In this document: in pieces, positions 1 through 64,000 of the stretch | How positions within the stretch are numbered: position 1 is the first letter of the stretch | Layout: each line of letters begins with the position of its first letter | Source: Streptomyces misionensis | GTDB lineage: Bacteria; Actinomycetota; Actinomycetes; Streptomycetales; Streptomycetaceae | NCBI RefSeq assembly: GCF_900104815.1 | Contig: NZ_FNTD01000004.1 | Span: forward strand, 6,571,001-6,635,000 | Length of the DNA: 64,000 nt | Direction of reading: 5' to 3' | Notes under the pieces: model-generated | Databases searched by the model: none | Told to the model about the DNA's origin: nothing | The model's input: the letters and a program-made list of their open reading frames with translations, nothing else | Program-made: the position numbers and the translations under genes

Positions 1-920
1 GCCACTACCAGCCCGCCAGGGTGCTCACCAACGACGACCTGGCCGGCATGGTCGACACCGACGACGCGTGGATCCGCACCCGGGTGGGCATCCGCACCCG
101 CCACATCGCCGGCCCCGACGAGCCGGTGGACGAGCTGGCCGCGCACGCCGCCGCCAAGGCCCTGGCCGCCGCCGGACTCGCCCCCGCCGACATCGACCTG
201 GTGCTGGTCGCCACCTCCACCGCGATCGATCGGTCCCCGAACACCGCGGCCCGGGTCGCCGCCCGGCTCGGCATCCCGAGCCCCGCCGCCATGGACGTCA
301 ACGTGGTGTGCGCCGGGTTCACCCACGCCCTGGCCACCGCCGACCACACCGTCCGCGCCGGCGCCGCCATCCGCGCCCTGGTGATCGGCGCCGAGAAGAT
401 GTCCGACGTCACCGACTGGACCGACCGCAGCACCTGCGTCCTCGTCGGCGACGGGGCCGGAGCCGCGGTGGTGGAGGCGTGCGCGCCGGGGGAGGAGCCG
501 GGGATCGCCCCCGTGCTGTGGGGATCGGTGCCCGAGATGGGTCGCATGGTGCGGATCGAGGGGACGCCGCCGCGGTTCGCGCAGGAGGGGCAGAGCGTCT
601 ACCGCTGGGCCACCACCCAGCTGCCCGCCATCGCCCGCCGTACCTGCGAGCGGGCCGGGATCGCCCCCGAGGACCTCGCCGGCGTCGTCCTCCACCAGGC
701 CAACCTGCGCATCATCGAACCGCTCGCCGAGAAGCTGGGCGCCGCCAACGCGGTGATCGCCCGCGACGTCACCGAGTCCGGCAACACCTCCGCCGCCAGC
801 ATCCCCCTCGCCTTCTCCAAGCTCGTCGAGCAGGGCGCGCTGGTGAGCGGGGACCCGGTGCTGCTCTTCGGCTTCGGCGGGAACCTGTCGTACGCCGGTC
901 AGGTCGTTCGCTGCCCGTGA
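1..920 (+). CDS. 3-oxoacyl-ACP synthase III (FabH-like), 5' end missing
   Basis: This is a ketoacyl synthase III fold condensing enzyme of the FabH type. The reading frame is open from base 3 at the window edge, and the residues HYQPAR before the first in-window GTG fit the usual N-terminus, so only about 10 residues are missing. The catalytic triad is visible: Cys in NVVCAGF (codon 309-311), His in LHQAN and Asn in ESGNTSAAS. The C-terminus closes with the usual GFGGNLSYA. FabH-type enzymes condense an acyl-CoA starter with malonyl-ACP. Whether this copy serves fatty acid or specialised metabolism cannot be told, because its upstream neighbours lie outside the window. tRNA-Leu follows about 200 bases downstream. 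Confidence 0.88.
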   Translation, partial: HYQPARVLTNDDLAGMVDTDDAWIRTRVGIRTRHIAGPDEPVDELAAHAAAKALAAAGLAPADIDLVLVATSTAIDRSPNTAARVAARLGIPSPAAMDVNVVCAGFTHALATADHTVRAGAAIRALVIGAEKMSDVTDWTDRSTCVLVGDGAGAAVVEACAPGEEPGIAPVLWGSVPEMGRMVRIEGTPPRFAQEGQSVYRWATTQLPAIARRTCERAGIAPEDLAGVVLHQANLRIIEPLAEKLGAANAVIARDVTESGNTSAASIPLAFSKLVEQGALVSGDPVLLFGFGGNLSYAGQVVRCP

Positions 921-1122
921 GGCGCGCCGCGGGAACGCGGGAGCCCACGGCGCCCGTGCCGGGGCAGCGCCCTGACTCACCGTGCACGGCGTCTCGCAAT
1001 CCGTATGTGGCCGCCGCCCTACCCCCTGCGGCCCGAATACGCAGGTGAAACGCACTCCGAAACCTTGGTATTGTTGTCCATGTCGCCGCGAGGGAAGCCC
1101 CTCGCAAGGCGGCAGACACCTG

Positions 1123-1210
1123 GTCCGGGTGGCGGAATGGCAGACGCGCTAGCTTGAGGTGCTAGTGCCCTTTATCGGGCGTGGGGGTTCAAGTCCCCCC
1201 TCGGACACCA
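1123..1210 (+). tRNA. tRNA-Leu (anticodon GAG)
   Basis: A class II tRNA can be folded by eye. The 7-bp acceptor stem is GTCCGGG (1123-1129) with CTCGGAC (1200-1206), including one G-T pair. The anticodon stem CTAGC/GCTAG encloses the loop TTGAGGT, which gives anticodon GAG (Leu, CUC/CUU). A long variable arm and a T-arm with GTTCAAGTC follow. Discriminator A is at 1207 and CCA is encoded at 1208-1210. A terminator hairpin follows at once. Confidence 0.95.
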
Positions 1211-1214
1211 GCTG

Positions 1215-1240
1215 AGACCCCTGCTGATCAGGGGTCTTCT
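1215..1240 (+). terminator. Intrinsic terminator of tRNA-Leu
   Basis: A perfect 9-bp stem, AGACCCCTG (1215-1223) with CAGGGGTCT (1229-1237), closes a 5-base loop and is followed by a short T/C-rich tail. It starts four bases after the encoded CCA, so it is most likely the tRNA transcript terminator. Confidence 0.75.
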
Positions 1241-1890
1241 GCTTCCCGGGCTGTACTCCGGCCGACCGGTGACCAACATACCTGCCGGGGAGCGGTCTCC
1301 CTCGCGCGTCACACCGTGGTCAGCGGAACCTGGACGGTGTGGAGGCGGCCGTCGCCGAGGGGGAGCAGGCCGCGGCCGGGCTGGACGGTCTGGCCCGTCG
1401 AACCCCGCTGCGGCCGAACCCTGCCGGCCCGGCGATCCGTCGGCGTGGGTGCGCGGACGCGACTGGTGGTCGGTCGCCGCCCCGGCTCCAGCCCCCGACA
1501 CGTCGCGGAGCGCCCGGCTTCACCGCCAGGAACGCGCAGTTGGCTGGAAAGTGACGCTGTCTGTTGGGATCGGTTCTACGAATGAGGCCCACCTGATGGT
1601 GATTTGACGTTATGTCAGTCCGATTCCCAGCCCTGCCGATGCAAGCCGACAGGCTGACGGGTCAGGCAAGTCCCCTATCACACACGGACGTTCCGTCGAT
1701 CGGTTCGCGACGAACTCTGGTTGGCGGCCGACTAAGCCGCCAGTCAGATTTTCTGGCGCTCCAGTGTGGCTAGCATGAGCAGGTACCCGGTCGGAAGATC
1801 GTCGTCCTCTTGGCGCCCCCCTTTCCGGCCCGCGGCCGCCGTGCGTCGGCGGCCCGTTTCTCCTGATCTCTTGGACCGAGGGACCGCGGA
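1241..1890. other. 650-base gap with no convincing gene
   Basis: No reading frame here has a plausible start, ribosome binding site and Streptomyces codon bias. A hairpin lies at 1722-1742 (TGGCGGC, loop of seven, GCCGCCA), followed by GTCAGATTTTC, which looks like a plus-strand intrinsic terminator although no gene precedes it. Smaller dyads ACGGA-CGT-TCCGT and GTTCG-CGA-CGAAC lie just upstream of it. Part of the stretch (about 1550-1800) looks less GC-rich than its surroundings. The cvnA promoter should lie near its 3' end. It may hold a small RNA or a decayed gene. Confidence 0.5.
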
Positions 1891-3687
1891 ATGTCACTGC
1901 CTGCACCGCTCAGTCAGCAACGGCCGACGAAGGCGCCGCGCACCTCGCCGGCCGTGCCCCTGGCCGTGCTGGTGCTCGGCGCGGCGGCCGGCGGCGTGGC
2001 CGTCGTCCTGGCGCCGTCCGGTGCCGGCCCCTGGGCGCTGACCGTGGTCGCGGTCGCCTGGGTGTGCCTGGCCGCGGCCGTCCTCGTCGGCCACCGGCTC
2101 GTGGCGCGGGCCCGGCGCACGGCCGCCGCGCAGACCGCCGAGGCCGGCCGTCTCAAGGCGCAGGCGGCGCAGCTGTCGGCGGAGACCGCGCACCTGGCCA
2201 ACGTGACGCTGCCCGCCGTGGCCGACCGTCTGCGCGAGGGCATGAGCGCGGCCGACGCGCTGGGCGGTGTCACCCAGCCGTCGGACCCGCAGCTGGGGCG
2301 GATCGGGTACGTCTTCGCCGCCGCCGTCGAGGAACACGTGCGGCGCGCGGCCGCGTCGGACGGCGAGCGCCGGCGGGCGCGGGACGAGCTGGACGAGATG
2401 GTCGCCGCGCTGGAACGGGTGGCGCGGGAGACCCTGCCCGCCGCCCTCGCGGGACTGCGCGAGGGCGCGTCCGCCGACACGGTGCTCGCCGAACTCGACC
2501 TGCCCCGGCTGCCCGCGGTCCGCATCCCGACCGAGTCGTATGTGCGCGAACTCGCCCGCAGCGAGCGGCGCGCCGCCGCGGCGCAGGCCGCCTCCGCCAA
2601 GGCGCTCAGCCGCGTCCAGGCCAAGTCCGTCAGCATGCTCGCCGACCTGCGGGAGATGCAGGAACGACACGGCGAGGAGGTCTTCGGCGACCTGCTGAAG
2701 CTGGACCACAGCACCTCGCAGCTCGGCCTGATGACCGACCGGCTCGCGCTGCTCATGGGCGGCCGGTCCAGCCGCGCCTGGAACAAGCCGATCGTGATGG
2801 AGAGCATCCTGCGCGGCGCCGTCGGCCGGATCGCCGCCTACCAGCGGGTGCGCCTGCACTGCTCCACCACCGCCGCGATCTCCGGCTTCGCCGCCGAGGG
2901 CGTCATGCATCTCCTCGCCGAACTGATGGACAACGCCGCGAACTTCTCCCCGCCCATCGACGAGGTGCACGTCTACGTCGAGGACCGCAGCGCCGGCCTG
3001 GTCGTCACCATCGAGGACAGCGGCCTGAAGATGGCCGACGCGGCCATGCGCCGTGCCGAGGAGGCGGTGTCCGGCCGCATGACCGACCTCGCCTCGCTCC
3101 AGGGCACCCGGCTCGGCCTCGCCGTGGTCGGACGGCTCGCGGTGAAGTACGGCATCAGCGTCAACTACCGCCCCTCGTCACGCGGCGGCACCGGTGTCGT
3201 CGTCCTGCTGCCCCCGCAGCTGATCGCCCAGCAGCGCGAGGCGGTGGCGCCCGGGGCCGTCGGCCGCGCCACCGCGGGAACCGTGCCCGCACCGGCACCC
3301 GCCCCGGCCCCGGTGCCCGGGCCCGCCGCGCGCCCCGGCGTCCCGGAGCGGCCCGCCGCCCGGCCGGAGCCGTCCGTGCAGGAACAGCACGCGCGCGCCG
3401 CCGGCTCCACGCCGAACGGCCTGCCCGTACGCGCGCCCGGCCGCACCATGGCCGAGGCCGAACGGGGGCGCGAGCAGCGCCGGTCGGCCTCCGACACGAG
3501 GTCCGAAGCGGTGTCCGAGACGGGGTCCGACGCGGCATCCGAGGCGGTGGACGCGGACCGCCCGGAGCAGCGTCCGGCGCGGGACGCCGGCGCACGGTTC
3601 GGCGCCTTCCACCGCGGGCGCCGGTCCGCGCGGGGCGCCGCCGAGTCCGATGCCCGGTCCGAGGCCGAGCCGCCGCCCGCCCCGTAG
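1891..3687 (+). CDS. cvnA: Conservon sensor kinase-like protein CvnA
   Basis: This 598-residue membrane protein resembles a sensor histidine kinase. Two transmembrane segments (about residues 22-45 and 50-72) are followed by a long helical region and a GHKL ATPase domain at about 320-450. That domain has an N box (ELMDNAANFSPP), G1 (EDSGLKM) and G2 (GTRLGLAVVGRLA). The last ~150 residues are a low-complexity Ala/Pro/Arg tail. No response regulator is adjacent; instead cvnB, cvnC, cvnD and a P450 follow, which is the defining conservon arrangement. In S. coelicolor and S. griseus, CvnA is thought to form a membrane complex with CvnB-D resembling a G-protein receptor system. The ATG start begins a signal-anchor-like N-terminus. 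Confidence 0.92.
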   Translation: MSLPAPLSQQRPTKAPRTSPAVPLAVLVLGAAAGGVAVVLAPSGAGPWALTVVAVAWVCLAAAVLVGHRLVARARRTAAAQTAEAGRLKAQAAQLSAETAHLANVTLPAVADRLREGMSAADALGGVTQPSDPQLGRIGYVFAAAVEEHVRRAAASDGERRRARDELDEMVAALERVARETLPAALAGLREGASADTVLAELDLPRLPAVRIPTESYVRELARSERRAAAAQAASAKALSRVQAKSVSMLADLREMQERHGEEVFGDLLKLDHSTSQLGLMTDRLALLMGGRSSRAWNKPIVMESILRGAVGRIAAYQRVRLHCSTTAAISGFAAEGVMHLLAELMDNAANFSPPIDEVHVYVEDRSAGLVVTIEDSGLKMADAAMRRAEEAVSGRMTDLASLQGTRLGLAVVGRLAVKYGISVNYRPSSRGGTGVVVLLPPQLIAQQREAVAPGAVGRATAGTVPAPAPAPAPVPGPAARPGVPERPAARPEPSVQEQHARAAGSTPNGLPVRAPGRTMAEAERGREQRRSASDTRSEAVSETGSDAASEAVDADRPEQRPARDAGARFGAFHRGRRSARGAAESDARSEAEPPPAP

Positions 3688-3768
3688 CCGCCGACCCCTT
3701 TCCCGTACGGCGCCCAGGGCGCCGGCGCCCGCTTCCGCCCGAGTTCATGAGATTGGAGGAACGGGCCG

Positions 3769-4227
3769 GTGACCGGTCAGCCGGGTACCACCGTCCCACC
3801 ACCCACCATGCAGACCACCGACAACAGCCTCACCTGGCTCCTCCAGAATCTCCTGGAGCGCACCCCCGGCACCCGGCACGCCCTGGCCCTGTCCCGGGAC
3901 GGCCTGAAGCTCTGCTGGACCGAACACCTGACGCTCGACCAGGCCGACCAGCTGGCGGCGATCTGCTCCGGCATCCAGGCCCTGGCCCACGGCGCGTCCG
4001 TGGAGTTCGGCGACGGCACCGGTGGCGTCCGGCAGTCCATGACCGAGTTCCACGGCGGCCTGCTGTTCATCGTGGAGGCCGGCGAGGGAGCGCACCTGGC
4101 GGTCCTCGCGGAGGAGGACGCCGACCCGGGCGTGGTGGGCCACCAGATGACGGAGCTGGTGGAGCAGATCGGCGAGCACCTGCGCGCCGAGCCCCGAGAG
4201 CCCTTTCCCGGGAGTGCCGCGTCGTGA
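3769..4227 (+). CDS. cvnB: Roadblock/LC7 domain protein CvnB
   Basis: This 152-residue cytoplasmic protein of the roadblock/LC7 (MglB-like) fold is the second gene of the conservon. After a short variable N-terminus, the roadblock core runs from about residue 22 (TWLLQNLLERTPGTRHALAL) and includes HLTLDQADQLAAI and GAHLAVLA. GTG at 3769 is preceded by GGAGGA at 3755-3760, an ideal Shine-Dalgarno spacing, 81 bases after cvnA. The family is known to bind small GTPases and to modulate them, so its likely partner is CvnD, two genes downstream. Its stop codon overlaps the start of cvnC (TGATG). Confidence 0.92.
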   Translation: MTGQPGTTVPPPTMQTTDNSLTWLLQNLLERTPGTRHALALSRDGLKLCWTEHLTLDQADQLAAICSGIQALAHGASVEFGDGTGGVRQSMTEFHGGLLFIVEAGEGAHLAVLAEEDADPGVVGHQMTELVEQIGEHLRAEPREPFPGSAAS

Positions 4228-4580
4228 TGCGCAAGCCCGTGGACACCGGCGACCCCGACCGGCTCTACACGGTCACGGCCGGCCGGAGCCGCGCCGACGA
4301 CTCCTTCGACCTGGTCACCCTGATCGTCAGCGAGTGCCGGCCCACGGCGGGCATGCAGTCGGAGCACGCCCGGATCCTGGAGCTGTGCGAACACCCCACG
4401 GCCGTCGTCGAGATCGCCGCGGAGCTGAAACTGCCCATCACGGTGGTGCGCATCCTGCTCGGGGACCTGCTCGACACCGGCCGCATCACCGCCCGCCGTC
4501 CGCGCGCGGCGCAGTCCGTCGCCTCGCTCCCCGACTCCGCCCTTCTCAAGGAGGTGCTCCATGGGCTCCGCAACCTCTGA
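4227..4580 (+). CDS. cvnC: DUF742 protein CvnC
   Basis: This 117-residue protein has a DUF742 domain covering nearly its whole length. Typical features are RLYTVTAGR near the N-terminus, LVTLIVS, a winged-helix-like core (EHARILELCEHPTAVVEIA, then LKLPITVVRILLGDL) and the closing LLKEVLHGLRNL. The third gene of conservons always encodes this family. Its molecular role is unsettled, but it interacts with the other Cvn proteins. ATG at 4227 shares a base with the cvnB stop. A GTG one codon upstream (4224) is an alternative start. The last 20 bases overlap cvnD, so translation is probably coupled. Confidence 0.92.
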   Translation: MRKPVDTGDPDRLYTVTAGRSRADDSFDLVTLIVSECRPTAGMQSEHARILELCEHPTAVVEIAAELKLPITVVRILLGDLLDTGRITARRPRAAQSVASLPDSALLKEVLHGLRNL

Positions 4581-5178
4581 GCTGCCCGCCCGCCGCACGC
4601 CACTGGACGATGCGGCGGAGACCGGACTGAAGATCGTCATCGTGGGCGGTTTCGGTGTCGGCAAGACGACCCTGGTCCGCTCGGTCAGCGAGATCCGGCC
4701 GCTGAACACCGAGGAGGTGATGACGCAGGCCGGCGTCGGCCTCGACGAGACCAGCGCGGTCGCGTCGAAGACCACCACGACGGTGGCGTTCGACTTCGGG
4801 CGGATCAGCCTCAACGAGCGCATGGTGCTGTACCTGTTCGGCGCGCCCGGCCAGGAGCGCTTCTGGTTCCTCTGGGACAGGCTGTTCTCCGGGACGCTGG
4901 GCGCCGTGGTGCTCGTGGACACGCGCCGGATGAACGACTCCTGGTACGCGATAGACCGGCTGGAGCACCACAGGACGCCGTTCGTGGTGGCCGTCAACCG
5001 CTTCGACGACGACACCCACCGGTACTCCCTGGAGGAGATCCGCCAGGCGCTCGCCCTCTCCGACGAGGTACCGATGGTCGACTGCGACGCGCGGGTCCGG
5101 CAGTCCGGCAAGGACGTGCTGATCACCCTCGTGGACCACCTGTACGAACTGGCGATGGCCCAGGAGGCGACACCGTGA
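4561..5178 (+). CDS. cvnD: Small GTP-binding protein CvnD
   Basis: This 205-residue P-loop GTPase is the fourth conservon gene. The Walker A/G1 motif GGFGVGKTT is at about residues 29-37. The region LFGAPGQERFWFLWD is the switch II/G3 equivalent (DxxGQE-like, with A-P-G-Q-E). VNRFD serves as the NKxD-like G4 motif, and DCDARV lies near G5. These features match the MglA/CvnD family rather than Ras proper. GTP/GDP switching is thought to relay the signal from CvnA. It starts inside cvnC (ATG 4561, preceded by AAGGAGG) and its stop overlaps the GTG of the P450 by 4 bases, so all five genes form one operon. Confidence 0.93.
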   Translation: MGSATSELPARRTPLDDAAETGLKIVIVGGFGVGKTTLVRSVSEIRPLNTEEVMTQAGVGLDETSAVASKTTTTVAFDFGRISLNERMVLYLFGAPGQERFWFLWDRLFSGTLGAVVLVDTRRMNDSWYAIDRLEHHRTPFVVAVNRFDDDTHRYSLEEIRQALALSDEVPMVDCDARVRQSGKDVLITLVDHLYELAMAQEATP

Positions 5179-6431
5179 CCGATCCCTCTTCCGCGCACCA
5201 GGCCCCGCCGGGCTGCCCCGTCCACACCGAAGCGGTGCGCCTGGCGGGGCTCGAGTACCAGCAGACGCCGGCGCAGATGTACCGCGCGCTGCGCCGCGAG
5301 CACGGCGCGGTGGCGCCGGTGCTGCTCGACGGGGACATCCCGGCCTGGCTGGTGCTCGGCTACTCCGAGGTCACCTACGTGACCAGCCACGACGAGCTGT
5401 TCGCGCGGGACTCCCGGCGCTGGAACCAGTGGGAGAACATCCCGGCGGACTGGCCGCTGCTGCCGTACGTCGGCTACCAGCCGTCGGTGCTGTTCACCGA
5501 GGGCGACGAGCACCGGCGGCGGGCCGGAGTGATCACCCAGGCGCTGGAGGGCGTCGACCAGTTCGAACTGGCGCGCAACTGCCAGCTGATCGCCGACCGG
5601 CTCATCGCCGCCTTCGCGGGCAGCGGTCAGGCCGAGCTGATGACCGGATACGCGCACGCCCTGCCGATGCGGGCCGTGGTGCAGATGTGCGGGATGCCGA
5701 CCTCCGGCGAGGACACCCAGCGGCTCGTCGAGGACCTGCGGATCTCGCTCGACGCGGCGGAGGGCGACGACCCGGTGGCGGCGTACGGGCGCGTGGGCGA
5801 GCGGCTGCGGCAACTGGTGAAGGACAAGCGGGAGAACCCGGGTCCGGACGTCACCTCGCGCATGCTGCTGCATCCGGCGGGACTGACGGACGAGGAGATC
5901 GTCCAGGACCTGATCTCGGTGATCGCCGCGGCGCAGCAGCCGACCGCCAACTGGATCTGCAACACGCTGCGGCTGCTGCTGACGGACGAGCGGTTCGCGG
6001 TGAACGTGTCGGGCGGCAGGCTCAGCGTGGGCGAGGCGCTCAACGAGGCGCTGTGGCTGGACACGCCGACGCAGAACTTCATCGGGCGCTGGGCCGTCCG
6101 GGACACCCAGCTGGGCGGGCGGCAGATCCGGGCCGGCGACTGCCTGGTGCTGGGGCTGGCCGCGGCCAACACCGATCCGCAGATCTGGCCCGACGCGCAC
6201 GTGGGCGCGGAGAACGCCGCGCATCTGTCGTTCAGCAACGGCGAGCACCGCTGCCCCTATCCGGCGCCGCTGCTGGCGGACGTGATGGCGCGGACGGCCG
6301 TGGAGACGCTGCTGGAGCGGCTGCCGGACCTGGTGCTGGCGGTCGAGCCGGAGACGCTGACCTGGCGTCCGTCGATCTGGATGCGCGGACTGACGGCGCT
6401 GCCGGTACGGTTCACGCCGGTCGTGCAGTAG
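5175..6431 (+). CDS. Conservon-linked cytochrome P450, CYP157-like, without ExxR
   Basis: This 418-residue protein is the fifth gene of the conservon, starting at GTG in a GTGA overlap with cvnD. The heme-ligand region is FSNGEHRC (F353 to C360) followed by PYP instead of the usual x-G. The K-helix motif that should be ExxR reads E291-A-L-W294, and the I-helix reads AAAQQPT, with Gln in place of the usual acid. The CYP157 family, known from Streptomyces conservons, is the documented P450 family lacking ExxR, and this protein matches it. Standard monooxygenase activity is doubtful. A sensory or heme-binding role in the Cvn complex is possible but is inference. Confidence 0.88.
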   Translation: MTDPSSAHQAPPGCPVHTEAVRLAGLEYQQTPAQMYRALRREHGAVAPVLLDGDIPAWLVLGYSEVTYVTSHDELFARDSRRWNQWENIPADWPLLPYVGYQPSVLFTEGDEHRRRAGVITQALEGVDQFELARNCQLIADRLIAAFAGSGQAELMTGYAHALPMRAVVQMCGMPTSGEDTQRLVEDLRISLDAAEGDDPVAAYGRVGERLRQLVKDKRENPGPDVTSRMLLHPAGLTDEEIVQDLISVIAAAQQPTANWICNTLRLLLTDERFAVNVSGGRLSVGEALNEALWLDTPTQNFIGRWAVRDTQLGGRQIRAGDCLVLGLAAANTDPQIWPDAHVGAENAAHLSFSNGEHRCPYPAPLLADVMARTAVETLLERLPDLVLAVEPETLTWRPSIWMRGLTALPVRFTPVVQ

Positions 6432-6551
6432 GGCGGGTGCCCGACGACCCGGTAGGGGCGATGCCCGAGGAGCAGGGAGGGCGGATGCCCGGTGGCCGTC
6501 TGGGGGCGGACGCCCGACGTCCCGGCAGCGCGCATGGCCGTTGGCCGGTGG
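6432..6551. repeat. Imperfect 24-bp tandem repeat, about five units
   Basis: Five consecutive units start at 6432, 6456, 6480, 6504 and 6528. Each begins with a variant of GGGCGGATGCCCG, and the last unit is the most degenerate. The array lies directly after the P450 stop codon, between two convergent P450 genes. The period is a multiple of three, but no gene is called here. Confidence 0.6.
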
Positions 6552-6593
6552 GGTGGGCGCCCCGGCCCCCGGTGGCGTGGCGGCGCGGGCGCA

Positions 6594-6614
6594 CGGGCCC
6601 CCGGGCGGGGCCCG
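6594..6614. terminator. Hairpin terminator between convergent P450 genes
   Basis: Perfect 8-bp stem CGGGCCCC (6594-6601) with GGGGCCCG (6607-6614) and a 5-base loop, 22 bases from the stop of the minus-strand P450. There is no T tract, as is common for Streptomyces terminators. It could serve either strand. Confidence 0.55.
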
Positions 6615-6636
6615 TTCACCTCGGCGGTGGTGCCGG

Positions 6637-7863
6637 TCAGGCGGCCGTCACGGGCGTGAACCGCACGGGCAGGCGCTGGGGCCCGCGGGTGAAGACGCCT
6701 TCCTCGACCGGGTCGAAGCCGTCCGCGAGACGCATGTCGGGCATGGCGTCCAGCAGTTGGCCGACGCCGATCTCGACCTCCGCCTTGGCGAGCAGCGCGC
6801 CGACGCAGAAGTGCCGGCCGAGCGCGAAGGCGAGGTGGTCGGCGGCGGCGGAGAAGGCGGTGGTGGCGGTCAGGTCGTCGCGGAAGATGTCGAAGCGGTC
6901 GGGCTCGCGGTAGCGGCTCTCGTCCCGGTTGGCGGCGCCTATCAGGCAGGTGACGGTCACGCCGGCGGGTATGGTGCCGCCGCTGAGCTTCACCTCGGTC
7001 GCGGACTGCCGCATGATCATGTGGACGGGCGGGGTGTACCGCAGGGTCTCGGCGAAGGCCCGCGGGATCAGGTCGCGGTCCGCGCGGACGGCCGCGAGCT
7101 GGTCGGGGTGGCGGAGCAGGTTCGCGAAGATGCTGGCGATCGCCTTGTCGGTGGTCTCGCCGCCGGCCGCGAGCAGCAGGCTGCAGAACGCCTTGATGTC
7201 CTCGTCGCTCATCCGCACACCGTCGACCTCGGCGGTGCACAGCGTGGACAGCAGGTCGTCGCCCAGGCTGTCGCGGCGTTCCCGGATGATCGGCAGCATG
7301 TACTCGGCGAACTCGACGCGGGTCCGCTCGCCCGCCGCGGCCACCTCGGGGTCGCCCGAGAGGTTGCCGAGGAAGGCGATGACGGACGTGTACCAGCGGT
7401 GGAAGCGTGCGTGGTCCGCCTTGTCGAGGCCCAGCATGTCGGCGATCACGTTGACCGGAAAGCGGGTGGCGTAGTCGTTGACCAGGTCGGCGGAGCCGGA
7501 GTCCCGGAAGGCGTCGATCAGTTCGCGCGAGTTGCGCTCGATGACGGGGAGGAACTTCTCCTGGAGGTCGGTGCCGCGGAAGGCGGGGGCGACGAGGGCG
7601 CGGCGCACGGCGTGCTCACGGCCGCTGAGCTGGAGGATCGTCCTGCCGTGCACGGGCTCGATCTGCCAGTCGTAGTTGTCGGTGGTGAACTCGCCGTTCC
7701 TGTCCTTGAAGACGTGCTCGACGTCGTCGTAGCGCGAGACGATGTAACTCTGCGTCGGTTCGTGCCATATGAGGGGCGCGGCATCGCGCATCTGGCGGTA
7801 CGCCGAGTAGGGGTCCGCGGCGAATTCGGGCGAGAGGATGTCGGGCACCTGCGCGGTGGGCAT
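6637..7863 (-). CDS. Cytochrome P450, canonical
   Basis: This 408-residue soluble bacterial class I-type P450 has all standard motifs. The I-helix is AGGETT, the K-helix ExxR is E272-T-L-R275, and the heme-ligand loop is FALGRHFCVG with Cys353. It is convergent with the conservon P450 and lies apart from the cvn operon. In S. coelicolor some conservons carry two P450 genes (CYP157 with CYP154), but this one is on the opposite strand, so membership in that system is only a guess. The substrate cannot be read from sequence. No ferredoxin gene is adjacent, so redox partners must come from elsewhere. The ATG has AGGGAGCCCC upstream (minus strand). Confidence 0.92.
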   Translation of the reverse strand: MPTAQVPDILSPEFAADPYSAYRQMRDAAPLIWHEPTQSYIVSRYDDVEHVFKDRNGEFTTDNYDWQIEPVHGRTILQLSGREHAVRRALVAPAFRGTDLQEKFLPVIERNSRELIDAFRDSGSADLVNDYATRFPVNVIADMLGLDKADHARFHRWYTSVIAFLGNLSGDPEVAAAGERTRVEFAEYMLPIIRERRDSLGDDLLSTLCTAEVDGVRMSDEDIKAFCSLLLAAGGETTDKAIASIFANLLRHPDQLAAVRADRDLIPRAFAETLRYTPPVHMIMRQSATEVKLSGGTIPAGVTVTCLIGAANRDESRYREPDRFDIFRDDLTATTAFSAAADHLAFALGRHFCVGALLAKAEVEIGVGQLLDAMPDMRLADGFDPVEEGVFTRGPQRLPVRFTPVTAA

Positions 7864-7904
7864 GGGGCTCCCTCAAGATCAGTGACTGGCTTACGGCACA
7901 CGGT

Positions 7905-7923
7905 GGTTGAACAATGATCAACC
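7905..7923. promoter_or_regulatory. Inverted repeat upstream of the minus-strand P450
   Basis: GGTTGA (7905-7910) and TCAACC (7918-7923) flank a 7-base spacer 42 bases before the P450 start. The 9-mer GGTGGTTGA also occurs at 7902-7910 and 7944-7952. This is a candidate operator; the regulator is unknown. Confidence 0.4.
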
Positions 7924-8010
7924 GAAGAAGCCCTCCGCGCCAGGGTGGTTGAGGGTATTGCGGAATCGGCGTCCCTCCTCGGTCGGGCGGTCGCGCCGGG
8001 TCTTTGCTCG

Positions 8011-8943
8011 TCAACCGGAACCGTGCAGCGGGGAGTTGACGGCGGGGCCCAGGTCCTTCGCGAGGGCCACCGCGAGTGCCCGGAAGATCCGCACCTCCGG
8101 ATTGTCGTCACCGGCGCGCACCGCGAGGTAGCTGCTGTCCCAGGGGGCGTCGAGGACGGGTATGAAGACGGCGCCCGGCCACGCGTAGTACCGCGCGAAG
8201 GAGCGCAGGCCGGAGCCCGCGGCCCGCCCGGTGACCACCCCGGTCAGCACCTCCTGGGGGGTGACGGCGTACTCGGAGCTGCGGCGCTGGGCGCGGTCCT
8301 CGAAGTACAGGTACTCGGTGAACGTCTGCGGGGTGTGCCCGGGGACACGGAACAGCGGCAGCTCGGCGAGGTCCGCGACGCGCACCCCGGAGGTCCGGGC
8401 GTCGGCCAGCGGGGACCGTTCGTGCACGACGACGATCCGCTGCTCGGTGGTGAGGACGTCCGCCACGAGCCGCTCGTCCTGTGGGCTCGGCCGCACGAAG
8501 GCGACGTCCACCCGGTCCTCCACCAGCGCGGTCACATGCTCCGTGAAGTCCAGTTGCCGTATCTCCACCCGCACCTCGGGCCGCGCCCGCCGGTAGGCGT
8601 TGATGGCCGCGGGGGTCAGCTCCGCCGAACCGTGCCCCATGATGCCCACCCGCAGCGGGCGCCCGTGTTCCGGCTCCCGCGTGACGTCCGCCAGGTCGTC
8701 GAGGGCGGCGTTCGCGGCGTCGAGGAGGGTGCGCGCGTGTCCGGCGAGCCGCACACCGGCGGCCGTCGGTACGACGGGGGAGCCGGACCGGTCGAGGAGC
8801 CGCACGCCGACCTGGCCTTCCAGGCGGCGCACATGCTGGGTGACGGCGGGCGGCGACAGGAAGAGCCGCGCCGCGGCCCGTCCGAAGTGCCCTTCCTCGA
8901 CGACCGCCAGAAACGAGGACAACAGCCGCAGGTCAAGCGCCAT
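8011..8943 (-). CDS. LysR-family transcriptional regulator
   Basis: This 310-residue protein has an N-terminal winged helix-turn-helix (LLSSFLAVVEEGHFGRAAAR, then LFLSPPAVTQHVRRLE) and a periplasmic-binding-protein-like effector domain from about residue 90. ATG at 8943 is chosen because it begins exactly at the conserved HTH (MALDLRLLSSF). The longer frame upstream has no family features and crosses the divergent promoter. LysR regulators usually control the divergent neighbour, here the MFS transporter at 9044, and autoregulate. Two perfect palindromes lie in the 100-base gap. The effector is not predictable. Confidence 0.93.
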   Translation of the reverse strand: MALDLRLLSSFLAVVEEGHFGRAAARLFLSPPAVTQHVRRLEGQVGVRLLDRSGSPVVPTAAGVRLAGHARTLLDAANAALDDLADVTREPEHGRPLRVGIMGHGSAELTPAAINAYRRARPEVRVEIRQLDFTEHVTALVEDRVDVAFVRPSPQDERLVADVLTTEQRIVVVHERSPLADARTSGVRVADLAELPLFRVPGHTPQTFTEYLYFEDRAQRRSSEYAVTPQEVLTGVVTGRAAGSGLRSFARYYAWPGAVFIPVLDAPWDSSYLAVRAGDDNPEVRIFRALAVALAKDLGPAVNSPLHGSG

Positions 8944-8985
8944 ACGAGCAGGGTAGACGGGGAGCCGGACGGCAGGCGCGGGCCG

Positions 8986-9000
8986 TTCACGAATCGTGAA
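8986..9000. promoter_or_regulatory. LysR-type operator candidate 1
   Basis: Perfect 15-bp palindrome TTCACGAATCGTGAA with 7-bp arms and a single central base. It contains the T-N11-A pattern of LysR binding boxes and lies in the gap between the lysR gene and the MFS gene. Confidence 0.65.
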
Positions 9001-9001
9001 G

Positions 9002-9019
9002 GTTCGGCGCGCGCCGAAC
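9002..9019. promoter_or_regulatory. LysR-type operator candidate 2
   Basis: Perfect 18-bp palindrome GTTCGGCGCGCGCCGAAC, one base after the first palindrome and 25 bases before the MFS start. It could be a second regulator half-site region or a transcript hairpin. Confidence 0.5.
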
Positions 9020-9043
9020 GGTCGGGCACGTACGAATGGGAGC

Positions 9044-10195
9044 ATGACCGCATCCCCTGTCACCGCCCCCGTCGCCGCCGTTCCCGCGACCGCCGGCGCC
9101 CCGGGCGCCCGCGCCGCCTGGATCATGCTGGCCTCCGGCTGGAGCGCCAACCAGTTCTCCGCCCTGCTCGGCGCCTACCGAGGCCGCTTCGGCCTCACCG
9201 AGTCGACGGTGACCGGCCTGTTCGCGGTTTACGTCGTCGGCCTGATCCCGGCGCTGCTGATCGCGGGCCCGCTCGCGGACCGCAGGGGACGGCGCCGGGT
9301 GGCCCTCGCGGCCCTCGCCCTCAACGTCCTGTCCACGCTGCTCCTCATGGCCGGCGGCGCGTGGGGCCACACCTGGCTGCTGCTGCCCGGACGCTTCCTG
9401 ACCGGGGTCGGCGCGGGCGCGCTGCTGGCCGCGGGCAGCGCCTGGATCAAGGAACTCTCCGGCTCCCCGCGCCGCGCCGGGCTGTTCGTCTCCGCGGGCT
9501 TCGCGACGGGCGGCCTCGCGGCGGCGCTCATAGCCCGGTGGGCTCCCTGGCCGATGGTGACGGCGTACGTTCCGCACGTCCTCCTCGGCGCGGCGGCGGG
9601 GTGGCTCGCGCTGGCCGCACCGGAGACGCACCGGCCGGCCCGCCCCCTCGGCTCCGCAGCCGCCCACGAACACACCGGCCGCCGCTTCCGGCGTACCGTG
9701 CTGCCGCTGGCGCCCTGGGTCTTCACGGCGCCCACCATCGGGTTCGTCACGCTGCCGAGCACCCTGCACACCGGCCTGGTCCTCACGGGCCTCGCGACGG
9801 CCGTCGTCCCCGGCACCGGTCTGCTCACCGCACGGCGCGCCCCGTCGACGCCCACCGCGGGCCTCCTGGTCGTGGCGGCCGGCACGGCGACCGCGGCCGT
9901 CGCCGCCGCGACCGGGAACGAGCCCCTCGCCCTCCTCGCGGCGGTCGTGCTCGGCGCGGGCTACGGACTGGCCCTCACCTACGGCCTCACCCGGACCGCG
10001 GCCCTCGCCCCGCCGCACCGGCTCGCCCGCTGGACGGCCCGGTTCTGGACGGTGGCCTACCTCGGCATGTTCACCCCGTACGTCCTCACGCTCCTCGGCC
10101 ACCTCACGACGACACCGGCGCTGCTCGCGGCCGTCGCACTGCTGGCCCTCGCCCACGCCGGACTCGCCGCGCACCAGCCACGACCGCGGCGCTGA
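9044..10195 (+). CDS. MFS transporter
   Basis: This 383-residue protein has about 12 predicted hydrophobic segments. The canonical MFS loop 2-3 motif appears as GPLADRRGRRRVAL (about residues 74-87). A helix 4 segment (LLPGRFLTGVGAGALLAAGSAW) also matches the family. ATG at 9044 is preceded by GGGAGC. The reading frame extends upstream, but that part crosses the palindromic promoter, so the longer start is unlikely. The gene is divergent from the LysR regulator, the usual arrangement for a regulated drug or metabolite exporter. The substrate is unknown. Confidence 0.9.
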   Translation: MTASPVTAPVAAVPATAGAPGARAAWIMLASGWSANQFSALLGAYRGRFGLTESTVTGLFAVYVVGLIPALLIAGPLADRRGRRRVALAALALNVLSTLLLMAGGAWGHTWLLLPGRFLTGVGAGALLAAGSAWIKELSGSPRRAGLFVSAGFATGGLAAALIARWAPWPMVTAYVPHVLLGAAAGWLALAAPETHRPARPLGSAAAHEHTGRRFRRTVLPLAPWVFTAPTIGFVTLPSTLHTGLVLTGLATAVVPGTGLLTARRAPSTPTAGLLVVAAGTATAAVAAATGNEPLALLAAVVLGAGYGLALTYGLTRTAALAPPHRLARWTARFWTVAYLGMFTPYVLTLLGHLTTTPALLAAVALLALAHAGLAAHQPRPRR

Positions 10196-10228
10196 GCAGA
10201 GGCAAGACCGGTGGCGGGGCGGGCCCGG

Positions 10229-10860
10229 TCAGCTGCGCCGGACCGGTGAGCCGGCAGGTGGCCGGGCGGTTCGACGGCCAGTGCCCCGCCGTCGGTCCGC
10301 CCGGTGAGCCAGCCCGGCAGATCCGCCGCCGGACCCGTCACCCGTGGCCCCGGCCCGGCGCCGGTCACCCGTGGGATCCGGTCCTCGTCGGCGACCAGCG
10401 TCATGGGCGGGGCGCCGGGGTCGTCGCGCAGACGCCGCACGGTCGTCTCCAGCTCGCGGCCGACCAGCAGGGCGGGCCGGCGGTCCGGGCCATGACCGGT
10501 CGCCAGGTCGGTGTGGTGGACCTCGACCTCGCGCAGCATGCTCCCGACGACCCCGCGCACCGGCCGGAGGCCGCCGCCGAGCCAGCGCACCGGCACCTCC
10601 CAGGCATCCGCCGGGTGGTCACCGGCCGCGGCGAGGAAGCGGCGCAGCGCGGTGTCCATGTCGTCGAGGAGGACGGCGGCGGGCCGGCCGGCGTCCTCCT
10701 CGATCTCCCGCGCCCGCTGGGCTTCGTCGGCGTACTGCGGCAGGTCGACGCCCCCGCGGGCGGAGGCGAGCAGCCGGCCGCGGGAGCCGGCGCTGCGGGC
10801 CGGATGGGTGAGGACGCGGCCACGCGTCCAGCCGGGCAGCGGCGAGGGCGCCCGGAACGT
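10229..10860 (-). pseudogene. Broken maleylpyruvate isomerase-like (MDMPI) gene
   Basis: In one frame from 10860 downward the translation matches the mycothiol-dependent maleylpyruvate isomerase / DinB-like family: PLPGWTRGRVLTHPAR, EVPVRWLGGGLRP, LREVEVHHTDLATGHGP and LPGWLTGRTDGGALAV. No ATG or GTG precedes the conserved N-terminal motif; the frame abuts the TGA of the ROK kinase, so the first ~30 residues and the start are missing. The usual end of the family is also lost, and a one-base shift would restore a stop at 10229-10231. The conserved metal-site motif is eroded (LARN is PARS). The first in-frame ATG (10659) would remove the mycothiol-binding half. It is probably a deletion remnant. 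Confidence 0.62.
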
Positions 10861-11828
10861 CAGGGCTCGCGCACCGATGCGGAGACGGCGGGGCGTGCGC
10901 CCCCGTCAGACGTCGTGCCCAGGCGGGCGAGGGCGGCGGCGCCCACCGGTACGGCGTCCGTGCCGAGCCCCGCCCGGACCAGGCGGACGGGGTGACCGCT
11001 GACCGGGGGTTCCTCGGCGAGCCGGGCGAGGACGGCCGGTTCGAGGAGGTGCCAGGCGCGGCTGACGCCGCCGCCGATCACCACCGTGGTGATGTCGACG
11101 AGGCCCGCCGTCATGACGACCGCGCGGGCGAGCCCGGCGCCCGCCGCGCGGTACACCGCGAGGGCGTCCTCGTCGCCGTGCGCGGCCGCGTCGGCGACCT
11201 CCCGCGCGGTGAGGCGGCGGCCGGTGCGGTCGGCGTACCGCGCGCCGATGGAGCGGCCGGAGGCCAGGGTCTCCAGATGGCCGCGCCCCCCGCAGGTGCA
11301 GCCCAGGTCGCCGAAGCCGGGGATGTGCCCGATCTCCCCGGCCGCGCCGTGCGGTCCGGCGAACAGCCGGCCGTCCGTCCAGACGGCGCCGCCGACGCCG
11401 GTGCCCAGCGCGATGCCGAGCACGTCCCGCTCGCCCCGGACCGCGCCCGAGGACACCTCCCCGCGCAGGAAGGCGTTGACGTCGTTGTCGAGGTACGCCG
11501 GTACGCCCAGCGCGTCCGCGACGGCCGCGGTGACCGGGAAGCCCGCCCAGCCGCGGAAGGAGTCGCTGGCCACCAGGATGCGGCCCGCGGCGGAGTCCAC
11601 CACCCCGGCCGCGCCGACGCCGGCGCCGGCCAGCCGGCCGGGGACGCGGCGCAGCAGCGGCGCCAGCGCGCCCAGTGCGGCGTCGACCATGGCCTGTCCG
11701 CCGCGGGCCGCCGGGGTGGTCGTCTCGGCCCGGTCCAGCACGGTGAGGTCGTCGTCGCAGAGCACCACCTGGGTGGTGGTCCCGCCGATGTCCACGCCGG
11801 CGAACAGCGTCCGGTCGTGCGCGCTCAC
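10860..11828 (-). CDS. ROK-family sugar kinase
   Basis: This 322-residue cytoplasmic ROK kinase has an N-terminal ATP-binding motif (GVDIGGTTTQ), the substrate/catalytic region LDNDVNAF, a second phosphate motif (GIALGTGVGGAVW) and HGAAGEIGH. The ROK zinc motif reads CTCGGRGHLE, with His where most members have a third Cys. The family phosphorylates glucose, N-acetylglucosamine or N-acetylmannosamine; the exact sugar here is not known. GTG at 11828 overlaps the stop of the upstream ABC ATPase gene by 4 bases, placing it last in the dpp-like operon. It suggests that the imported compound contains or releases a hexose. Confidence 0.9.
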   Translation of the reverse strand: MSAHDRTLFAGVDIGGTTTQVVLCDDDLTVLDRAETTTPAARGGQAMVDAALGALAPLLRRVPGRLAGAGVGAAGVVDSAAGRILVASDSFRGWAGFPVTAAVADALGVPAYLDNDVNAFLRGEVSSGAVRGERDVLGIALGTGVGGAVWTDGRLFAGPHGAAGEIGHIPGFGDLGCTCGGRGHLETLASGRSIGARYADRTGRRLTAREVADAAAHGDEDALAVYRAAGAGLARAVVMTAGLVDITTVVIGGGVSRAWHLLEPAVLARLAEEPPVSGHPVRLVRAGLGTDAVPVGAAALARLGTTSDGGARPAVSASVREP

Positions 11829-13552
11829 GCCTCGCCCTCCGTGCGTCCGGCCGCCAGGGTGGCCAGGCGTTCGGCTCTGCGGCCGCGTTGCACCACCGGG
11901 TCGGGCACCGGGACGGCGGCCAGCAGCCGGCGGGTGTAGTCGGTCTCCGGGTGCAGCAGCGTCTCGCCGGTGGGCCCCTGTTCCTCGATCCGCCCGGCCC
12001 GCATGACGGCGACCCGGCGGGCGAAGTGCTGGACGACGGCGAGGTCGTGGGAGACGAACAGGCAGGCGAAGCCGAGTTCGTCCTGGAGTTCGGTGATGAC
12101 CTCCAGCACGGACTCCTGCACGCTCACGTCGAGCGCGCTGGTGGGCTCGTCGGCGACCAGCAGCCGGGGTTCGAGCACCAGGGCGCGGGCCAGGCTGACC
12201 CGCTGGCGCTGGCCGCCGGAAAGTTCGCCGGGGGCGCGGCGGACGACGTCGCGGGGCAGCCGCACCCGGTCGAGCACGGCCAGCACACGGTCGCGCCGGT
12301 CCTGCGCGGACAGCTCACGGCGGTGCACCCGCAGCGGCTCGGCGACGCACTCGCCGACCGTCATCCTGGCGTCGAGCGAGGCGACCGGGTCCTGGAGGAC
12401 CACGCCTATGCCGGCGCGCAGCGCCCGGCGGGCGCGGGAGCGGGTACGGGCGAGGTCGGCGCCGAACAGGGAGACGGTGCCGGACGTCGGCGGGATCAGA
12501 CCGAGCGCGACGCGCGCCGCGGTGGACTTGCCGGAGCCCGACTCGCCCACCAGGCCCAGGGTTTCGCCGGGGCGGACGGTGAGCGAGACGTCGTCGAGGG
12601 CGCGCACCGCGCGCTTGCCGCGGCCGAACACCACGGAGATCCCGCGGAGTTCGACGACGGGCGCACCGGCCGTGCGGTCGGAGCCGCCGCCCGGGGCGGG
12701 CTCGCGGGCCGGCGCGGGACGGCCGGCCTCGGCGACCGACAGCCGGGGCACGGCGGCCAGCAGCCGCCGGGTGTAGTCGTGCGTCGGGCGCAGCAGGACG
12801 TCCTCGACCGGGCCGGTCTCCACGATCTCGCCGTGGTACATCACGGCGACCCGGTCCGCGAAGTCCGCGACCACGCCCATGTTGTGGGTGACGAGCAGGA
12901 CGCCGGTGCCGGTCTCGGCGGCGAGCCTGCGCAGCAGGTCGAGGATCTCGGCCTGCACGGTGACGTCGAGCGCGGTGGTCGGCTCGTCCGCGATCAGCAG
13001 CGCGGGGTCGTTGGCGATCGCCATGGCGATGACCACCCGCTGCCGCTGCCCGCCGGAGAGCTGGAAGGGATAGGCGGCCGCACGCTTCTCCGGCTCGGGG
13101 ATGCCGACCCTGCGCAGCAGGTCGACGGCCTCGGCGGCGGCGTCCTTGGCGGAGACCTCGCGGTGGTTGCGGATCACCTCGGCGATCTGCTTGCCGATCC
13201 GGGTGAGCGGGTCGAGCGCGGTGGCCGGCTCCTGGAACACCATGGAGACGGTCCGGCCGCGCAGCGCGGCGAGCCCGGCCTCGTCGGCGGCGACGACGTC
13301 GGTGCCGTCGATCACGGCCCGGCCGGTGACCCGGGCGTTGCCGGCCAGCAGCCCCATCGCGGCCAGCGCGACGGTGGACTTGCCGGAGCCCGACTCGCCG
13401 ACCAGAGCGAGGGTCTCGCCGGGACGGACGTGCAGGGACACGCCCCGTACGGCGGGCACCTGGGCGGACTCGGTGGTGAAGACGACACCGAGGTCGTCGA
13501 GTTCGAGAATCGGCTCGGCCGTCGCGGCGGCACGGGCCTGGGTGGCGGTCAT
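11825..13552 (-). CDS. ABC transporter, fused DppD-DppF-type ATPase
   Basis: This 575-residue protein contains two full ABC ATPase domains in tandem. Domain 1 (about residues 15-265) has Walker [10 protein letters not shown], signature [14 protein letters not shown] and Walker [13 protein letters not shown]. Domain 2 (about 300-540) has a second GESGSGKST, signature [15 protein letters not shown] and [12 protein letters not shown]. Peptide/nickel-type importers normally encode these as separate DppD and DppF proteins; fusion is common in actinobacteria. It energises the permeases encoded immediately upstream, with 4-base overlaps on both sides. Both sites look catalytically intact. Confidence 0.95.
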
Positions 13553-14448
13553 CCGCGTCCCCTCACGTCGAATGCGTCACGGAGCCCGTCTCCGATCGCG
13601 TTGAACGCCCACACCACCAGGATGATGGCGAGGCCGGGCGGCACGATGAGCCACCAGTAGCCGGAGTAGGCGGCGGTGAGTCCCGCCGAGAGCATGCCGC
13701 CCCAGTCGGTGGCCGGCGGCTGCACGCCGAGGCCCAGGTAGGAGACGTAGGCGACGAGCAGGATGGCGTCGGCGATCTGGAAGGTCGTGGCGACGATGAT
13801 GGTCGACACGGAGTTGGGCAGGATGTGCCGCAGGATCGCGCGGGCGTGCGTCCCCCCGATGGCCCGCAAGGTCAGCACGTAGTCGCGGTTCTTCAGGGTC
13901 AGGGTCTCGGCCCGGATCAGCCGGGACGGCACCAGCCACGACACCAGGCCGAGGATGAGGATCAGGCCGCCGAGGCCGGGCGTGGTGATGGCGGAGACCA
14001 CCAGCAGGATGAACAGGGCGGGGATGGCGATGCCCGCGTCCACGATCCGCATCATCACCGCGTCGATCCAGCCGCCCGCGTAGCCCGCGGCCGCGCCCCA
14101 CAGGGTGCCGATGACGGTGGCCAGGACGCCCGCGGCGAGACCGACGATCAGCGACACCTTGCCGCCGTACATGAGCCGGCCCAGTTCGTCGTGGCCGACG
14201 GCGTCGGTGCCGAGCCAGTGGGCGCCGCTGGGGGAGAGGTTGACCTGCTGGAGCGCGGTGTGGGTCTGGTCCGTGGAGTACACCAGCGGGCCCACGAAGC
14301 AGAACAGGACGAAGAAGGCCACGACGCAGAGTCCGGCGACGGCGAGCCGGTTGCGCAGGAAGCGCCGGACGGCGAGCCGGGCGCCCGAGGTCTCACGCGG
14401 GGTGCCGGCCGTGCCGGACGTCTCGGCCGGCTGGACGACGGCGCTCAT
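13549..14448 (-). CDS. ABC transporter permease, DppC-type
   Basis: This 299-residue inner-membrane permease of the peptide/opine/nickel importer family has an N-terminal OppC-type segment (RRFLRNRLAVAGL) followed by a first transmembrane helix. LGTDAVGHDELGRLMYG and the EAA loop region (RAIGGTHARAILRHILPN) contact the ATPase. About six transmembrane helices are visible. ATG at 14448 overlaps the stop of the DppB-like gene by 4 bases, and its own stop overlaps the ATPase start by 4. It forms the channel with the DppB-type subunit. Confidence 0.94.
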   Translation of the reverse strand: MSAVVQPAETSGTAGTPRETSGARLAVRRFLRNRLAVAGLCVVAFFVLFCFVGPLVYSTDQTHTALQQVNLSPSGAHWLGTDAVGHDELGRLMYGGKVSLIVGLAAGVLATVIGTLWGAAAGYAGGWIDAVMMRIVDAGIAIPALFILLVVSAITTPGLGGLILILGLVSWLVPSRLIRAETLTLKNRDYVLTLRAIGGTHARAILRHILPNSVSTIIVATTFQIADAILLVAYVSYLGLGVQPPATDWGGMLSAGLTAAYSGYWWLIVPPGLAIILVVWAFNAIGDGLRDAFDVRGRG

Positions 14449-15404
14449 GACCGGCCTGCCTTCACTCGGGGATCGATGATCCGCTGGACGATGTCGGCCA
14501 GCAGCGTGCCGACCACGGTGGCGATGGCGATGACCAGCACGCAGCCCAGCAGCACCGGGTAGTCCGAGGCCTGCGCGGCGGTCCAGAACAGCAGCCCCAT
14601 GCCGGGGTAGTTGAAGAGCTGCTCCACCACCAGTGCACCGCCGAAGAGCACCGGCACGTAGTAGCCGAGCATGGCGACCACCGGGGTCAGGGAGTTGCGG
14701 AAGACGTGCCGCCGCAGGATGGCGCGGGAGCGGGAACCGCCGGCCCGCGCCGTCCTGACGTAGTCCTCGGAGAGGTTCTCCAGGGTGGCGGCGCGCATGT
14801 AGCGGCTGAACACGGCGACCATGGAGGCGGCGCCGGCGACCACCGGCAGCACCAGGGCCCGCGGGTCGGAGAACACCTGGGCGAGCGTGTCCCCCTGCGG
14901 CGCCTGGGACGGGAACCACGGCAGCACCTGGCTGAACAGCAGCACCAGGATCAGCCCGAGGAAGTACACGGGCGTGGAGTAGGCGACGAAGCTCAGCGTG
15001 GTGATGACGTAGTCCACCGGCTTGTTGCGCCGCACGGCCTGCCACATGCCCAGCGGGATCGCCAGGAGCAGGCCGATGACGGCCGACAGCACGGTCAGGA
15101 CCAGGGTCTTGGGCAGCCGCTCCCCGATGAGCCGGGCGACCGGCGCGTTCAGGGTGTAGGAGGTGCCGAGGTCGCCGTGCAGCAGCTGGTTCAGGTAGTA
15201 GAGGTACTGCACGGGCAGGGGCTTGTCGAGGCCCTGTTCATGGTTGAACCGGGCGATCTGCTGCGCCGTGGCCTGCGGGCCGAGGATGCCGCGGGCGGGC
15301 CCCCCGGGCAGGGCGTGCAGCAGACCGAAGACCACGATCGTCACGATGAGGATCACCGCGACGGCCTGGAGGACGCGTCTGATCAGGTACGAGGGAGTAC
15401 TCAT
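14445..15404 (-). CDS. ABC transporter permease, DppB-type
   Basis: This 319-residue inner-membrane permease has an N-terminal signature (YLIRRVLQAVAVILIVTIVV) and LLHGDLGTSY, typical of DppB/OppB. It has about six transmembrane helices and an EAA loop near RTARAGGSRSRAILRRHVFRN. It lies 50 bases downstream of the solute-binding protein gene and overlaps the DppC-type gene by 4 bases. It pairs with that subunit to import whatever the 605-residue binding protein captures. Confidence 0.94.
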   Translation of the reverse strand: MSTPSYLIRRVLQAVAVILIVTIVVFGLLHALPGGPARGILGPQATAQQIARFNHEQGLDKPLPVQYLYYLNQLLHGDLGTSYTLNAPVARLIGERLPKTLVLTVLSAVIGLLLAIPLGMWQAVRRNKPVDYVITTLSFVAYSTPVYFLGLILVLLFSQVLPWFPSQAPQGDTLAQVFSDPRALVLPVVAGAASMVAVFSRYMRAATLENLSEDYVRTARAGGSRSRAILRRHVFRNSLTPVVAMLGYYVPVLFGGALVVEQLFNYPGMGLLFWTAAQASDYPVLLGCVLVIAIATVVGTLLADIVQRIIDPRVKAGRS

Positions 15405-15454
15405 GTGTTTTCCGGTCGCTTCGGCTCAGGTGTGCGCGGGGTCGCCGGACGGGC

Positions 15455-17272
15455 TCACTTGTTCGTCCACTTCCACATGGCGGGGTGGAAGTTGGCGAGC
15501 GAGTCCTGGGCGAACCCGCCCAGGCCGTCCCTGACCACGGAGACCTGGTAGTCGGGCTCCGGCAGCCAGACCACCGGCAGGTCCTCGGCCAGCGCGGCGC
15601 TGTACTTCTGGACCGCGGCGGTGGAGTCGGAGGTGGTGGTCTCGGTGATCAGCTTGTCCACCGCCGGGTTGGAGTAGCTGCCGAAGTTGGAGCCGCCGCC
15701 GGTCTGGAAGAGCGCGTCACCGCTCGGGTACGCCGGGAAGTACCAGCTGCCCGCGGTGCCGAAGAAGGACAGCTGCCACCCGCAGCCCGACTGGCCGGAG
15801 GTGCACTGACCGGCCTGCGAGAGGACCGAGTTGACCGGGGCGGTCTTGATGGTGAACTTGATGCCGGTCTTCGCGAAGGAGGACTGCAGCGCGCTCATCA
15901 TGTTGTCGGTCACGGTCGAACCGGACTGGGACAGCACCTGCATCTCGAACCTGGTGCCCTTGGCGACGCCCGGGCCGCACTGGTCGCTGCCACCGCCGGC
16001 GTCGTCGCACACCATGGTGCCGTTCCGCTCGGTCCAGCCGTGCGAGGTCAGCAGCTGCCTGGCCTTGGCGGTGTCGAACGGGTACGGGTTGTCCTTCTGC
16101 CTCGGGGAGACGAAGTCGGAGGCCTGCCCCTGGGGGATCGGGCCGTAGGTGGGGACCGCGGTGCCGTTGAAGACCACCTTGGAGAGGCTGGTCTGGTCGA
16201 CCGACATCTGGATCGCCTGGCGGGCGTACAGCTGCTTGAAGACGGCGCCCATGGCCGGGTTGTTGAAGTTGTAGGGCATGTAGGTGATCGCCCAGCCCGC
16301 CCACGGCTTGACCGTGTAGCCCCGGGACTTGAAGGCGGCTTCCTGGCCGAGGTCGGTGGCGTTGATGTAGCCGTAGTCGACCGTGCCGGCCCGCAGCGCG
16401 TTCTCCTCGGCGTCGGTCGTGGTGAACGGCAGCAGGTTGACGTTCTTGATGTTGGCCTTGCCGCCGCCGTCGTACTTGGCGTTGGCGGTCAGCTCGACCT
16501 TGCCCGCGGTGGAGAAGGACTTGAGGGTGTAGGGACCGCTGACCGTCTTCCAGAGCGGGTCGGTGGCGTAACCGGAGATGTTCTTGGCGGCGTTGTTGAG
16601 GTACGTCCAGACCCGCTTGGCGCCGGCGGGGGTGCGGTCCAGGTCGGAGACGGCACCGGAGTCGCCGGTCTTGTCCCAGACGTGCTGCGGCATCACGCGG
16701 ATCATGCTCAACTCGTCGGCGAGCATCCACTGTTGGTTGTACGCCTTGTCGAACGTGATCGTGAGGTGCGTGTCGTCGACGGTCTTCAGCGAGGTCCAGT
16801 TGTCCGGCGCCTTGCCCGGACTGTAGCTTGCCCAGTCGGCCTTGTTCGCCTTGACCAGGTTGTACCAGAACTCGACGTCGCGCGAGGTGATCGGCTTTCC
16901 GTCGCTCCAGTGCCGGTTGCCGAGGGTGATCGTGACGCTCTTGCTGTCCTTGCCGAAGTCCGCGGCGGTGGCGAGGGAGTTGTCCTTGTTCCAGCCGACC
17001 TGGCCGGTGGAGCCGTCGTAGGCGATCAGCGGCTCCCAGAGGACCTGGGATATGGAGGAGTTGTTGGTGTTGAGGTGCGCGGCCGTGCCGACCGGGAGGA
17101 TCCAGTTCGGCGTGAAGTTCGCCGGGAGCGCGTAGTTGATGGTGTCGCTGGAGTTTCCGCCGGACGACGAGGTTCCGCCCCCGGAACAACCGGTGAGCAG
17201 GGCGCCGGACGTGACGGCGGCGCCCGCGACGAGGGCCCAGCGGCGGCCGGTCGCCGTACGAGCAAGAAACAT
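15455..17272 (-). CDS. Family 5 extracellular solute-binding lipoprotein
   Basis: This 605-residue lipoprotein has an N-terminal Arg-rich/hydrophobic signal and lipobox LLTGC (Cys at about residue 29), followed by a Gly/Ser-rich tether. The rest matches SBP family 5 (DppA/OppA-like), for example HWSDGKPITSRDVEFWYN and SGPYTLKSF. The family binds oligopeptides and also oligosaccharides, nickel or opines, so the ligand is open. At this locus the linked ROK kinase and ROK repressor favour a sugar-containing ligand. ATG at 17272 is preceded by GAGGAGAATC. The gene is the first of the minus-strand operon and divergent from the ROK repressor. Confidence 0.93.
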   Translation of the reverse strand: MFLARTATGRRWALVAGAAVTSGALLTGCSGGGTSSSGGNSSDTINYALPANFTPNWILPVGTAAHLNTNNSSISQVLWEPLIAYDGSTGQVGWNKDNSLATAADFGKDSKSVTITLGNRHWSDGKPITSRDVEFWYNLVKANKADWASYSPGKAPDNWTSLKTVDDTHLTITFDKAYNQQWMLADELSMIRVMPQHVWDKTGDSGAVSDLDRTPAGAKRVWTYLNNAAKNISGYATDPLWKTVSGPYTLKSFSTAGKVELTANAKYDGGGKANIKNVNLLPFTTTDAEENALRAGTVDYGYINATDLGQEAAFKSRGYTVKPWAGWAITYMPYNFNNPAMGAVFKQLYARQAIQMSVDQTSLSKVVFNGTAVPTYGPIPQGQASDFVSPRQKDNPYPFDTAKARQLLTSHGWTERNGTMVCDDAGGGSDQCGPGVAKGTRFEMQVLSQSGSTVTDNMMSALQSSFAKTGIKFTIKTAPVNSVLSQAGQCTSGQSGCGWQLSFFGTAGSWYFPAYPSGDALFQTGGGSNFGSYSNPAVDKLITETTTSDSTAAVQKYSAALAEDLPVVWLPEPDYQVSVVRDGLGGFAQDSLANFHPAMWKWTNK

Positions 17273-17390
17273 GATTCTCCTCGGATTGAAAAAACCCGTG
17301 ATGTGTCCCGGTGCAGGCCGGGGCGGGCGCCGGGGGGAGCGGCGCCGCGTGGTGGACAGTCAACGACCCACGCGCCGAACAAACAAACAC

Positions 17391-17409
17391 GAATTAGTAA
17401 CAACTAAGT
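17391..17409. promoter_or_regulatory. ROK/XylR-like operator candidate
   Basis: Inverted repeat TTAGT (17394-17398) AACA ACTAA (17403-17407), flanked by further A/T symmetry, in an A/T-rich patch (17381-17410) between the solute-binding protein gene and the divergent ROK repressor. ROK repressors such as XylR bind TTAGTTT-type half-sites. This is inference from resemblance and position. Confidence 0.5.
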
Positions 17410-17583
17410 TTCTGCGGGCCCGACATAACTCCCCGAAGGCTTCTCACGGCCCCGAAAGCACACCCTTTGACCGTATTTGCCGGGCTGTTCACCGCGGCAA
17501 TGACACCCGGGAAAAGGTTCCCGTCCGCGTTGTGCGGGCGTACTGTCTGCGTCACACCAACTGTTGCGGAAGTTACTTCGTAC

Positions 17584-18813
17584 ATGACTGAAATAAGTGC
17601 CCGGAACCGCCAGTCCGCGAAAGGCGCTTCCCCCCTCGCCGTCCGGGTCCTGGAACTCGTGGCCTCGGGCCAGGCGTCGTCGCGCGCCGAACTCGCCGCT
17701 CTGCTCGGCGCCGCCCCCTCGACCATCTCCGTCGCCGTGGGCCAACTGGTCGAGCGCGGGCTGATCGCCGAGGAAGGCACCCAGTCGTCCACCGGCGGGC
17801 GCCCCCGCAAGGTGCTGCGGCTCGGCGGCACCGACGAGTTCGCCGTCGCCGCCGACCTCGGCGGCCGGCACGCCCGGATCGGCGTGGTGCTGCCCGGCGG
17901 CCGGCTGGGCGAGGTCTCCACCGTTCCCTTCGTCATCGCCGACGGCCCCGAGGAGGCGCTGCCCCGGCTCGCCGAAGCCCTGGAGGCGCTGGCCGAGGAG
18001 CGCGGACGCCACCGGCTGCGTGCCGTCGGCCTGTCCCTGCCGGGTCCCGTCGACATCGAGTCGGGAGCCGTCGTGCTGCCGTCGCGGATGCCCGGGTGGA
18101 ACCGCTTCCCGGTCGCCGCCTGGCTGGAGGACCGCTTCGGCGTGCCGAGCGCGGTCGACAACGACGCCAACTGCATGGCGATGGGCGAGCACACGGTGCG
18201 GCCCGCCGAACACCGGCAGTCGATCATGGTGAAGATGGGCTCGGCGATCGGCGCCGGCGTCATCGTCGACGGCCGCCTCTACCGGGGCGCGACCGGCGCC
18301 GCCGGCGACATCACCCACATCCGGATCGACGGCGCCGCCGACATCCCCTGCTCCTGCGGCAAGACCGGCTGTCTGGAGACCGTGGCCTCCGGCGCCGCCC
18401 TGGTGCGCATCCTGCGGGAACGCGGCGCCGACGTCGGCAGCATCGAGGACGTCGTACGCCTCGCGGTCGACGCCGACCCCGAGGCCACCGGCGCGGTCCG
18501 CCGGGCCGGGGAGCACCTCGGGCAGGTCCTCGCCGCCAACGTCAACTTCTTCAACCCGGACGCCGTCTACCTCGGCGGCATCCTCTCCACCCTCGAACCG
18601 TTCGTCGCCGCCGTCCGCAGCCAGCTGTACGAGAGCTGCCACCCGCTGGTCACCGAGCACCTCACCATCGAACGGGCCCGCCTCGGCGCGGACGCCGGAG
18701 TCGTCGGCGCCGGACAGTTCGCCCTGCAGCAGGGCATGGCCCACGCCGTACGCGACTTCGGCGGCACCGGGTCCGGTGCCGCACGCCCAGGCCGCCCACC
18801 CCGCACCCGCTGA
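17584..18813 (+). CDS. ROK-family transcriptional repressor
   Basis: This 409-residue ROK protein has an N-terminal winged helix (LAVRVLELVASGQASSRAEL, then LLGAAPSTISVAVGQLVERGLI and STGGRPRKVLRL). This distinguishes repressors from kinases. The ROK core has LGGRHARIGV, VDNDANCMAMGE and the intact zinc motif CSCGKTGCLE. ATG at 17584 is taken because the upstream extension (to 17467) has no family match and would cross the promoter. It probably senses a free or phosphorylated sugar and controls the divergent dpp-like operon, plus the M81 and CutC genes co-transcribed with it downstream. A palindrome fitting the family lies in the shared promoter. Confidence 0.9.
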   Translation: MTEISARNRQSAKGASPLAVRVLELVASGQASSRAELAALLGAAPSTISVAVGQLVERGLIAEEGTQSSTGGRPRKVLRLGGTDEFAVAADLGGRHARIGVVLPGGRLGEVSTVPFVIADGPEEALPRLAEALEALAEERGRHRLRAVGLSLPGPVDIESGAVVLPSRMPGWNRFPVAAWLEDRFGVPSAVDNDANCMAMGEHTVRPAEHRQSIMVKMGSAIGAGVIVDGRLYRGATGAAGDITHIRIDGAADIPCSCGKTGCLETVASGAALVRILRERGADVGSIEDVVRLAVDADPEATGAVRRAGEHLGQVLAANVNFFNPDAVYLGGILSTLEPFVAAVRSQLYESCHPLVTEHLTIERARLGADAGVVGAGQFALQQGMAHAVRDFGGTGSGAARPGRPPRTR

Positions 18814-18837
18814 CGCACCCCACCCCTACGAGGAGCC

Positions 18838-20361
18838 ATGTCGGAATCCCGAACCGCCGTCGCCCGCCCGGTCATCGCCATCGCCGGGCTCGGCATCGAG
18901 TCGTCCACGTTCTCCCCGGCCCGCACCGAGGCCCCCGCCTTCCACCCCTCGCGGGGCGCCGACGTGCTCGGCCGTTACCCCTTCCTCGCCCCCGGCGAGG
19001 AGCTGCGCGAGGCCGCCGACTGGCACGGCGCCCTGGTGGGCAAGTCGCTGCCGGGCGGCATGGTCACCGCCGCCGCCTGGTCCGCGCTCACCGACGAGCT
19101 GGTCGACCGGCTCGCCGCCCTGCCCCGGCTCGACGGCCTCTGGTACGACATCCACGGCGCGATGAGCGTGGAGGGCGTCGAGGACCCCGAGGCCGTCCTG
19201 CTGGAACGCATCCGCTCGACCGTCGGCCCCGACGTGATCGTCTCCACCTCGATGGACCTGCACGGCAACGTCTCCCGTGAACTCGCCCACCGCAGCGACC
19301 TCATCACCTGCTACCGGATGGCCCCGCACGAGGACCACATGGAGACCAAGGAGCGCGCGGTGCGCAACCTGGTCGACCTGCTCGCCGCGGGCGGCCCCCG
19401 CCCGGTGAAGGCGTGGGTGCCGGTCCCGGTGCTGCTGGCCGGAGAACAGACCTCCACCCGCATCGAGCCCGCCAGGAGCGTGTACGCGGCGGTCGACGAG
19501 GTCGAGGCCATGGACGGGGTCACCGACGCGGCGATATGGGTCGGCTACGCCTGGGCCGACGCTCCCCGCAACCGCGCGGCCGTCGTGGTGACCGGCCCGG
19601 ACCGAGAGGCGGTGTCGGCCGGTGCCGAACGCCTCGCCCGGGGCTTCTGGGAGGCCCGCCACGACTTCGACTTCGTCGCCCCGACCGGGACCTTCGACGG
19701 CCTCCTCGACGAGGCCCTGCGCTCGGACCACCGGCCGTACTTCATCAGCGACACCGGCGACAACCCCACGGCGGGCGGCGCCGGTGACGTCACCTGGGGC
19801 CTGACCCGGCTGCTGGAGCGCCCGGAGTTCCAGAAGGACGACGGACCGACCGTCCTGTACGCCTCGGTGCCCGGCCCCGCCGCCGTCGACACCGCGGTCG
19901 CCGCCGGCGTGGGCGCCACCGTCACCGTCACCGCCGGGGCCGAGGTGGACGACCGGCACGCCGGTCCCGTCACCCTCACCGGCGTGGTGCACGCCGTCCG
20001 GCACGGCGACCGCGACGCCGAGACCGAGGTCGTGATCCGCGTCGGCAGCGTGTACGCGATCCTCACCCGGCTGCGCAAGCCGTACCACCACGAACACGAC
20101 TTCACCGACCTCGACCTCGACCCGCGCGCCGCCGACGTCGTCATCGTGAAGATCGGCTACCTGGAGCCGGAGCTGTTCGACATGGCCGCCGCGTGGAAGA
20201 TGGCCCTCACCCCGGGAGGCGTCGACCAGGACCTGGTACGGCTCGGCCACCACCGCATCCGCCGGCCCATGTTCCCCTTCGACCGCGACATGGCCGACCC
20301 GGACCTGACGGCCCGGATCATCCCGGCCTCCGACCGGCCGCTCACCGGGGCCGACGAGTGA
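18838..20361 (+). CDS. M81-family metallopeptidase (MlrC-like)
   Basis: This 507-residue protein of the M81/DUF1485 family includes microcystin-degrading MlrC. N-terminal features are GLGIESSTFSP, YDIHGAM and DLHGN (metal-binding Asp and His). APHEDHMETKERA continues the metal site, and the C-terminal MlrC domain starts near ISDTGDNPTAGGAGD. No signal peptide is visible, so it acts in the cytoplasm. The family is assumed to hydrolyse amide or peptide bonds with zinc, but substrates are largely unknown. It starts 24 bases after the ROK repressor and overlaps cutC by 4 bases. Its position suggests that it processes an imported conjugate. Confidence 0.9.
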   Translation: MSESRTAVARPVIAIAGLGIESSTFSPARTEAPAFHPSRGADVLGRYPFLAPGEELREAADWHGALVGKSLPGGMVTAAAWSALTDELVDRLAALPRLDGLWYDIHGAMSVEGVEDPEAVLLERIRSTVGPDVIVSTSMDLHGNVSRELAHRSDLITCYRMAPHEDHMETKERAVRNLVDLLAAGGPRPVKAWVPVPVLLAGEQTSTRIEPARSVYAAVDEVEAMDGVTDAAIWVGYAWADAPRNRAAVVVTGPDREAVSAGAERLARGFWEARHDFDFVAPTGTFDGLLDEALRSDHRPYFISDTGDNPTAGGAGDVTWGLTRLLERPEFQKDDGPTVLYASVPGPAAVDTAVAAGVGATVTVTAGAEVDDRHAGPVTLTGVVHAVRHGDRDAETEVVIRVGSVYAILTRLRKPYHHEHDFTDLDLDPRAADVVIVKIGYLEPELFDMAAAWKMALTPGGVDQDLVRLGHHRIRRPMFPFDRDMADPDLTARIIPASDRPLTGADE

Positions 20362-21227
20362 CGGACCGCGCCGCCGCCCCCCACCGGGCCCGGTCCGGTC
20401 CGCCGGCCGGCACCGGCACGCCGCGAGTCGCCCTGGAGATCGCCGTCACCTCCCCGGCCGGCGCCCGCACCGCCCGCGACCACGGAGCGGACCGGGTCGA
20501 GCTGTGCACCGGACTGGAACTGGGCGGCCTGACCCCGTCGGCGGCCGCGGTGGAGTCGGTCGCGGCCGCCGGGGTGCCGGCGCACGCCCTGGTGCGGTGC
20601 CGGCCCGGCGACTTCGTGTACGACGCCGAGGAGGTCGCCCTGATGGTCGCCGAGGTGCGTTCGGTCGTCGCGTCCGGCGCCGCCGGCGTGGTCGTCGGCG
20701 CGCTGACCGCCGAAGGCGCCCTGGACACCGGGGCCGTCACCCGGCTGGCCGATGCCGCCCGTGACGCCGCACGGAGCCGGGGACGCTCGGTGGAGATCAC
20801 CCTGCACCGAGCGATCGACCAGTCCGCGGACCCGGTCGCCGTCGCGGCCTCGCTCCCCGCGCTCGGGATCACCCGGGTGCTCAGCTCCGGCGGCGCGGCC
20901 ACCGCGCCGGCGGGGCTGGCCACCCTCGCCGACATGGTCGCCGCCGCTCCCGGTGTGCAGGTGATGGCGGGCGGCGGTGTGCGCACCGCCGACATCCCCG
21001 CCCTGGTGGCCGCGGGGGTGGCCGCCGTGCACCTGTCCGCCAAGACCAGGGGCCGGCCCCGGCGCGGCGGCGCCTGGATACCCCTCGGTGTCTCGGGCGC
21101 CTCCGCCGCCGACGACACCCATTTCGTCACCGACGCGCAGGTGGTGGCCGAGGCCCGGCGGGCACTGGACACGGCGGACGGATACCCGGCGGCGCCCGGC
21201 GGGAGCGGTCAAACCGCCCTTTCCTGA
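20358..21227 (+). CDS. cutC: CutC-family protein
   Basis: This 289-residue TIM-barrel protein belongs to the CutC family. Features include LEIAVTSPAGARTARDHGA near the N-terminus, DRVELCTGLELGGLTPS, FVYDAEEV, GALTAEGALD, the conserved ITLHRAID and RVLSSGGAATA, then VMAGGGVRTAD and VHLSAKT. GTG at 20358 lies in a GTGA overlap with the M81 gene, so translation is coupled. CutC was named for copper homeostasis in E. coli, but that role is disputed and some members occur in carbohydrate loci. Here the context (ROK, ABC importer, M81) argues for a catabolic enzyme rather than copper handling. The ~30-residue N-terminal extension is low complexity. Confidence 0.9.
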   Translation: MTDRAAAPHRARSGPPAGTGTPRVALEIAVTSPAGARTARDHGADRVELCTGLELGGLTPSAAAVESVAAAGVPAHALVRCRPGDFVYDAEEVALMVAEVRSVVASGAAGVVVGALTAEGALDTGAVTRLADAARDAARSRGRSVEITLHRAIDQSADPVAVAASLPALGITRVLSSGGAATAPAGLATLADMVAAAPGVQVMAGGGVRTADIPALVAAGVAAVHLSAKTRGRPRRGGAWIPLGVSGASAADDTHFVTDAQVVAEARRALDTADGYPAAPGGSGQTALS

Positions 21228-21328
21228 AGGGAGTTCACTGCTCGGTGGGGGCGTGCGTGTCGAACGGATGCGCGACGGGGGCCGTTCAGAGCCTCCGCCG
21301 TGGTCCCCTCCCCTGAGTCGCTCCGCCC

Positions 21329-21991
21329 TCACCGGTCGGTGATCTCGGCGAGCCACGCCGTGTCCTCCGGGCCCGCCTCCGCGCGGCCGGGCAGCCACCA
21401 AATCTCGCCGCTGCCCAGGGCGACCGTGGCCCGTGGCCGCATCGGCCCCTGCCCGCCGCGCGCGAGCAGGACCAGTTCCCAGACCGTCGCCGTCATGGCG
21501 GGGAGCCGGGCGGCGCAGTCGGCGGCGACCCGCCGCGGGTTCCGGGTCCGGCCCAGGGACAGGTGCGGGGTGAACTCCGCGGCCGGCCCCCGGCAGCGCG
21601 GGAACCGCTGTCGCAGTGCGCGGTGCAGGTCCGCCCACGGCGCCGCGCCCGCCGCGGCCGGGTCGAGCCACACGGTGGAGTACGCCCGGTGCCGGAAGGC
21701 GCGCACCCCGGCCAGCCGCGCGGTGAAGACCGGCACCTCGGCCGCCGCCGCGGCGAGCAGCGGGGCGGCCCGCTCGAAGTCGGTCTCCGGGACGAAACCG
21801 AAGAGCACGTTGACGTGCGGCGGCCAGCGGTGGATCTGCGGATCGTGTTCCCGGCGGACGTCCTGGAGCGGCGGCCACAGCTGGGCGGGCGGGATCCACG
21901 CCACCGCCGTGCGGGCCGTCGGGGACACGTCGAGGACGCCGGCGGGCGCGGCCCGCGCCCGGCCCCCGTCCGCCTCGCCGTCCGTACGCAT
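21329..21991 (-). CDS. 2H phosphoesterase (2'-5' RNA ligase-like)
   Basis: This 220-residue cytoplasmic protein has two H-x-T/S-like motifs, PPHVNVLF (about residue 59) and [10 protein letters not shown] (about 146), spaced as in the 2'-5' RNA ligase/LigT superfamily. The first motif has Asn where Thr or Ser is usual. Members hydrolyse 2',3'-cyclic or linear 2'-5' phosphodiester bonds; the substrate here is unknown. ATG at 21991 shares a base with the stop of the IclR-type regulator (TGATG) and has GAGGAGG upstream, so the two genes are coupled. Functional linkage with the regulator is not obvious. Confidence 0.78.
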
Positions 21992-22794
21992 CACGCCTCC
22001 TCGCCCGCGAGCACCCCCTTCTCCAGGGTGCCGCCCACCGCGTTCCCGGCGGACGTCGTCACGGGGCGCCGCTCGGGGGTCCCGGGGCGGCGAAGGGCCT
22101 CGGTGAGCCGGGCGGCCGCCTCGACGACGGTCCGCGAGAGGTGGGCGCCGGGGTGGCGGGTGAGGCGCCGGACCGGGCCGGAGACCGAGACGGCGGCCAC
22201 CACCTGGCCGGACGGGCCGCGCACGGGCGCGGAGACGGAGGCCACGTCGGGCTCGCGGTCGCCGACGGACTGGGCCCAGCCGCGACGCCGTACGCCGCTG
22301 AGGGTGGTGGCGGTGAAGCGGGCCCCCCGGAGGCCGCGGTAGAGGCGCTCGGGCTCCTCCCAGGCGAGCAGGACCTGGGCGGCGGAGCCGACCCGCATGG
22401 GCAGGGCGACCCCGACGGGAACGGTGTCGCGCAGGCCGGCGAGACGCTCGACGGCGGCCACGCAGATGCGCTCGTCACCCTGCCTGCGGTAGAGCTGGGC
22501 GCTCTCGCCGGTGGCGTCGCGCAGCCGGGTGAGGACCGGGCCCGCGGTGGTCAGCAGGTGGTCCTCGCCCGCGGCGGCCGACAGTTCCGAGAGCCGGGGG
22601 CCGAGGGTGAACCGGCCCGCCGCGTCCCGGGTGACCAGGCGGAGGCGTTCGAGCGCGACGGCGAGCCGGTGGACGGTGGGGCGGGTCAGACCGGTGGTCG
22701 TGACCAGTCCGGCCAGCGTGGCGGGTCCGGCCTCCAAGGCACCGAGGATCAGGGCGACTCTGTCGAGCACGCCCACGCCGCTCGTCTTCTCCAT
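21991..22794 (-). CDS. IclR-family regulator, NdgR-like
   Basis: This 267-residue protein has an N-terminal winged helix ([20 protein letters not shown], then [20 protein letters not shown]) and an IclR effector domain ([38 protein letters not shown]). From memory it closely resembles Streptomyces NdgR, an amino-acid-responsive regulator of leucine and other biosynthesis genes. The true ndgR normally sits divergent from leuCD. Here no leuCD is present, so this is more likely a paralogue or a relocated copy. About 40 extra C-terminal residues are low complexity. ATG 22794 starts at the conserved N-terminus. Confidence 0.87.
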
Positions 22795-23372
22795 GAATGG
22801 GTACTCCAGTCTCAGATCCGCGAGCGCGGTGGGGGCGCGCTCACGGGGGCTCCCGGGTGAGGAGCGGTGAGGTCAGCGGGGGCAGGCCGGAAGGACCGGC
22901 CGATCGCCTGCGCCGGACACGAGACGGGTACACAGAGGGGCCGGGGCGGGAAGCGCCCGGGCGTCGGACAGCACAGAGAGCACCGTGTCTCCTCATCTTT
23001 CCCGCGCCGCGTTGGCGACAGGCCGGAGTTGGCACTGATCCCGCTCGGTGACGCGCGTGTCGCACGCCGACTCGACCGGGGAGTTGCCGGGGCTTCGTAG
23101 GGCCGGTCCCTCCACCCCTCTGGATGATTCGGGAGCAACTTTACAAGACGCCCCGGTGCGCCGGTCCGGGGGAGTCCTCGGCGCCCGCGCCCGGCGGCGC
23201 CTCCACGCGGTCGACCGCCACACCCTCGGCGTGTGGGCCGCCGGCTCGCGCCCCCTGTGGGAACTCCTCCGGGCGCTCTCGCCGCCCCGCAGGCCGACCG
23301 CCCGCTCCTGAGCGGAGCACCCACGACCGTGATCGCAAAGCGAAGGTAAGGTGACGCAAAAGGGGAGGGCAT
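22795..23372. other. 578-base divergent gap without a clear gene
   Basis: The region separates the IclR-type gene from the M1 peptidase gene. A 6-bp stem hairpin, GGCCGG-AAGGA-CCGGCC, lies at 22885-22901. A plus-strand frame at 23048-23311 (87 codons) has weak coding character but no recognisable family or good ribosome binding site, so it is not called. A/T-rich sequence around 23131-23145 and 23335-23362 may mark promoters for the M1 gene. Confidence 0.5.
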
Positions 23373-24896
23373 GTGGTCGAGATCGCGGCGTCGCGTCCGC
23401 GGCGGCTCGCACGGCGCGGGGTGACGCCAACGGACCAGACAGGGCGGTCGGTTGACGCGGCGAAGGGGAGGACGCGCGCGCCCTTCGGCGGTCGGGTGGC
23501 CGCGCGCCACGTGGTCCTCGCGACGCTCCTGGTCCTGGCGGGCACCGCTTGCGGCGGGCACACGCCCACGGGCACGGCGGGGTCCGCCGGCGTGGGCGAC
23601 ACGCTCTTCCCGGCCCTGGGCAACGGCGGTTACGACGTCACCCACTACGACCTGGACCTCGACTACGTCCCCGAGACCAACCGCCTGAAGGGCTCGGCCG
23701 TGATCACCGCGCGCGCCACCAAGGACCTGTCCCGCTTCGATCTCGACTTCACCGGGATGCAGGTGCGCGGCGCCACGGTCGACGGCGCGACGGCCCATGT
23801 CACGCGCGACGGGGCCGAGTTGACGCTGACGCCGGACAAGCCGATCGGCAAGGGGCGGACCTTCCGGACCGCGATCGAGTACGACGGCGTGCCCCGCACC
23901 ATCGAGGACGACGAGGGCGCGGTGGAGGGCTGGGTGGAGACCGACGACGGCGTGGCGGCCCTCGGCGAGCCGACCGGGTCCACGACCTGGTTCCCGGGCA
24001 ACCACCACCCGTCCGACAAGGCCACCTACGACATCACGGTCGCCGTTCCCAGGGACGCCGACGGCGACCCGTACGACGTGGTGAGCAACGGGGAGCTGGT
24101 GGCCGAGGAGGACCGGGGGAACCGGGTCGTACGCCACTGGCGTACCGAGGAGCCCATGGCGAGCTACCTCGCGACCGTCGCCGTCGGCACCTTCGCCATC
24201 ACCAGGACCCGGACGTCCGACGGACTGCCCGTCCACCTCGCCGTGGACCCCGACGAGGCCCAAGCCGCCGAGGGGATCGAGGAGTTGGTGCCGGAGGTCG
24301 TCGACTGGGCGAGCGAACGCTTCGGGCCGTACCCGTTCTCCTCCACGGGCGCCGTCGTCGACCACCTCCCCGGCCTCGGGTACGCCCTGGAGACCCAGAC
24401 CAAGCCGTACTTCGACTCCGCGCCCGACGAGACGCTGGTGGTGCACGAACTGGCCCACCAGTGGTTCGGCGACTCCGTCACCCCGCGCGAGTGGAAGGAC
24501 ATGTGGCTCAACGAGGGGTTCGCCACCTACGCGGAATGGCTGTGGCAGGAGGACCGGGGCGGCAGGACGGCCGGACAGACCTTCGCGTCCTTCTACGACG
24601 GCACCCACCCCGAGAGCGAGGGCATCTGGGACTTCCCGCCGGCGGATCCCCCCGGCGCGAGCGAGGTGTCCGCACCGCCCGTGTACGGCCGGGGCGCCAT
24701 GACGCTGCACACGGTGCGCGAGGCGGTGGGCGACGAGGCGTTCTTCTCCATCCTGCGGACCTGGACCGAGCGGCACCGCCACGGGAACGCGGACACCGCC
24801 CAGTTCATCGCCCTGTGCGAGAAGATCTCCGGGAAGGACCTGACCGCCCTCTTCACCACCTGGCTCCGGGAAGAGGGCAGGCCCGACATCAACTGA
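23373..24896 (+). CDS. M1-family zinc metallopeptidase lipoprotein
   Basis: This protein of up to 507 residues is an exported M1 (aminopeptidase N-type) enzyme. The zinc site is HELAH (His358, His362) and, 18 residues on, Glu381 in NEGFATYAEW. A saddle-like N-terminal beta domain precedes it, and the usual C-terminal helical domain is nearly absent, giving the short actinobacterial form. The M1 exopeptidase motif GxMEN is replaced by LGYALETQT. A lipobox (LAGTAC) at about residue 55-60 implies membrane anchoring. GTG 23373 has AGGGGAGG upstream; GTG 23496 would give a more normal lipoprotein signal and is a real alternative. It converges with acs, leaving a 7-base gap. Confidence 0.88.
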   Translation: MVEIAASRPRRLARRGVTPTDQTGRSVDAAKGRTRAPFGGRVAARHVVLATLLVLAGTACGGHTPTGTAGSAGVGDTLFPALGNGGYDVTHYDLDLDYVPETNRLKGSAVITARATKDLSRFDLDFTGMQVRGATVDGATAHVTRDGAELTLTPDKPIGKGRTFRTAIEYDGVPRTIEDDEGAVEGWVETDDGVAALGEPTGSTTWFPGNHHPSDKATYDITVAVPRDADGDPYDVVSNGELVAEEDRGNRVVRHWRTEEPMASYLATVAVGTFAITRTRTSDGLPVHLAVDPDEAQAAEGIEELVPEVVDWASERFGPYPFSSTGAVVDHLPGLGYALETQTKPYFDSAPDETLVVHELAHQWFGDSVTPREWKDMWLNEGFATYAEWLWQEDRGGRTAGQTFASFYDGTHPESEGIWDFPPADPPGASEVSAPPVYGRGAMTLHTVREAVGDEAFFSILRTWTERHRHGNADTAQFIALCEKISGKDLTALFTTWLREEGRPDIN

Positions 24897-24903
24897 CCGG
24901 CTC

Positions 24904-26856
24904 TCAGTCCTCGCTGGTGGTGGGGAGTTTGGACTGGATGAGGTCCATGACGCTGGAGTCGGTGAGGGTGGTGACGTCTCCGAGTTGGCGGTTTTCGGCG
25001 ACGTCGCGCAGGAGGCGGCGCATGATCTTGCCGGAGCGGGTCTTGGGGAGTTCGGCGACGGGCAGGATGCGCTTGGGTTTGGCGATGGGGCCGAGGGTGG
25101 CGCCGACGTGGTCGCGGAGTGTGGTGGTCAGTTCGGTGGTTTCGGTGGCGGTGCCGCGCAGGATGACGAAGGCGACGATGGCCTGGCCGGTGGTTTCGTC
25201 GGCGGCGCCGACGACGGCGGCTTCGGCGACGGCGGGGTGGGAGACCAGCGCGGATTCGACTTCGGTGGTGGAGATGTTGTGTCCGGACACGAGCATCACG
25301 TCGTCGACGCGGCCGAGCAGCCAGATGTCGCCGTCCTGGTCCTTCTTCGCGCCGTCGCCGGCGAAGTACTTGCCTTCGAAGCGGGACCAGTAGGTGTCCT
25401 TGAACCGCTGGTCGTCGCCCCAGATGGTGCGGAGCATGGAGGGCCAGGGTTCGGTGAGGACGAGGTAGCCGCCGCCGCCGTCGGGGACTTCGTTGGCTTC
25501 GTCGTCGACGACGGTGGCGCTGATGCCGGGCAGCGGGCGCTGGGCGGAGCCGGGCTTGGCCTCGGTGACCCCGGGCAGGGGGGAGATCATCATGGCGCCG
25601 GTCTCGGTCTGCCACCAGGTGTCCACGACGGGGGTGCGGTCGTGGCCGATGTGTTTGCGGTACCAGACCCAGGCCTCGGGGTTGATCGGCTCGCCGACCG
25701 AGCCCAGCACGCGCAGGCTGCTCAGGTCGAACCGGGCGGGGATGTCGTCGCCCCACTTCATGAAGGTGCGGATCGCGGTGGGCGCGGTGTAGAGGATGGA
25801 CACCTTGTACTTCTGCACGATCTCCCAGAAGCGGCCCTGGTGCGGGGTGTCGGGGGTGCCCTCGTACATGACCTGGGTGGCGCCGTTGGCGAGCGGCCCG
25901 TAGACGATGTAGGAGTGGCCGGTGACCCAGCCGACGTCGGCGGTGCACCAGTACACGTCCGTCTCCGCCTTGAGGTCGAACACCGCCCAGTGGGTGTAGG
26001 CGACCTGGGTGAGATAGCCACCGGACGTGTGCAGGATGCCCTTGGGCCTGCCCGTGGTGCCCGAGGTGTACAGGATGAACAGCGGGTGCTCGGCCTCGAA
26101 CGCCCGCGGCGTGTGCTCCGCCGACTGGCGGGCCACCAGGTCGTGCCACCACACGTCACGCGTCTCGTCCCACGCGACGTCCTGACCGGTACGGCGCACC
26201 ACCAGGACGTGCTCCACATGGCCGGCCTTCGCGACCGCCTCGTCCACGGCGGGCTTGAGCGCGGACGGCTTGCCGCGCCGGTAGCCGCCGTCGGAGGTGA
26301 TGACGACCTTGGCGTCCGCGTCCTGGATGCGGGTGGCGAGGGCGTCGGCGGAGAAGCCGCCGAAGACGACCGAGTGGGCGGCGCCGATCCGGGCCGAGGC
26401 CAGCATCGCGATCGCGGTCTCGGGGATCATCGGCATGTAGATGGCGACCCGGTCACCCTCACGGACACCGAGTTCGAGCAGGGCGTTGGCGGCGCGGGAC
26501 ACCTCGTCCTTGAGCTCGGCGTAGGTGATGGCGCGGCTGTCGCCGGGCTCCCCCTCGAAATGGATGGCGACGCGGTCACCGTGCCCGGCCTCCACATGCC
26601 GGTCCACACAGTTGTAGGCGACGTTCAGCGCGCCGTCCTTGAACCACTTCGCGAACGGGGGGTTCGACCAGTCCAGCGTCTCGGTCGGCTCCTTGGCCCA
26701 GGTCAGCCGGCCGGCCTGCGCGGCCCAGAACCCGAGCCTGTCAGCCTTGGCCTGCTCATACGCCTCCGCCGTGACATTGGCATGGGCTGCCAGGCCGGCG
26801 GGAGGCGCGAACCTGCGCTCTTCCTTCAGCAGGTTGGCCAGACTCATCTCACTCAT
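24904..26856 (-). CDS. acs: Acetyl-CoA synthetase
   Basis: This 650-residue AMP-forming acetyl-CoA synthetase is of usual family length. It has an N-terminal ACAS_N domain ([18 protein letters not shown]), the P-loop-like A3 core ([16 protein letters not shown]), [11 protein letters not shown] (acetate pocket Trp), the hinge and the C-terminal [12 protein letters not shown], whose Lys is the usual acetylation site. It makes acetyl-CoA from acetate, CoA and ATP. The SatP-like acetate channel gene lies 43 bases upstream on the same strand, so uptake and activation are probably co-transcribed. Confidence 0.97.
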
Positions 26857-26899
26857 GGGGACTCCGTCGTCGTCGGGCGGTTGTGCGGCGGTGGCGGAC

Positions 26900-27532
26900 T
26901 CAGCCCGCGAGCGGCCAGGTGGGCAGGGACCTGTCCTTCCAGGTGGCGTTGGCCACGCCGGCGAACGAGCCGTACCAGGCCAGCACCGCGGTGAGCAGCC
27001 CCGCCCAGCCGCCCGCGTGCGAGACGCCCGTGCTCTGCCCCAGTGCCCCGGCGGCGAGCAGGACGAAGGTCAGCGACAGCACCGTGAACACGGCGAGCAG
27101 GACACCGTTGATGCGGGTCGCGACGACGGTCATGTAGAGGGTGAAGACGGCCCAGGCCAGCAGGAACAGGCCGGTGGCCTGGTGGGCATGGGCCGCCGGC
27201 AGCTCCGGGGCGACGAACCGTACGTAGGCCGCGAAGGAGAGCCAGAAGCTGCCGTAGGAGGTGAAGGCCACCGCGCCGAAGGTGTTGTTCTTGCGGAACT
27301 CCCACATCCCGGCGAGCACTTGCGCGATGCCGCCGTAGCAGAGGGCGAGCGGCAGCACCACGGCCTCCAGGGCGCCGTCCTCGATCAGGCCGGCGTTGAA
27401 GACGGAGAGCACGAAGGTGGTGAGGGCGAAGGCCGCCAGGCCCAGGGGGCCGGGGTCGGCGATCTGCGGCCGCAAGGCCGCGGGGCTCGCCGGGGTCCGC
27501 TCGTCGGTGCCGGGCGTCTGGGTGTCGGTCAT
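26900..27532 (-). CDS. Acetate uptake transporter (GPR1/FUN34/SatP family)
   Basis: This 210-residue membrane protein has six hydrophobic segments. The family signature (N-P-[AV]-P-L-G-L) appears as [15 protein letters not shown], followed by [47 protein letters not shown] and SHAGGWAGL. SatP homologues move acetate and succinate. ATG at 27532 is the best start; the upstream extension of the frame is Arg-rich and unlike the family. It lies directly upstream of acs, forming an uptake-activation pair. Confidence 0.93.
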
Positions 27533-27794
27533 GGTGCGGTCCTTGGGTCGAAGGGGGCTCGGACGCGGGTCCGGGAGCGAGGCGGTGCGGGTGCGGACGC
27601 GACGGCACGCGAGCGTGCGGGCCGGGCTGCGGGGGTCGATCCGCAGCGCGGGGGCGCGGACGGACGGGGCGGGCCCGGCCGCCGTGCCCGGTCGAGGAGC
27701 GCGGCCGGCCGTCCCTCGCCGGTGCCTTTCTCTGGTCGGGGTTACTGTGCGGCACACCCGCTCCGCCGGGGAGCCCCCGTACGGGACTTGTCGA

Positions 27795-29354
27795 TCAGTG
27801 GTGGCCGTCGAGCGACGAACGGACAGTGCCGGGAGACGAACGGTCGCCGGCCGTGGCCGAGCGGTCGGCCGGGCCCGCCGCCAGCGCCTCCGGCAGGTGC
27901 AGCCGGGCCAGCATCACGGAGGCCGCCGCGGGCACCCCGCCGGGTGTGAGCAGGGAGACGCCGACCATGGTCAGGAACGCCGCCGGAACGCTCCAGGCGG
28001 CGGGCTCGGCGAGCAGGGCCCCCGCCCAGCCGGGTCCGCCGACCCCCAGCAGCGTGAGGGTGAGGGCCGCCGCGGACAGCCCGCCGCCGACCAGCATCCC
28101 GGCGACGGCTCCGGCCGCGGTCAGCCGCCGCCACCAGATGCCCAGCACCAGCAGCGGACAGAACGTCGAGGCGGCCACCGAGAAGATCAGGCCCACTTCG
28201 TGGGCGACGGACATGCCGTTGCCCGACAGCAGCAGCGCGATGGCACAGGGCACCAGGACGGCCGGCGCGGCGGCCCGGCGGAATCCCCGTACGTCCCCGC
28301 CGAACAGGTCCTGTGACAGCACCGCGGCCACGGACAGGGCCAGCCCGGAACAGGTCGACAGGAACGCGGCGAAGGCGCCCGCGACGACCAGCGCCGCCAG
28401 CAGCCGGCCGGTGGCACCCGGCACCAGGAGGGCGGGCAGCCGCAGCACCTCGGTGTCCGCCCGGCCCGCCGCGGCCAGGTCCGGCGCGTAGAGCCGGCCG
28501 AGCCCGCCGTACACCTCGGGCAGCAGGTAGAAGACGCCCAGCAGGCACAGGACGCCCACCGTCGTACGGCGGGCCGCGCGGCCGTCGGGGTTGGTGTAGA
28601 AGCGGGCGGTGACGTGCGGCAGCCCCATCGTCCCGAGAAAGGTGGCCACCATCAGCGAGTAGACGCCGTAGAGCCCCTGGCCGCCGCCGTGCCCGGTCGC
28701 CGGGTGTGCCGCGGGCAGGGGCGCCGGGCTGCCGGCCGGGTGCCAGACTCCGCGCCAGACGAGCAGCAGGACCAGGGCCGGAACGGCGAGCGCGGTCAGT
28801 TTCAACCAGTACTGGACGGACTGGACGAGGGTGACGCTGCGCATGCCCCCGGTGATCACGCTCACCAGCACCACCGCGGCCACCAGCACGGTGCCCGACC
28901 AGGCGGGCGCGCCGAGGGCCGTGTGCAGCGCGAGCCCCGCGCCCACCAGCTGGGGCACCTGGTAGAGCAGCCCGATGAGGACGACGAACACGGTGGCCGT
29001 CCGGCGCACCGCCATCGAGCCGAGGCGCGCCTCGGCGAAGTCGGAGACGGTGTAGGCCCCCGAGCGGCGCAGGGGCGCGGCCACCAGCACCAGCAGCACC
29101 AGATAGCCGGCCGTGTATCCGATGCCGTACCAGAGCATCGTGCTTCCGTACGTCGCCAGCAGCCCGGCGATGCCCAGGTACGAGGCGGCCGACAGGTACT
29201 CGCCGCTCACGGCGGCGGCGTTGCGCAGCGGCGAGACGGTGCGCGAGGCGACGTAGAAGTCCGGGGTGGACCGGGAGCGCAGGCCGTAGCCGCCCATGCC
29301 CACCGTCACGGCCACGACGAGCAGGACGGCGATCAGGTTCGCCGGCGCGTTCAC
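27795..29354 (-). CDS. Sodium/solute symporter, acetate/monocarboxylate type (ActP-like)
   Basis: This 519-residue SSS-family symporter has about 13 transmembrane helices. Typical features are DFYVASRTVSPLRNAAAVSGEYLSAASYLG-type sequence near the N-terminus, MGLPHVTARFYTN and FAAFLSTCSGLALSVAAVLSQDLF. These motifs match ActP/MctC-type acetate and pyruvate transporters more than proline or glucose carriers. It lies 10 bases downstream of a small membrane protein gene, the usual ActP-partner arrangement, and downstream of a LytS/LytTR pair. With SatP and Acs next door, acetate is the most likely substrate; pyruvate is the main alternative. Confidence 0.9.
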   Translation of the reverse strand: MNAPANLIAVLLVVAVTVGMGGYGLRSRSTPDFYVASRTVSPLRNAAAVSGEYLSAASYLGIAGLLATYGSTMLWYGIGYTAGYLVLLVLVAAPLRRSGAYTVSDFAEARLGSMAVRRTATVFVVLIGLLYQVPQLVGAGLALHTALGAPAWSGTVLVAAVVLVSVITGGMRSVTLVQSVQYWLKLTALAVPALVLLLVWRGVWHPAGSPAPLPAAHPATGHGGGQGLYGVYSLMVATFLGTMGLPHVTARFYTNPDGRAARRTTVGVLCLLGVFYLLPEVYGGLGRLYAPDLAAAGRADTEVLRLPALLVPGATGRLLAALVVAGAFAAFLSTCSGLALSVAAVLSQDLFGGDVRGFRRAAAPAVLVPCAIALLLSGNGMSVAHEVGLIFSVAASTFCPLLVLGIWWRRLTAAGAVAGMLVGGGLSAAALTLTLLGVGGPGWAGALLAEPAAWSVPAAFLTMVGVSLLTPGGVPAAASVMLARLHLPEALAAGPADRSATAGDRSSPGTVRSSLDGHH

Positions 29355-29364
29355 CGGTCTGCGC

Positions 29365-29739
29365 TCACGAGCGGCGGACGTGTTCGTCGAAGTCGTGTTC
29401 GTTGCGCTCGGCCCGGCGGACGTAGCAGATCCCGGCCGCCACCAGCAGCGCGTAGACGGGCGGCCCCAGGACCAGCCAGGGCAGCCCGGCGCCCCACGGC
29501 CGCGCCCAGTGCGGCACCGGGACGTGCCCGAGCAGCAGCGGCAGGGCGGCCAGCGGCAGGCAGACCGCGGCGCAGACCAGCAGGCCCAGCCGGAGCTGGG
29601 TGCGCATCAGCGCCTTCATGTACACCTCGCCGAGCGGGGTCTGTTCGTGCACGTCGCGCACCGCGGCGTCCCGCCGGCCGGGCCGGGCGGCACGGGTGCG
29701 GGGGTGGGTGACGCTCACGCGCCGGGACGGGTCACCCAT
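29365..29739 (-). CDS. Small membrane protein, DUF485-like symporter partner
   Basis: This 124-residue protein has two hydrophobic segments (about residues 52-72 and 85-105) and a charged C-terminus (RRAERNEHDFDEHV). It resembles in layout the DUF485/YjcH proteins encoded beside ActP, though the sequence match is not strong. The first ~40 residues are Arg/Pro-rich, and an internal start near MKALMRTQ is possible. ATG at 29739 overlaps the stop of the LytTR regulator by 8 bases, and the symporter begins 10 bases after its end, so it is translationally tied to both. Confidence 0.7.
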   Translation of the reverse strand: MGDPSRRVSVTHPRTRAARPGRRDAAVRDVHEQTPLGEVYMKALMRTQLRLGLLVCAAVCLPLAALPLLLGHVPVPHWARPWGAGLPWLVLGPPVYALLVAAGICYVRRAERNEHDFDEHVRRS

Positions 29740-30553
29740 GGGCTGCCCTCCCGCCGCGCGGCAGGCCGGCCGCGGGCAGCATCAGTTCGCGCAGGCGACG
29801 GCTGCTGCGGCGGCTGACCGGGAGCACGGTCCCGGCCACCCGCACCGACAACCGTCCCGAGTCGGCGAGCAGTTCCTCGATGTGGCCGGTGGCGACGAGG
29901 TGGCGGCGGTGCACCCGCACGAACCCCGCGTCCTGCCACTGCTCCTCCAGGCTGGACAGCGGCGCCCGCAGCAGACAACTGCCGGAGGCGAGGTGCAGGC
30001 GCACGTAGTCGCCGCACGCCTCCACGTGCCGTACCTCCGAGCGCTGCACGAAGCGTGTCACCCCGGAGATCTCCACGGGGATCGTCTCGTCGTCGGCGGG
30101 CGGCTTTGCCGGTGGCGCGGGCGGCCCGGGCGCGGCGGGGGGCGCGGGAGCCGGTGCCGCGGCGGCGGGGGCCTGGGCCCGCCGCTCGGCGATCCGCCGG
30201 ACGGTCTCCGCGAGCCGCTCGGCGCGGACGGGTTTGAGCAGGTAGTCGAGGGCGCGCACCTCGAAGGCGGGCACCGCGAAGTCGTCGTACGCGGTGACGA
30301 ACACGACCGGCGGCGGCTCGGCGAAGCGGGACAGCACCCGGGCCACCTCCAGCCCGTCCAGACCGGGCATGCGGATGTCGAGGAAGACCGCGTCCACGGG
30401 GTGCCGGTGGGCCAGCGCGCGGTCCAGTGCGAGCAGGGCCGTAGGCCCGTCCGCGGCGCATTCGACGGGGCCGACGCCCTGGTGCAGTCCGAGCAGGTAG
30501 ACCAGCTCGTCGCGGGCGTGTGGCTCGTCGTCGACCACCAGGATGCGGAGCAT
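29732..30553 (-). CDS. LytTR-family response regulator
   Basis: This 273-residue regulator has a receiver domain (residues 1-120; phosphoacceptor Asp59 in FLDIRMPGLDG, Thr and Lys in VTAYDD and LLKPV), an Ala/Pro linker (about 130-165) and a LytTR DNA-binding domain (about 170-260; VRHVEACGDYVRLHLASG, FVRVHRRHLV). ATG at 30553 starts exactly at the receiver core; a GTG two codons upstream is also possible. The cognate kinase gene lies 31 bases upstream. LytS/LytTR pairs beside symporters are known as nutrient sensors (BtsSR, YpdAB for pyruvate), so it probably drives the transporter gene downstream. Confidence 0.93.
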   Translation of the reverse strand: MLRILVVDDEPHARDELVYLLGLHQGVGPVECAADGPTALLALDRALAHRHPVDAVFLDIRMPGLDGLEVARVLSRFAEPPPVVFVTAYDDFAVPAFEVRALDYLLKPVRAERLAETVRRIAERRAQAPAAAAPAPAPPAAPGPPAPPAKPPADDETIPVEISGVTRFVQRSEVRHVEACGDYVRLHLASGSCLLRAPLSSLEEQWQDAGFVRVHRRHLVATGHIEELLADSGRLSVRVAGTVLPVSRRSSRRLRELMLPAAGLPRGGRAAHG

Positions 30554-30584
30554 GCGCACATACGAGCAGCGCTCAAATAGTTGG

Positions 30585-31823
30585 TCAATCTCTGAAGGGG
30601 TGTGGGATTGGCCACATGCGGGAGGAGGATTCCGCGGCCGGCGGAGCCGTCACCCCCGCACGGTACTTGGGCACCCGCAACCGTACTTTGGTGCCCGCGC
30701 CGGGCGCGGTCTCGACCACCAGCCCGTAGGCGTCGCCGTACACCCGCCGCAGCCTGGCGTCGACGTTGCACAGGCCCACCCCGCCCGAGCCGCCCCCGCC
30801 CGGACCGGCGCCGCCCGACGCGGCCGTGCCGCCCGAGACCAGGATGCGCCGCAGCTTCTCGGGGTCCATGCCGGCCCCGTCGTCCTCGACCGTGATGTGC
30901 GCCTCGGCACCGACGTCCCCCGCGAGGACCGTGATCCGCCCCGGCCCGGTGCTGCCCTCGAAACCGTGCCGCACCGCGTTCTCGACCAACGGCTGCACGC
31001 ACAGGAACGGCACGGCCACCGGCAGCACCTCCACGGCCGCCTGGACGTCGATGCGCAACCGGTCGCCGAACCGGGCCTGCTCCAGCACCAGGTACTGGCC
31101 GATCGAGCGGAACTCCTCGGCCAGCGTGGTGAACTCACCGTGCCGCCGGAACGAGTAGCGGGTGAAGTCGGCGAAGTCCAGCAGCAGTTCCCGGGCCCGC
31201 TGCGGATCGGTGCGCACCAGCGAGGCGATCGCGGTCAGCGCGTTGCACGAGAAGTGCGGCGAGATCTGCGCGCGCAGCGCCCGCAGTTCCGCTTCCACCA
31301 GCCGGGTGCGGGAGCGGTGCATCTCCGCGAGTTCCAGCTGACCGGAGGTCCAGCGCGCCACCTCGCCGGCGGCCCGGACCAGGCCGGCCGACACACCCGG
31401 GGCGTAGACCAGCAGCGCGCCCTCGACCCGGTCCTCCACCACCAGCGGCGCGGCGACGGCCTCGCGCAGCTCGCAGCGCAGCTCGCCGCACCACACCCGG
31501 TCCGCCTTCAGCACCGCGCTGCCGCCCCCGGCCAGCACCTCCCGCGCCAGCTCCGCCGCGCCCGCGCCATGGTGCTTGCCGCCGCCGTCCCAGGCCAGCA
31601 GCCGCTCGGTGTCGGTGAGGGCGAGCCCCGGGACGCCCAGCAACTCGCGCAGATGCCGGGCGGCCGCACCGGCCGACGTCTCGGTCAGCCCACCGCGCAG
31701 GGCCGGCGCCGCGAGGGACGCGCGGTGCAGCGCCTCGAAGGCCGCCTGCCCGGCGCGCCCGTCGAAGCCGGCGTGCCGACGCAGCCGGCCGGGGCGCCGG
31801 AATATGTCTGCCATGCCGGCCAA
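30585..31823 (-). CDS. LytS-type sensor histidine kinase
   Basis: This 412-residue kinase appears cytoplasmic, as no clear transmembrane helix is visible. It has an N-terminal GAF-like sensor region (about 40-170), then the His_kinase (PF06580) box RAQISPHFSCNALTAI and a GHKL ATPase domain (QPLVENAVRHGFEG, VEDDGAGM, GVGLCNVDARL). The start is probably TTG at 31823, because GGAGGG lies six bases before it. The ATG at 31814 is 14 bases away. E. coli LytS/BtsS kinases are multi-pass membrane proteins, so a soluble GAF-like sensor is a difference: it may read an intracellular signal. It pairs with the LytTR regulator downstream. Confidence 0.9.
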   Translation of the reverse strand: MAGMADIFRRPGRLRRHAGFDGRAGQAAFEALHRASLAAPALRGGLTETSAGAAARHLRELLGVPGLALTDTERLLAWDGGGKHHGAGAAELAREVLAGGGSAVLKADRVWCGELRCELREAVAAPLVVEDRVEGALLVYAPGVSAGLVRAAGEVARWTSGQLELAEMHRSRTRLVEAELRALRAQISPHFSCNALTAIASLVRTDPQRARELLLDFADFTRYSFRRHGEFTTLAEEFRSIGQYLVLEQARFGDRLRIDVQAAVEVLPVAVPFLCVQPLVENAVRHGFEGSTGPGRITVLAGDVGAEAHITVEDDGAGMDPEKLRRILVSGGTAASGGAGPGGGGSGGVGLCNVDARLRRVYGDAYGLVVETAPGAGTKVRLRVPKYRAGVTAPPAAESSSRMWPIPHPFRD

Positions 31824-31920
31824 GGTAGCCCTCCCGTGCCGGGGACGCCCGGGGTGCGGCGGTGGCCGGGGCCCGGGGGCGCCACGCCCGACGGCCGAAG
31901 GCGCGGCGCCCCCGCTCGTG

Positions 31921-32319
31921 TCAGCGGGCGAACCTGGCGATGGCGGCGGGCGTGACGGGGGTGAAGAAGTTGACGAGGTTGCCGTCGGGGTCCCGCAGCA
32001 GCAGGGAGCGGTTGCCCCAGGGCATGGTGGTGGGCTTCTGGACGAAGTCCGGCACGAGACCGGCCAGGTCCCGGTGCACGCGGTCCACGTCGTCGACCAT
32101 GAACTCGATGATCACGCTGTGGTTGTCGGCGGGACGGGCGGCGCCCGGCGCGAACAGGGGCACGGTCCGGTCGCCGGCGACGGCGAGGGTGGCCGACGCG
32201 GTCCTGATCTCGGCGAAGTCGTCCGTGGACCAGCTCGCCCGCGCTCCGGTGGCGCGCTCGTAGAACCCGACCAGGCGGGCGACGTCGCCGGTGATGACAC
32301 GGATCGAGGTGAAGTTCAT
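31921..32319 (-). CDS. VOC-superfamily (glyoxalase/bleomycin-resistance fold) protein
   Basis: This 132-residue protein has two beta-alpha-beta-beta-beta modules of the vicinal oxygen chelate fold: TSIRVITGDVARLVGFYERA at the N-terminus and LLLRDPDGNLVNFFTPV at the C-terminus. It is one domain long, so it is probably a homodimer. The substrate is unknown; members include dioxygenases, glyoxalases and antibiotic-binding proteins. It is divergent from a WYL-type regulator, and a perfect 33-bp palindrome lies between them, so it is probably that regulator's target. Confidence 0.85.
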   Translation of the reverse strand: MNFTSIRVITGDVARLVGFYERATGARASWSTDDFAEIRTASATLAVAGDRTVPLFAPGAARPADNHSVIIEFMVDDVDRVHRDLAGLVPDFVQKPTTMPWGNRSLLLRDPDGNLVNFFTPVTPAAIARFAR

Positions 32320-32360
32320 GGAATCTCCCAGGAAGGTGGTGCTTGCGGCCCCACGCTAGA

Positions 32361-32393
32361 GCGGATACCGGGCGGAATCCGCCCGGTATCCGC
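32361..32393. promoter_or_regulatory. 33-bp perfect palindrome, operator of the VOC/WYL pair
   Basis: The arm GCGGATACCGGGCGGA (32361-32376) and its exact reverse complement (32378-32393) flank a single A at 32377. It lies 42 bases before the VOC start and 16 bases before the regulator start. The length and perfection make it a strong operator candidate for autoregulation and control of the VOC gene. Confidence 0.75.
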
Positions 32394-32408
32394 GGCAGAC
32401 TTGTCGGT

Positions 32409-33410
32409 ATGCCCCGACCCATCGCGCGCGTCCTCACCCTGCTGGAGCTGCTGCAGTCCGGCGGTCTGCGGACCGTCGCCGAACTCGCCGGCCGGCTCGA
32501 CGTCGACGAGCGCACGGTGCGCCGGTACGTCGATCACCTCGTCGACTTGGACATCCCCGTCGAGTCGGTGCGCGGCCGGTACGGCGGCTACCGGCTGGCC
32601 CCCGGCCACCGCATGCCCCCGCTGATGCTGAGCGACGACGAGGCGCTCGCCGTACTGCTCGGCCTGGTCGCCGGCCGGCGGTCCGGTCTGACGCCCGCCG
32701 GCGCCGCCGCGAGCGAGACGGCGACGGCCAAGATCAGACGGGTGCTGCCCGAACGGCTGCGCCACCGGCTCGACGCCGTGCTCGGCTCCCTCGCCTTCAC
32801 CGAAAAGCCCGGCGCCCCGGCGGCCCCGGAGAGCGCCGTCCTGCTCCCGCTCGCCGACGCCGTGCAGCATCGCCGGCCGGTCTCGATCCGGTACGTCGCC
32901 GCGGACGGCCGGCGCAGCGAGCGCACGCTGCACCCCTACGGGCTCGTCGCCCACGCGGGCCGGTGGTACGTGACCGGCGAGGACCGCACGGCGGGGGAGG
33001 ACCGCATGTTCCGGCTCGACCGGATGCTGGGCGTGCGCACCCTGCCCGGCTCGTTCGAGCCGCCGGCCGGCCTGGACCCCGCGCGGCGGGTCCTGCGGGG
33101 CCTCGCCACGGCTCCGTACCGGCACGAGGTGACGGTGCGGGTCCAGGGGGCGGCCGAGGACATCCGGACCCGGCTGCCCGCCGGTGTCGCGATCGTGGCG
33201 GAGCTGCCGCCGGAGGGCGGCGACGGCACGGAGCCCGAGCCCTGGTCGCGCGTCGACATGCGGGTGGAGCGGCTCGACTGGCTGCCCGCCGTGCTCGCCT
33301 CGCTCGACCGCCCGTTCGTCATCGAGCGCCCGGACGAACTCCGCACCCTGGTGGCCGACTTCGCCGCGCGCCTCGCGGACTGCGCCCGCCGCGGACCGCA
33401 CGAAGCGTGA
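32409..33410 (+). CDS. YafY-type HTH/WYL-domain regulator
   Basis: This 333-residue regulator has an N-terminal winged helix (PIARVLTLLELLQSGGLRTV, then AELAGRLDVDERTVRRYVDH) and GRYGGYRL. A WYL ligand-sensing domain from about residue 145 includes RTLHPYGLVAHAGRWYVTG and MFRLDRM. A C-terminal WCX-like extension ends the protein. ATG at 32409 coincides with the conserved start; the longer frame upstream runs through the palindrome. WYL domains are thought to bind nucleic acids or small nucleotides. It is divergent from the VOC gene and likely represses that gene and itself. Confidence 0.92.
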   Translation: MPRPIARVLTLLELLQSGGLRTVAELAGRLDVDERTVRRYVDHLVDLDIPVESVRGRYGGYRLAPGHRMPPLMLSDDEALAVLLGLVAGRRSGLTPAGAAASETATAKIRRVLPERLRHRLDAVLGSLAFTEKPGAPAAPESAVLLPLADAVQHRRPVSIRYVAADGRRSERTLHPYGLVAHAGRWYVTGEDRTAGEDRMFRLDRMLGVRTLPGSFEPPAGLDPARRVLRGLATAPYRHEVTVRVQGAAEDIRTRLPAGVAIVAELPPEGGDGTEPEPWSRVDMRVERLDWLPAVLASLDRPFVIERPDELRTLVADFAARLADCARRGPHEA

Positions 33411-33543
33411 GGGGCGACCGCGGCCACCTGCCGTGGGCCCGCACCAACTAATTCGCGCCAGAGTATTGACCTCTCATTCATTCACTCTCATCCTGCATAG
33501 ACATATGCAGATCGGTGAGGGAACCGTGGAAGAGGGCATACGT

Positions 33544-34962
33544 ATGACAAGTGTGGTCGAACAACGCTCGATCGATGTGGTTCCCGACGCCGAACGGCAC
33601 GGCAGCGCCTTCAGCCAGTTCACCCTCTGGCTGGGTGCCAATCTCCAGATCACCGCGGTCGTGACCGGGGCACTCGCCGTCGTCTTCGGCGGCGGCGCCT
33701 TCTGGTCGATCATCGGCCTGCTGCTCGGCAACCTGCTCGGCGGCGCCGTCATGGCCCTGCACTCGGCGCAGGGACCCCGCCTCGGCCTGCCGCAGATGAT
33801 CTCCAGCCGGGCCCAGTTCGGCGTCCGGGGCGCCGTCGTCCCGCTGCTGCTGGTCATCGTCATGTACGTCGGCTTCTTCGCCAGCGGCAGCGTGCTGGCC
33901 GGCGAGGCCGTCGGCCGGCTCACCCACCTCGGCGACACCACCGGCATCGTGATCTTCGCCCTGGTCACCGCGGTCACCACGATCGTTGGCTACCGGCTCA
34001 TCCACACCCTGGGCCGGGTCGCCAGCATCGTGTGCGCGCTCGCCTTCGTCTACCTCGGCATCCGCCTGCTGGGGCGCGCCGACCTGACCGGCCTGCTGGC
34101 CGACCGCTCCTTCCACCTGCCGCTGTTCCTGCTCGCCGTCTCGCTCTCCGCCTCCTGGCAGCTGGCCTTCGGGCCGTACGTCGCCGACTACTCGCGCTAC
34201 CTGCCCCGCGCCACCTCCGCCCGCGCCACCTTCTGGTGGACCCTCGGCGGCACCGCGCTCGGCTCCCAGTGGTCCATGACCTTCGGCGCCCTCGTGGCGG
34301 CCACCGCGGGCAGCGCCTTCGTGGACAACCAGGTCGGCTACGTCGTCGGGCTGGGCGGCGCCGGCCTGATGGCCTCGTTCCTGTACTTCGTCATCGCCCT
34401 CGGCAAGCTGACGGTCAATGTGCTCAACACCTACGGCGGCTTCATGTCGTTGGTGACCGGGATCGGCGGCTTCCGCACCCAGCGCACGATCTCCCCGCGG
34501 GTGCGCGCCGCCTACATCGCCGGGATCATGATCGCGGGCACCGTGATCGCCCTCCTGGGCAAGGACAGCTTCCTGAACTCCTTCAAGGACTTCCTGCTCT
34601 TCCTGCTCACGGCCTTCACCCCCTGGTCGGCGATCAACCTGGTGGACTACTACCTGATCGCCAAGGAGCGCTACGACCTGCCCGCGCTGAGCGACCCGCA
34701 CGGCCGCTACGGCGCCTGGCGCGTCCGCGCCCTCGTCGTCTACGGCGTCGGCCTCCTGGTCCAACTCCCCTTCCTGGCCACGAGCTTCTACACCGGCCCG
34801 CTGGTGAAGCACCTCGGCGGCACGGACATCTCCTGGATCGTCGGCCTGGCGGTCCCGGCCCTCCTCTACTGGCTCGCGGCCCACCGGGACACGGCTCACG
34901 TCCCGGACCGCATGATCCTCACCGCCGAGCCGGGGACGAAGGCGCAGACCCCCGTCTCCTGA
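33544..34962 (+). CDS. NCS1-family nucleobase/cytosine-type permease
   Basis: This 472-residue integral membrane protein with 12 predicted helices is in the NCS1 family (CodB/PurR-type). Features are LWLGANLQITAVVTGAL, LGLPQMISSRAQFGVRGA, FGPYVADYSRYLP and FTPWSAINLVDYYLIAK. Family members carry purines, cytosine, allantoin, hydantoins or thiamin-like compounds; the substrate here is not deducible. ATG at 33544 has GAGGG upstream; an ATG at 33505 is less likely. Its 3' end overlaps the convergent PLP-enzyme gene by 44 bases, so the two C-termini are encoded on opposite strands of the same DNA. Confidence 0.92.
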   Translation: MTSVVEQRSIDVVPDAERHGSAFSQFTLWLGANLQITAVVTGALAVVFGGGAFWSIIGLLLGNLLGGAVMALHSAQGPRLGLPQMISSRAQFGVRGAVVPLLLVIVMYVGFFASGSVLAGEAVGRLTHLGDTTGIVIFALVTAVTTIVGYRLIHTLGRVASIVCALAFVYLGIRLLGRADLTGLLADRSFHLPLFLLAVSLSASWQLAFGPYVADYSRYLPRATSARATFWWTLGGTALGSQWSMTFGALVAATAGSAFVDNQVGYVVGLGGAGLMASFLYFVIALGKLTVNVLNTYGGFMSLVTGIGGFRTQRTISPRVRAAYIAGIMIAGTVIALLGKDSFLNSFKDFLLFLLTAFTPWSAINLVDYYLIAKERYDLPALSDPHGRYGAWRVRALVVYGVGLLVQLPFLATSFYTGPLVKHLGGTDISWIVGLAVPALLYWLAAHRDTAHVPDRMILTAEPGTKAQTPVS

Positions 34963-36163
34963 TACCGGCCCGCCCCCGCAGCAGCACCTCGAAGCCCGCC
35001 CTCAGGTCCTGCTTCAGATCGGCCAGGGCCTCGAAGCCGACGTGCACCCGGATCAGCGGGCCCCGGCCCGCCCAGGTGCCGGGCAGCCGGTGGGAGACGG
35101 GGTCGGCGGGCACGATCAGGCTCTCGTAGCCGCCGTAGCTGTGGCCGAGGCCGAACAGGCGCAGCCGGTCCAGCATCGCGTCGATGTCCGGTTTGCCGAA
35201 GTCCGGGTCCAGCTCCACCCCGAACAGGCCCGCCGCACCGGTGAAGTCCCGGCGCCACAGATCGTGACCGGGGTCCCCGGGCAGCCCCGGGTGCAGGACC
35301 GCCGCCACGCCCTCCTGCCCGGCGAGCCAGCGCGCCAGTTCCAGGCCCTGTTCCTGGTGGCGGGCCAGGCGCACGTCGAGGGTGCGCAGCCCGCGCAGGC
35401 CCAGATAGGCGTCGTCGGCCCCCGCGCACTGGCCGAGCCGCATCGCCGCGCCCCGGACGAGCGGGTAACTCTCCTCGGTGCACACGACCGCGCCGAGGAT
35501 GCTGTCCGCGTGCCCCGTCAGGTACTTGGTCGCTGAGTGCACCGCCGCGTCCACGCCCGCGCCCAGGACCAGCGGGCGGTGGAACGCCGGTGTGGCCCAG
35601 GTGTTGTCGGCGATCGTGGCCACCCCGTGCGCCCGGCAGACGGCGGTGATCGCCGGGACGTCCTGCACCTCGAAGGTGGTGGAGCCCGGGGACTCGAAGT
35701 ACAGCAGCCGCGTCCGCGGGCGGATCAGCCGGGCGACGGCCGCGCCGTCCGCGGTCGGTTCGTAGTACTCGGTCTCCACACCCAGCGCGGCGAGCGAGTC
35801 GCAGAACCTCCGGGTCGGCAGGTACACCGAGTCGCTGACCAGGATGTGGTCGCCGGCCTGGACGTACGCGAGGATCGTCGTGGTGATCGCGGAGAGGCCG
35901 GAGCAGGTCACCACCGCGGCGTGCCCGCCCTCCAGTTCGGTCAGCGCCTCCTCGAAGGCCCGGCTGGTGGGCGTGCCGAACCGGCCGTAGACCGGGCCGC
36001 CCCGTTTGAGCGGGTCGGCCTGGGAGGCGTCCATCTCGGCCACGTCCCGGTAGAGGACCGTGGAGGCGTGGTGCACGGGCGGGTTGACGTAGCCGCCCTG
36101 CCGGCGCGGGTCCGAACCGGCGTGCACGTACCGAGTCTGCGGCGCGTCGACGGGCTCGTTCAC
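34919..36163 (-). CDS. PLP-dependent Cys/Met metabolism enzyme (cystathionine gamma-synthase/lyase family)
   Basis: This 414-residue fold type I PLP enzyme is of the Cys/Met metabolism family. It has the phosphate-binding VYGRFGTPTS, CSGLSAITTTILAY, DNTWATP and the PLP lysine K213 in SATKYLTGHAD, plus LRGLRTLDVRLARH. The motif set fits MetC/CGS-like enzymes that make or break C-S bonds; which reaction cannot be chosen by eye. GTG at 36163 is in a GTGA overlap with the upstream MFS gene, so it is the last gene of the six-gene radical SAM/ATP-grasp operon. The linked sulfurtransferase supports a sulfur-handling role in that pathway. Confidence 0.88.
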   Translation of the reverse strand: MNEPVDAPQTRYVHAGSDPRRQGGYVNPPVHHASTVLYRDVAEMDASQADPLKRGGPVYGRFGTPTSRAFEEALTELEGGHAAVVTCSGLSAITTTILAYVQAGDHILVSDSVYLPTRRFCDSLAALGVETEYYEPTADGAAVARLIRPRTRLLYFESPGSTTFEVQDVPAITAVCRAHGVATIADNTWATPAFHRPLVLGAGVDAAVHSATKYLTGHADSILGAVVCTEESYPLVRGAAMRLGQCAGADDAYLGLRGLRTLDVRLARHQEQGLELARWLAGQEGVAAVLHPGLPGDPGHDLWRRDFTGAAGLFGVELDPDFGKPDIDAMLDRLRLFGLGHSYGGYESLIVPADPVSHRLPGTWAGRGPLIRVHVGFEALADLKQDLRAGFEVLLRGRAGIRRRGSAPSSPARR

Positions 36164-37422
36164 CGGCCCACCGCCGGTTCGGGCAGCGGCGGTTCGGCGA
36201 CCGTCGGCCGCCGGTCGCGGCCCAGCGCCAGGGCGAGCAGCGCCGCGATCGCGCACTGCGCCGCCACCACCAGCCAGAACGCGCCCAGGTGACCGCCGGA
36301 CTTGTAGTGGGCGAAGACGAAACCGCCGACGACACCGGCCAGGAGCCCGCCGACGCCGCCCGTGAGCCGCTGCACGCCGAAGGCGAACGCCGCGCTGCGG
36401 GGCAGGAGTTCGACCAGCTCCAGGTCACAGCGCAGGAAGAGGAAGATCTCGCCCATGGTGAACAGCGCGGTGCCGGCCAGCAGGGCCGGGGTGCCGCCGA
36501 GCGCCATGACCGCCATGCCGGCCGCCATCACCGCGAACGAACCGGCCATCAGCAGCCGGTAGTCGGCCCGCGCGATGCGGTCGGCCAGCACCGGCTGGAG
36601 CACCACCACCATGGCGCAGTTGAGCAGCATCACCCAGCCCAGCGCCTTGATGTCGGACACCCCGGCCGCGTACAGGCCGATGAAGCTCTGGAAGAAGAAG
36701 TACAGGTAGTAGGCGAGCGCGGTGAACAGCACCGGGCGCGACGCCCCGCGCAGCGCCGCCCACTTCCCGGCGGACCCCTCCGCCCCGGCCGTCCCCGGCG
36801 TCGCGGCGGGCCGGCGCTCGACCGGTTTCAGGGAGACCTGGTGGGCCACGGTGATCAGCGCGAAGAGCCCGGCCAGACCGATGAGCAGCGCCATCGGGTC
36901 GGCGTCGACCAGCAGCGCGGCCAGCAACGGACCGAGGCCCATGCCGGCGTTGAGCGCGGCGCTGCTCACCCCGAGGAACAGCGGGCGCAGTTCGTCGGAG
37001 ACGCTGGTGACGATGTACGCCTTGTTCGCCGGGAGGTACAGCGCCGGACCGCCGGCCACGAGGACCACGGCCGGGTACGCCACCCAGGGCACCTTGACGG
37101 CCACCCCGAGCAGCACCAGTCCGGCCGTGCGCAGGGTCAGCGCGCACACCATGGTCCGCTTGAGCCCGAGCCGGTCCACGACCGCGCCGCCCAGGATGCT
37201 GCCGCCGAACTGGATGAAGGTGGCCACCGCCACCAGCACCCCGGCCACCCGGACGTCCAGGTGGACGGCCTCGACCATGAGCACCCCGATGAACGGGGTG
37301 ACCATGTAGCTGCCCAGCGCGACGACGAACGACAGGACGATCAGGGCCTTGAGCGCGGTCGGCAGCGCGGTGAACGTCCGGTACTTCGCGGCGAGTCCGC
37401 CGCTGACGCGCCCCTCGCTCAC
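36160..37422 (-). CDS. MFS transporter of the radical SAM/ATP-grasp operon
   Basis: This 420-residue protein has about 12 transmembrane segments and MFS features: GGAVVDRLGLKRTM (loop 2-3 motif), LYLPANKAYIV and LFTMGEIFLFL. It resembles MdtH-like exporters. GTG at 37422 overlaps the sulfurtransferase stop (GTGA), and its stop overlaps the PLP enzyme start in the same way. Tight coupling suggests that it exports the product of the pathway or confers self-resistance. Confidence 0.9.
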   Translation of the reverse strand: MSEGRVSGGLAAKYRTFTALPTALKALIVLSFVVALGSYMVTPFIGVLMVEAVHLDVRVAGVLVAVATFIQFGGSILGGAVVDRLGLKRTMVCALTLRTAGLVLLGVAVKVPWVAYPAVVLVAGGPALYLPANKAYIVTSVSDELRPLFLGVSSAALNAGMGLGPLLAALLVDADPMALLIGLAGLFALITVAHQVSLKPVERRPAATPGTAGAEGSAGKWAALRGASRPVLFTALAYYLYFFFQSFIGLYAAGVSDIKALGWVMLLNCAMVVVLQPVLADRIARADYRLLMAGSFAVMAAGMAVMALGGTPALLAGTALFTMGEIFLFLRCDLELVELLPRSAAFAFGVQRLTGGVGGLLAGVVGGFVFAHYKSGGHLGAFWLVVAAQCAIAALLALALGRDRRPTVAEPPLPEPAVGR

Positions 37423-38291
37423 GGTGAATCGCTCCCACCGGTGGCCACCGGGCGCTGCGAGGGCAGGCCCCACTCGCTCCACGAACCGTCGTAGACGGCG
37501 AGTTCGCGGTAGCCCGCCAGGGTGGCGCCGAGCGCGAGGACGCAGGCGGTGACCCCCGAGCCGCAGCTGAAGTACAGCCGCTCCCGGTCCCCGGCGGCCG
37601 CCTTGAACGCCGTACGCAGCTCCTGCGCCGGACGCATCACGCCGCCGTCGCGCTGGAGTTCGCCGAAGGGCAGGCTGGCCGAGCCGGGCATGTGGCCGCC
37701 GCGCAGGCCCGGGCGGGGCTCGGGGGCGGTGCCCGCGTAGCGTTCGCGGGTGCGTGCGTCGAGCACCGCGGCACGCGGGTCGGCGAGGGCGGCGGCGACG
37801 GTGTCGGCGTCCACGATCAGGCCGGGCCGGGGCCGGGCGGTGAACGTGCCGCGCGGGCCGTCGTACGCGGCGGGCTCGGCCTCGACGGGGTGGCCGGCCG
37901 CGGTCCAGGCGGGCAGCCCGCCGTCCAGCACGGCGACCCGGTCGAAGCCCATGGCGCGCAGCATCCACCAGGCGCGGGCGCTGGAGTAGATGCCCTGGGC
38001 GTCGTAGACGACGACCGTGTCGGTGTCGTGCAGCCCGAGCGTGCGCAGTGCCTCGGTGAACTCGGCTGCGCCGGGCATGGTGTGCGGCACCGGGCTGGTG
38101 TGGTCGGACAGGTCCCCGTCGAGGTCGAAGGGGCGGGCCCCGGGGATGCGCGCGGCGGCGCCCCGGCGGGCGCCGACGGAGGCGTCGAAGAGGACCAGGC
38201 CCTCCCCGAGCCGCCCGGCGACCCACTCGGCGTCCACGAGCGGTCCGGCCGGCTCGACGGTGGTGTGCTCAGGGCGAGTTGTGGCGCTCAC
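37419..38291 (-). CDS. Two-domain sulfurtransferase (rhodanese/3-mercaptopyruvate type)
   Basis: This 290-residue protein has two rhodanese domains. The N-terminal inactive domain carries DTVVVYDAQGIYSSARAWW, and the catalytic domain has Cys243 in CGSGVTA. The loop CGSGVTA is typical of 3-mercaptopyruvate sulfurtransferases, whereas thiosulfate rhodaneses have CRxG(K/R). It would carry a persulfide sulfur on Cys243 and pass it to an acceptor. GTG at 38291 overlaps the stop of the upstream ATP-grasp gene (GTGA). Inside an operon with ATP-grasp ligases and a radical SAM enzyme, it is a plausible sulfur donor for biosynthesis rather than for detoxification. Confidence 0.92.
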   Translation of the reverse strand: MSATTRPEHTTVEPAGPLVDAEWVAGRLGEGLVLFDASVGARRGAAARIPGARPFDLDGDLSDHTSPVPHTMPGAAEFTEALRTLGLHDTDTVVVYDAQGIYSSARAWWMLRAMGFDRVAVLDGGLPAWTAAGHPVEAEPAAYDGPRGTFTARPRPGLIVDADTVAAALADPRAAVLDARTRERYAGTAPEPRPGLRGGHMPGSASLPFGELQRDGGVMRPAQELRTAFKAAAGDRERLYFSCGSGVTACVLALGATLAGYRELAVYDGSWSEWGLPSQRPVATGGSDSP

Positions 38292-39508
38292 GCGGTACCT
38301 CCGCAGGACTCGGCGGGCCGCCACCGGGAGTTGTCGGAGAACCAGCCCGCCACGTGTTCGAGATTGGCAGCCACATCCTCCTCGCTGTCCCCGTCGACCA
38401 CGTAACCGGCCAGGAACAGGCCGGACTTCACCCCGCCGTGGAACTCCTGGCCGACGCTCCCGGTGAGCATCACCTCGCGGACGCACCCGGGCTGCTCGGC
38501 CGTCGCGGTGGGCAGCTGCTCCAGCACCCCGTTCCGCGGCGGGATGCACAGGGCCCCGGCGGGCCGGTACTCCGAGGTGCCCAGCGTCGAGGGCAGACCG
38601 CACTCGGCGTACAGCCACTCCTTGTCCAGGTCGATCCCGAAGGCGTGCCGGACCATCGCGCTGATCATGCCGCCACCGGTGCGGCTGGCGATCTCGCAGA
38701 AGAGCAGCCGGTCGTCCGGCGTGATCCAGAACTCGGCGTGGAAGGCGGTCTGGGGCGGCGTCGGCAGCTCGGCCAGCACCGCCCGTGCCGCCTTGACCAG
38801 CCGGTCGTACAGCGGGTCCTCCCGGGTGAGCGGCAGGTTGGCCACCCAGTCGTTGTTCCGGAAGGACAGGCAGTCGTTGAGGTAGCGGAAGGGGTGGACG
38901 AAGACGACCTCCCCGCCGGCCACCAGCCCGTCCACGTGGTACATCTGCCCCGGTACGAACACCTCGATCTCGCTGGTCCCCCGCCAGGGGCTCGCCAGGT
39001 AGGCGTCGAGTTCCGCCTCGTCGCGGATGATCGCCGCGCCCAGCGAGCCCGACTCGGACACCGGCTTGATCACGACCGGGTAGCCGTGCTCGGCGACGAA
39101 GTCGAGGGCGGTGTAGGCCGAGTCGAGCCGGCGGTAGGCCGGCACGTCGACGGGGCCGCCCGCGAGGTGGTCCTTCATCACCACCTTGTCGCGGAAGGCC
39201 AGCGCGCTCGCGGTGTGCTGGCCCGGCAGGCCGAGCAGCGCCCGCAGCTGGGCCGCGCGCACGACGTCGGCCTCGGCGCGGGCGAAGACCGCCTCGACCG
39301 CGAACTCGCGGGCCAGCCGCAGCGCGGTCTTCTCGACCAGCTGGTTGGTGTCGTACGCGTCGAAGGCGTGTACGTGCGGGAGGTGGGAGTAGCCCTGCGC
39401 GTACTCCCGCGCGGTCACGATGACCGGGACGATCCCCGAGCCGGCCAGCCACTGGTCGTACGGGGTCTTGGCGTAGGGCGTCTTGGCGAAGACGAGGATG
39501 TGACGCAT
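38288..39508 (-). CDS. ATP-grasp ligase (second of operon)
   Basis: This 406-residue ATP-grasp enzyme has an N-terminal Rossmann-like domain (MRHILVFAKTPYAKTPYDQW), a central ATP-binding region (HGYPVVIKPVSESGSLGAAI) and a metal-binding C-terminal part (AEFWITPDDRLLFCEIASRTGGG). The family joins carboxylates to amines through acyl phosphates; amino acid and dipeptide ligases of natural product clusters have this layout. No partner carrier protein is present. It starts 20 bases after the radical SAM gene and overlaps the sulfurtransferase start by 4 bases. The N-terminal tandem repeat AKTPY/AKTPY is notable. Confidence 0.87.
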   Translation of the reverse strand: MRHILVFAKTPYAKTPYDQWLAGSGIVPVIVTAREYAQGYSHLPHVHAFDAYDTNQLVEKTALRLAREFAVEAVFARAEADVVRAAQLRALLGLPGQHTASALAFRDKVVMKDHLAGGPVDVPAYRRLDSAYTALDFVAEHGYPVVIKPVSESGSLGAAIIRDEAELDAYLASPWRGTSEIEVFVPGQMYHVDGLVAGGEVVFVHPFRYLNDCLSFRNNDWVANLPLTREDPLYDRLVKAARAVLAELPTPPQTAFHAEFWITPDDRLLFCEIASRTGGGMISAMVRHAFGIDLDKEWLYAECGLPSTLGTSEYRPAGALCIPPRNGVLEQLPTATAEQPGCVREVMLTGSVGQEFHGGVKSGLFLAGYVVDGDSEEDVAANLEHVAGWFSDNSRWRPAESCGGTA

Positions 39509-39528
39509 GGCGGGGTCTTTCTCCCGGT

Positions 39529-40770
39529 TCAGGACGCGGAGTCGGTGAGCAGTGGCAGCCGGCGCCGCTCCGGGACCCGGGAGATCAGGCCGAGTTCCTC
39601 GGACAGCTCGGTGGCGAAGCAGCCGTCCTTGTACGTGCCGGCGAGCCGCTTGGCGGTGAACGCCTCGATCTCCTCGTGGTCGAACTCCACGTCGTACGTG
39701 GTGGCGCCGCTGGTGACGGTGCGGGTCAGGATGCCGAGGTGCGGCTCGAAGGTGTTGACGCAGCCGACGATGTCGCCGATCTTCTCGCGGCGGCCCTCGG
39801 GTCCCTCCGAGAGCACCTCCTCCTGCGCGGGAATGGCGGCGAAGAGCTGACGGCCGGCCCGGCACCAGCCGACGTGGCCGGGGAAGCCCATCGCCTTGAT
39901 GCCGAAGGTGCCGAAGTCCTCGCTGACGCCGAGCTGGAAGCCCAGCGGAATCGTCTCGTGCAGCCACTTGAAGTCGCGGTAGGCCTGCTCGACCTCCTCG
40001 CGGCTCAGGCGCAGTTCGGGGTGGCGGTTGCCGTGGTCGGTGAAGTTGTTGAACCGGACGGTGGCCACGCCCAGCTTGTTGAAGTAGTGGGCGTAGCGCT
40101 CCAGGGAGGTGCGGCCGTGGTTGTGCCGGCCGATGGTGACACCGATGTTGACGCGGAAGGCGTCCTCGGGGGCGATGCCCTCGTTGTACTCGGCGATCCG
40201 GCGCAGCACCTCCTCGGTGTCCGCGCCCGAGAAGACGCCCTTGATGGGGTACGTCTTGTGGTCGGTGACACGGAGGTTCTCGTCGATCACGCCGTGGTAG
40301 GTGATGGAGATGGTGCCGTAGCCGTTCTCCACCGCCCGGTCGAGGAGTTCCCGCCAGTTGTCGGCGAGCAGCGGGCGGCCGCTGGTCCAGGCGTCGCCCT
40401 TCTCCATGGTCGCGGTCGGCGTGTGGTCCAGCTCCTGCCGGAACTCGCGGTTGTTGGCCGGGCCGTAGAGGTTCATGAACTCGCCGTCGTAGGCGAAGCT
40501 GTCCACGTAGCGGGGGTAGACGTGGTAGCCGTGCGACCGCAGGCCCGCCAGGATGCGGGGGCCCTCCTCCATGGCGAAGGACTTGTCGTACACCTTCTCG
40601 TAGTTGACGAACCAGCAGTGCGCGCACTTCTGGCCGCAGGTGTTCTTGCCGACCTTGGTGTCGAGGTCGAGGTAGATGTGGATGTCGTCGGGCTCGATGT
40701 CCTTGAAGGGCGTGGAGAACGGGACATCGCCGTGGAAATCATAGGAAATCGGAGCGTTCTGGACGGACAT
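39529..40770 (-). CDS. Radical SAM enzyme of unassigned subfamily
   Basis: This 413-residue protein has the radical SAM cluster motif CxxxCxxC at Cys45, Cys49 and Cys52 (NTCGQKCAHCWF). The cluster is preceded by a DDIHIYLDLDTKVGKN segment instead of the usual near-N-terminal beta-1. Further motifs include GDAWTSGRPLLADNW, ITYHGV, NIGVTIGRHNHGR and GWCRAGRQ. Extra cysteines (GWC, VGCVN, DGCF) lie in the second half, but I do not see a clear SPASM or B12 domain. There is no obvious precursor peptide gene, so it may act on a free amino acid or a small ligated product. ATG at 40770 has GGGGG upstream. Confidence 0.88.
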   Translation of the reverse strand: MSVQNAPISYDFHGDVPFSTPFKDIEPDDIHIYLDLDTKVGKNTCGQKCAHCWFVNYEKVYDKSFAMEEGPRILAGLRSHGYHVYPRYVDSFAYDGEFMNLYGPANNREFRQELDHTPTATMEKGDAWTSGRPLLADNWRELLDRAVENGYGTISITYHGVIDENLRVTDHKTYPIKGVFSGADTEEVLRRIAEYNEGIAPEDAFRVNIGVTIGRHNHGRTSLERYAHYFNKLGVATVRFNNFTDHGNRHPELRLSREEVEQAYRDFKWLHETIPLGFQLGVSEDFGTFGIKAMGFPGHVGWCRAGRQLFAAIPAQEEVLSEGPEGRREKIGDIVGCVNTFEPHLGILTRTVTSGATTYDVEFDHEEIEAFTAKRLAGTYKDGCFATELSEELGLISRVPERRRLPLLTDSAS

Positions 40771-40877
40771 GTGGCCCCCGATGCGGTGTTTGTCGTCTGG
40801 AAGGAGACAAAGAGACAGGAAGGAAGGACGGAACCGGAGTTGCCGGGAGGGACGGGGCGCCGCGGCGCGGCTCCCCG

Positions 40878-42098
40878 TCAGAGACGAGGCGCGGGCGCGG
40901 TGGTGACCACCGGGCGGGCGGTGAGTTCCGCGACGGCCGCCGCGCAGGCGTCGGTGCCGGCCGCGGTCAGGACGGCCATGCCCAGCCGGTCGGCGGAGGA
41001 GCGCAGCGGGCGCACCTCGTCCCCGGGCCGGACGGTGAGGTCCCAGGCGTGCACCCGGCCCTGCGTGAGGGCGGGCGGCGGTGCGACGGACGTCACGCGC
41101 CCGGGCGGGGCGGTGAGGAAGACGGTGGCGGCCGCGGCGGCCGTGGCGGGGCCCCGCCGGACCCCGGCGCCGATCGCCCAGCCGAGGGCGGCGCGCCGCC
41201 ACTCGACCCCGGTGGTGAGCTGGACCAGGTCCGCGATGCCGTCGCCGCCGAGCCGGGTGTGGGTCTCGATCACGACGACCTTGTCGCCGTCGACCATGAC
41301 CTCGGTGTGGCTCGGGCCGTCGGTGAGCCCGAGGGCGTCGAGCAGTTCGCCGACCGCCCGGGCGACCAGCTCCTGGCGGCGCGGCTCCAGGGAGGGTGGC
41401 GGCATCATATGGCTGACCTCGACGAAGCCGTCCGCGGTGCCCTTCTCGGCGATGCCGATGACGGTGTGCCGCCCGCCCTCGGAGAGGGCCTCGACGCTGA
41501 ACTCCCGCCCCTCGGCGAACTGTTCGAACAGGGTGGCGGCCGTGCGGCGGTCCGCCGGGAGCGCGTCGGCGCTCTCCACCAGGGCGATGGAGGTGCTGCC
41601 CACCCCGTCGACCGGCTTGGCCACGGCCCGGCCGTGGACGGCGAACAGCCGGTCCACCGCCGCCGTGTCGTCGCCGGCGGCGAAGGCCGGGTTCAGATGC
41701 GGCGCCTCGCGCTCCAGGATGCGCCGCATGGCGAGTTTGTCGCGGGTGGCGTGCACGACGGCCGGATCGACTCCGGTGACACCGAGCAGGCGGGCGGCCA
41801 GCGCGGCCGGCTCCAGGCCGAACTCGGTGAGCGAGACGACGGCGGTGGGCCGCAGGGGGCGCAGCACCTCGTCGGTGAAGGTCAGGAAGGCGGGCAGGTC
41901 CCGGAAGTCGGCCGTCAGCACCCGGGTGCCCGGGTCGAGGGCGGGAGCGCCGGGCAGCTGTACGTGGACCGGTTCGCCGGGCAGGGACGCCGCCGCCCTC
42001 GCCACGGTCGGGTTGGCGCCGACGATCACCAGAGTGGAGACGTCGTCCGTGTTCCCCGGACAGTCCTCGTCCGGGCCGTCCGCGTTCACTGCGTCCAC
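40878..42098 (-). CDS. ATP-grasp ligase (first gene of operon)
   Basis: This 406-residue ATP-grasp enzyme has an N-terminal pre-ATP-grasp domain (LVIVGANPTVARAAA), a central ATP-binding region (GRAVAKPVDGVGSTSIA, EFSVEALSEGG) and a metal/phosphate site (EVMVDGDKVVVIETHTRLGG). This pattern resembles BacD-like L-amino acid ligases and argininosuccinate-type natural product ligases. GTG at 42098 is chosen because GGGGGAGG lies four bases upstream; GTG 42089 is possible. It is the first gene of the operon, 107 bases before the radical SAM gene. Two different ligases in one operon suggest two successive amide bonds or two different amines. Confidence 0.87.
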   Translation of the reverse strand: MDAVNADGPDEDCPGNTDDVSTLVIVGANPTVARAAASLPGEPVHVQLPGAPALDPGTRVLTADFRDLPAFLTFTDEVLRPLRPTAVVSLTEFGLEPAALAARLLGVTGVDPAVVHATRDKLAMRRILEREAPHLNPAFAAGDDTAAVDRLFAVHGRAVAKPVDGVGSTSIALVESADALPADRRTAATLFEQFAEGREFSVEALSEGGRHTVIGIAEKGTADGFVEVSHMMPPPSLEPRRQELVARAVGELLDALGLTDGPSHTEVMVDGDKVVVIETHTRLGGDGIADLVQLTTGVEWRRAALGWAIGAGVRRGPATAAAAATVFLTAPPGRVTSVAPPPALTQGRVHAWDLTVRPGDEVRPLRSSADRLGMAVLTAAGTDACAAAVAELTARPVVTTAPAPRL

Positions 42099-42151
42099 TT
42101 TTCCTCCCCCGTTCCGCGCCGATCGCTCGTTCGGCCGACGCGGCGAGCAAG

Positions 42152-42181
42152 ACAATCGCAAGCGTGCTCGGAGGATGTCAA
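42152..42181 (-). promoter_or_regulatory. Promoter candidate for the radical SAM/ATP-grasp operon
   Basis: On the minus strand a perfect -35 TTGACA (42181-42176) is followed after 18 bases by GATTGT (42157-42152) as a -10 element. This is about 54 bases before the GTG start at 42098. Confidence 0.5.
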
Positions 42182-42185
42182 CAGG

Positions 42186-42200
42186 GTCACGCACCGTGAC
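42186..42200. promoter_or_regulatory. Dyad directly upstream of the operon promoter
   Basis: GTCACG (42186-42191) and CGTGAC (42195-42200) flank CAC, four bases upstream of the -35 box. The position suits an activator or repressor of the operon. The 9-mer GACAATCGC occurs at 42151-42159 and 42198-42206. Confidence 0.5.
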
Positions 42201-42541
42201 AATCGCGCCCGACCGCGGGCCTGACCTGGCATCGGCCCGTCTCCACAAGGGACGCTTCACGAGTTGTACGGCCGGTCGAGGCCCCGCGCCGGCCCGCGCG
42301 CGGACGCCCCTCGGCACGTCATTCCGGCCAACTTTCCGGCCACTACGACACACTCCGTTCACAAAACCCCAGCAAGACGTCCGGATCGTCGGCGGATTCC
42401 GGCCAAACGTCGGACCAGAGTGAGGGTGCGGCGGCGATCCGGGGGGAGCGGTCCGTTTCCGGCGAGGTCGGGCCGGACCCGGGACCGCGCCCGGCACGGA
42501 CGGCGGGGCCCTCCCGCACCCCGGGCGCGGGGCGGCAGGCG
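42201..42541. repeat. Long upstream region with three TTCCGGCCA repeats
   Basis: No gene is seen between the operon promoter and the stop of the DUF4157 gene. The 9-mer TTCCGGCCA occurs three times in direct orientation, at 42322-42330, 42334-42342 and 42397-42405. The first two are 12 bases apart, about one helical turn. They may bind a regulator of the operon or be remnants of a repeat. The rest shows nothing recognisable. Confidence 0.45.
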
Positions 42542-44413
42542 CTACCGGCCGGCGGTCGCGGCGTCCGCCCGGTCGGACCGCAGCCGCGCGGCCAGCCGGG
42601 CCACCTCGGCGTACAGCGGGTGGTCGTGGGCCACTCCCCAGCGGTGCAGGTAGACGAGCAGCTGGGTGATCACCGTGTCGTACTCCACGAGCACGGAACT
42701 CTTCTTACCGGTGAGCAGCTCGACGTGCATCAGGTACTGATAGGTGGGTTCGTCGATCTTCCCGTGCGACTTGAAGCTCGCGGCATAACGGCCGACCCCC
42801 TTCTGCTGGTCGCTCGCGTAGTCGAGCTTCGCCCTGAAGAGGTCGCTCTGGGCGGCGGTCAGCGTCCCCCCGTCGTGTTCCAGCAGGTTTTTCAGAAGGT
42901 CGATCTCCGCATTCCGTTCCTCGGCCAGCCGGCGGATCTCGTCGTCGCCGAGCCCACGCCGCAGGAGCAGCAGGATCGCGGTGTTCGCATAGCTTTCGCC
43001 CGCGTCCACATGGGTGAGTTCGTGGGCGAGCGAACCGAGCCGTTCGGTCGTGCCCTGTCCCTGGTACACGGCGTGCCTCATGGAGTACTTCTCGGCGGAT
43101 CCCGCGGGGGAGAGGGACGTGCCCGGCATCCCGGTCGTGAAGCCGACGATGCCGCGGTGCGCCAGCAGATCGCCCAGCAGGTCCCGGGTGATCCGCGGGG
43201 CGCCGGGGTCCTGGCGGATGGCGTCCAGGCGGTCCAGATCGTCCTCGACCAGCCTGCGCCTCTCGTCCTCCGGCAGATCCCTGACCACGCCGTTCACCCA
43301 GTCCGCGAGCCGGGCGTTGGTGAGGGACAGATCGCTGTCCACGGCCGCGCCGGTCTCCTGGATCCGCCCGAGGACGGTGTCCTGCGCGGCCAGCAGCAGG
43401 CGCGCCTGGGCAAGTTTGTCCGCCGTGTTCCTGGCCTCCTCCAGCTGCCGGCAGATCTCCTGGTGGGCGCGTACCTGTTCGATGATCTCCTCGATGACCG
43501 CGTCCAGCCGGATGTCGTTGGATTCCGCGTGGCTTTCCGCGACCAGGGAATCGACCTCCGTCTGGTGCCTTTTCGATTTCGAGTTCCTGGCGTACTCCTC
43601 GGCGGCGGCCCTGATTTTCTCCAGTTGCCCGAACCGGGCACGGTAACCGTCCTGCGGCAGCTGGTGATAGGCCGCCAGTTCCCGCTCGACCGCCGCGATG
43701 GAAGAGCCGCGCTTCTCGAAGCGGCCCACGGCGGTCCGTCGCCGGAATTCCTCGACCGAGATCAGGCGGGCGACGGGCAGTCCGGCACCCGGTCGCCCGG
43801 CCGGCGCCGGAGCCGGGGCGCCGGCCGGGACGCCGGCCGCCACTCGTTCCGCCTCGCGCTCGAACCGGTCCGAAGGATCGCTGAGTGCCAGTCCGGCGCC
43901 GGTGTCCGACCCGCCGACCGGCCCGCGCCGCTGCTGCACGACATGCGTCAGCTCATGGGCGAGCACCTCCCGGCCCGCGTCGGACGCCGTGTCGTAGCGG
44001 CCGCGCCGGAACACGATGTGGGAGCCGGAGGTGTACGCCTCGGCGGCGACCGCGGCGGCGGACTCGTGCGCCGCCCGGTCGGTGTGCACCCGGACGTCGG
44101 AGAAGTCCGCGCCCAGCCTGGTCTCCATGTCGGTGCGGACCGGGTCGTCCAGCGGGCGGCCGGGGGAGCGCAGCGCCCGGCGCACCGACGCGGACCGCTG
44201 TGCCTCCGGGTCGGCGTGCTCCGGTCCGGCCCGGTTCAGCAGCTCGCCGACCGCGGCGTTGCCGATCAGCCGTTGCAGGGCGGGCAGTGCGTCAGGCCGC
44301 AACGGGGCGCCCGGACCGGGGCGCCGGGCGTCCGCCGTTCGCGCCGTGGCGGGCTCGGCGCCCGCGCTCTCCTCGTGTCGCTTCCGGTGTCCGCGCACGT
44401 CGCTCCTCACCAC
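42542..44413 (-). CDS. DUF4157-domain protein with second zincin-like motif
   Basis: This protein of about 623 residues has a Lys/Arg-rich start, then a DUF4157 domain at about residues 80-165 (LQRLIGNAAV, LGADFSDVRVHTDRAAH, YTSGSHIVF, HELTHVVQQ with His153/His157). A long charged, coiled-coil-like middle follows (about 220-400). A second HELTH lies at His464-His468 in a region (AHELTHVDAGESYANTA, then EERNAEID) that looks like a separate metallopeptidase domain. DUF4157 marks cargo of extracellular contractile injection systems, and C-terminal parts often are toxins; no such system is in this window. GTG at 44413 has GGAGGA seven bases upstream. Confidence 0.85.
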   Translation of the reverse strand: MVRSDVRGHRKRHEESAGAEPATARTADARRPGPGAPLRPDALPALQRLIGNAAVGELLNRAGPEHADPEAQRSASVRRALRSPGRPLDDPVRTDMETRLGADFSDVRVHTDRAAHESAAAVAAEAYTSGSHIVFRRGRYDTASDAGREVLAHELTHVVQQRRGPVGGSDTGAGLALSDPSDRFEREAERVAAGVPAGAPAPAPAGRPGAGLPVARLISVEEFRRRTAVGRFEKRGSSIAAVERELAAYHQLPQDGYRARFGQLEKIRAAAEEYARNSKSKRHQTEVDSLVAESHAESNDIRLDAVIEEIIEQVRAHQEICRQLEEARNTADKLAQARLLLAAQDTVLGRIQETGAAVDSDLSLTNARLADWVNGVVRDLPEDERRRLVEDDLDRLDAIRQDPGAPRITRDLLGDLLAHRGIVGFTTGMPGTSLSPAGSAEKYSMRHAVYQGQGTTERLGSLAHELTHVDAGESYANTAILLLLRRGLGDDEIRRLAEERNAEIDLLKNLLEHDGGTLTAAQSDLFRAKLDYASDQQKGVGRYAASFKSHGKIDEPTYQYLMHVELLTGKKSSVLVEYDTVITQLLVYLHRWGVAHDHPLYAEVARLAARLRSDRADAATAGR

Positions 44414-44545
44414 GGCGAGATCCTCCGTTCCGGTGTACGGCGCAGGCCACCCGCCGGGTAGGGGAGAACGGGCAGGAACCGGGGCAGAACAGGTGCCTGG
44501 CGAGGACAACGGGCGGAAAACCGCGAGGAGTTCGGCGGAGCCTGG

Positions 44546-44989
44546 TCAGTGTGCCCCTGCGGCGGTGCCGTCGGTGTCCGGATCGACGACGCGGAAGCGT
44601 TCGGCGACGACCAGCGCGTCGTCGTCCACCGAAGGTGTGTAGCCGAGCAGTTCGGTCATGGTCTCGCCGGCGAAGAAGTCCCGGTGGGCGGCGGCCCACT
44701 CCGCGGCGTCCGCGTATCCGCGGCCCTCGTCCCGGGCGAACCGGTCGTCCACCTCGCCGAAGGGGATCACCCGGACCTCGGTCAGTTCGATCACGACGGC
44801 CGGCCGGTCGTCCGAGTCGAGCACCGCGTACCGGGTGCCCGTCTCGGGAACGGGCTCGCCCGCGCGGTCCAGGATCTCGGCCAGCGCCGTCATCGCGGTC
44901 TTGCGGCCGCTGATGATGGCCTCGACCCCGCGGTCGCGCTCCGGGCCGGGGAAGGCGAGGGCCAGCGTGGGGAGGTCGTCGGGGATCAT
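44546..44989 (-). CDS. ASCH-domain protein
   Basis: This 147-residue cytoplasmic protein has an ASCH (PUA-like, RNA-binding) domain. Visible features are PTLALAFPGPERDRGVEAII, GRKTAMTAL (the ASCH GxKxxTxR-like loop), YAVLDSDDRPAVVIELTEVRVIPFGEVDDRFARDEG-type core elements and EWAAAHRDFF near the C-terminus. The family, often called DUF984, is linked to RNA metabolism or modified-nucleotide hydrolysis; the function here is not known. ATG at 44989 is preferred; GTG at 45025 would place the start in a large inverted repeat. The gene may be single, with an operator-like dyad upstream. Confidence 0.82.
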   Translation of the reverse strand: MIPDDLPTLALAFPGPERDRGVEAIISGRKTAMTALAEILDRAGEPVPETGTRYAVLDSDDRPAVVIELTEVRVIPFGEVDDRFARDEGRGYADAAEWAAAHRDFFAGETMTELLGYTPSVDDDALVVAERFRVVDPDTDGTAAGAH

Positions 44990-45018
44990 GGGCCGAGCGT
45001 ACCCGAGATGGGTCGGTG

Positions 45019-45043
45019 AACTCACCTGTTTTACAGGTGAGTT
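45019..45043. promoter_or_regulatory. 11-bp-arm inverted repeat upstream of the ASCH gene
   Basis: AACTCACCTGT (45019-45029) and its exact reverse complement (45033-45043) flank TTT. It lies 30 bases before the ASCH start in minus orientation. It may be an operator or a 5' leader hairpin; there is no T tract after it. Confidence 0.6.
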
Positions 45044-45134
45044 GGTCTGTCCGACATGGTGTGTCCCGACGCGACCGGCCCGCCCGGCCCGACGGGGCGC
45101 GGACGGGCCGGTGTGAACCGCGCGGTGACACCGG

Positions 45135-46445
45135 CTACTTGGTGAAGGCCCCGGTCCCGTTCGGGGTGCCGAGACCGGTCGGGCCGTCGTAGCCCTGGCC
45201 CGCCTGGCACAGGTACGAGCCGTCGCAGGACCCGTTGGAGCCGCTGGTGACGTCGTTCAGCTGGTCCGGGTGGGCGTACGGGTACGACGCCGGGGTGTCG
45301 CCGGAGCCCGGGGGACCCGCGAGGGCGTAGACGCCCGCGACGAACGGCGCGGAGGCGCTGGTGCCGCCGTACACGTTCCAGCCGCTCGCCTGGTAGGTGT
45401 CGTACACCGCGAGGCCGGTGGCCGGGTCGGCGTCCGCCGCGACGTCCGCCACGCTGCGCTCGGCGCAGTCCGTGTCCTGCTGCCAGGACGGCTTGGCCGA
45501 GTACTGCGAGCAGCCCGAGCCCGCGCCCTCGCCGCCGGCGGAGGTGCCCCAGACGGTCTCCGAGTAGCCGCGGGCGCTGCCGTCCTTCGTGAGCGAGGTG
45601 CCGCCGACCGCGGTCACGTACGGGGAGGCGGCCGGGTACTCGACGCCGTAGCCGCTGTCGCCGGAGCTGACGGTGATGGCGACGCCGGGGTGCTTGAAGT
45701 ACTGCTCGTCCGCGGTGGCGTCGTCGGACTGCTCGCTGCCGCCGTAGCTGTTGGAGACGTACTTGGCGCCCTGCGCGACGGCCTGGTTCACGGCCGTGCC
45801 GAGGTCGTCCATACTGGCGGACTTGGCCTCCACCAGCAGGATGTGGCACTGCGGGCAGGCCGCGCTGACCATGTCGACGTCCAGGGAGATCTCGCCGGCC
45901 CAGCCGGCGTCCGCAGCCGGGTAGTCGGTGCCGCCGTCCTGGTCGATCTTCTTGAAGCAGCCGTTGCCGGTGCTGCACTCCGGCAGGCCGTACTGGGAGC
46001 GGTAGGCCGCCAGGTCCTGCTCGGCGTTCGGGTCGTCGTTGGCGTCCACGATCGCGACGGTGGCGCCGCTGCCGGCGTCCTTCGGGAGGTTGTAGGCGGC
46101 CTGGAGGTCCGCCGGCCCGAAGCCCTGGGGGGTGTCGTCGCGGCCGAGGGTCCTGTGCGGCGTGATGTCGGTGCGCACGACCGACTGGCACGCCATGTAG
46201 CCGGGCTTGCTCGGCTGCGAACACAGCCGGTGCGTCGGCACCGTTTGCGCCGTGTGCGAAGCGCTCGTGTGCGAAGTGGTGGTGTGCGAAGCGGTGGTGT
46301 CCGCGGCGGCGTGCGAGGTGGCCGCGGTCGCGGCGAAGGCCGGTGTCCGGGTGGCGGCGACGAGGCCGCCGGTGATCAGAACCGCCGCGGACAGCAGCGC
46401 GGGCGCGCTGCGGCGTATCGGGTTCCTTCTGCGGTGAGAACGCAA
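45135..46445 (-). CDS. Secreted sedolisin-type (S53) serine protease
   Basis: This 436-residue exported protease has an N-terminal signal peptide of about 38 residues (Arg-rich n-region, hydrophobic core, cleavage near AFA). The catalytic set of sedolisins is readable: Glu185 and Asp189 in GEISLDVDMV, Ser363 in GGTSASAP, and the oxyanion Asp in SSGDSGYG. Only about 60 residues of Ser/Thr/His-rich linker and a Cys-containing segment precede the catalytic domain, so the usual ~180-residue activation prodomain is missing. The start is TTG at 46445 with GGAGGG about seven bases upstream; no ATG or GTG fits. Sedolisins are normally acid-active endopeptidases. Confidence 0.88.
   Translation of the reverse strand: MRSHRRRNPIRRSAPALLSAAVLITGGLVAATRTPAFAATAATSHAAADTTASHTTTSHTSASHTAQTVPTHRLCSQPSKPGYMACQSVVRTDITPHRTLGRDDTPQGFGPADLQAAYNLPKDAGSGATVAIVDANDDPNAEQDLAAYRSQYGLPECSTGNGCFKKIDQDGGTDYPAADAGWAGEISLDVDMVSAACPQCHILLVEAKSASMDDLGTAVNQAVAQGAKYVSNSYGGSEQSDDATADEQYFKHPGVAITVSSGDSGYGVEYPAASPYVTAVGGTSLTKDGSARGYSETVWGTSAGGEGAGSGCSQYSAKPSWQQDTDCAERSVADVAADADPATGLAVYDTYQASGWNVYGGTSASAPFVAGVYALAGPPGSGDTPASYPYAHPDQLNDVTSGSNGSCDGSYLCQAGQGYDGPTGLGTPNGTGAFTK
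46252..46311. repeat. 15-bp tandem repeat inside the protease linker
   Basis: Three close copies of GTGTGCGAAGYGSTS start at 46252, 46267 and 46282, followed by a degenerate fourth. On the minus strand they encode a five-residue SHT-containing repeat in the linker between signal peptide and protease domain. Confidence 0.7.
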
Positions 46446-46762
46446 AGAACTGCCCTCCGTGGGGGGATGACCGGTTCCGCACCGGCGGTCGGCGGACCGT
46501 CATGCACTTGTTGCAGGCATGACAATCCGCCGTTTGGGGGTGGCCGGTGGGGGCCGGGTTCCGGGCATGGTGACGGATGTGCCACCCCGGTCGGTGGTGG
46601 CTACAGGGAGGCTATTGACTGTTTGCCGTTGAGAACAAGGGCAGTTGGTGAAACCTTGGCCCTGGGTGCGCTCGAGGTGTCCGCCACCGGCCGGGCCGCA
46701 CGCCCGCCGAACGCCCCCTGACCTCGCCGGGGTTCGCGCCGGTCGAGATCCGGCCGAACCCC

Positions 46763-46791
46763 TTGACGCGTCGTCCTCCCGCCGATTAACT
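46763..46791 (+). promoter_or_regulatory. Promoter candidate of the sugar ABC/GH1 operon
   Basis: -35 TTGACG (46763-46768), 17-base spacer, -10-like TTAACT (46786-46791), 34 bases before the solute-binding protein start. Confidence 0.45.
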
Positions 46792-46814
46792 CACGTCCTA
46801 AATTAAGACGTGAG
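46790..46814. promoter_or_regulatory. Operator candidate of the sugar ABC/GH1 operon
   Basis: CTCACGTC (46790-46797) and GACGTGAG (46807-46814) are exact inverted repeats around the A/T-rich spacer CTAAATTAA. The dyad overlaps the end of the likely -10 element and lies 10 bases before the start, an ideal place for a repressor. It does not resemble the CebR site recalled from Streptomyces (TGGGAGCGCTCCCA). Confidence 0.6.
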
Positions 46815-46824
46815 GGGCTTAGTC

Positions 46825-48141
46825 ATGCGCAGCATCCGAGCCGCGGCCACCTGTGCCGTCACCCTGTCTCTCGTCCTCGCGGCGACGGCCTGCGGAGGCG
46901 GTTCGTCGACGGGGGGCGGGTCGAACGACGCACCCAAGACGCTGACGTACTGGGCCTCCAACCAGGGTGCCAGCGTCGCCGTCGACAAGAAGGTGCTCCA
47001 GCCGGAACTCGACAAGTTCGAGAAGCAGACCGGCATCAAGGTGAAGCTGGAGGTCGTGCCCTGGTCGGATCTGCTCAACCGGATTCTGACCGCGGCCACG
47101 TCCGGCCAGGGACCGGACGTGCTCAACATCGGCAACACCTGGAGCTCGTCTTTGCAGGCGACCGGCGCGCTGCTGCCCTGGGACGCGAAGAACTTCGACA
47201 AGATCGGCGGCAAGGGGCGGTTCGTCGCATCCGCGCTCGCCTCGACCGGCGCCCAGGGCAAGGACCCGGCCGCCGTGCCGCTGTACTCGATGGCGTACGC
47301 GCTCTACTACAACAAGAAGATCTTCGCCGACGCGGGGATATCCCAACCGCCCGCCACCTGGGACGAGTTGGTCGCCGACGGAAAGAAGATCAAGGCGAAG
47401 GGCAAGTCGGTGCTCGGCGCCGAGGGCTCCAACCTGTCGGAGAACATCCACCACGTCTTCGTCTTCGCCAAGCAGCACGGCGCCGACTTCTTCACCTCCG
47501 ACGGCAAGCCCGCCTTCACCGACCCCAAGGTGGTGGAGGCGGTCAAGAGCTACGTCGACCTGATGGCCGGCGACCAGGTCATCCCGACCGGGGACGCCGA
47601 GTACGCGCAGAACCAGTCCGTCAGCGACTTCGCCAAGGGCCGCTTGGCCATGCTGCTGTGGCAGTCGGCCTCCGCCAACCTCGCGGCGCAGGGAATGCCC
47701 GAGAGCGACTACGGCATCGCGCCCGTGCCGGTGCGCTCCGGCAAGCCCGGCCCCGGCACCCAGATCGACTCGATGGTCGCGGGCATCAACATCGCGGTCT
47801 TCCGCAACACCCACAACGTCGACGGGGCGACGCGGTTCGTCAAGTTCATGACCTCGGACGACGAGCAGAAGATCCTCAACAAGGCCTACAGCTCCATCCC
47901 GCCGGTCACCTCCGCCCAGAGCGACCCCGCGTTCAGCACCCCCGCCAACACGGTGCTGAAGAACACCCTCGCCACCAGCGCCGCCGCCCTGCCGCAGGTG
48001 CCCAACGAGTCACAGTTCGAGACGACGGTCGGTACCGCCGTGAAGGACCTGTTCGCCGACGCCGCCGCCGGCCGCACGGTGACCACCGACTCGGTCCGGG
48101 CCGCACTGCAGAAGGCCCAGCAGCAGATGCCGGCGGCGTAA
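46825..48141 (+). CDS. Sugar ABC transporter solute-binding lipoprotein
   Basis: This 438-residue extracellular family 1 solute-binding protein has a signal with lipobox LAATAC (Cys about residue 23) and a Gly/Ser tether. The fold shows TLTYWASNQGAS, LEVVPWSDLLNRILTAATSGQGPDVLNIGNTWS and MAYALYYNKKIFADAGI-type motifs of CUT1 oligosaccharide binders. ATG at 46825 has GAGGGG seven bases upstream. It is first in an operon with two permeases and a GH1 beta-glucosidase, so the ligand is probably a beta-linked disaccharide or short oligosaccharide. No ATPase is encoded; actinobacterial CUT1 systems usually share MsiK. Confidence 0.93.
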   Translation: MRSIRAAATCAVTLSLVLAATACGGGSSTGGGSNDAPKTLTYWASNQGASVAVDKKVLQPELDKFEKQTGIKVKLEVVPWSDLLNRILTAATSGQGPDVLNIGNTWSSSLQATGALLPWDAKNFDKIGGKGRFVASALASTGAQGKDPAAVPLYSMAYALYYNKKIFADAGISQPPATWDELVADGKKIKAKGKSVLGAEGSNLSENIHHVFVFAKQHGADFFTSDGKPAFTDPKVVEAVKSYVDLMAGDQVIPTGDAEYAQNQSVSDFAKGRLAMLLWQSASANLAAQGMPESDYGIAPVPVRSGKPGPGTQIDSMVAGINIAVFRNTHNVDGATRFVKFMTSDDEQKILNKAYSSIPPVTSAQSDPAFSTPANTVLKNTLATSAAALPQVPNESQFETTVGTAVKDLFADAAAGRTVTTDSVRAALQKAQQQMPAA

Positions 48142-48145
48142 CGAC

Positions 48146-49138
48146 ATGACCACGACCGCACTTCAGGAACCGGTGCGAGGAACCCCCTCCGGTGCGCCGA
48201 CGGCCCGCAAGCCCCGCCGGCGCACCGGACGGACCCACCGGGCCCTGCTGCCCTACCTGCTCCTGTTGCCCGCTCTCCTGCTCGAACTCCTCGTCCATCT
48301 GGTGCCGATGGTCATCGGCGTCATGATGAGCTTCAAGGAACTCGTCCAGATCTACATCCGCGACTGGAGCAGCGCCCCCTGGGCCGGGCTCGGCAACTAC
48401 CGGATGTCGGTGGACTTCGACGCCCCCGTCGGTGCCGCGCTGCTGCACTCCTTCCTCGTCACCGTCGGCTTCACCCTGCTGTCCGTCGCCCTGTGCTGGC
48501 TGATCGGCACCGCCGCCGCGCTCTTCCTCCAGGACTCCTTCCGCGGCCGGGGCCTGCTGCGCGCCCTGTTCCTGGTGCCGTACGCGCTGCCCGTCTACGC
48601 GGCCGTCATCACCTGGGTGTTCATGTTCCAGCACGACAACGGCCTGGTGAACCACGTCCTCCACGACCAGTTGCACCTCACCGGCAAGCCCGCCTTCTGG
48701 CTCATCGGCGACAACAGCTTCTACGCCCTGCTGACCGTGTCCGTGTGGAAGGGCTGGCCGTTCGCCTTCCTGGTGGTGACGGCCGGACTCCAGAACATCC
48801 CGGGGGAGTTGTACGAGGCCGCCGCGCTGGACGGCGCCGGGATGTGGCAGCGGATCGCCCGGATCACCCTGCCGTCGCTGCGCCCGGTCAACCAGGTGCT
48901 GATCCTCGTCCTGTTCCTGTGGACGTTCAACGACTTCAACACCCCGTACGTGCTGTTCGGCAGGGCCGCGCCGGACGCCGCCGACCTCGTCTCCGTCCAC
49001 ATCTACCAGGCCTCTTTCGTCACCTGGAACTTCGGCACCGGTTCCGCCATGTCGGTCCTGCTGCTGCTCTTCCTGCTCGTGGTGACGGGCGCCTATCTGC
49101 TGGTCACGTCCCGAGGACGGAGGGGCGCCGATGCATGA
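48146..49138 (+). CDS. Sugar ABC transporter permease (CUT1, MalF/LacF-type)
   Basis: This 330-residue inner-membrane permease has an N-terminal cytoplasmic Arg-rich stretch followed by about six helices. The EAA loop is ELYEAAALDGAGMWQRIARITLPSLRP, the hallmark of CUT1 permeases. It starts four bases after the binding protein stop and overlaps the second permease gene by 8 bases. It forms the heterodimeric channel with that subunit. Confidence 0.94.
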   Translation: MTTTALQEPVRGTPSGAPTARKPRRRTGRTHRALLPYLLLLPALLLELLVHLVPMVIGVMMSFKELVQIYIRDWSSAPWAGLGNYRMSVDFDAPVGAALLHSFLVTVGFTLLSVALCWLIGTAAALFLQDSFRGRGLLRALFLVPYALPVYAAVITWVFMFQHDNGLVNHVLHDQLHLTGKPAFWLIGDNSFYALLTVSVWKGWPFAFLVVTAGLQNIPGELYEAAALDGAGMWQRIARITLPSLRPVNQVLILVLFLWTFNDFNTPYVLFGRAAPDAADLVSVHIYQASFVTWNFGTGSAMSVLLLLFLLVVTGAYLLVTSRGRRGADA

Positions 49139-49985
49139 CTCGCCCATGGCACCGCCGCGCTCGTTCCTGTGGGCCCGCCGGGTCTTCCTGACCCTGCTCA
49201 CCGGCTTCGTGCTGATCCCGGTGTACGTGATGGTCTCCAGCTCGCTGAAGCCCCTCGCGGACGTCACCGGGAAGTTCCGCTGGCTGCCCAGCGGGCTGAC
49301 GTTCCGGCCGTACGTCGACATCTGGTCGACCGTGCCGCTCGCCCGCTACTTCGTGAACTCGCTGATCGTGGCCGGTGCGGCGACCCTCTGCTCGGTCGTG
49401 GTCGCGGTGTTCGCCGCGTACGCCGTCAGCCGGTACGACTTCCGGGGCAAGCGCGTCTTCACGGTCACCGTGCTGTCCACCCAGATGTTCCCCGGCATCC
49501 TGTTCCTGCTCCCGCTGTTCCTCCTCTACGTCAACATCGGCAACGCCACCGGCATCGCCCTGTTCGGCTCCCGCGGCGGGCTGATCCTCACCTACCTCAC
49601 CTTCTCGCTGCCCTTCTCGATCTGGATGCTCATCGGGTACCTCGACTCGGTGCCGCGCGACCTGGACGAGGCCGCGCTGGTGGACGGCTGCGGGCCGCTC
49701 GGCGCGCTCTTCCGGATCGTCGTACCGGCCGCGGTCCCCGGCATCGTCGCGGTCGCCGTCTACGCGTTCATGACCGCGTGGGGCGAGGTGCTGTTCGCGT
49801 CGGTGATGACCAACGACACCACCCGCACCCTCGCCGTCGGCCTCCAGGGCTACTCCACTCTCAACAACGTCTACTGGAACCAGATCATGGCCGCCTCCCT
49901 GGTCGTCAGCGTGCCCGTGGTGGCCGGCTTCCTGCTGCTCCAGCGCTACCTGGTCGCCGGACTGACGGCGGGTGCCGTCAAGTGA
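49131..49985 (+). CDS. Sugar ABC transporter permease (CUT1, MalG/LacG-type)
   Basis: This 284-residue inner-membrane permease has about six helices. The EAA loop reads [32 protein letters not shown] at 49131 lies inside the end of the preceding permease gene and has GGAGGGG upstream; ATG 49146 is a second possibility. The GH1 gene begins 32 bases after its stop. It should pair with the MalF-type subunit. Confidence 0.94.
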
Positions 49986-50017
49986 CCGGCAACACCCCGT
50001 ATTCCGAAGGGACTTCC

Positions 50018-51382
<1,365 letters not shown>

Positions 51383-51384
51383 GC

Positions 51385-51451
51385 CGGGCGCCGGTGCCAC
51401 CGGGAGCGGGCGCCCGAGGGCCCCGCTCCCCGGGCCGGCCACCCGGCCCGG
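51385..51451. terminator. Two hairpins between convergent genes
   Basis: Hairpin 1: CGGGCGCC (51385-51392) with GGCGCCCG (51409-51416). Hairpin 2: CCGGGCCG (51430-51437) with CGGCCCGG (51444-51451), loop of six. They fill the 69-base space between the GH1 stop and the stop of the minus-strand serine hydrolase, so they probably terminate both transcripts. Confidence 0.6.
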
Positions 51452-52438
51452 TCAACCGGAGCCGGTCAGGGAGTCGGCGAAGGCCGCCACCGCGTGGACC
51501 GCCGCCTGCTCCACCAACCTGATGCCGACCTCCTCGGTGCTGCACCCGTTCAGCAGCACGGCCAGCAGATAGACACGGCCGTCCTTCTCTATCCGGCCGA
51601 TGCTGTTCACGTCCCACGTGTGGGTCTGGCTGCGCTGGAGCCAGCCGTTCTTGAGGGCGGTCGGGCTGTCGCCGTCCGCCGCCGCCGACACGCCCCATGC
51701 CTGGTCGACGGCGACATGACTCATCAGGTCCCGGATGTACGCGCGCGACGCGGAGCTGAGCGGCGACGTGTCGCCGAAGACGTTCTGCAGCAGCCGGACC
51801 TGGTCCTGCGCGGTGGTCTGTGTGACGCCCCATACGGTCCCGTCACCGCCCTGCGTCTCGGTCAGGCCGAGACGTCTGTTGGCCGCGTCGAGTCCCTCCG
51901 CGCTCCCGATCTCGGTCCACAGCGCGCTCGTCGAGTCGTTGTCGCTGTTCTCGATCATCTTCGCCGCGTAGACGCGCTCCTGCGCGGTCAACGTGCGGCC
52001 GGCGTCCTGAGCTTGGAGGAGGAGCGTGGCCAGGATGTCCACCTTGACGATGCTGGCCGTGTCGAAGGAGTCGTCCCCGAACGCGGCCCACTTGCCGCTG
52101 GCGGTGTCCTGCACGGCCACGGACATCTCGTTGTCGCCGAAGAGGTCCGTGACCGGCGCGAGCGCGGTTTCGAGGCTCATCGGCGCAGGAGCGGGCGAGG
52201 CGGAAGCGGAGGGGGAAGCGGCAGTGGAAGAGGAAGGGGAGGCGGCCCGTGGGGCCTTGGGGTCCGCCCGTGCACTCGGCGTGCCGGAGTGGGGGCGAGC
52301 GGCGGCGTACACGGTGACGGCGCCGGACAGGACGACGGCCGTGGTCACCGCCCATATCAGGCGGCGTCTGCGGGCCTTCCGGCGCCGCCGCTGCTCCCTG
52401 CGGGACTGACGGCGATGGCGAGGTGGGTTCGCGGGCAC
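51452..52438 (-). CDS. Exported class A beta-lactamase-fold serine hydrolase
   Basis: This 328-residue protein has an N-terminal Arg-rich region and one hydrophobic segment (about 28-48), so it is membrane-anchored or secreted, followed by a Ser/Pro/Ala linker. The penicillin-binding fold motifs are present: Ser129-x-x-Lys132 (TASIVK), SDN (ENSDNDST) and KNG instead of the KTG/KSG triad (ALKNGWL). An omega-loop Glu is not obvious. The set fits a beta-lactamase-related peptidoglycan enzyme rather than a proven resistance enzyme. GTG at 52438 is preferred; the frame continues upstream without a better start. A palindrome lies immediately upstream. Confidence 0.82.
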   Translation of the reverse strand: MPANPPRHRRQSRREQRRRRKARRRRLIWAVTTAVVLSGAVTVYAAARPHSGTPSARADPKAPRAASPSSSTAASPSASASPAPAPMSLETALAPVTDLFGDNEMSVAVQDTASGKWAAFGDDSFDTASIVKVDILATLLLQAQDAGRTLTAQERVYAAKMIENSDNDSTSALWTEIGSAEGLDAANRRLGLTETQGGDGTVWGVTQTTAQDQVRLLQNVFGDTSPLSSASRAYIRDLMSHVAVDQAWGVSAAADGDSPTALKNGWLQRSQTHTWDVNSIGRIEKDGRVYLLAVLLNGCSTEEVGIRLVEQAAVHAVAAFADSLTGSG

Positions 52439-52441
52439 GGG

Positions 52442-52457
52442 CGCGATAATAATCGCG
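52442..52457. promoter_or_regulatory. Palindrome at the start of the serine hydrolase gene
   Basis: CGCGAT (52442-52447) AATA ATCGCG (52452-52457), four bases before the GTG at 52438. The A/T-rich centre may overlap a -10 element or the 5' leader. Candidate operator only. Confidence 0.4.
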
Positions 52458-52593
52458 TAAGAGTTCGGTTTGTTGTTCCTCTGACGATTCGGTCGCTGCT
52501 CGCCGCACGCCGCCAACCGGTGGGCGTTCGGGTGACCCCTGAACGCCACGGAACCGGCGCGGGCCGGTCGGTGGCGTGGCAGGATCCCACGGT

Positions 52594-53160
52594 GTGAGCG
52601 CATCCCCGGCGGTGAGAGGAGTGCGGGCCGCGGTGTTCGCCGCGGTGTGCGTGCTGCTCGCCGCCGCGGGGCACGGGCTGGCCATGGGCGGGATGCCGTC
52701 GCCGCGCTGCGACGCCGCCGGATTCCTCGCGGTGTTCGCGCTCGGCTTTGCGCTGGGCGGGCGGGAGCGGTCGGGGCCCGGCATCGGCGCGGTCATGCTG
52801 GTCACCCAGGCCGGGCTGCACGCGGGCTTCGGCGCGGCCCGGACCGGTTCCGGGATGCCCGGCATGCCGGGCATGGCGGAGCCCGCGCATCCGCTGGCCC
52901 ACGCCACCGTCGCCCATCTGCTCGCCGCGCTCGCCGCCTCCTGGTGGCTGCGGCGGGGCGAGGCGGCGCTGTGGTCGCTGCTGCGCCGTACCGCCGAACT
53001 CGTTCCCGTGCTGGTCGCCTGGTGGCGGCCCGCCCCGCTGCCCGCTCCCGCCGGACCGGTGCCGCGTGTGACCACCGGTGCGGGCCCCTGCCGCCGGGCC
53101 CCGCTGCGGCACGCGGTCACCCGGCGCGGGCCGCCCGCCCCGATCCCGTACCCGCTCTGA
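52594..53160 (+). CDS. Membrane protein linked to YcnI, unknown function
   Basis: This 188-residue protein has three to four hydrophobic segments (about 5-30, 40-55, 62-78, 100-118). The middle loop carries GMPGMPGM and nearby His residues (AEPAHPLAHATVAHL), a Met/His-rich pattern seen in copper-related membrane proteins. The C-terminus is Pro/Arg-rich. I do not recognise a named family. GTG at 52594 opens the first hydrophobic region. It ends 38 bases before the ycnI-like gene on the same strand, so a shared copper-related role is likely but inferred. Confidence 0.72.
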   Translation: MSASPAVRGVRAAVFAAVCVLLAAAGHGLAMGGMPSPRCDAAGFLAVFALGFALGGRERSGPGIGAVMLVTQAGLHAGFGAARTGSGMPGMPGMAEPAHPLAHATVAHLLAALAASWWLRRGEAALWSLLRRTAELVPVLVAWWRPAPLPAPAGPVPRVTTGAGPCRRAPLRHAVTRRGPPAPIPYPL

Positions 53161-53198
53161 CCCCTCACCTTCCTCACCCGTACGGAGATCGGTTCACC

Positions 53199-53906
53199 AT
53201 GTCCGCACCACGCACCACCCCGCGCCGCGCCGCGACCGTCGCCGCGCTCGCCACCGCCACGGTGCTGCTCGCCGCCGGTGCCGCGTCGGCCCACGTCACC
53301 GTCCACCCGGAGAGTTACGCCAAGGGCGCCACCGACGGCGTGCTCACCTTCCGCGTGCCCAACGAGGAGGACAACGCCTCCACCACCAAGGTCCAGATCT
53401 TCCTGCCCACCGACCACCCCGTCCTCGGCGTCCTGGTCCACCCGCAGGACGGCTGGACCGCCAAGGTGACCACCACCAAGCTGAAGACGCCGGTCAAGAC
53501 CGACGACGGCACGGTCACCGAGGCCGCCTCCGAGATCACCTTCAGCGGCGGCCGGATCGCCGCCGGGCAGTACGCGGACTTCAACGTCGCCTTCGGTCAA
53601 CTTCCTGAGGACGCGGGGAAGTTGGTCTTCAAGACGTTGCAGACGTACTCGGACGGCAAGGTGGTCCGCTGGATCGAGCAGCCCTCCTCGGGCGACGACG
53701 AGCCGGACAACCCCGCCCCGGTCCTGAAGCTCACCGCCGACGACGCCTCACCCGCCGCGGCGCCGGCCGCCGCCACCGCCGAGGCGGCCGGCGGGAGCGA
53801 CTCCACCGCCCGCGGACTCGGCGTCGCGGGCCTGGTCACCGGTGCCCTGGGCCTGGCCGCCGCCGCGTTCGCGCTGGTCCGCGGACGGAGGCCCGAGCGG
53901 TCGTGA
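53199..53906 (+). CDS. YcnI-family (DUF1775) copper-related exported protein
   Basis: This 235-residue protein has a signal peptide ending at ASA, so mature residue 1 is His32 in HVTVHPE, the conserved N-terminal His that binds copper in YcnI. The DUF1775 domain covers about residues 32-165 (YAKGATDGVLTFRVPNEED, FLPTDHPVLGV, AGQYADFNVAFGQLP). A linker and one C-terminal transmembrane helix with positive tail anchor it to the membrane. In other bacteria ycnI is next to CopC/CopD-type genes; here only a Met/His-rich membrane protein gene precedes it. ATG at 53199 with GGAG upstream. Confidence 0.92.
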   Translation: MSAPRTTPRRAATVAALATATVLLAAGAASAHVTVHPESYAKGATDGVLTFRVPNEEDNASTTKVQIFLPTDHPVLGVLVHPQDGWTAKVTTTKLKTPVKTDDGTVTEAASEITFSGGRIAAGQYADFNVAFGQLPEDAGKLVFKTLQTYSDGKVVRWIEQPSSGDDEPDNPAPVLKLTADDASPAAAPAAATAEAAGGSDSTARGLGVAGLVTGALGLAAAAFALVRGRRPERS

Positions 53907-54037
53907 CCGCGGGCCGCTCGGCGGGATGAACCCGCCGCTCGCCGACGGTGACCCGGAAGGGTGAACCGCGGCGAGCGGTGGGCACCGTCGCAGCGGAACC
54001 GGGAATGCGGCGGCCGACGCCCGTCGTTGATCCCCGC

Positions 54038-54478
54038 ATGACCCAGGACCCCACGCAGGACGCGCTGCTGCTCGAACTCCTCACCGAAGGGCACGGCGGC
54101 GTACTGGTCACCCTCCGGCGCGACGGCCGCCCCCAGCTGTCCAACGTCGTCCACGCCTACGACCCCGACGAGCGGACCATCCGGATCTCCGTCACCGACG
54201 ACCGCGCCAAGACCCGCAATCTGCGCCGCGACCCCCGCGCCTCGTACCACGTCACCAGCGCCGACCGCTGGGCGTACACCGTCGCCGAGGGCACGGCCGA
54301 GCTGTCCCCGGTCGCCCGGGACCCCCACGACGACACCGTGGAGGAGCTGGTCCGGGTCTACCGCGAGGTGCTCGGCGAGCACCCGGACTGGGACGACTTC
54401 CGCGCGTCGATGGTCCGCGACCGCCGCCTGGTGGTGCGGCTGCGCGTCGAGCGGGCGTACGGCGTTCCCAAGCGCTGA
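54038..54478 (+). CDS. PPOX-class FMN/F420-binding split-barrel protein
   Basis: This 146-residue protein of the pyridoxamine-5'-phosphate-oxidase-like split barrel carries [43 protein letters not shown] (cofactor phosphate contacts) and [15 protein letters not shown]. This form is usual for F420-dependent TIGR03618-type proteins in actinobacteria, which carry out reductions with F420H2 or bind FMN or heme; the substrate is unknown. ATG at 54038 begins the conserved domain. It converges with the frameshifted oxidoreductase gene. Confidence 0.88.
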
Positions 54479-54516
54479 CCTCGGCCGATGGTCCGGCCCG
54501 CCCCTGGGCGCCCGGC

Positions 54517-55406
54517 TCAGGCGACCTGGCCGGACGCCCGTTCGGTGCGCGCCTCGATCGCTTGCAGCACGGCGACCATGTCCTCGCCGCCGTGCCCCTG
54601 CGCCACGGTCTCCCGGAAGAGGGCGTGGCAGACGTCGAGGAGCGGGGAGGCCAGCCCGGCCGCGGGGCGGCCTCGGCGACCAGCCGGTTGTTCTTCAGGA
54701 CGTCGAGCGCGGCGGCCTGCACGCCGAAGTCCCGCTCGCGCAGCTTGGGCGCCTTCATCCGGGAGACCGCGCTCGCCATGGGGCCCGCGTCCAGCACGTC
54801 CAGGAACAGGCGGGGTTCCAGCCCCTGCCGTTCGGCGAAGTGGAACGCCTCGGTCAGCCCGGTCACCAGGGTGATCAGGAACAGATTGACCGACAGCTTC
54901 ATCAGCAGCGCGCCCGGTGCCGCGCCGCACACGAACGTCTCGTGGCACATCGGCGCGAGCAGCGGCCGCACCGTCTCCACGGCGGCCGGCTCGCCCGCGA
55001 GCATGGCGACCAGCCGCCCCTGTTCCGCGGGGACCCGGGAGCCCGAGACGGGCGCCTCGACGTAGCGGCCGCCGGCCGCGCGGATCTCGGCCTCCAGGGC
55101 GCGGGAGTACTCGGGGGACGTCGTGCCCATGTGGACGACGGTGCGTCCGGCGACCCGCGCGGCCAGCTCCGGGGTGCCGCGGCCGAGGACCGCGTCGACG
55201 GCCGCCTCGTCGGCGAGCATCAGCAGCACCACCCGTGTCCGTGCGAACACCTCGCCGGGGTCGCGGGCGACCACGGCGCCGGCCGCGCGCAGCGGTTCCG
55301 TGCGGTGCGGGGTGCGGTTCCACACCACCAGCGGCGTGCCGGCCGCCGCCAGGCGCAGGGCCATGGGCCCGCCCATCACTCCGAGACCGAGGAAACCGAC
55401 GTGCAC
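54517..55406 (-). pseudogene. Frameshifted 3-hydroxyisobutyrate-dehydrogenase-like gene
   Basis: The first ~247 codons encode a beta-hydroxyacid dehydrogenase: Rossmann motif [13 protein letters not shown] at the N-terminus, the substrate loop [14 protein letters not shown], and catalytic Lys in [10 protein letters not shown]. After LVAEAA the frame changes; the expected C-terminus ([19 protein letters not shown]) is found one base off, ending at 54517. One C appears lost from the run at 54664-54667 (G run on the plus strand). Either the gene is freshly broken or this is a sequencing error. GTG at 55406 has GAAGGA upstream. It is divergent from a TetR gene, with two matching operators between. 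Confidence 0.75.
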
Positions 55407-55434
55407 GGGGGCCGTCCTTCGCACCGCGAGCCGA

Positions 55435-55452
55435 CTATGACACTGGTCATAG
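55435..55452. promoter_or_regulatory. TetR operator candidate 1
   Basis: Perfect 18-bp palindrome CTATGACACTGGTCATAG with arms CTATGAC/GTCATAG, 29 bases before the dehydrogenase start. Confidence 0.75.
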
Positions 55453-55461
55453 TAGCGGCTG

Positions 55462-55479
55462 CTATGACGCCGGTCATAG
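55462..55479. promoter_or_regulatory. TetR operator candidate 2
   Basis: Perfect 18-bp palindrome CTATGACGCCGGTCATAG with the same arms as operator 1 and a different 4-base centre. Centre-to-centre spacing is 27 bases. It lies 65 bases before the TetR start. Confidence 0.75.
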
Positions 55480-55544
55480 AGTTGTCCCCTGGCAGGGCGG
55501 TCACCGCGGGCACGGCGGGCCGAGGCGAGGAACGGAGGCCGGTG

Positions 55545-56141
55545 ATGGGCGAGCGGCAGCGGGGCCCGCGCGAGCGGATGGTGTTCAGCGCGGCGCAGCT
55601 CATCCGGCGCGACGGGGTGAAGGCGACCGGGATGCGCGAGGTCGCGGCGCACGCCGGGGCGCCGCGCGGCTCCCTCCAGCACTACTTCCCGGGCGGCAAG
55701 GAACAGCTGGTGGGCGAGGCCGTCGGCTGGGCCGGACGGTACGCGGGCAAGCGGATCGCCCGCTTCGTCGAAGGGCTGGCCGAGCCGCGGCCGAGCGCCC
55801 TGTTCGCGGCGATGGTCGCGCAGTGGACCGACGAGTACGAGCGCGACGGGTTCGCCGCGGGCTGCCCGGTCGCCGCCGCCACCGTCGACTGCGCCTCACT
55901 GGGCGACAGCACCCGCGAGGCGGTGGCCGCCGCGTTCACCACCTGGCGCACCCCGCTCGCCGAGGCCCTGGCCCGGATGGGCGTGCCCGCCGACCGCGCC
56001 GCGGCCCTGGCCACGCTGATGATCAGCACCCTGGAGGGCGCGATCCTGCTGGCCCGCGCCGAACAGGACGTACGGCCCCTGACCACGGTGGTGCGGGAAC
56101 TCGGCCCGCTGCTCGACGCCGCCGTGACCCGGCCCGCCTGA
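55545..56141 (+). CDS. TetR-family repressor (LmrA/YxaF-like)
   Basis: This 198-residue TetR protein has an N-terminal HTH ([20 protein letters not shown], then [24 protein letters not shown]), whose [11 protein letters not shown] is typical of the LmrA/YxaF subgroup, and a ligand-binding domain with [15 protein letters not shown] at 55545 has GGAGG six bases upstream. It is divergent from the dehydrogenase gene. The duplicated palindromes in the 138-base gap are its probable binding sites, so it should repress both genes. The ligand is unknown. Confidence 0.92.
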
Positions 56142-56154
56142 GCCCCGCCGGACC

Positions 56155-56820
56155 TCAGGCGGCGGACCGGCCGGCCGTGAGGTAGGCGATCACCATGTCC
56201 CCGAGCATGGTCCGGTAGTGCGCGCGCCGGGCCGGGTCCACCAGGTCCCGGCCGAACAGGGCGCCGAACGTACGCCCGTTCACGCCTCGGAAGAAGCAGA
56301 ACGAGCTGATCACCGCGTGCACGTCCGCCGCGTCCACGTCCGTCCTGAACACCCCCGACTCCTGCCCGGCGGCCAGGACGCGGCGCAGCACGCCGAGCGC
56401 CGGGGAGCCGATCGCGCCCAACGCGCCGGCGGCGGCGATCTGTTCGACTGCCTGGCCGTTGTCGCCGCTCAACAGGCGCAGGTAGTCCGGGTGTTGTTCG
56501 TGGTGGTCGAAGACCAGTTGGGCCAGGCGGCGGATTCCCGCGACCGGGTCCAGGTGACTCACGTCCAGTCGCCCCTCGGCCTCGCGGAGCGCGCCGTAGG
56601 CCCGCTCCAGCACGGCCGTGAACAACTGCTCCTTGCCGCCGAAGTAGTAGTAGATCATCCGCTTGGTGGTGCGGGTGCGGGCGGCGATCTCGTCGACGCG
56701 CGCGCCGTCGTAACCGGCCCGGGCGAACTCCTGTGTGGCCACGTCGAGTATCTCGGCCCGGGTGCGCGCGGCGTCTCGCCCCCGCCCGTCGGCTCGTGCC
56801 GGTTCTTCGACGCTGGTCAT
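56155..56820 (-). CDS. TetR-family regulator
   Basis: This 221-residue TetR protein has an N-terminal HTH (ILDVATQEFARAGYDGARVD, EIAARTRTTKRMIYYYFGGKEQLF) followed by a C-terminal domain of the TetR_C_6/NicS-like kind (LAQLVFDHHEQHPDYLRLLSGDN, SSFCFFRGVNGRTFGALFG). It converges with the LmrA-like TetR gene, leaving 13 bases. Its upstream region shows no clear target gene, since the histidine phosphatase is on the same strand and reads toward it. ATG 56820 has GAAGGAA upstream. Confidence 0.9.
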   Translation of the reverse strand: MTSVEEPARADGRGRDAARTRAEILDVATQEFARAGYDGARVDEIAARTRTTKRMIYYYFGGKEQLFTAVLERAYGALREAEGRLDVSHLDPVAGIRRLAQLVFDHHEQHPDYLRLLSGDNGQAVEQIAAAGALGAIGSPALGVLRRVLAAGQESGVFRTDVDAADVHAVISSFCFFRGVNGRTFGALFGRDLVDPARRAHYRTMLGDMVIAYLTAGRSAA

Positions 56821-56955
56821 GGGGTGTTCCTTCGGCCTTGACGCGCCGTGGTGGTGCGCTCGCTTGCTGCCCGGTGATTCTAGGACGCCGTCACGGCGGA
56901 GCGTATGCCGCGGCCCGGGCCACACGCAGTGACCCGGGCCGCGTCGCGTCCGGTG

Positions 56956-57549
56956 TTACGGCCGCCGGTTCCACTCGGCGATCACCGGGCGTCCGTGTTC
57001 CGTGGACAGCCGGCTCACCGTGCCGGTGGCCAGCTGGAACAGCCGGCCCTCGGCGGGCGGCAGGCCCAGCCGACGGGCCGTCAGCACCCGCAGGAAGTGG
57101 GCGTGGGCGACCAGCACCACATCACCGGCGTCCTCGGCGAGCGCGGCGTCGACGCGGGCCAGCACCCGGTCGGCGCGGGCACCGATCTCGGCCGGCGACT
57201 CGCCCGGATGCCCCTCGGGCCCGGGCGGCACCCCGTCGGTCCACAGGTCCCAGTCGGGGCGGGTCCGGTGGATCTCGGGGGTGGTGATGCCCTCGTAGCC
57301 GCCGTAGTCCCACTCGTGCAGGTCGGGGTCGGGCACGACCCCGGTGACACCGGCGAGTTCGGCGGTGCGCAGCGCACGGGCGAGCGGGCTGGCCAGGGCC
57401 AGGGCGTAGGTCCGTCCGGACAGGAGCGGGGCGAGGGACTTGGCCTGTTCCTCGCCGTGGTCCGTCAGGGGCAGGTCGGTGAAGCTGGTGTGCTGTCCCG
57501 ACCTGCTCCACTCCGTCTCCCCGTGGCGGACCAGCAAGAGGTCCGCCAC
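56956..57549 (-). CDS. Histidine phosphatase (phosphoglycerate mutase-like)
   Basis: This 197-residue cytoplasmic enzyme of the histidine phosphatase superfamily shows the catalytic RHGET (LLLVRHGETEWS, His about residue 8) and the second His in VVLVAHAHFLRVL. SRSGQHTSFTDLPLTDHGE and SPLARALRTAEL are typical. The size suits a broad-specificity phosphatase rather than glycolytic mutase. GTG at 57549 follows the gnd stop (57552) almost directly, so it is probably the last gene of the pentose phosphate operon. A sugar phosphate substrate is a reasonable guess. Confidence 0.9.
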   Translation of the reverse strand: MADLLLVRHGETEWSRSGQHTSFTDLPLTDHGEEQAKSLAPLLSGRTYALALASPLARALRTAELAGVTGVVPDPDLHEWDYGGYEGITTPEIHRTRPDWDLWTDGVPPGPEGHPGESPAEIGARADRVLARVDAALAEDAGDVVLVAHAHFLRVLTARRLGLPPAEGRLFQLATGTVSRLSTEHGRPVIAEWNRRP

Positions 57550-57551
57550 GG

Positions 57552-58430
57552 TCAGCCCTTCTTCTCGACCGCGTGGCCGCCGAACTGGTTGCGCAGCGCG
57601 GCGATCATCTTCATCTGCGGCGAGTCGTCCTGCCGGGAGGCGAACCGGGCGAACAGCGAGGCGGTGATCGCCGGGAGCGGCACCGCGTTGTCGATGGCCG
57701 CCTCGACGGTCCAGCGGCCCTCGCCGGAGTCCTCCGCGTAACCGCGCAGCTTGTCCAGGTGCTCGTCCTCGTCCAGCGCGTTGACCGCGAGGTCGAGCAG
57801 CCAGGAGCGGATGACGGTGCCCTCCTGCCAGGAGCGGAAGACCTCGCGGACGTTGTCCACCGACTTGACCTTCTCCAGCAGTTCCCAGCCCTCGGCGTAC
57901 GCCTGCATCATGGCGTACTCGATGCCGTTGTGGACCATCTTGGAGAAGTGCCCGGCGCCGACACGGCCCGCGTGCACATAGCCGTACGGGCCCTCGGGCT
58001 TGAGCGCGTCGAAGACCGGCCGCAGCCGGTCGACGTGCTCCTTGTCGCCGCCGACCATGAGCGCGTAGCCGTTCTGCAGGCCCCACACACCGCCGGAGAC
58101 GCCCGCGTCCACGAAGCCGATGCCCTTGACGCCGAGTTCCGCGGCGTGCTTCTCGTCGTCCGTCCAGCGGGAGTTGCCGCCGTCGACCACCGTGTCGCCC
58201 TCGGACAGCAGGTCCTTGAGCTCGTCGATGACGCCCTGGGTGGCGGTGCCGGCCGGGACCATCACCCAGACCGTGCGCGGCGCCTCCAGCTTCTCGACCA
58301 GTTCTTCGAGGCTCTTGACGTCGGAGACTTCGGGATTGCGGTCGTAGCCGATGACGGTGTGGCCGGCGCGGCGGATCCGCTCGCGCATGTTGCCGCCCAT
58401 CTTGCCGAGACCGATGAGACCGAGCTGCAT
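57552..58430 (-). CDS. gnd: 6-phosphogluconate dehydrogenase (decarboxylating), short form
   Basis: This 292-residue enzyme of the short GndA/YqeC-type 6-phosphogluconate dehydrogenases lacks about 170 C-terminal residues of the E. coli form. The Rossmann motif is GLIGLGKMGGNM, the substrate loop DAGVSGGVWGLQNGYALMVGG, and catalytic Lys in FSKMVHNGIEYAMMQAYAEG. It converts 6-phosphogluconate to ribulose 5-phosphate; short forms often prefer NAD. It lies 7 bases after pgi in the operon. Confidence 0.95.
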   Translation of the reverse strand: MQLGLIGLGKMGGNMRERIRRAGHTVIGYDRNPEVSDVKSLEELVEKLEAPRTVWVMVPAGTATQGVIDELKDLLSEGDTVVDGGNSRWTDDEKHAAELGVKGIGFVDAGVSGGVWGLQNGYALMVGGDKEHVDRLRPVFDALKPEGPYGYVHAGRVGAGHFSKMVHNGIEYAMMQAYAEGWELLEKVKSVDNVREVFRSWQEGTVIRSWLLDLAVNALDEDEHLDKLRGYAEDSGEGRWTVEAAIDNAVPLPAITASLFARFASRQDDSPQMKMIAALRNQFGGHAVEKKG

Positions 58431-58437
58431 GATCAGT

Positions 58438-60084
58438 TCACTTCCTGAGAGAACGGTAGGCCGCGACCAGGGCGGTGGTGGACGGGTCGAGGCCGGGGAC
58501 CTCGGCGCCCTCGGTGAGGGCGGGTTCGACGCGCTTGGCGAGGACCTTGCCCAGCTCCACGCCCCACTGGTCGAAGGAGTCGATGTCCCACACCGCGCCC
58601 TGCACGAAGACCTTGTGCTCGTAGAGGGCGATCAGCTGGCCGAGCACGGACGGCGTCAGCTCCGTGCCGAGGATCGTGGTCGTCGGGTGGTCACCGCGGA
58701 AGGTGCGGTGCGCCACCTGCTCCTCGGGCACCCCCTCCGCGCGGACCTCCTCGGCGCTCTTGCCGAAGGCGAGCGCCTGCGTCTGGGCGAAGAAGTTGGC
58801 CATCAACAGGTCGTGCTGGGCCTCCAGTTCGCCGCTCAGGTCGCCGACGGGGCGGGCGAAGCCGATGAAGTCGGCCGGGATCAGCTTGGTGCCCTGGTGG
58901 ATCAACTGGTAGTACGCGTGCTGCCCGTTGGTGCCGGGAGTGCCCCAGACCACCGGTCCGGTCTGCCACTGCACACGGCGTCCCTGCCGGTCCACCGACT
59001 TGCCGTTGGACTCCATGTCCAGCTGCTGGAGGTAGGCGGTGAACTTGGACAGGTAGTGGCTGTACGGCAGCACCGCGTGCGACTGGGCGTCGTGGAAGTT
59101 GCCGTACCAGATGCCCAGCAGGCCGAGCAGCAGCGGGGCGTTGGCCTCGGCGGGCGCGGTGCGGAAGTGCTCGTCGACCAGCTGGAAGCCGTCCAGCATC
59201 TCCCGGAACCGGTCCGGTCCGATGGCGATCATCAGGGAGAGGCCGATCGCGGAGTCGTACGAGTAGCGGCCGCCGACCCAGTCCCAGAACTCGAACATGT
59301 TGTCCGGGTCGATGCCGAACTCGGTGACCTTGCCCGCGTTGGTGGACAGCGCCACGAAGTGCTTCGCGACCGCCTTCTGGTCGCCGTCGAAGGCCTTCAG
59401 CAGCCAGGAGCGGGCCGAGGTGGCGTTGGTGATCGTCTCGATCGTGGTGAAGGTCTTGGACGCGACGATGAACAGGGTCTCCGCCGGGTCCAGGTCGCGG
59501 GTCGCCTCGTGCAGGTCGGCGCCGTCCACGTTGGACACGAACCGGAACGTCAACTCGCGCGCGGTGTACGGGCGCAGCGCCTCGTAGGCCATGGCGGGGC
59601 CGAGGTCGGAGCCGCCGATGCCGATGTTGACCACGTTCCTGATGCGCTTGCCGGTGTGCCCGGTCCAGGCGCCGGAGCGGACCCGCTCGGCGAAGCCGGC
59701 CATCTTGTCGAGCACCGCGTGCACCTTGGGCACCACGTTCTCGCCGTCGACCTCGATCACCGCGTCCCGCGGGGCGCGCAGCGCGGTGTGCAGCACCGCC
59801 CGGTCCTCGGTGATGTTGATCTTCTCGCCCCGGAACATGGCGTCGCGCAGCGCGAACACCCCGGTGGCGGAGGCGAGGTCCTGGAGCAGGGCCAGGGTCT
59901 CGTCCGTGATCAGGTGCTTGCTGTAGTCGATGTGCAGGTCGCCGACCCGGACCACGTACCGCTCGGCGCGGCCGGGGTCCGACGCGAACAGCTCGCGCAG
60001 GTGCGGCTGACCCTTGGCGCGGTGGTCGGCGAGCGCCGTCCACTCGGGCCGGTGGATGAGGTCGGAATTACGGACGTCGGCCAT
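58438..60084 (-). CDS. pgi: Glucose-6-phosphate isomerase
   Basis: This 548-residue cytoplasmic isomerase is of the usual length. The two family signatures are seen as [19 protein letters not shown] and [15 protein letters not shown] (with the catalytic His), and [13 protein letters not shown] forms the phosphate loop. It interconverts glucose 6-phosphate and fructose 6-phosphate, feeding Zwf encoded two genes upstream. It starts 1 base after opcA and ends 7 bases before gnd. A second pgi elsewhere in the genome is common in Streptomyces. Confidence 0.97.
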
Positions 60085-60085
60085 C

Positions 60086-61012
60086 TCAGGCGTTCTCCTT
60101 GGCGGCCTCGCCCGTGAGGGCGATGGCGTACATCTCGTCGGCGTCGAGGCGGCGCAGCTCCTCGGCGATGAGTTCGGAGGTGGAGCGGACCTTCAGCGCG
60201 AGGGTGCGCGGCGGCTGACCCGGCAGGGTGAGCGTCGCCAGCGGGCCCTCGGGGCGGTCCAGGACGATCTCGCCCTCGCGGGTGCCCAGCCGTACGGCGG
60301 TGACCACGGGACCCTCGGTGACCACGCGGTCCACGGACACCCCCAGCCGCGCCTCCAGCCAGCGGGCCAGCAGCTCGGCGCTCGGGTTGTCCGCCTCGGC
60401 CTCCACGGCCGCCGACGTCACCTGCACCCGGGCCTGGTCCAGGGCGGCGGCCAGCATCGACCGCCACAGCGTGAGGCGGGTCCAGGCGAGGTCGGTGTCG
60501 CCGGGCGCGTAGTTGCGGGCCCGGGTCTCCAGGACCTCCATCGGCCGGTCCACCGCGTACAGATCGGTGATCCGGCGCTGGGCGAGCGCGCCGAGCGGGT
60601 CCTTGGACGGCGTGTCGGGGGCGTCCACCGGCCACCACACGACCACCGGGGCGTCCGGCAGCAGCAGCGGCAGCACCACCGAGTCGGCGTGGTCGGACAC
60701 GTCGCCGTAGGTGCGCAGCACCACCGTCTCGCCGGTGCCGGCCTCCGAGCCGACCCGGACCTCGGCGTCCAGCCGTGAGTGGGTGCGGTCGCGCAGGGTG
60801 CGGGCGTGCCGCTTGATCACGACCAGGGTGCGCGAGGGGTGCTCGTGCGAGGCCTCCTCGGCCGCCCGCATCGAGTCGTAGGCGTTCTCCTCGTCCGTGA
60901 CGATGACCATCGTCAGGACCATGCCCACGGCCGGGGTGCCGATGGCGCGGCGGCCCTGCACCAGCGCCTTGTTGATCTTGCTTGCCGTGGTGTCGGTCAG
61001 GTCGATCTTCAT
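60086..61012 (-). CDS. opcA: Glucose-6-phosphate dehydrogenase assembly protein OpcA
   Basis: This 308-residue OpcA protein has the N-terminal [20 protein letters not shown] and then [35 protein letters not shown] and [13 protein letters not shown]. OpcA is required for activity and redox control of glucose-6-phosphate dehydrogenase in cyanobacteria and actinobacteria. It overlaps zwf by 4 bases (ATGA), so the partner proteins are made together. Confidence 0.96.
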
Positions 61013-62595
61013 GGCCTGCGCCAGCTCCGTCCGTCTCGTGCGAGCATCTCGTCGGCTTCCCTCGGTCCCCAGCTGCCCGACGCGTACTGTGCCGGACGGC
61101 CGTGCGCCGCCCAGTACTCCTCGATCGGGTCGAGGATCTTCCAGGACTCTTCCACTTCCTGGTGGCGCGGGAACAGGTTGGCGTCGCCCAGGAGCACGTC
61201 CAGGATGAGCCGCTCGTAGGCCTCGGGGCTGGACTCGGTGAACGACTCGCCGTAGGCGAAGTCCATCGACACGTCCCGGATCTCCATCGAGGTGCCGGGC
61301 ACCTTGGAGCCGAAGCGGACCGTCATGCCCTCGTCCGGCTGGACGCGGATCACGATCGCGTTCTGGCCCAGCTCCTCGGTCGCCGTGGTGTCGAATGGGG
61401 AGTGCGGGGCCCGCTGGAAGACGACGGCGATCTCCGTCACCCGGCGGCCCAGGCGCTTGCCGGTGCGCAGGTAGAAGGGGACGCCCGCCCAGCGGCGGTT
61501 GTCGATGCCGAGCTTGATCGCGGCGAAGGTGTCGGTCTTCGACTTGGGGTCGATGCCCTCCTCCTCCAGATAGCCGACGACCTTCTCGCCGCCCTGCCAG
61601 CCGGCCGCGTACTGCGCCCGCACGGTGTGCTTGCCCAGGTCCTCCGGGAGCCGCACCGACTTGAGCACCTTCAGCTTCTCGGTGAGCAGCGCCTCCGCGT
61701 CGAACGCGATGGGCTCCTCCATGGCGGTGAGCGCCATCAGCTGGAGCAGGTGGTTCTGGATCACGTCCCGGGCGGCGCCGATGCCGTCGTAGTAGCCGGC
61801 CCGGCCGCCGATGCCGATGTCCTCGGCCATCGTGATCTGCACGTGGTCGACGTAACTGCGGTTCCAGATCGGTTCGTACATCTGGTTGGCGAAGCGCAGC
61901 GCCAGGATGTTCTGGACGGTCTCCTTGCCGAGGTAGTGGTCGATCCGGAACACCTGGTCCGGCTCGAACACGTCGTGCACGAGCGCGTTCAGCTCGCGGG
62001 CGCTGGCCAGGTCGTGGCCGAACGGCTTCTCGATGACCGCGCGCCGCCAGGAGCCCTCGGGCGGGCTGGCCAGGCCGTGCTTCTTCAGCTGCTGGACGAC
62101 CTTCGGGAAGAACTTCGGCGGCACCGAGAGGTAGAACGCGAAGTTGCCGCCGGTGCCGCGGGAGGCGTCCAGCTCCTCCACGGCGTCCTTGAGCTGCTTG
62201 AAGGCGGTGTCGTCGTCGAAGTCGCCGGGGATGAACCGCATGCCCTCGGCGAGCTGCTGCCACACCTCCTCGCGGAACGGGGTGCGCGAGTGCTCGCGCA
62301 CCGCGTCGTGCACGACCTGTGCGAAGTCCTGGTCCTCCCAGTCCCGGCGGGCGAAGCCCACCAGGGAGAAGCCCGGCGGCAGCAGGCCGCGGTTGGCCAG
62401 GTCGTACACGGCCGGCATCAGCTTCTTGCGGGACAGGTCGCCGGTCACCCCGAAGATGACCAGGCCCGACGGGCCCGCGATGCGCGGGAGGCGGCGGTCC
62501 CGGGTGTCCCGCAGCGGGTTCACCCAGTCGGCGGCCGGGGCGACGGGCACCCGCACCTCCTCGGGCGCCGCGGCGGCGCTCTGCTTGTCGGTCAT
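61009..62595 (-). CDS. zwf: Glucose-6-phosphate 1-dehydrogenase
   Basis: This 528-residue enzyme has an N-terminal Rossmann domain ([20 protein letters not shown]) and the active-site signature RIDHYLGKE with the catalytic His-Tyr/Lys residues. [21 protein letters not shown] follows. It oxidises glucose 6-phosphate to 6-phosphogluconolactone with NADP. A 6-phosphogluconolactonase gene (often devB) is not in the operon part seen. It overlaps both tal (upstream) and opcA (downstream) by 4 bases. Confidence 0.97.
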
Positions 62596-63728
62596 CGCGC
62601 GTCAACTCCCTTGTTCTGCAAGGACTTCGCCACCGCGTCCAGCAGGTCCTGCCAGGCCGTCTCGAACTTGGCGACGCCCTCGTCCTCCAGCTGCTGGACG
62701 ACCTCGTCGTAGGAGATGCCGAGCCGCTCGACCGCGTCGAGGTCGGCGCGGGCCTGCGCGTAGCCGCCGGTCACCGTGTCGCCGGTGATCTCGCCGTGGT
62801 CGGCGACGGCGTTCAAGGTGGCCTCCGGCATGGTGTTGACCGTGCCCGGCGCGACGAGTTCGTCCACATACAGGGTGTCCTTGTACGCGGGATCCTTCAC
62901 ACCGGTGGACGCCCACAGCGGGCGCTGCTTGTTCGCCCTGTCACCGGACAGCGCCAGCCAGCGGTCCGAGGAGAAGACCTCCTCGTACGCCTCGTAGGCC
63001 AGCCGGGCGTTGGCGAGGGCCGCGCGGCCCTTGAGGCCGAGGGCCTCCTCGGTGCCGAGGGCGGTCAGCCGCTTGTCGATCTCGGAGTCCACGCGGGAGA
63101 CGAAGAACGAGGCCACCGAGTGGATCGTCGACAGGTCGATGCCGCGCTCACGGGCCTTCTCCAGGCCGGCCAGGTAGGCGGCCATGACCTCGCGGTAGCG
63201 CTCCAGCGAGAAGATCAGCGTGACGTTGACGCTGATACCGAGCCCGACGACCTCGGTGATCGCGGGCAGGCCCGCCCTGGTCGCCGGGATCTTGATCATC
63301 ACGTTGGGGCGGTTGACCAGCCAGGCCAGCTGCTTGGCCTCGGCGACGGTCGCCGCGGTGTCGTGGGCGAGGCGGGGGTCGACCTCGATGGAGACCCGGC
63401 CGTCACGGCCGTCCGTCGCCCGGTACACGGAGTCCAGTATGTCGGCGGCGTCCCGCACGTCGGCGGTCGTCATCATCCGCACCGCCTCGTCGACGGTCAC
63501 CCCGCGCACCGCCAGGTCCGTGAGCTGCTCCTCGTAGCCCTCGCCGGAGCCGATGGCCGCCTGGAAGATCGACGGGTTGGTGGTGACACCGACGGCGCTG
63601 CCGCTCGCCACCAGCGCGGCGAGGCTGCCCGAGGTGATCCGCTTGCGGGACAGGTCGTCCAGCCAGATGGACACACCCTCGTCGGCAAGGCGCTTGAGGG
63701 CTCCCGGGGTCGCGATTGCTTCGGTCAC
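62592..63728 (-). CDS. tal: Transaldolase
   Basis: This 378-residue (GTG 63728) class I transaldolase has the family motif [13 protein letters not shown], the Schiff-base Lys in VMIKIPAT and [14 protein letters not shown] start at ATG 63737 would add three residues (MRI); neither has a strong ribosome binding site, but the purine-rich AGAAAGATGAGA favours GTG. It is of the longer actinobacterial form. It moves a dihydroxyacetone unit between sugar phosphates in the non-oxidative branch. It lies 28 bases after tkt and overlaps zwf by 4. Confidence 0.95.
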
Positions 63729-63756
63729 GATTCTCATCTTTCTGTGTGCGTCGGTG

Positions 63757-64000
63757 TCAGGCGCGCGCGGCGGCGAGCGACTCGCGGGCCGCCGCGGCGA
63801 CGTTCTCAGGGGTGAAGCCGAACTCGGCGAACAGCGTCTTGGCGTCGGCGGAGGCGCCGAAGTGCTCCAGCGAGACGATCCGCCCCGCGTCGCCGACATA
63901 CCGGTACCAGGTCAGTCCGATCCCGGCCTCGACCGCGACCCGGGCCTTCACGGCCGGCGGCAGCACCCGCTCGCGGTAGGCGCGCGGCTGCTCCTCGAAC
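63757..64000 (-). CDS. tkt: Transketolase, C-terminal end only
   Basis: The last ~80 residues of a transketolase are encoded here; the gene continues past the window. [41 protein letters not shown] and [12 protein letters not shown] are the typical C-terminal domain. Transketolase uses thiamin diphosphate to move two-carbon units. It is the most upstream gene seen of the tkt-tal-zwf-opcA-pgi-gnd operon. Confidence 0.95.

What the first reader, a model, noticed from the sequence alone, without database searches (positions are those of the whole stretch)
34919..42098. Compact six-gene operon: two ATP-grasp ligases, radical SAM, sulfurtransferase, MFS, PLP C-S enzyme
Seen: six minus-strand genes. 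The last four are joined by successive GTGA overlaps, the radical SAM and second ATP-grasp are 20 bases apart, and one promoter region lies upstream. Known: ATP-grasp enzymes make amides from amino acids, two-domain sulfurtransferases deliver persulfide sulfur, Cys/Met PLP enzymes make or break C-S bonds, radical SAM enzymes do difficult C-H chemistry, and MFS proteins export. Inference: a ribosome- and NRPS-independent pathway to a modified, possibly sulfur-containing di- or tripeptide. I cannot match it to any described cluster I remember.
Basis: partly seen in the sequence, partly recalled or inferred. Interest (0 to 1): 0.85.

Follow-up and report, generated by a model that had tools for sequence, protein, structure and literature searches.

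The report
Conserved six-gene sulfur-peptide operon
Six neighbouring genes in a soil bacterium are kept together in the same order in many related species and look like a small factory for an exported, probably sulfur-containing mini-peptide, built around a radical enzyme family that standard family libraries hardly recognise.

Summary
In detail: six minus-strand genes, three GTGA overlaps, a 20-base rSAM/ligase gap and a conserved upstream region. It is a real unit. Fifteen of 17 rSAM-bearing Streptomycetaceae loci read have all six genes in order, while no flanking protein family is shared by more than 3 of the 17. The radical SAM protein has no Pfam, NCBIfam or PDB sequence match, but a confident model has the SPASM/Twitch fold, near thioether-forming and peptide-cyclising enzymes, with six invariant cysteines. 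The PLP enzyme is of the cystathionine-beta-lyase family; in 121 Streptomyces genomes (own included) it passes the cut-off in three, each time in the operon. A Providencia plasmid pairs a related radical SAM gene with a PatB-family C-S lyase instead. Best reading: ribosome- and NRPS-independent synthesis and export of a sulfur-modified small peptide, by radical C-S bond formation followed by C-S lyase release of a thiol. Product, substrates and every enzymatic step are unproven. No matching described cluster turned up in eight searches of an open-access library aimed at it.

The parts
42355..42366 (-). Conserved 12-mer TTTTGTGAACGG, possible regulator site upstream of the operon
   Evidence: Exact in the window and in 7 of the 12 named loci (L010-L013, L015, L019, L020) plus L039; once in the 64 kb window at up to 1 mismatch against 0.04 expected. 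Function inferred.
42176..42181 (-). TTGACA, candidate -35 element of the operon promoter
   Evidence: Invariant in 12 of 12 aligned upstream regions. The generic sigma-70 scan does not call it.
40878..42098 (-). AG1: ATP-grasp L-amino-acid-ligase-like protein, 406 aa, with LAL_C2 domain
   Evidence: Pfam; closest solved chain L-amino acid ligase BL00235 (3vot, E 6.8e-15); IETHTRLGGD motif kept in 11 of 12 proteins, one T-to-N change. Absent from S. morookaense L017.
39529..40770 (-). Radical SAM protein, 413 aa, SPASM/Twitch fold, no curated family model matches it
   Evidence: C45, C49, C52, C303, C337 and C384 invariant in 50 of 50 aligned homologs; AlphaFold2 pLDDT 91.7, pTM 0.89; fold neighbours SuiB, anSME, ChlB, a sactisynthase (5why), SkfB; no Pfam, NCBIfam or PDB sequence hit.
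38288..39508 (-). AG2: second ATP-grasp L-amino-acid-ligase-like protein, 406 aa
   Evidence: Closest solved chain 4wd3 L-amino acid ligase, E 2.9e-18; PF13535 just under its cut-off; 39 of 120 listed rSAM homologs share their contig length with a listed AG2 homolog.
37419..38291 (-). Two-domain sulfurtransferase, 3-mercaptopyruvate-sulfurtransferase-like, 290 aa
   Evidence: NF008557 202.6 bits (cut-off 250); best solved chain 3-mercaptopyruvate sulfurtransferase 4jgt, E 3.4e-52; CGSGVT loop in 12 of 12.
36160..37422 (-). MFS exporter, 420 aa
   Evidence: MFS_1 94.7 bits; best NCBIfam neighbours MdtH and YdeE, far under their cut-offs. Export direction inferred.
34919..36163 (-). PLP enzyme of the cystathionine beta-lyase (C-S beta-lyase) family, 414 aa
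   Evidence: TIGR01324 443.6 bits (cut-off 365.9); Y59, R61, Y114, D186, K213, S342 and R372 invariant in 13 of 13; two other active-site positions changed.

Best explanation
A compact operon, patchily distributed and probably passed between species as one piece, for a sulfur-modified small peptide made without ribosome or NRPS. Proposed order of steps: (1) one or both L-amino-acid-ligase-type ATP-grasp enzymes join free amino acids, with cysteine or a cysteine conjugate among the substrates; (2) the SPASM/Twitch radical SAM enzyme makes a 5'-deoxyadenosyl radical, removes a hydrogen from an unactivated carbon and forms a C-S (thioether) bond from cysteine sulfur held at its auxiliary iron-sulfur cluster; (3) the PLP C-S beta-lyase cleaves the cysteine side as pyruvate and ammonia and leaves a thiol; (4) the sulfurtransferase moves sulfane sulfur, either feeding sulfur in or turning the thiol into a persulfide; (5) the MFS protein exports the product. 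Shown: gene content, linkage, predicted fold of the radical SAM protein, conserved cysteines and active-site residues. Inferred: every substrate, every step, the product and the transfer between species. I put about 0.75 on 'exported small-molecule biosynthesis by ligases plus radical SAM', about 0.55 on 'sulfur-containing', and about 0.3 on the exact thioether-then-lyase route.
Against: No product, substrate or activity is known. The fold does not choose the reaction: Foldseek's best hit by E-value is viperin (7.2e-7); by Z the tied top group includes SuiB and anSME, which do other chemistry (recalled), and DesII (13.8) and viperin (13.7) rank above MoaA. Only three auxiliary cysteines are invariant; a fourth ligand was not identified. 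The sulfurtransferase is deleted in S. flaveolus and missing from the Providencia cluster; AG1 is missing in S. morookaense. The positions equivalent to E. coli Y238 and W340 differ, M/I in 13 of 13 and Y in 12 of 13, so cystathionine may not be the substrate. Of the 26 listed rSAM homologs under 55% identity none shares a contig length with a listed AG2 homolog. The lyase swap rests on one Providencia locus. Some flanks are shared: the window with S. misionensis L011, and L014 with L041, so not every locus is an independent context. Gene-distance correlations of 0.87-0.95 (L011 left out) are also expected from shared species history.
Confidence: 0.5

Rival explanations
1. Antimetabolite with a resistant target: the operon makes a vinylglycine-like or similar inhibitor of PLP C-S lyases and methionine synthesis, delivered as a peptide, and the PLP enzyme is an insensitive stand-in for the producer's own enzyme.
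For: Both PLP enzymes found in the slot (cystathionine beta-lyase family and PatB C-S lyase) could serve methionine synthesis, and small ATP-grasp peptides are often antimetabolites (recalled). Two active-site positions are altered. Related Cys/Met-family enzymes exist elsewhere in the genome, and one of 8 operon-bearing genomes also has a PatB lyase over its cut-off outside the operon.
Against: The TIGR01324 enzyme is not a second copy of its kind: the window genome has no other over the cut-off, and in 121 Streptomyces genomes it passes only in the 3 operon copies. This lowers the idea but does not exclude it.
Confidence: 0.15
2. Sulfur insertion from an iron-sulfur cluster: the radical SAM enzyme gives up sulfur from its auxiliary cluster, as in biotin or lipoate synthesis or AbmM of albomycin, and the C-S lyase and sulfurtransferase mobilise cysteine sulfur to rebuild it.
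For: Three invariant auxiliary cysteines; sulfurtransferase start overlaps the AG2 stop in 10 of 11 named loci that have it; that AbmM uses its cluster as sulfur donor is stated in PMC12691670 (passages).
Confidence: 0.2
3. Radical dehydrogenation, cross-linking or rearrangement of a ligase-made peptide without a new C-S bond, with the C-S lyase acting only on a cysteine-conjugate building block made elsewhere.
Against: Does not explain why a C-S lyase of one of two families, or a sulfurtransferase, stands beside the same radical SAM family in different bacteria.
Confidence: 0.2
4. A ribosomal peptide (RiPP) cluster with a small precursor gene that has been missed.
For: SPASM/Twitch radical SAM enzymes mostly act on ribosomal peptides (recalled); several fold neighbours are RiPP enzymes.
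Against: Among ORFs of 18-110 codons in the 1.2 kb upstream or downstream, none is shared by more than 3 of 13 loci, and that one lies on the opposite strand over the conserved promoter DNA; the AG1-rSAM gap is 90-209 bases in the 12 loci that have AG1 and shows no evident shared ORF by eye. A precursor elsewhere was not searched for.
Confidence: 0.06

Closest known systems
Ergothioneine synthesis, EgtB plus EgtE
   Same: Oxidative C-S bond formation from cysteine followed by a PLP C-S lyase, net sulfur transfer (PMC4493562, abstract and passages)
   Different: The first enzyme there is a mononuclear non-haem iron enzyme; here that slot holds a radical SAM protein, and ligases and an exporter are present
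SPASM/Twitch radical SAM sactisynthases (5why/5wgg, named CteB from memory; SkfB)
   Different: No sequence match in PDB, NCBIfam or Pfam for the window protein; no precursor peptide gene found beside the operon
L-amino-acid ligases and ATP-grasp peptide antibiotics (4wd3, BL00235, BacD, dapdiamide DdaF)
   Same: AG1 and AG2 are related by sequence to 3vot (BL00235) and 4wd3
   Different: Far under the DdaF and BacD equivalog cut-offs (28.8 of 840 and 25.6 of 850 for AG2); partner genes differ
4'-thiothymidine cluster thmA-C and albomycin AbmM
   Same: Radical SAM enzyme thought to bring in sulfur, small cluster (PMC12691670, abstract and passages)
   Different: Those pathways use a nucleoside kinase and, for thmA-C, a nucleotide triphosphatase; none of the six proteins here matches such a family. 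The radical SAM sequences were not compared
Cystathionine beta-lyase MetC, TIGR01324
   Same: Same family over the equivalog cut-off, catalytic residues kept
   Different: Equivalents of Y238 and W340 changed in the operon proteins; among 121 Streptomyces genomes over the cut-off only in this operon

Membership tests
Radical SAM superfamily | CxxxCxxC motif | tested here: met
   C45, C49 and C52 invariant in 50 of 50 aligned homologs
Radical SAM superfamily | Recognised by the PF04055 profile (customary, not strictly defining) | tested here: inconclusive
   No match for the window protein even at E 1; 24 of 50 homologs match at E <= 1, best 3.3e-4
SPASM/Twitch radical SAM enzymes | Fold | tested here: met
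SPASM/Twitch radical SAM enzymes | Auxiliary cluster cysteines | tested here: inconclusive
   Three invariant cysteines C303, C337 and C384; a fourth ligand and the cluster itself cannot be tested here
Sactisynthases | Thioether formation on a ribosomal precursor | tested here: inconclusive
   No shared precursor ORF found within 1.2 kb of the operon; elsewhere not searched; the chemistry is not testable here
L-amino-acid ligases (AG1) | ATP-grasp plus LAL C-terminal domain | tested here: met
   PF13535 46.3 of 27 and PF18603 45.8 of 29.4 bits
L-amino-acid ligases (AG2) | ATP-grasp_4 over cut-off and LAL relatives | tested here: inconclusive
   26.0 of 27 bits; over the cut-off only with its neighbours in the frame; 4wd3 L-amino acid ligase E 2.9e-18
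Dapdiamide or bacilysin ligase | DdaF or BacD equivalog cut-off | tested here: not met
   AG2: DdaF 28.8 of 840, BacD 25.6 of 850. AG1: BacD 20.2 of 850, DdaF not listed
Cystathionine beta-lyase (TIGR01324) | Equivalog cut-off and catalytic residues | tested here: met
   443.6 of 365.9 bits; Y59, R61, Y114, D186, K213, S342 and R372 in 13 of 13
Cystathionine beta-lyase (TIGR01324) | Substrate is cystathionine | not testable with these tools
   Two positions equivalent to E. coli Y238 and W340 differ; activity unknown
3-mercaptopyruvate sulfurtransferase | NF008557 equivalog cut-off | tested here: not met
   202.6 of 250 bits
3-mercaptopyruvate sulfurtransferase | CG(S/T)GVT active-site loop (consensus recalled) | tested here: met
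   CGSGVT in 12 of 12; 4jgt and 3olh, both named 3-mercaptopyruvate sulfurtransferase, are the best solved chains
NRPS or PKS cluster | Carrier and condensation domains in the operon | tested here: not met
   None in the six proteins

The most novel reading that the evidence does not exclude
A radical C-H thiolation pathway on free amino acids or ligase-made peptides: a radical SAM family for which I found no described member joins cysteine sulfur to an unactivated carbon, and a C-S lyase (of either of two families, in different bacteria) then cuts the cysteine away to leave a thiol, which a dedicated sulfurtransferase can extend to a persulfide. It would be the radical SAM counterpart of the ergothioneine strategy. 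The six-gene form is in Streptomyces and a related genus; radical SAM and AG2 also share a contig in a Corallococcus, and altered or broken forms lie on enterobacterial plasmids.
Probability: 0.28. Interest if true: 0.88.

Novelty: new variant of a known kind. Interest (0 to 1): 0.7.

Why it matters
The operon is short, compact, translationally coupled and found in several different genome contexts, so it can be cloned and tested as one piece. It gives a genetic setting to a radical SAM family that the Pfam and NCBIfam models miss in the window protein. If the sulfur reading is right, it offers a new enzymatic way to turn a C-H bond into a thiol, and a class of exported sulfur peptides that NRPS- and RiPP-centred genome mining would pass over.

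Tried and rejected
Known cluster: eight of ten paper searches were aimed at the gene set or its enterobacterial form; two searches looked for AbmM and for cystathionine beta-lyase residues. None returned this set. The library holds open-licence PMC papers only. Pantoea clusters were followed because rSAM homologs occur in Pantoea ananatis and Serratia: PNP-1 (PMC4010436, passages) has different genes; the cluster in PMC7744662 (passages) likewise; PNP-2 (PMC11350110, passages) has six genes, a predicted ferredoxin reductase and homologs in Providencia, Serratia and Enterobacter, but I did not see its gene list, so identity with the enterobacterial version is neither shown nor excluded. A Pantoea agglomerans plasmid with an AG2-like ligase is a different cluster.

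RiPP precursor: sought next to the operon and not found. Duplicate-target resistance: lowered, kept as a rival; some genomes had a few more first-look candidates than were scored. AdpA-type sites (consensus recalled): two lie upstream of AG1, but the window holds 8 against 7.6 expected, so dropped. Generic sigma-70 scan: nothing. E. coli genomes, searched by DNA with the Providencia and Enterobacter stretches: no match. Viral contigs: no relative. The split MFS gene in S. misionensis L011 is an N-filled assembly gap. My first flank test (12 named loci, window left out) found no family in three or more loci; repeated with 17 loci it finds seven ORF families in three loci (several are overlapping frames of one gene) and none in four or more. 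Contig-length matching is an indirect test of linkage, on capped lists of 120. Families absent from the fold table are not excluded.


Full report
What is there. In transcription order they are AG1 (ATP-grasp, L-amino-acid-ligase-like, 42098-40878), a radical SAM protein (40770-39529), AG2 (second ATP-grasp, 39508-38288), a two-domain sulfurtransferase (38291-37419), an MFS protein (37422-36160) and a PLP enzyme (36163-34919). Three GTGA overlaps link the last four genes. Neighbours tested in the window are a glyoxalase-like protein, a WYL regulator and a cytosine/purine permease on one side, and an eCIS-core protein, an ASCH protein, a subtilase-like protein and importer components on the other; none looks like part of the pathway.

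It is one unit. A scan of named genomes gave 12 Streptomyces loci. Ten of 12 carry all six genes in the same order, counting L011, whose MFS gene is broken by an N-filled assembly gap. S. flaveolus (L009) has lost the sulfurtransferase by an internal deletion that leaves a short remnant, and S. morookaense (L017) has no AG1 upstream. A family-wide search gave seven further hits besides the own genome. The other two, G322 and G799, have coordinates that match L019 and L009. With the window this makes 15 of 17. L043 is from another genus of the family; its contig length equals that of a Kitasatospora camelliae protein. Flanks: among 1062 flanking ORFs of the 17 loci (120 codons or more, E <= 1e-20, over 40% identity), 73 families are shared by two loci, 7 by three and none by four or more. 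Most of the two-locus families come from two pairs with shared flanks, the window with S. misionensis L011 and L014 with L041. So the operon's edges are real, and it sits in several contexts, though not 17 independent ones. The radical SAM gene is rare: 8 of 394 sampled genomes of the family, 2 of 150 relatives and 2 of 396 sampled across the phylum, the own genome counted each time and the samples overlapping. A TTGACA is invariant in 12 of 12 aligned upstream regions, and a 12-mer further upstream is exact in the window and 7 of 12 named loci.

Beyond Streptomyces. The radical SAM protein has 142 homologs at E <= 1e-3 among the 7999 candidates scored, 120 of them listed, among them Kitasatospora, Corallococcus, Teredinibacter, Serratia plymuthica, Pantoea ananatis and unnamed metagenome proteins. 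Thirty-nine of the 120 share their longest-contig length with one of 120 listed AG2 homologs, 28 on contigs of at least 10 kb. By identity band: 12 of 24 (75% and up), 22 of 39 (60-75), 5 of 31 (55-60) and 0 of 26 (under 55). So the rSAM-AG2 pair holds widely, but not in the most distant part of the family as far as this indirect test on capped lists reaches. Two plasmids show other versions. Providencia pR33-1 has radical SAM (51% identity), one ATP-grasp (closer to AG1, 28%, than to AG2), an MFS and a PatB-family C-S lyase in a row. Enterobacter pWP8-W19-CRE-02_1 has a radical SAM remnant, a sulfurtransferase (43% to the window's) and an MFS. Neither plasmid MFS matched the window's MFS at E 1e-3. 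Two unnamed relatives of the Enterobacter sulfurtransferase share contig lengths (5423, 3833) with radical SAM homologs, compared by eye.

The sulfur enzymes. The PLP protein passes the cystathionine beta-lyase equivalog cut-off (443.6 of 365.9). Residues equivalent to E. coli Y56, R58, Y111, D185, K210, S339 and R372 are invariant in 13 operon proteins; the Y238 equivalent is M or I in 13 of 13 and the W340 equivalent is Y in 12 of 13 (E. coli numbering recalled). That Y238 and W340 were mutated as specificity or active-site residues I know only from reference titles seen in PMC3784150 and PMC5025676. Among 121 Streptomyces genomes, own included, the family passes its cut-off in three, and each hit lies about 3.4 kb from the radical SAM gene. 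This argues that the enzyme came with the operon and is not a spare copy of a resident enzyme of that family. PatB-type lyases over their cut-off occur in 1 of 8 operon-bearing genomes, outside the operon. The sulfurtransferase is under the MST equivalog cut-off (202.6 of 250) but has the CGSGVT loop in 12 of 12 and is closest to MST structures.

How it may work. The recurrent slots are one or two amino-acid ligases, one radical SAM family, a C-S beta-lyase of either of two families and/or a sulfurtransferase, and an exporter of changing subfamily. Two different C-S lyase families in this slot is the strongest hint about chemistry, because what their names share is beta-elimination from S-substituted cysteine. 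Put beside a radical SAM enzyme whose fold resembles sactisynthases, the simplest scheme is that the radical enzyme attaches cysteine sulfur to a carbon and the lyase then removes the rest of the cysteine and leaves a thiol. Ergothioneine synthesis uses the same two-step logic with another oxidant (PMC4493562, abstract and passages). This is inference; rivals are given with their tests. Only one Providencia locus shows the lyase swap, and I could not read neighbourhoods in Pantoea, Serratia, Teredinibacter or Corallococcus.

What is known. None of the eight paper searches aimed at it returned this gene set. The library covers open-licence PMC papers, so absence in print is not shown. The nearest described systems differ in their central enzymes or partner genes. 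I therefore rate the operon a new variant of ATP-grasp small-peptide clusters, with a real chance that its radical chemistry is new.

Noticed in passing
L009:12482-12560: Streptomyces flaveolus has lost the sulfurtransferase gene by an internal deletion; its start and last codons remain as a short remnant between AG2 and MFS, a natural test of whether the enzyme is needed.
   Followed up: partly
L017 upstream of 10001: Streptomyces morookaense carries five of the six genes; AG1 is missing upstream, and of 13 operon PLP enzymes its alone keeps W at the position equivalent to E. coli W340.
   Followed up: partly
L022:10001-12521: On a conjugative Enterobacter cloacae plasmid a radical SAM remnant stands beside annotated sulfurtransferase and MFS genes, with a transposase nearby; a close relative of the sulfurtransferase (96%) is listed under Salmonella enterica.
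   Followed up: partly
window 42542-44413: eCIS-core-domain protein (PF13699) just upstream of the operon, transcribed in the same direction; related ORFs stand in the same place in L010 and L011. Its link to a contractile injection system was not examined.
   Followed up: no
window 34919-34962: The permease ORF on the plus strand (33184-34962) overlaps the 3' end of the PLP gene by 44 bases in convergent orientation.
   Followed up: no
P0105, P0116, P0120: A separate group of the radical SAM family at about 50% identity, with CRQxCxHC in place of CGQxCxHC; its gene neighbourhood is unknown.
   Followed up: no
L024:1526-13193: Pantoea agglomerans plasmid cluster with ThiF, TauD, GNAT, CapA-family, ATP-grasp, PurD-annotated, MFS and amidase genes; looks like another small-molecule pathway.
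   Followed up: no
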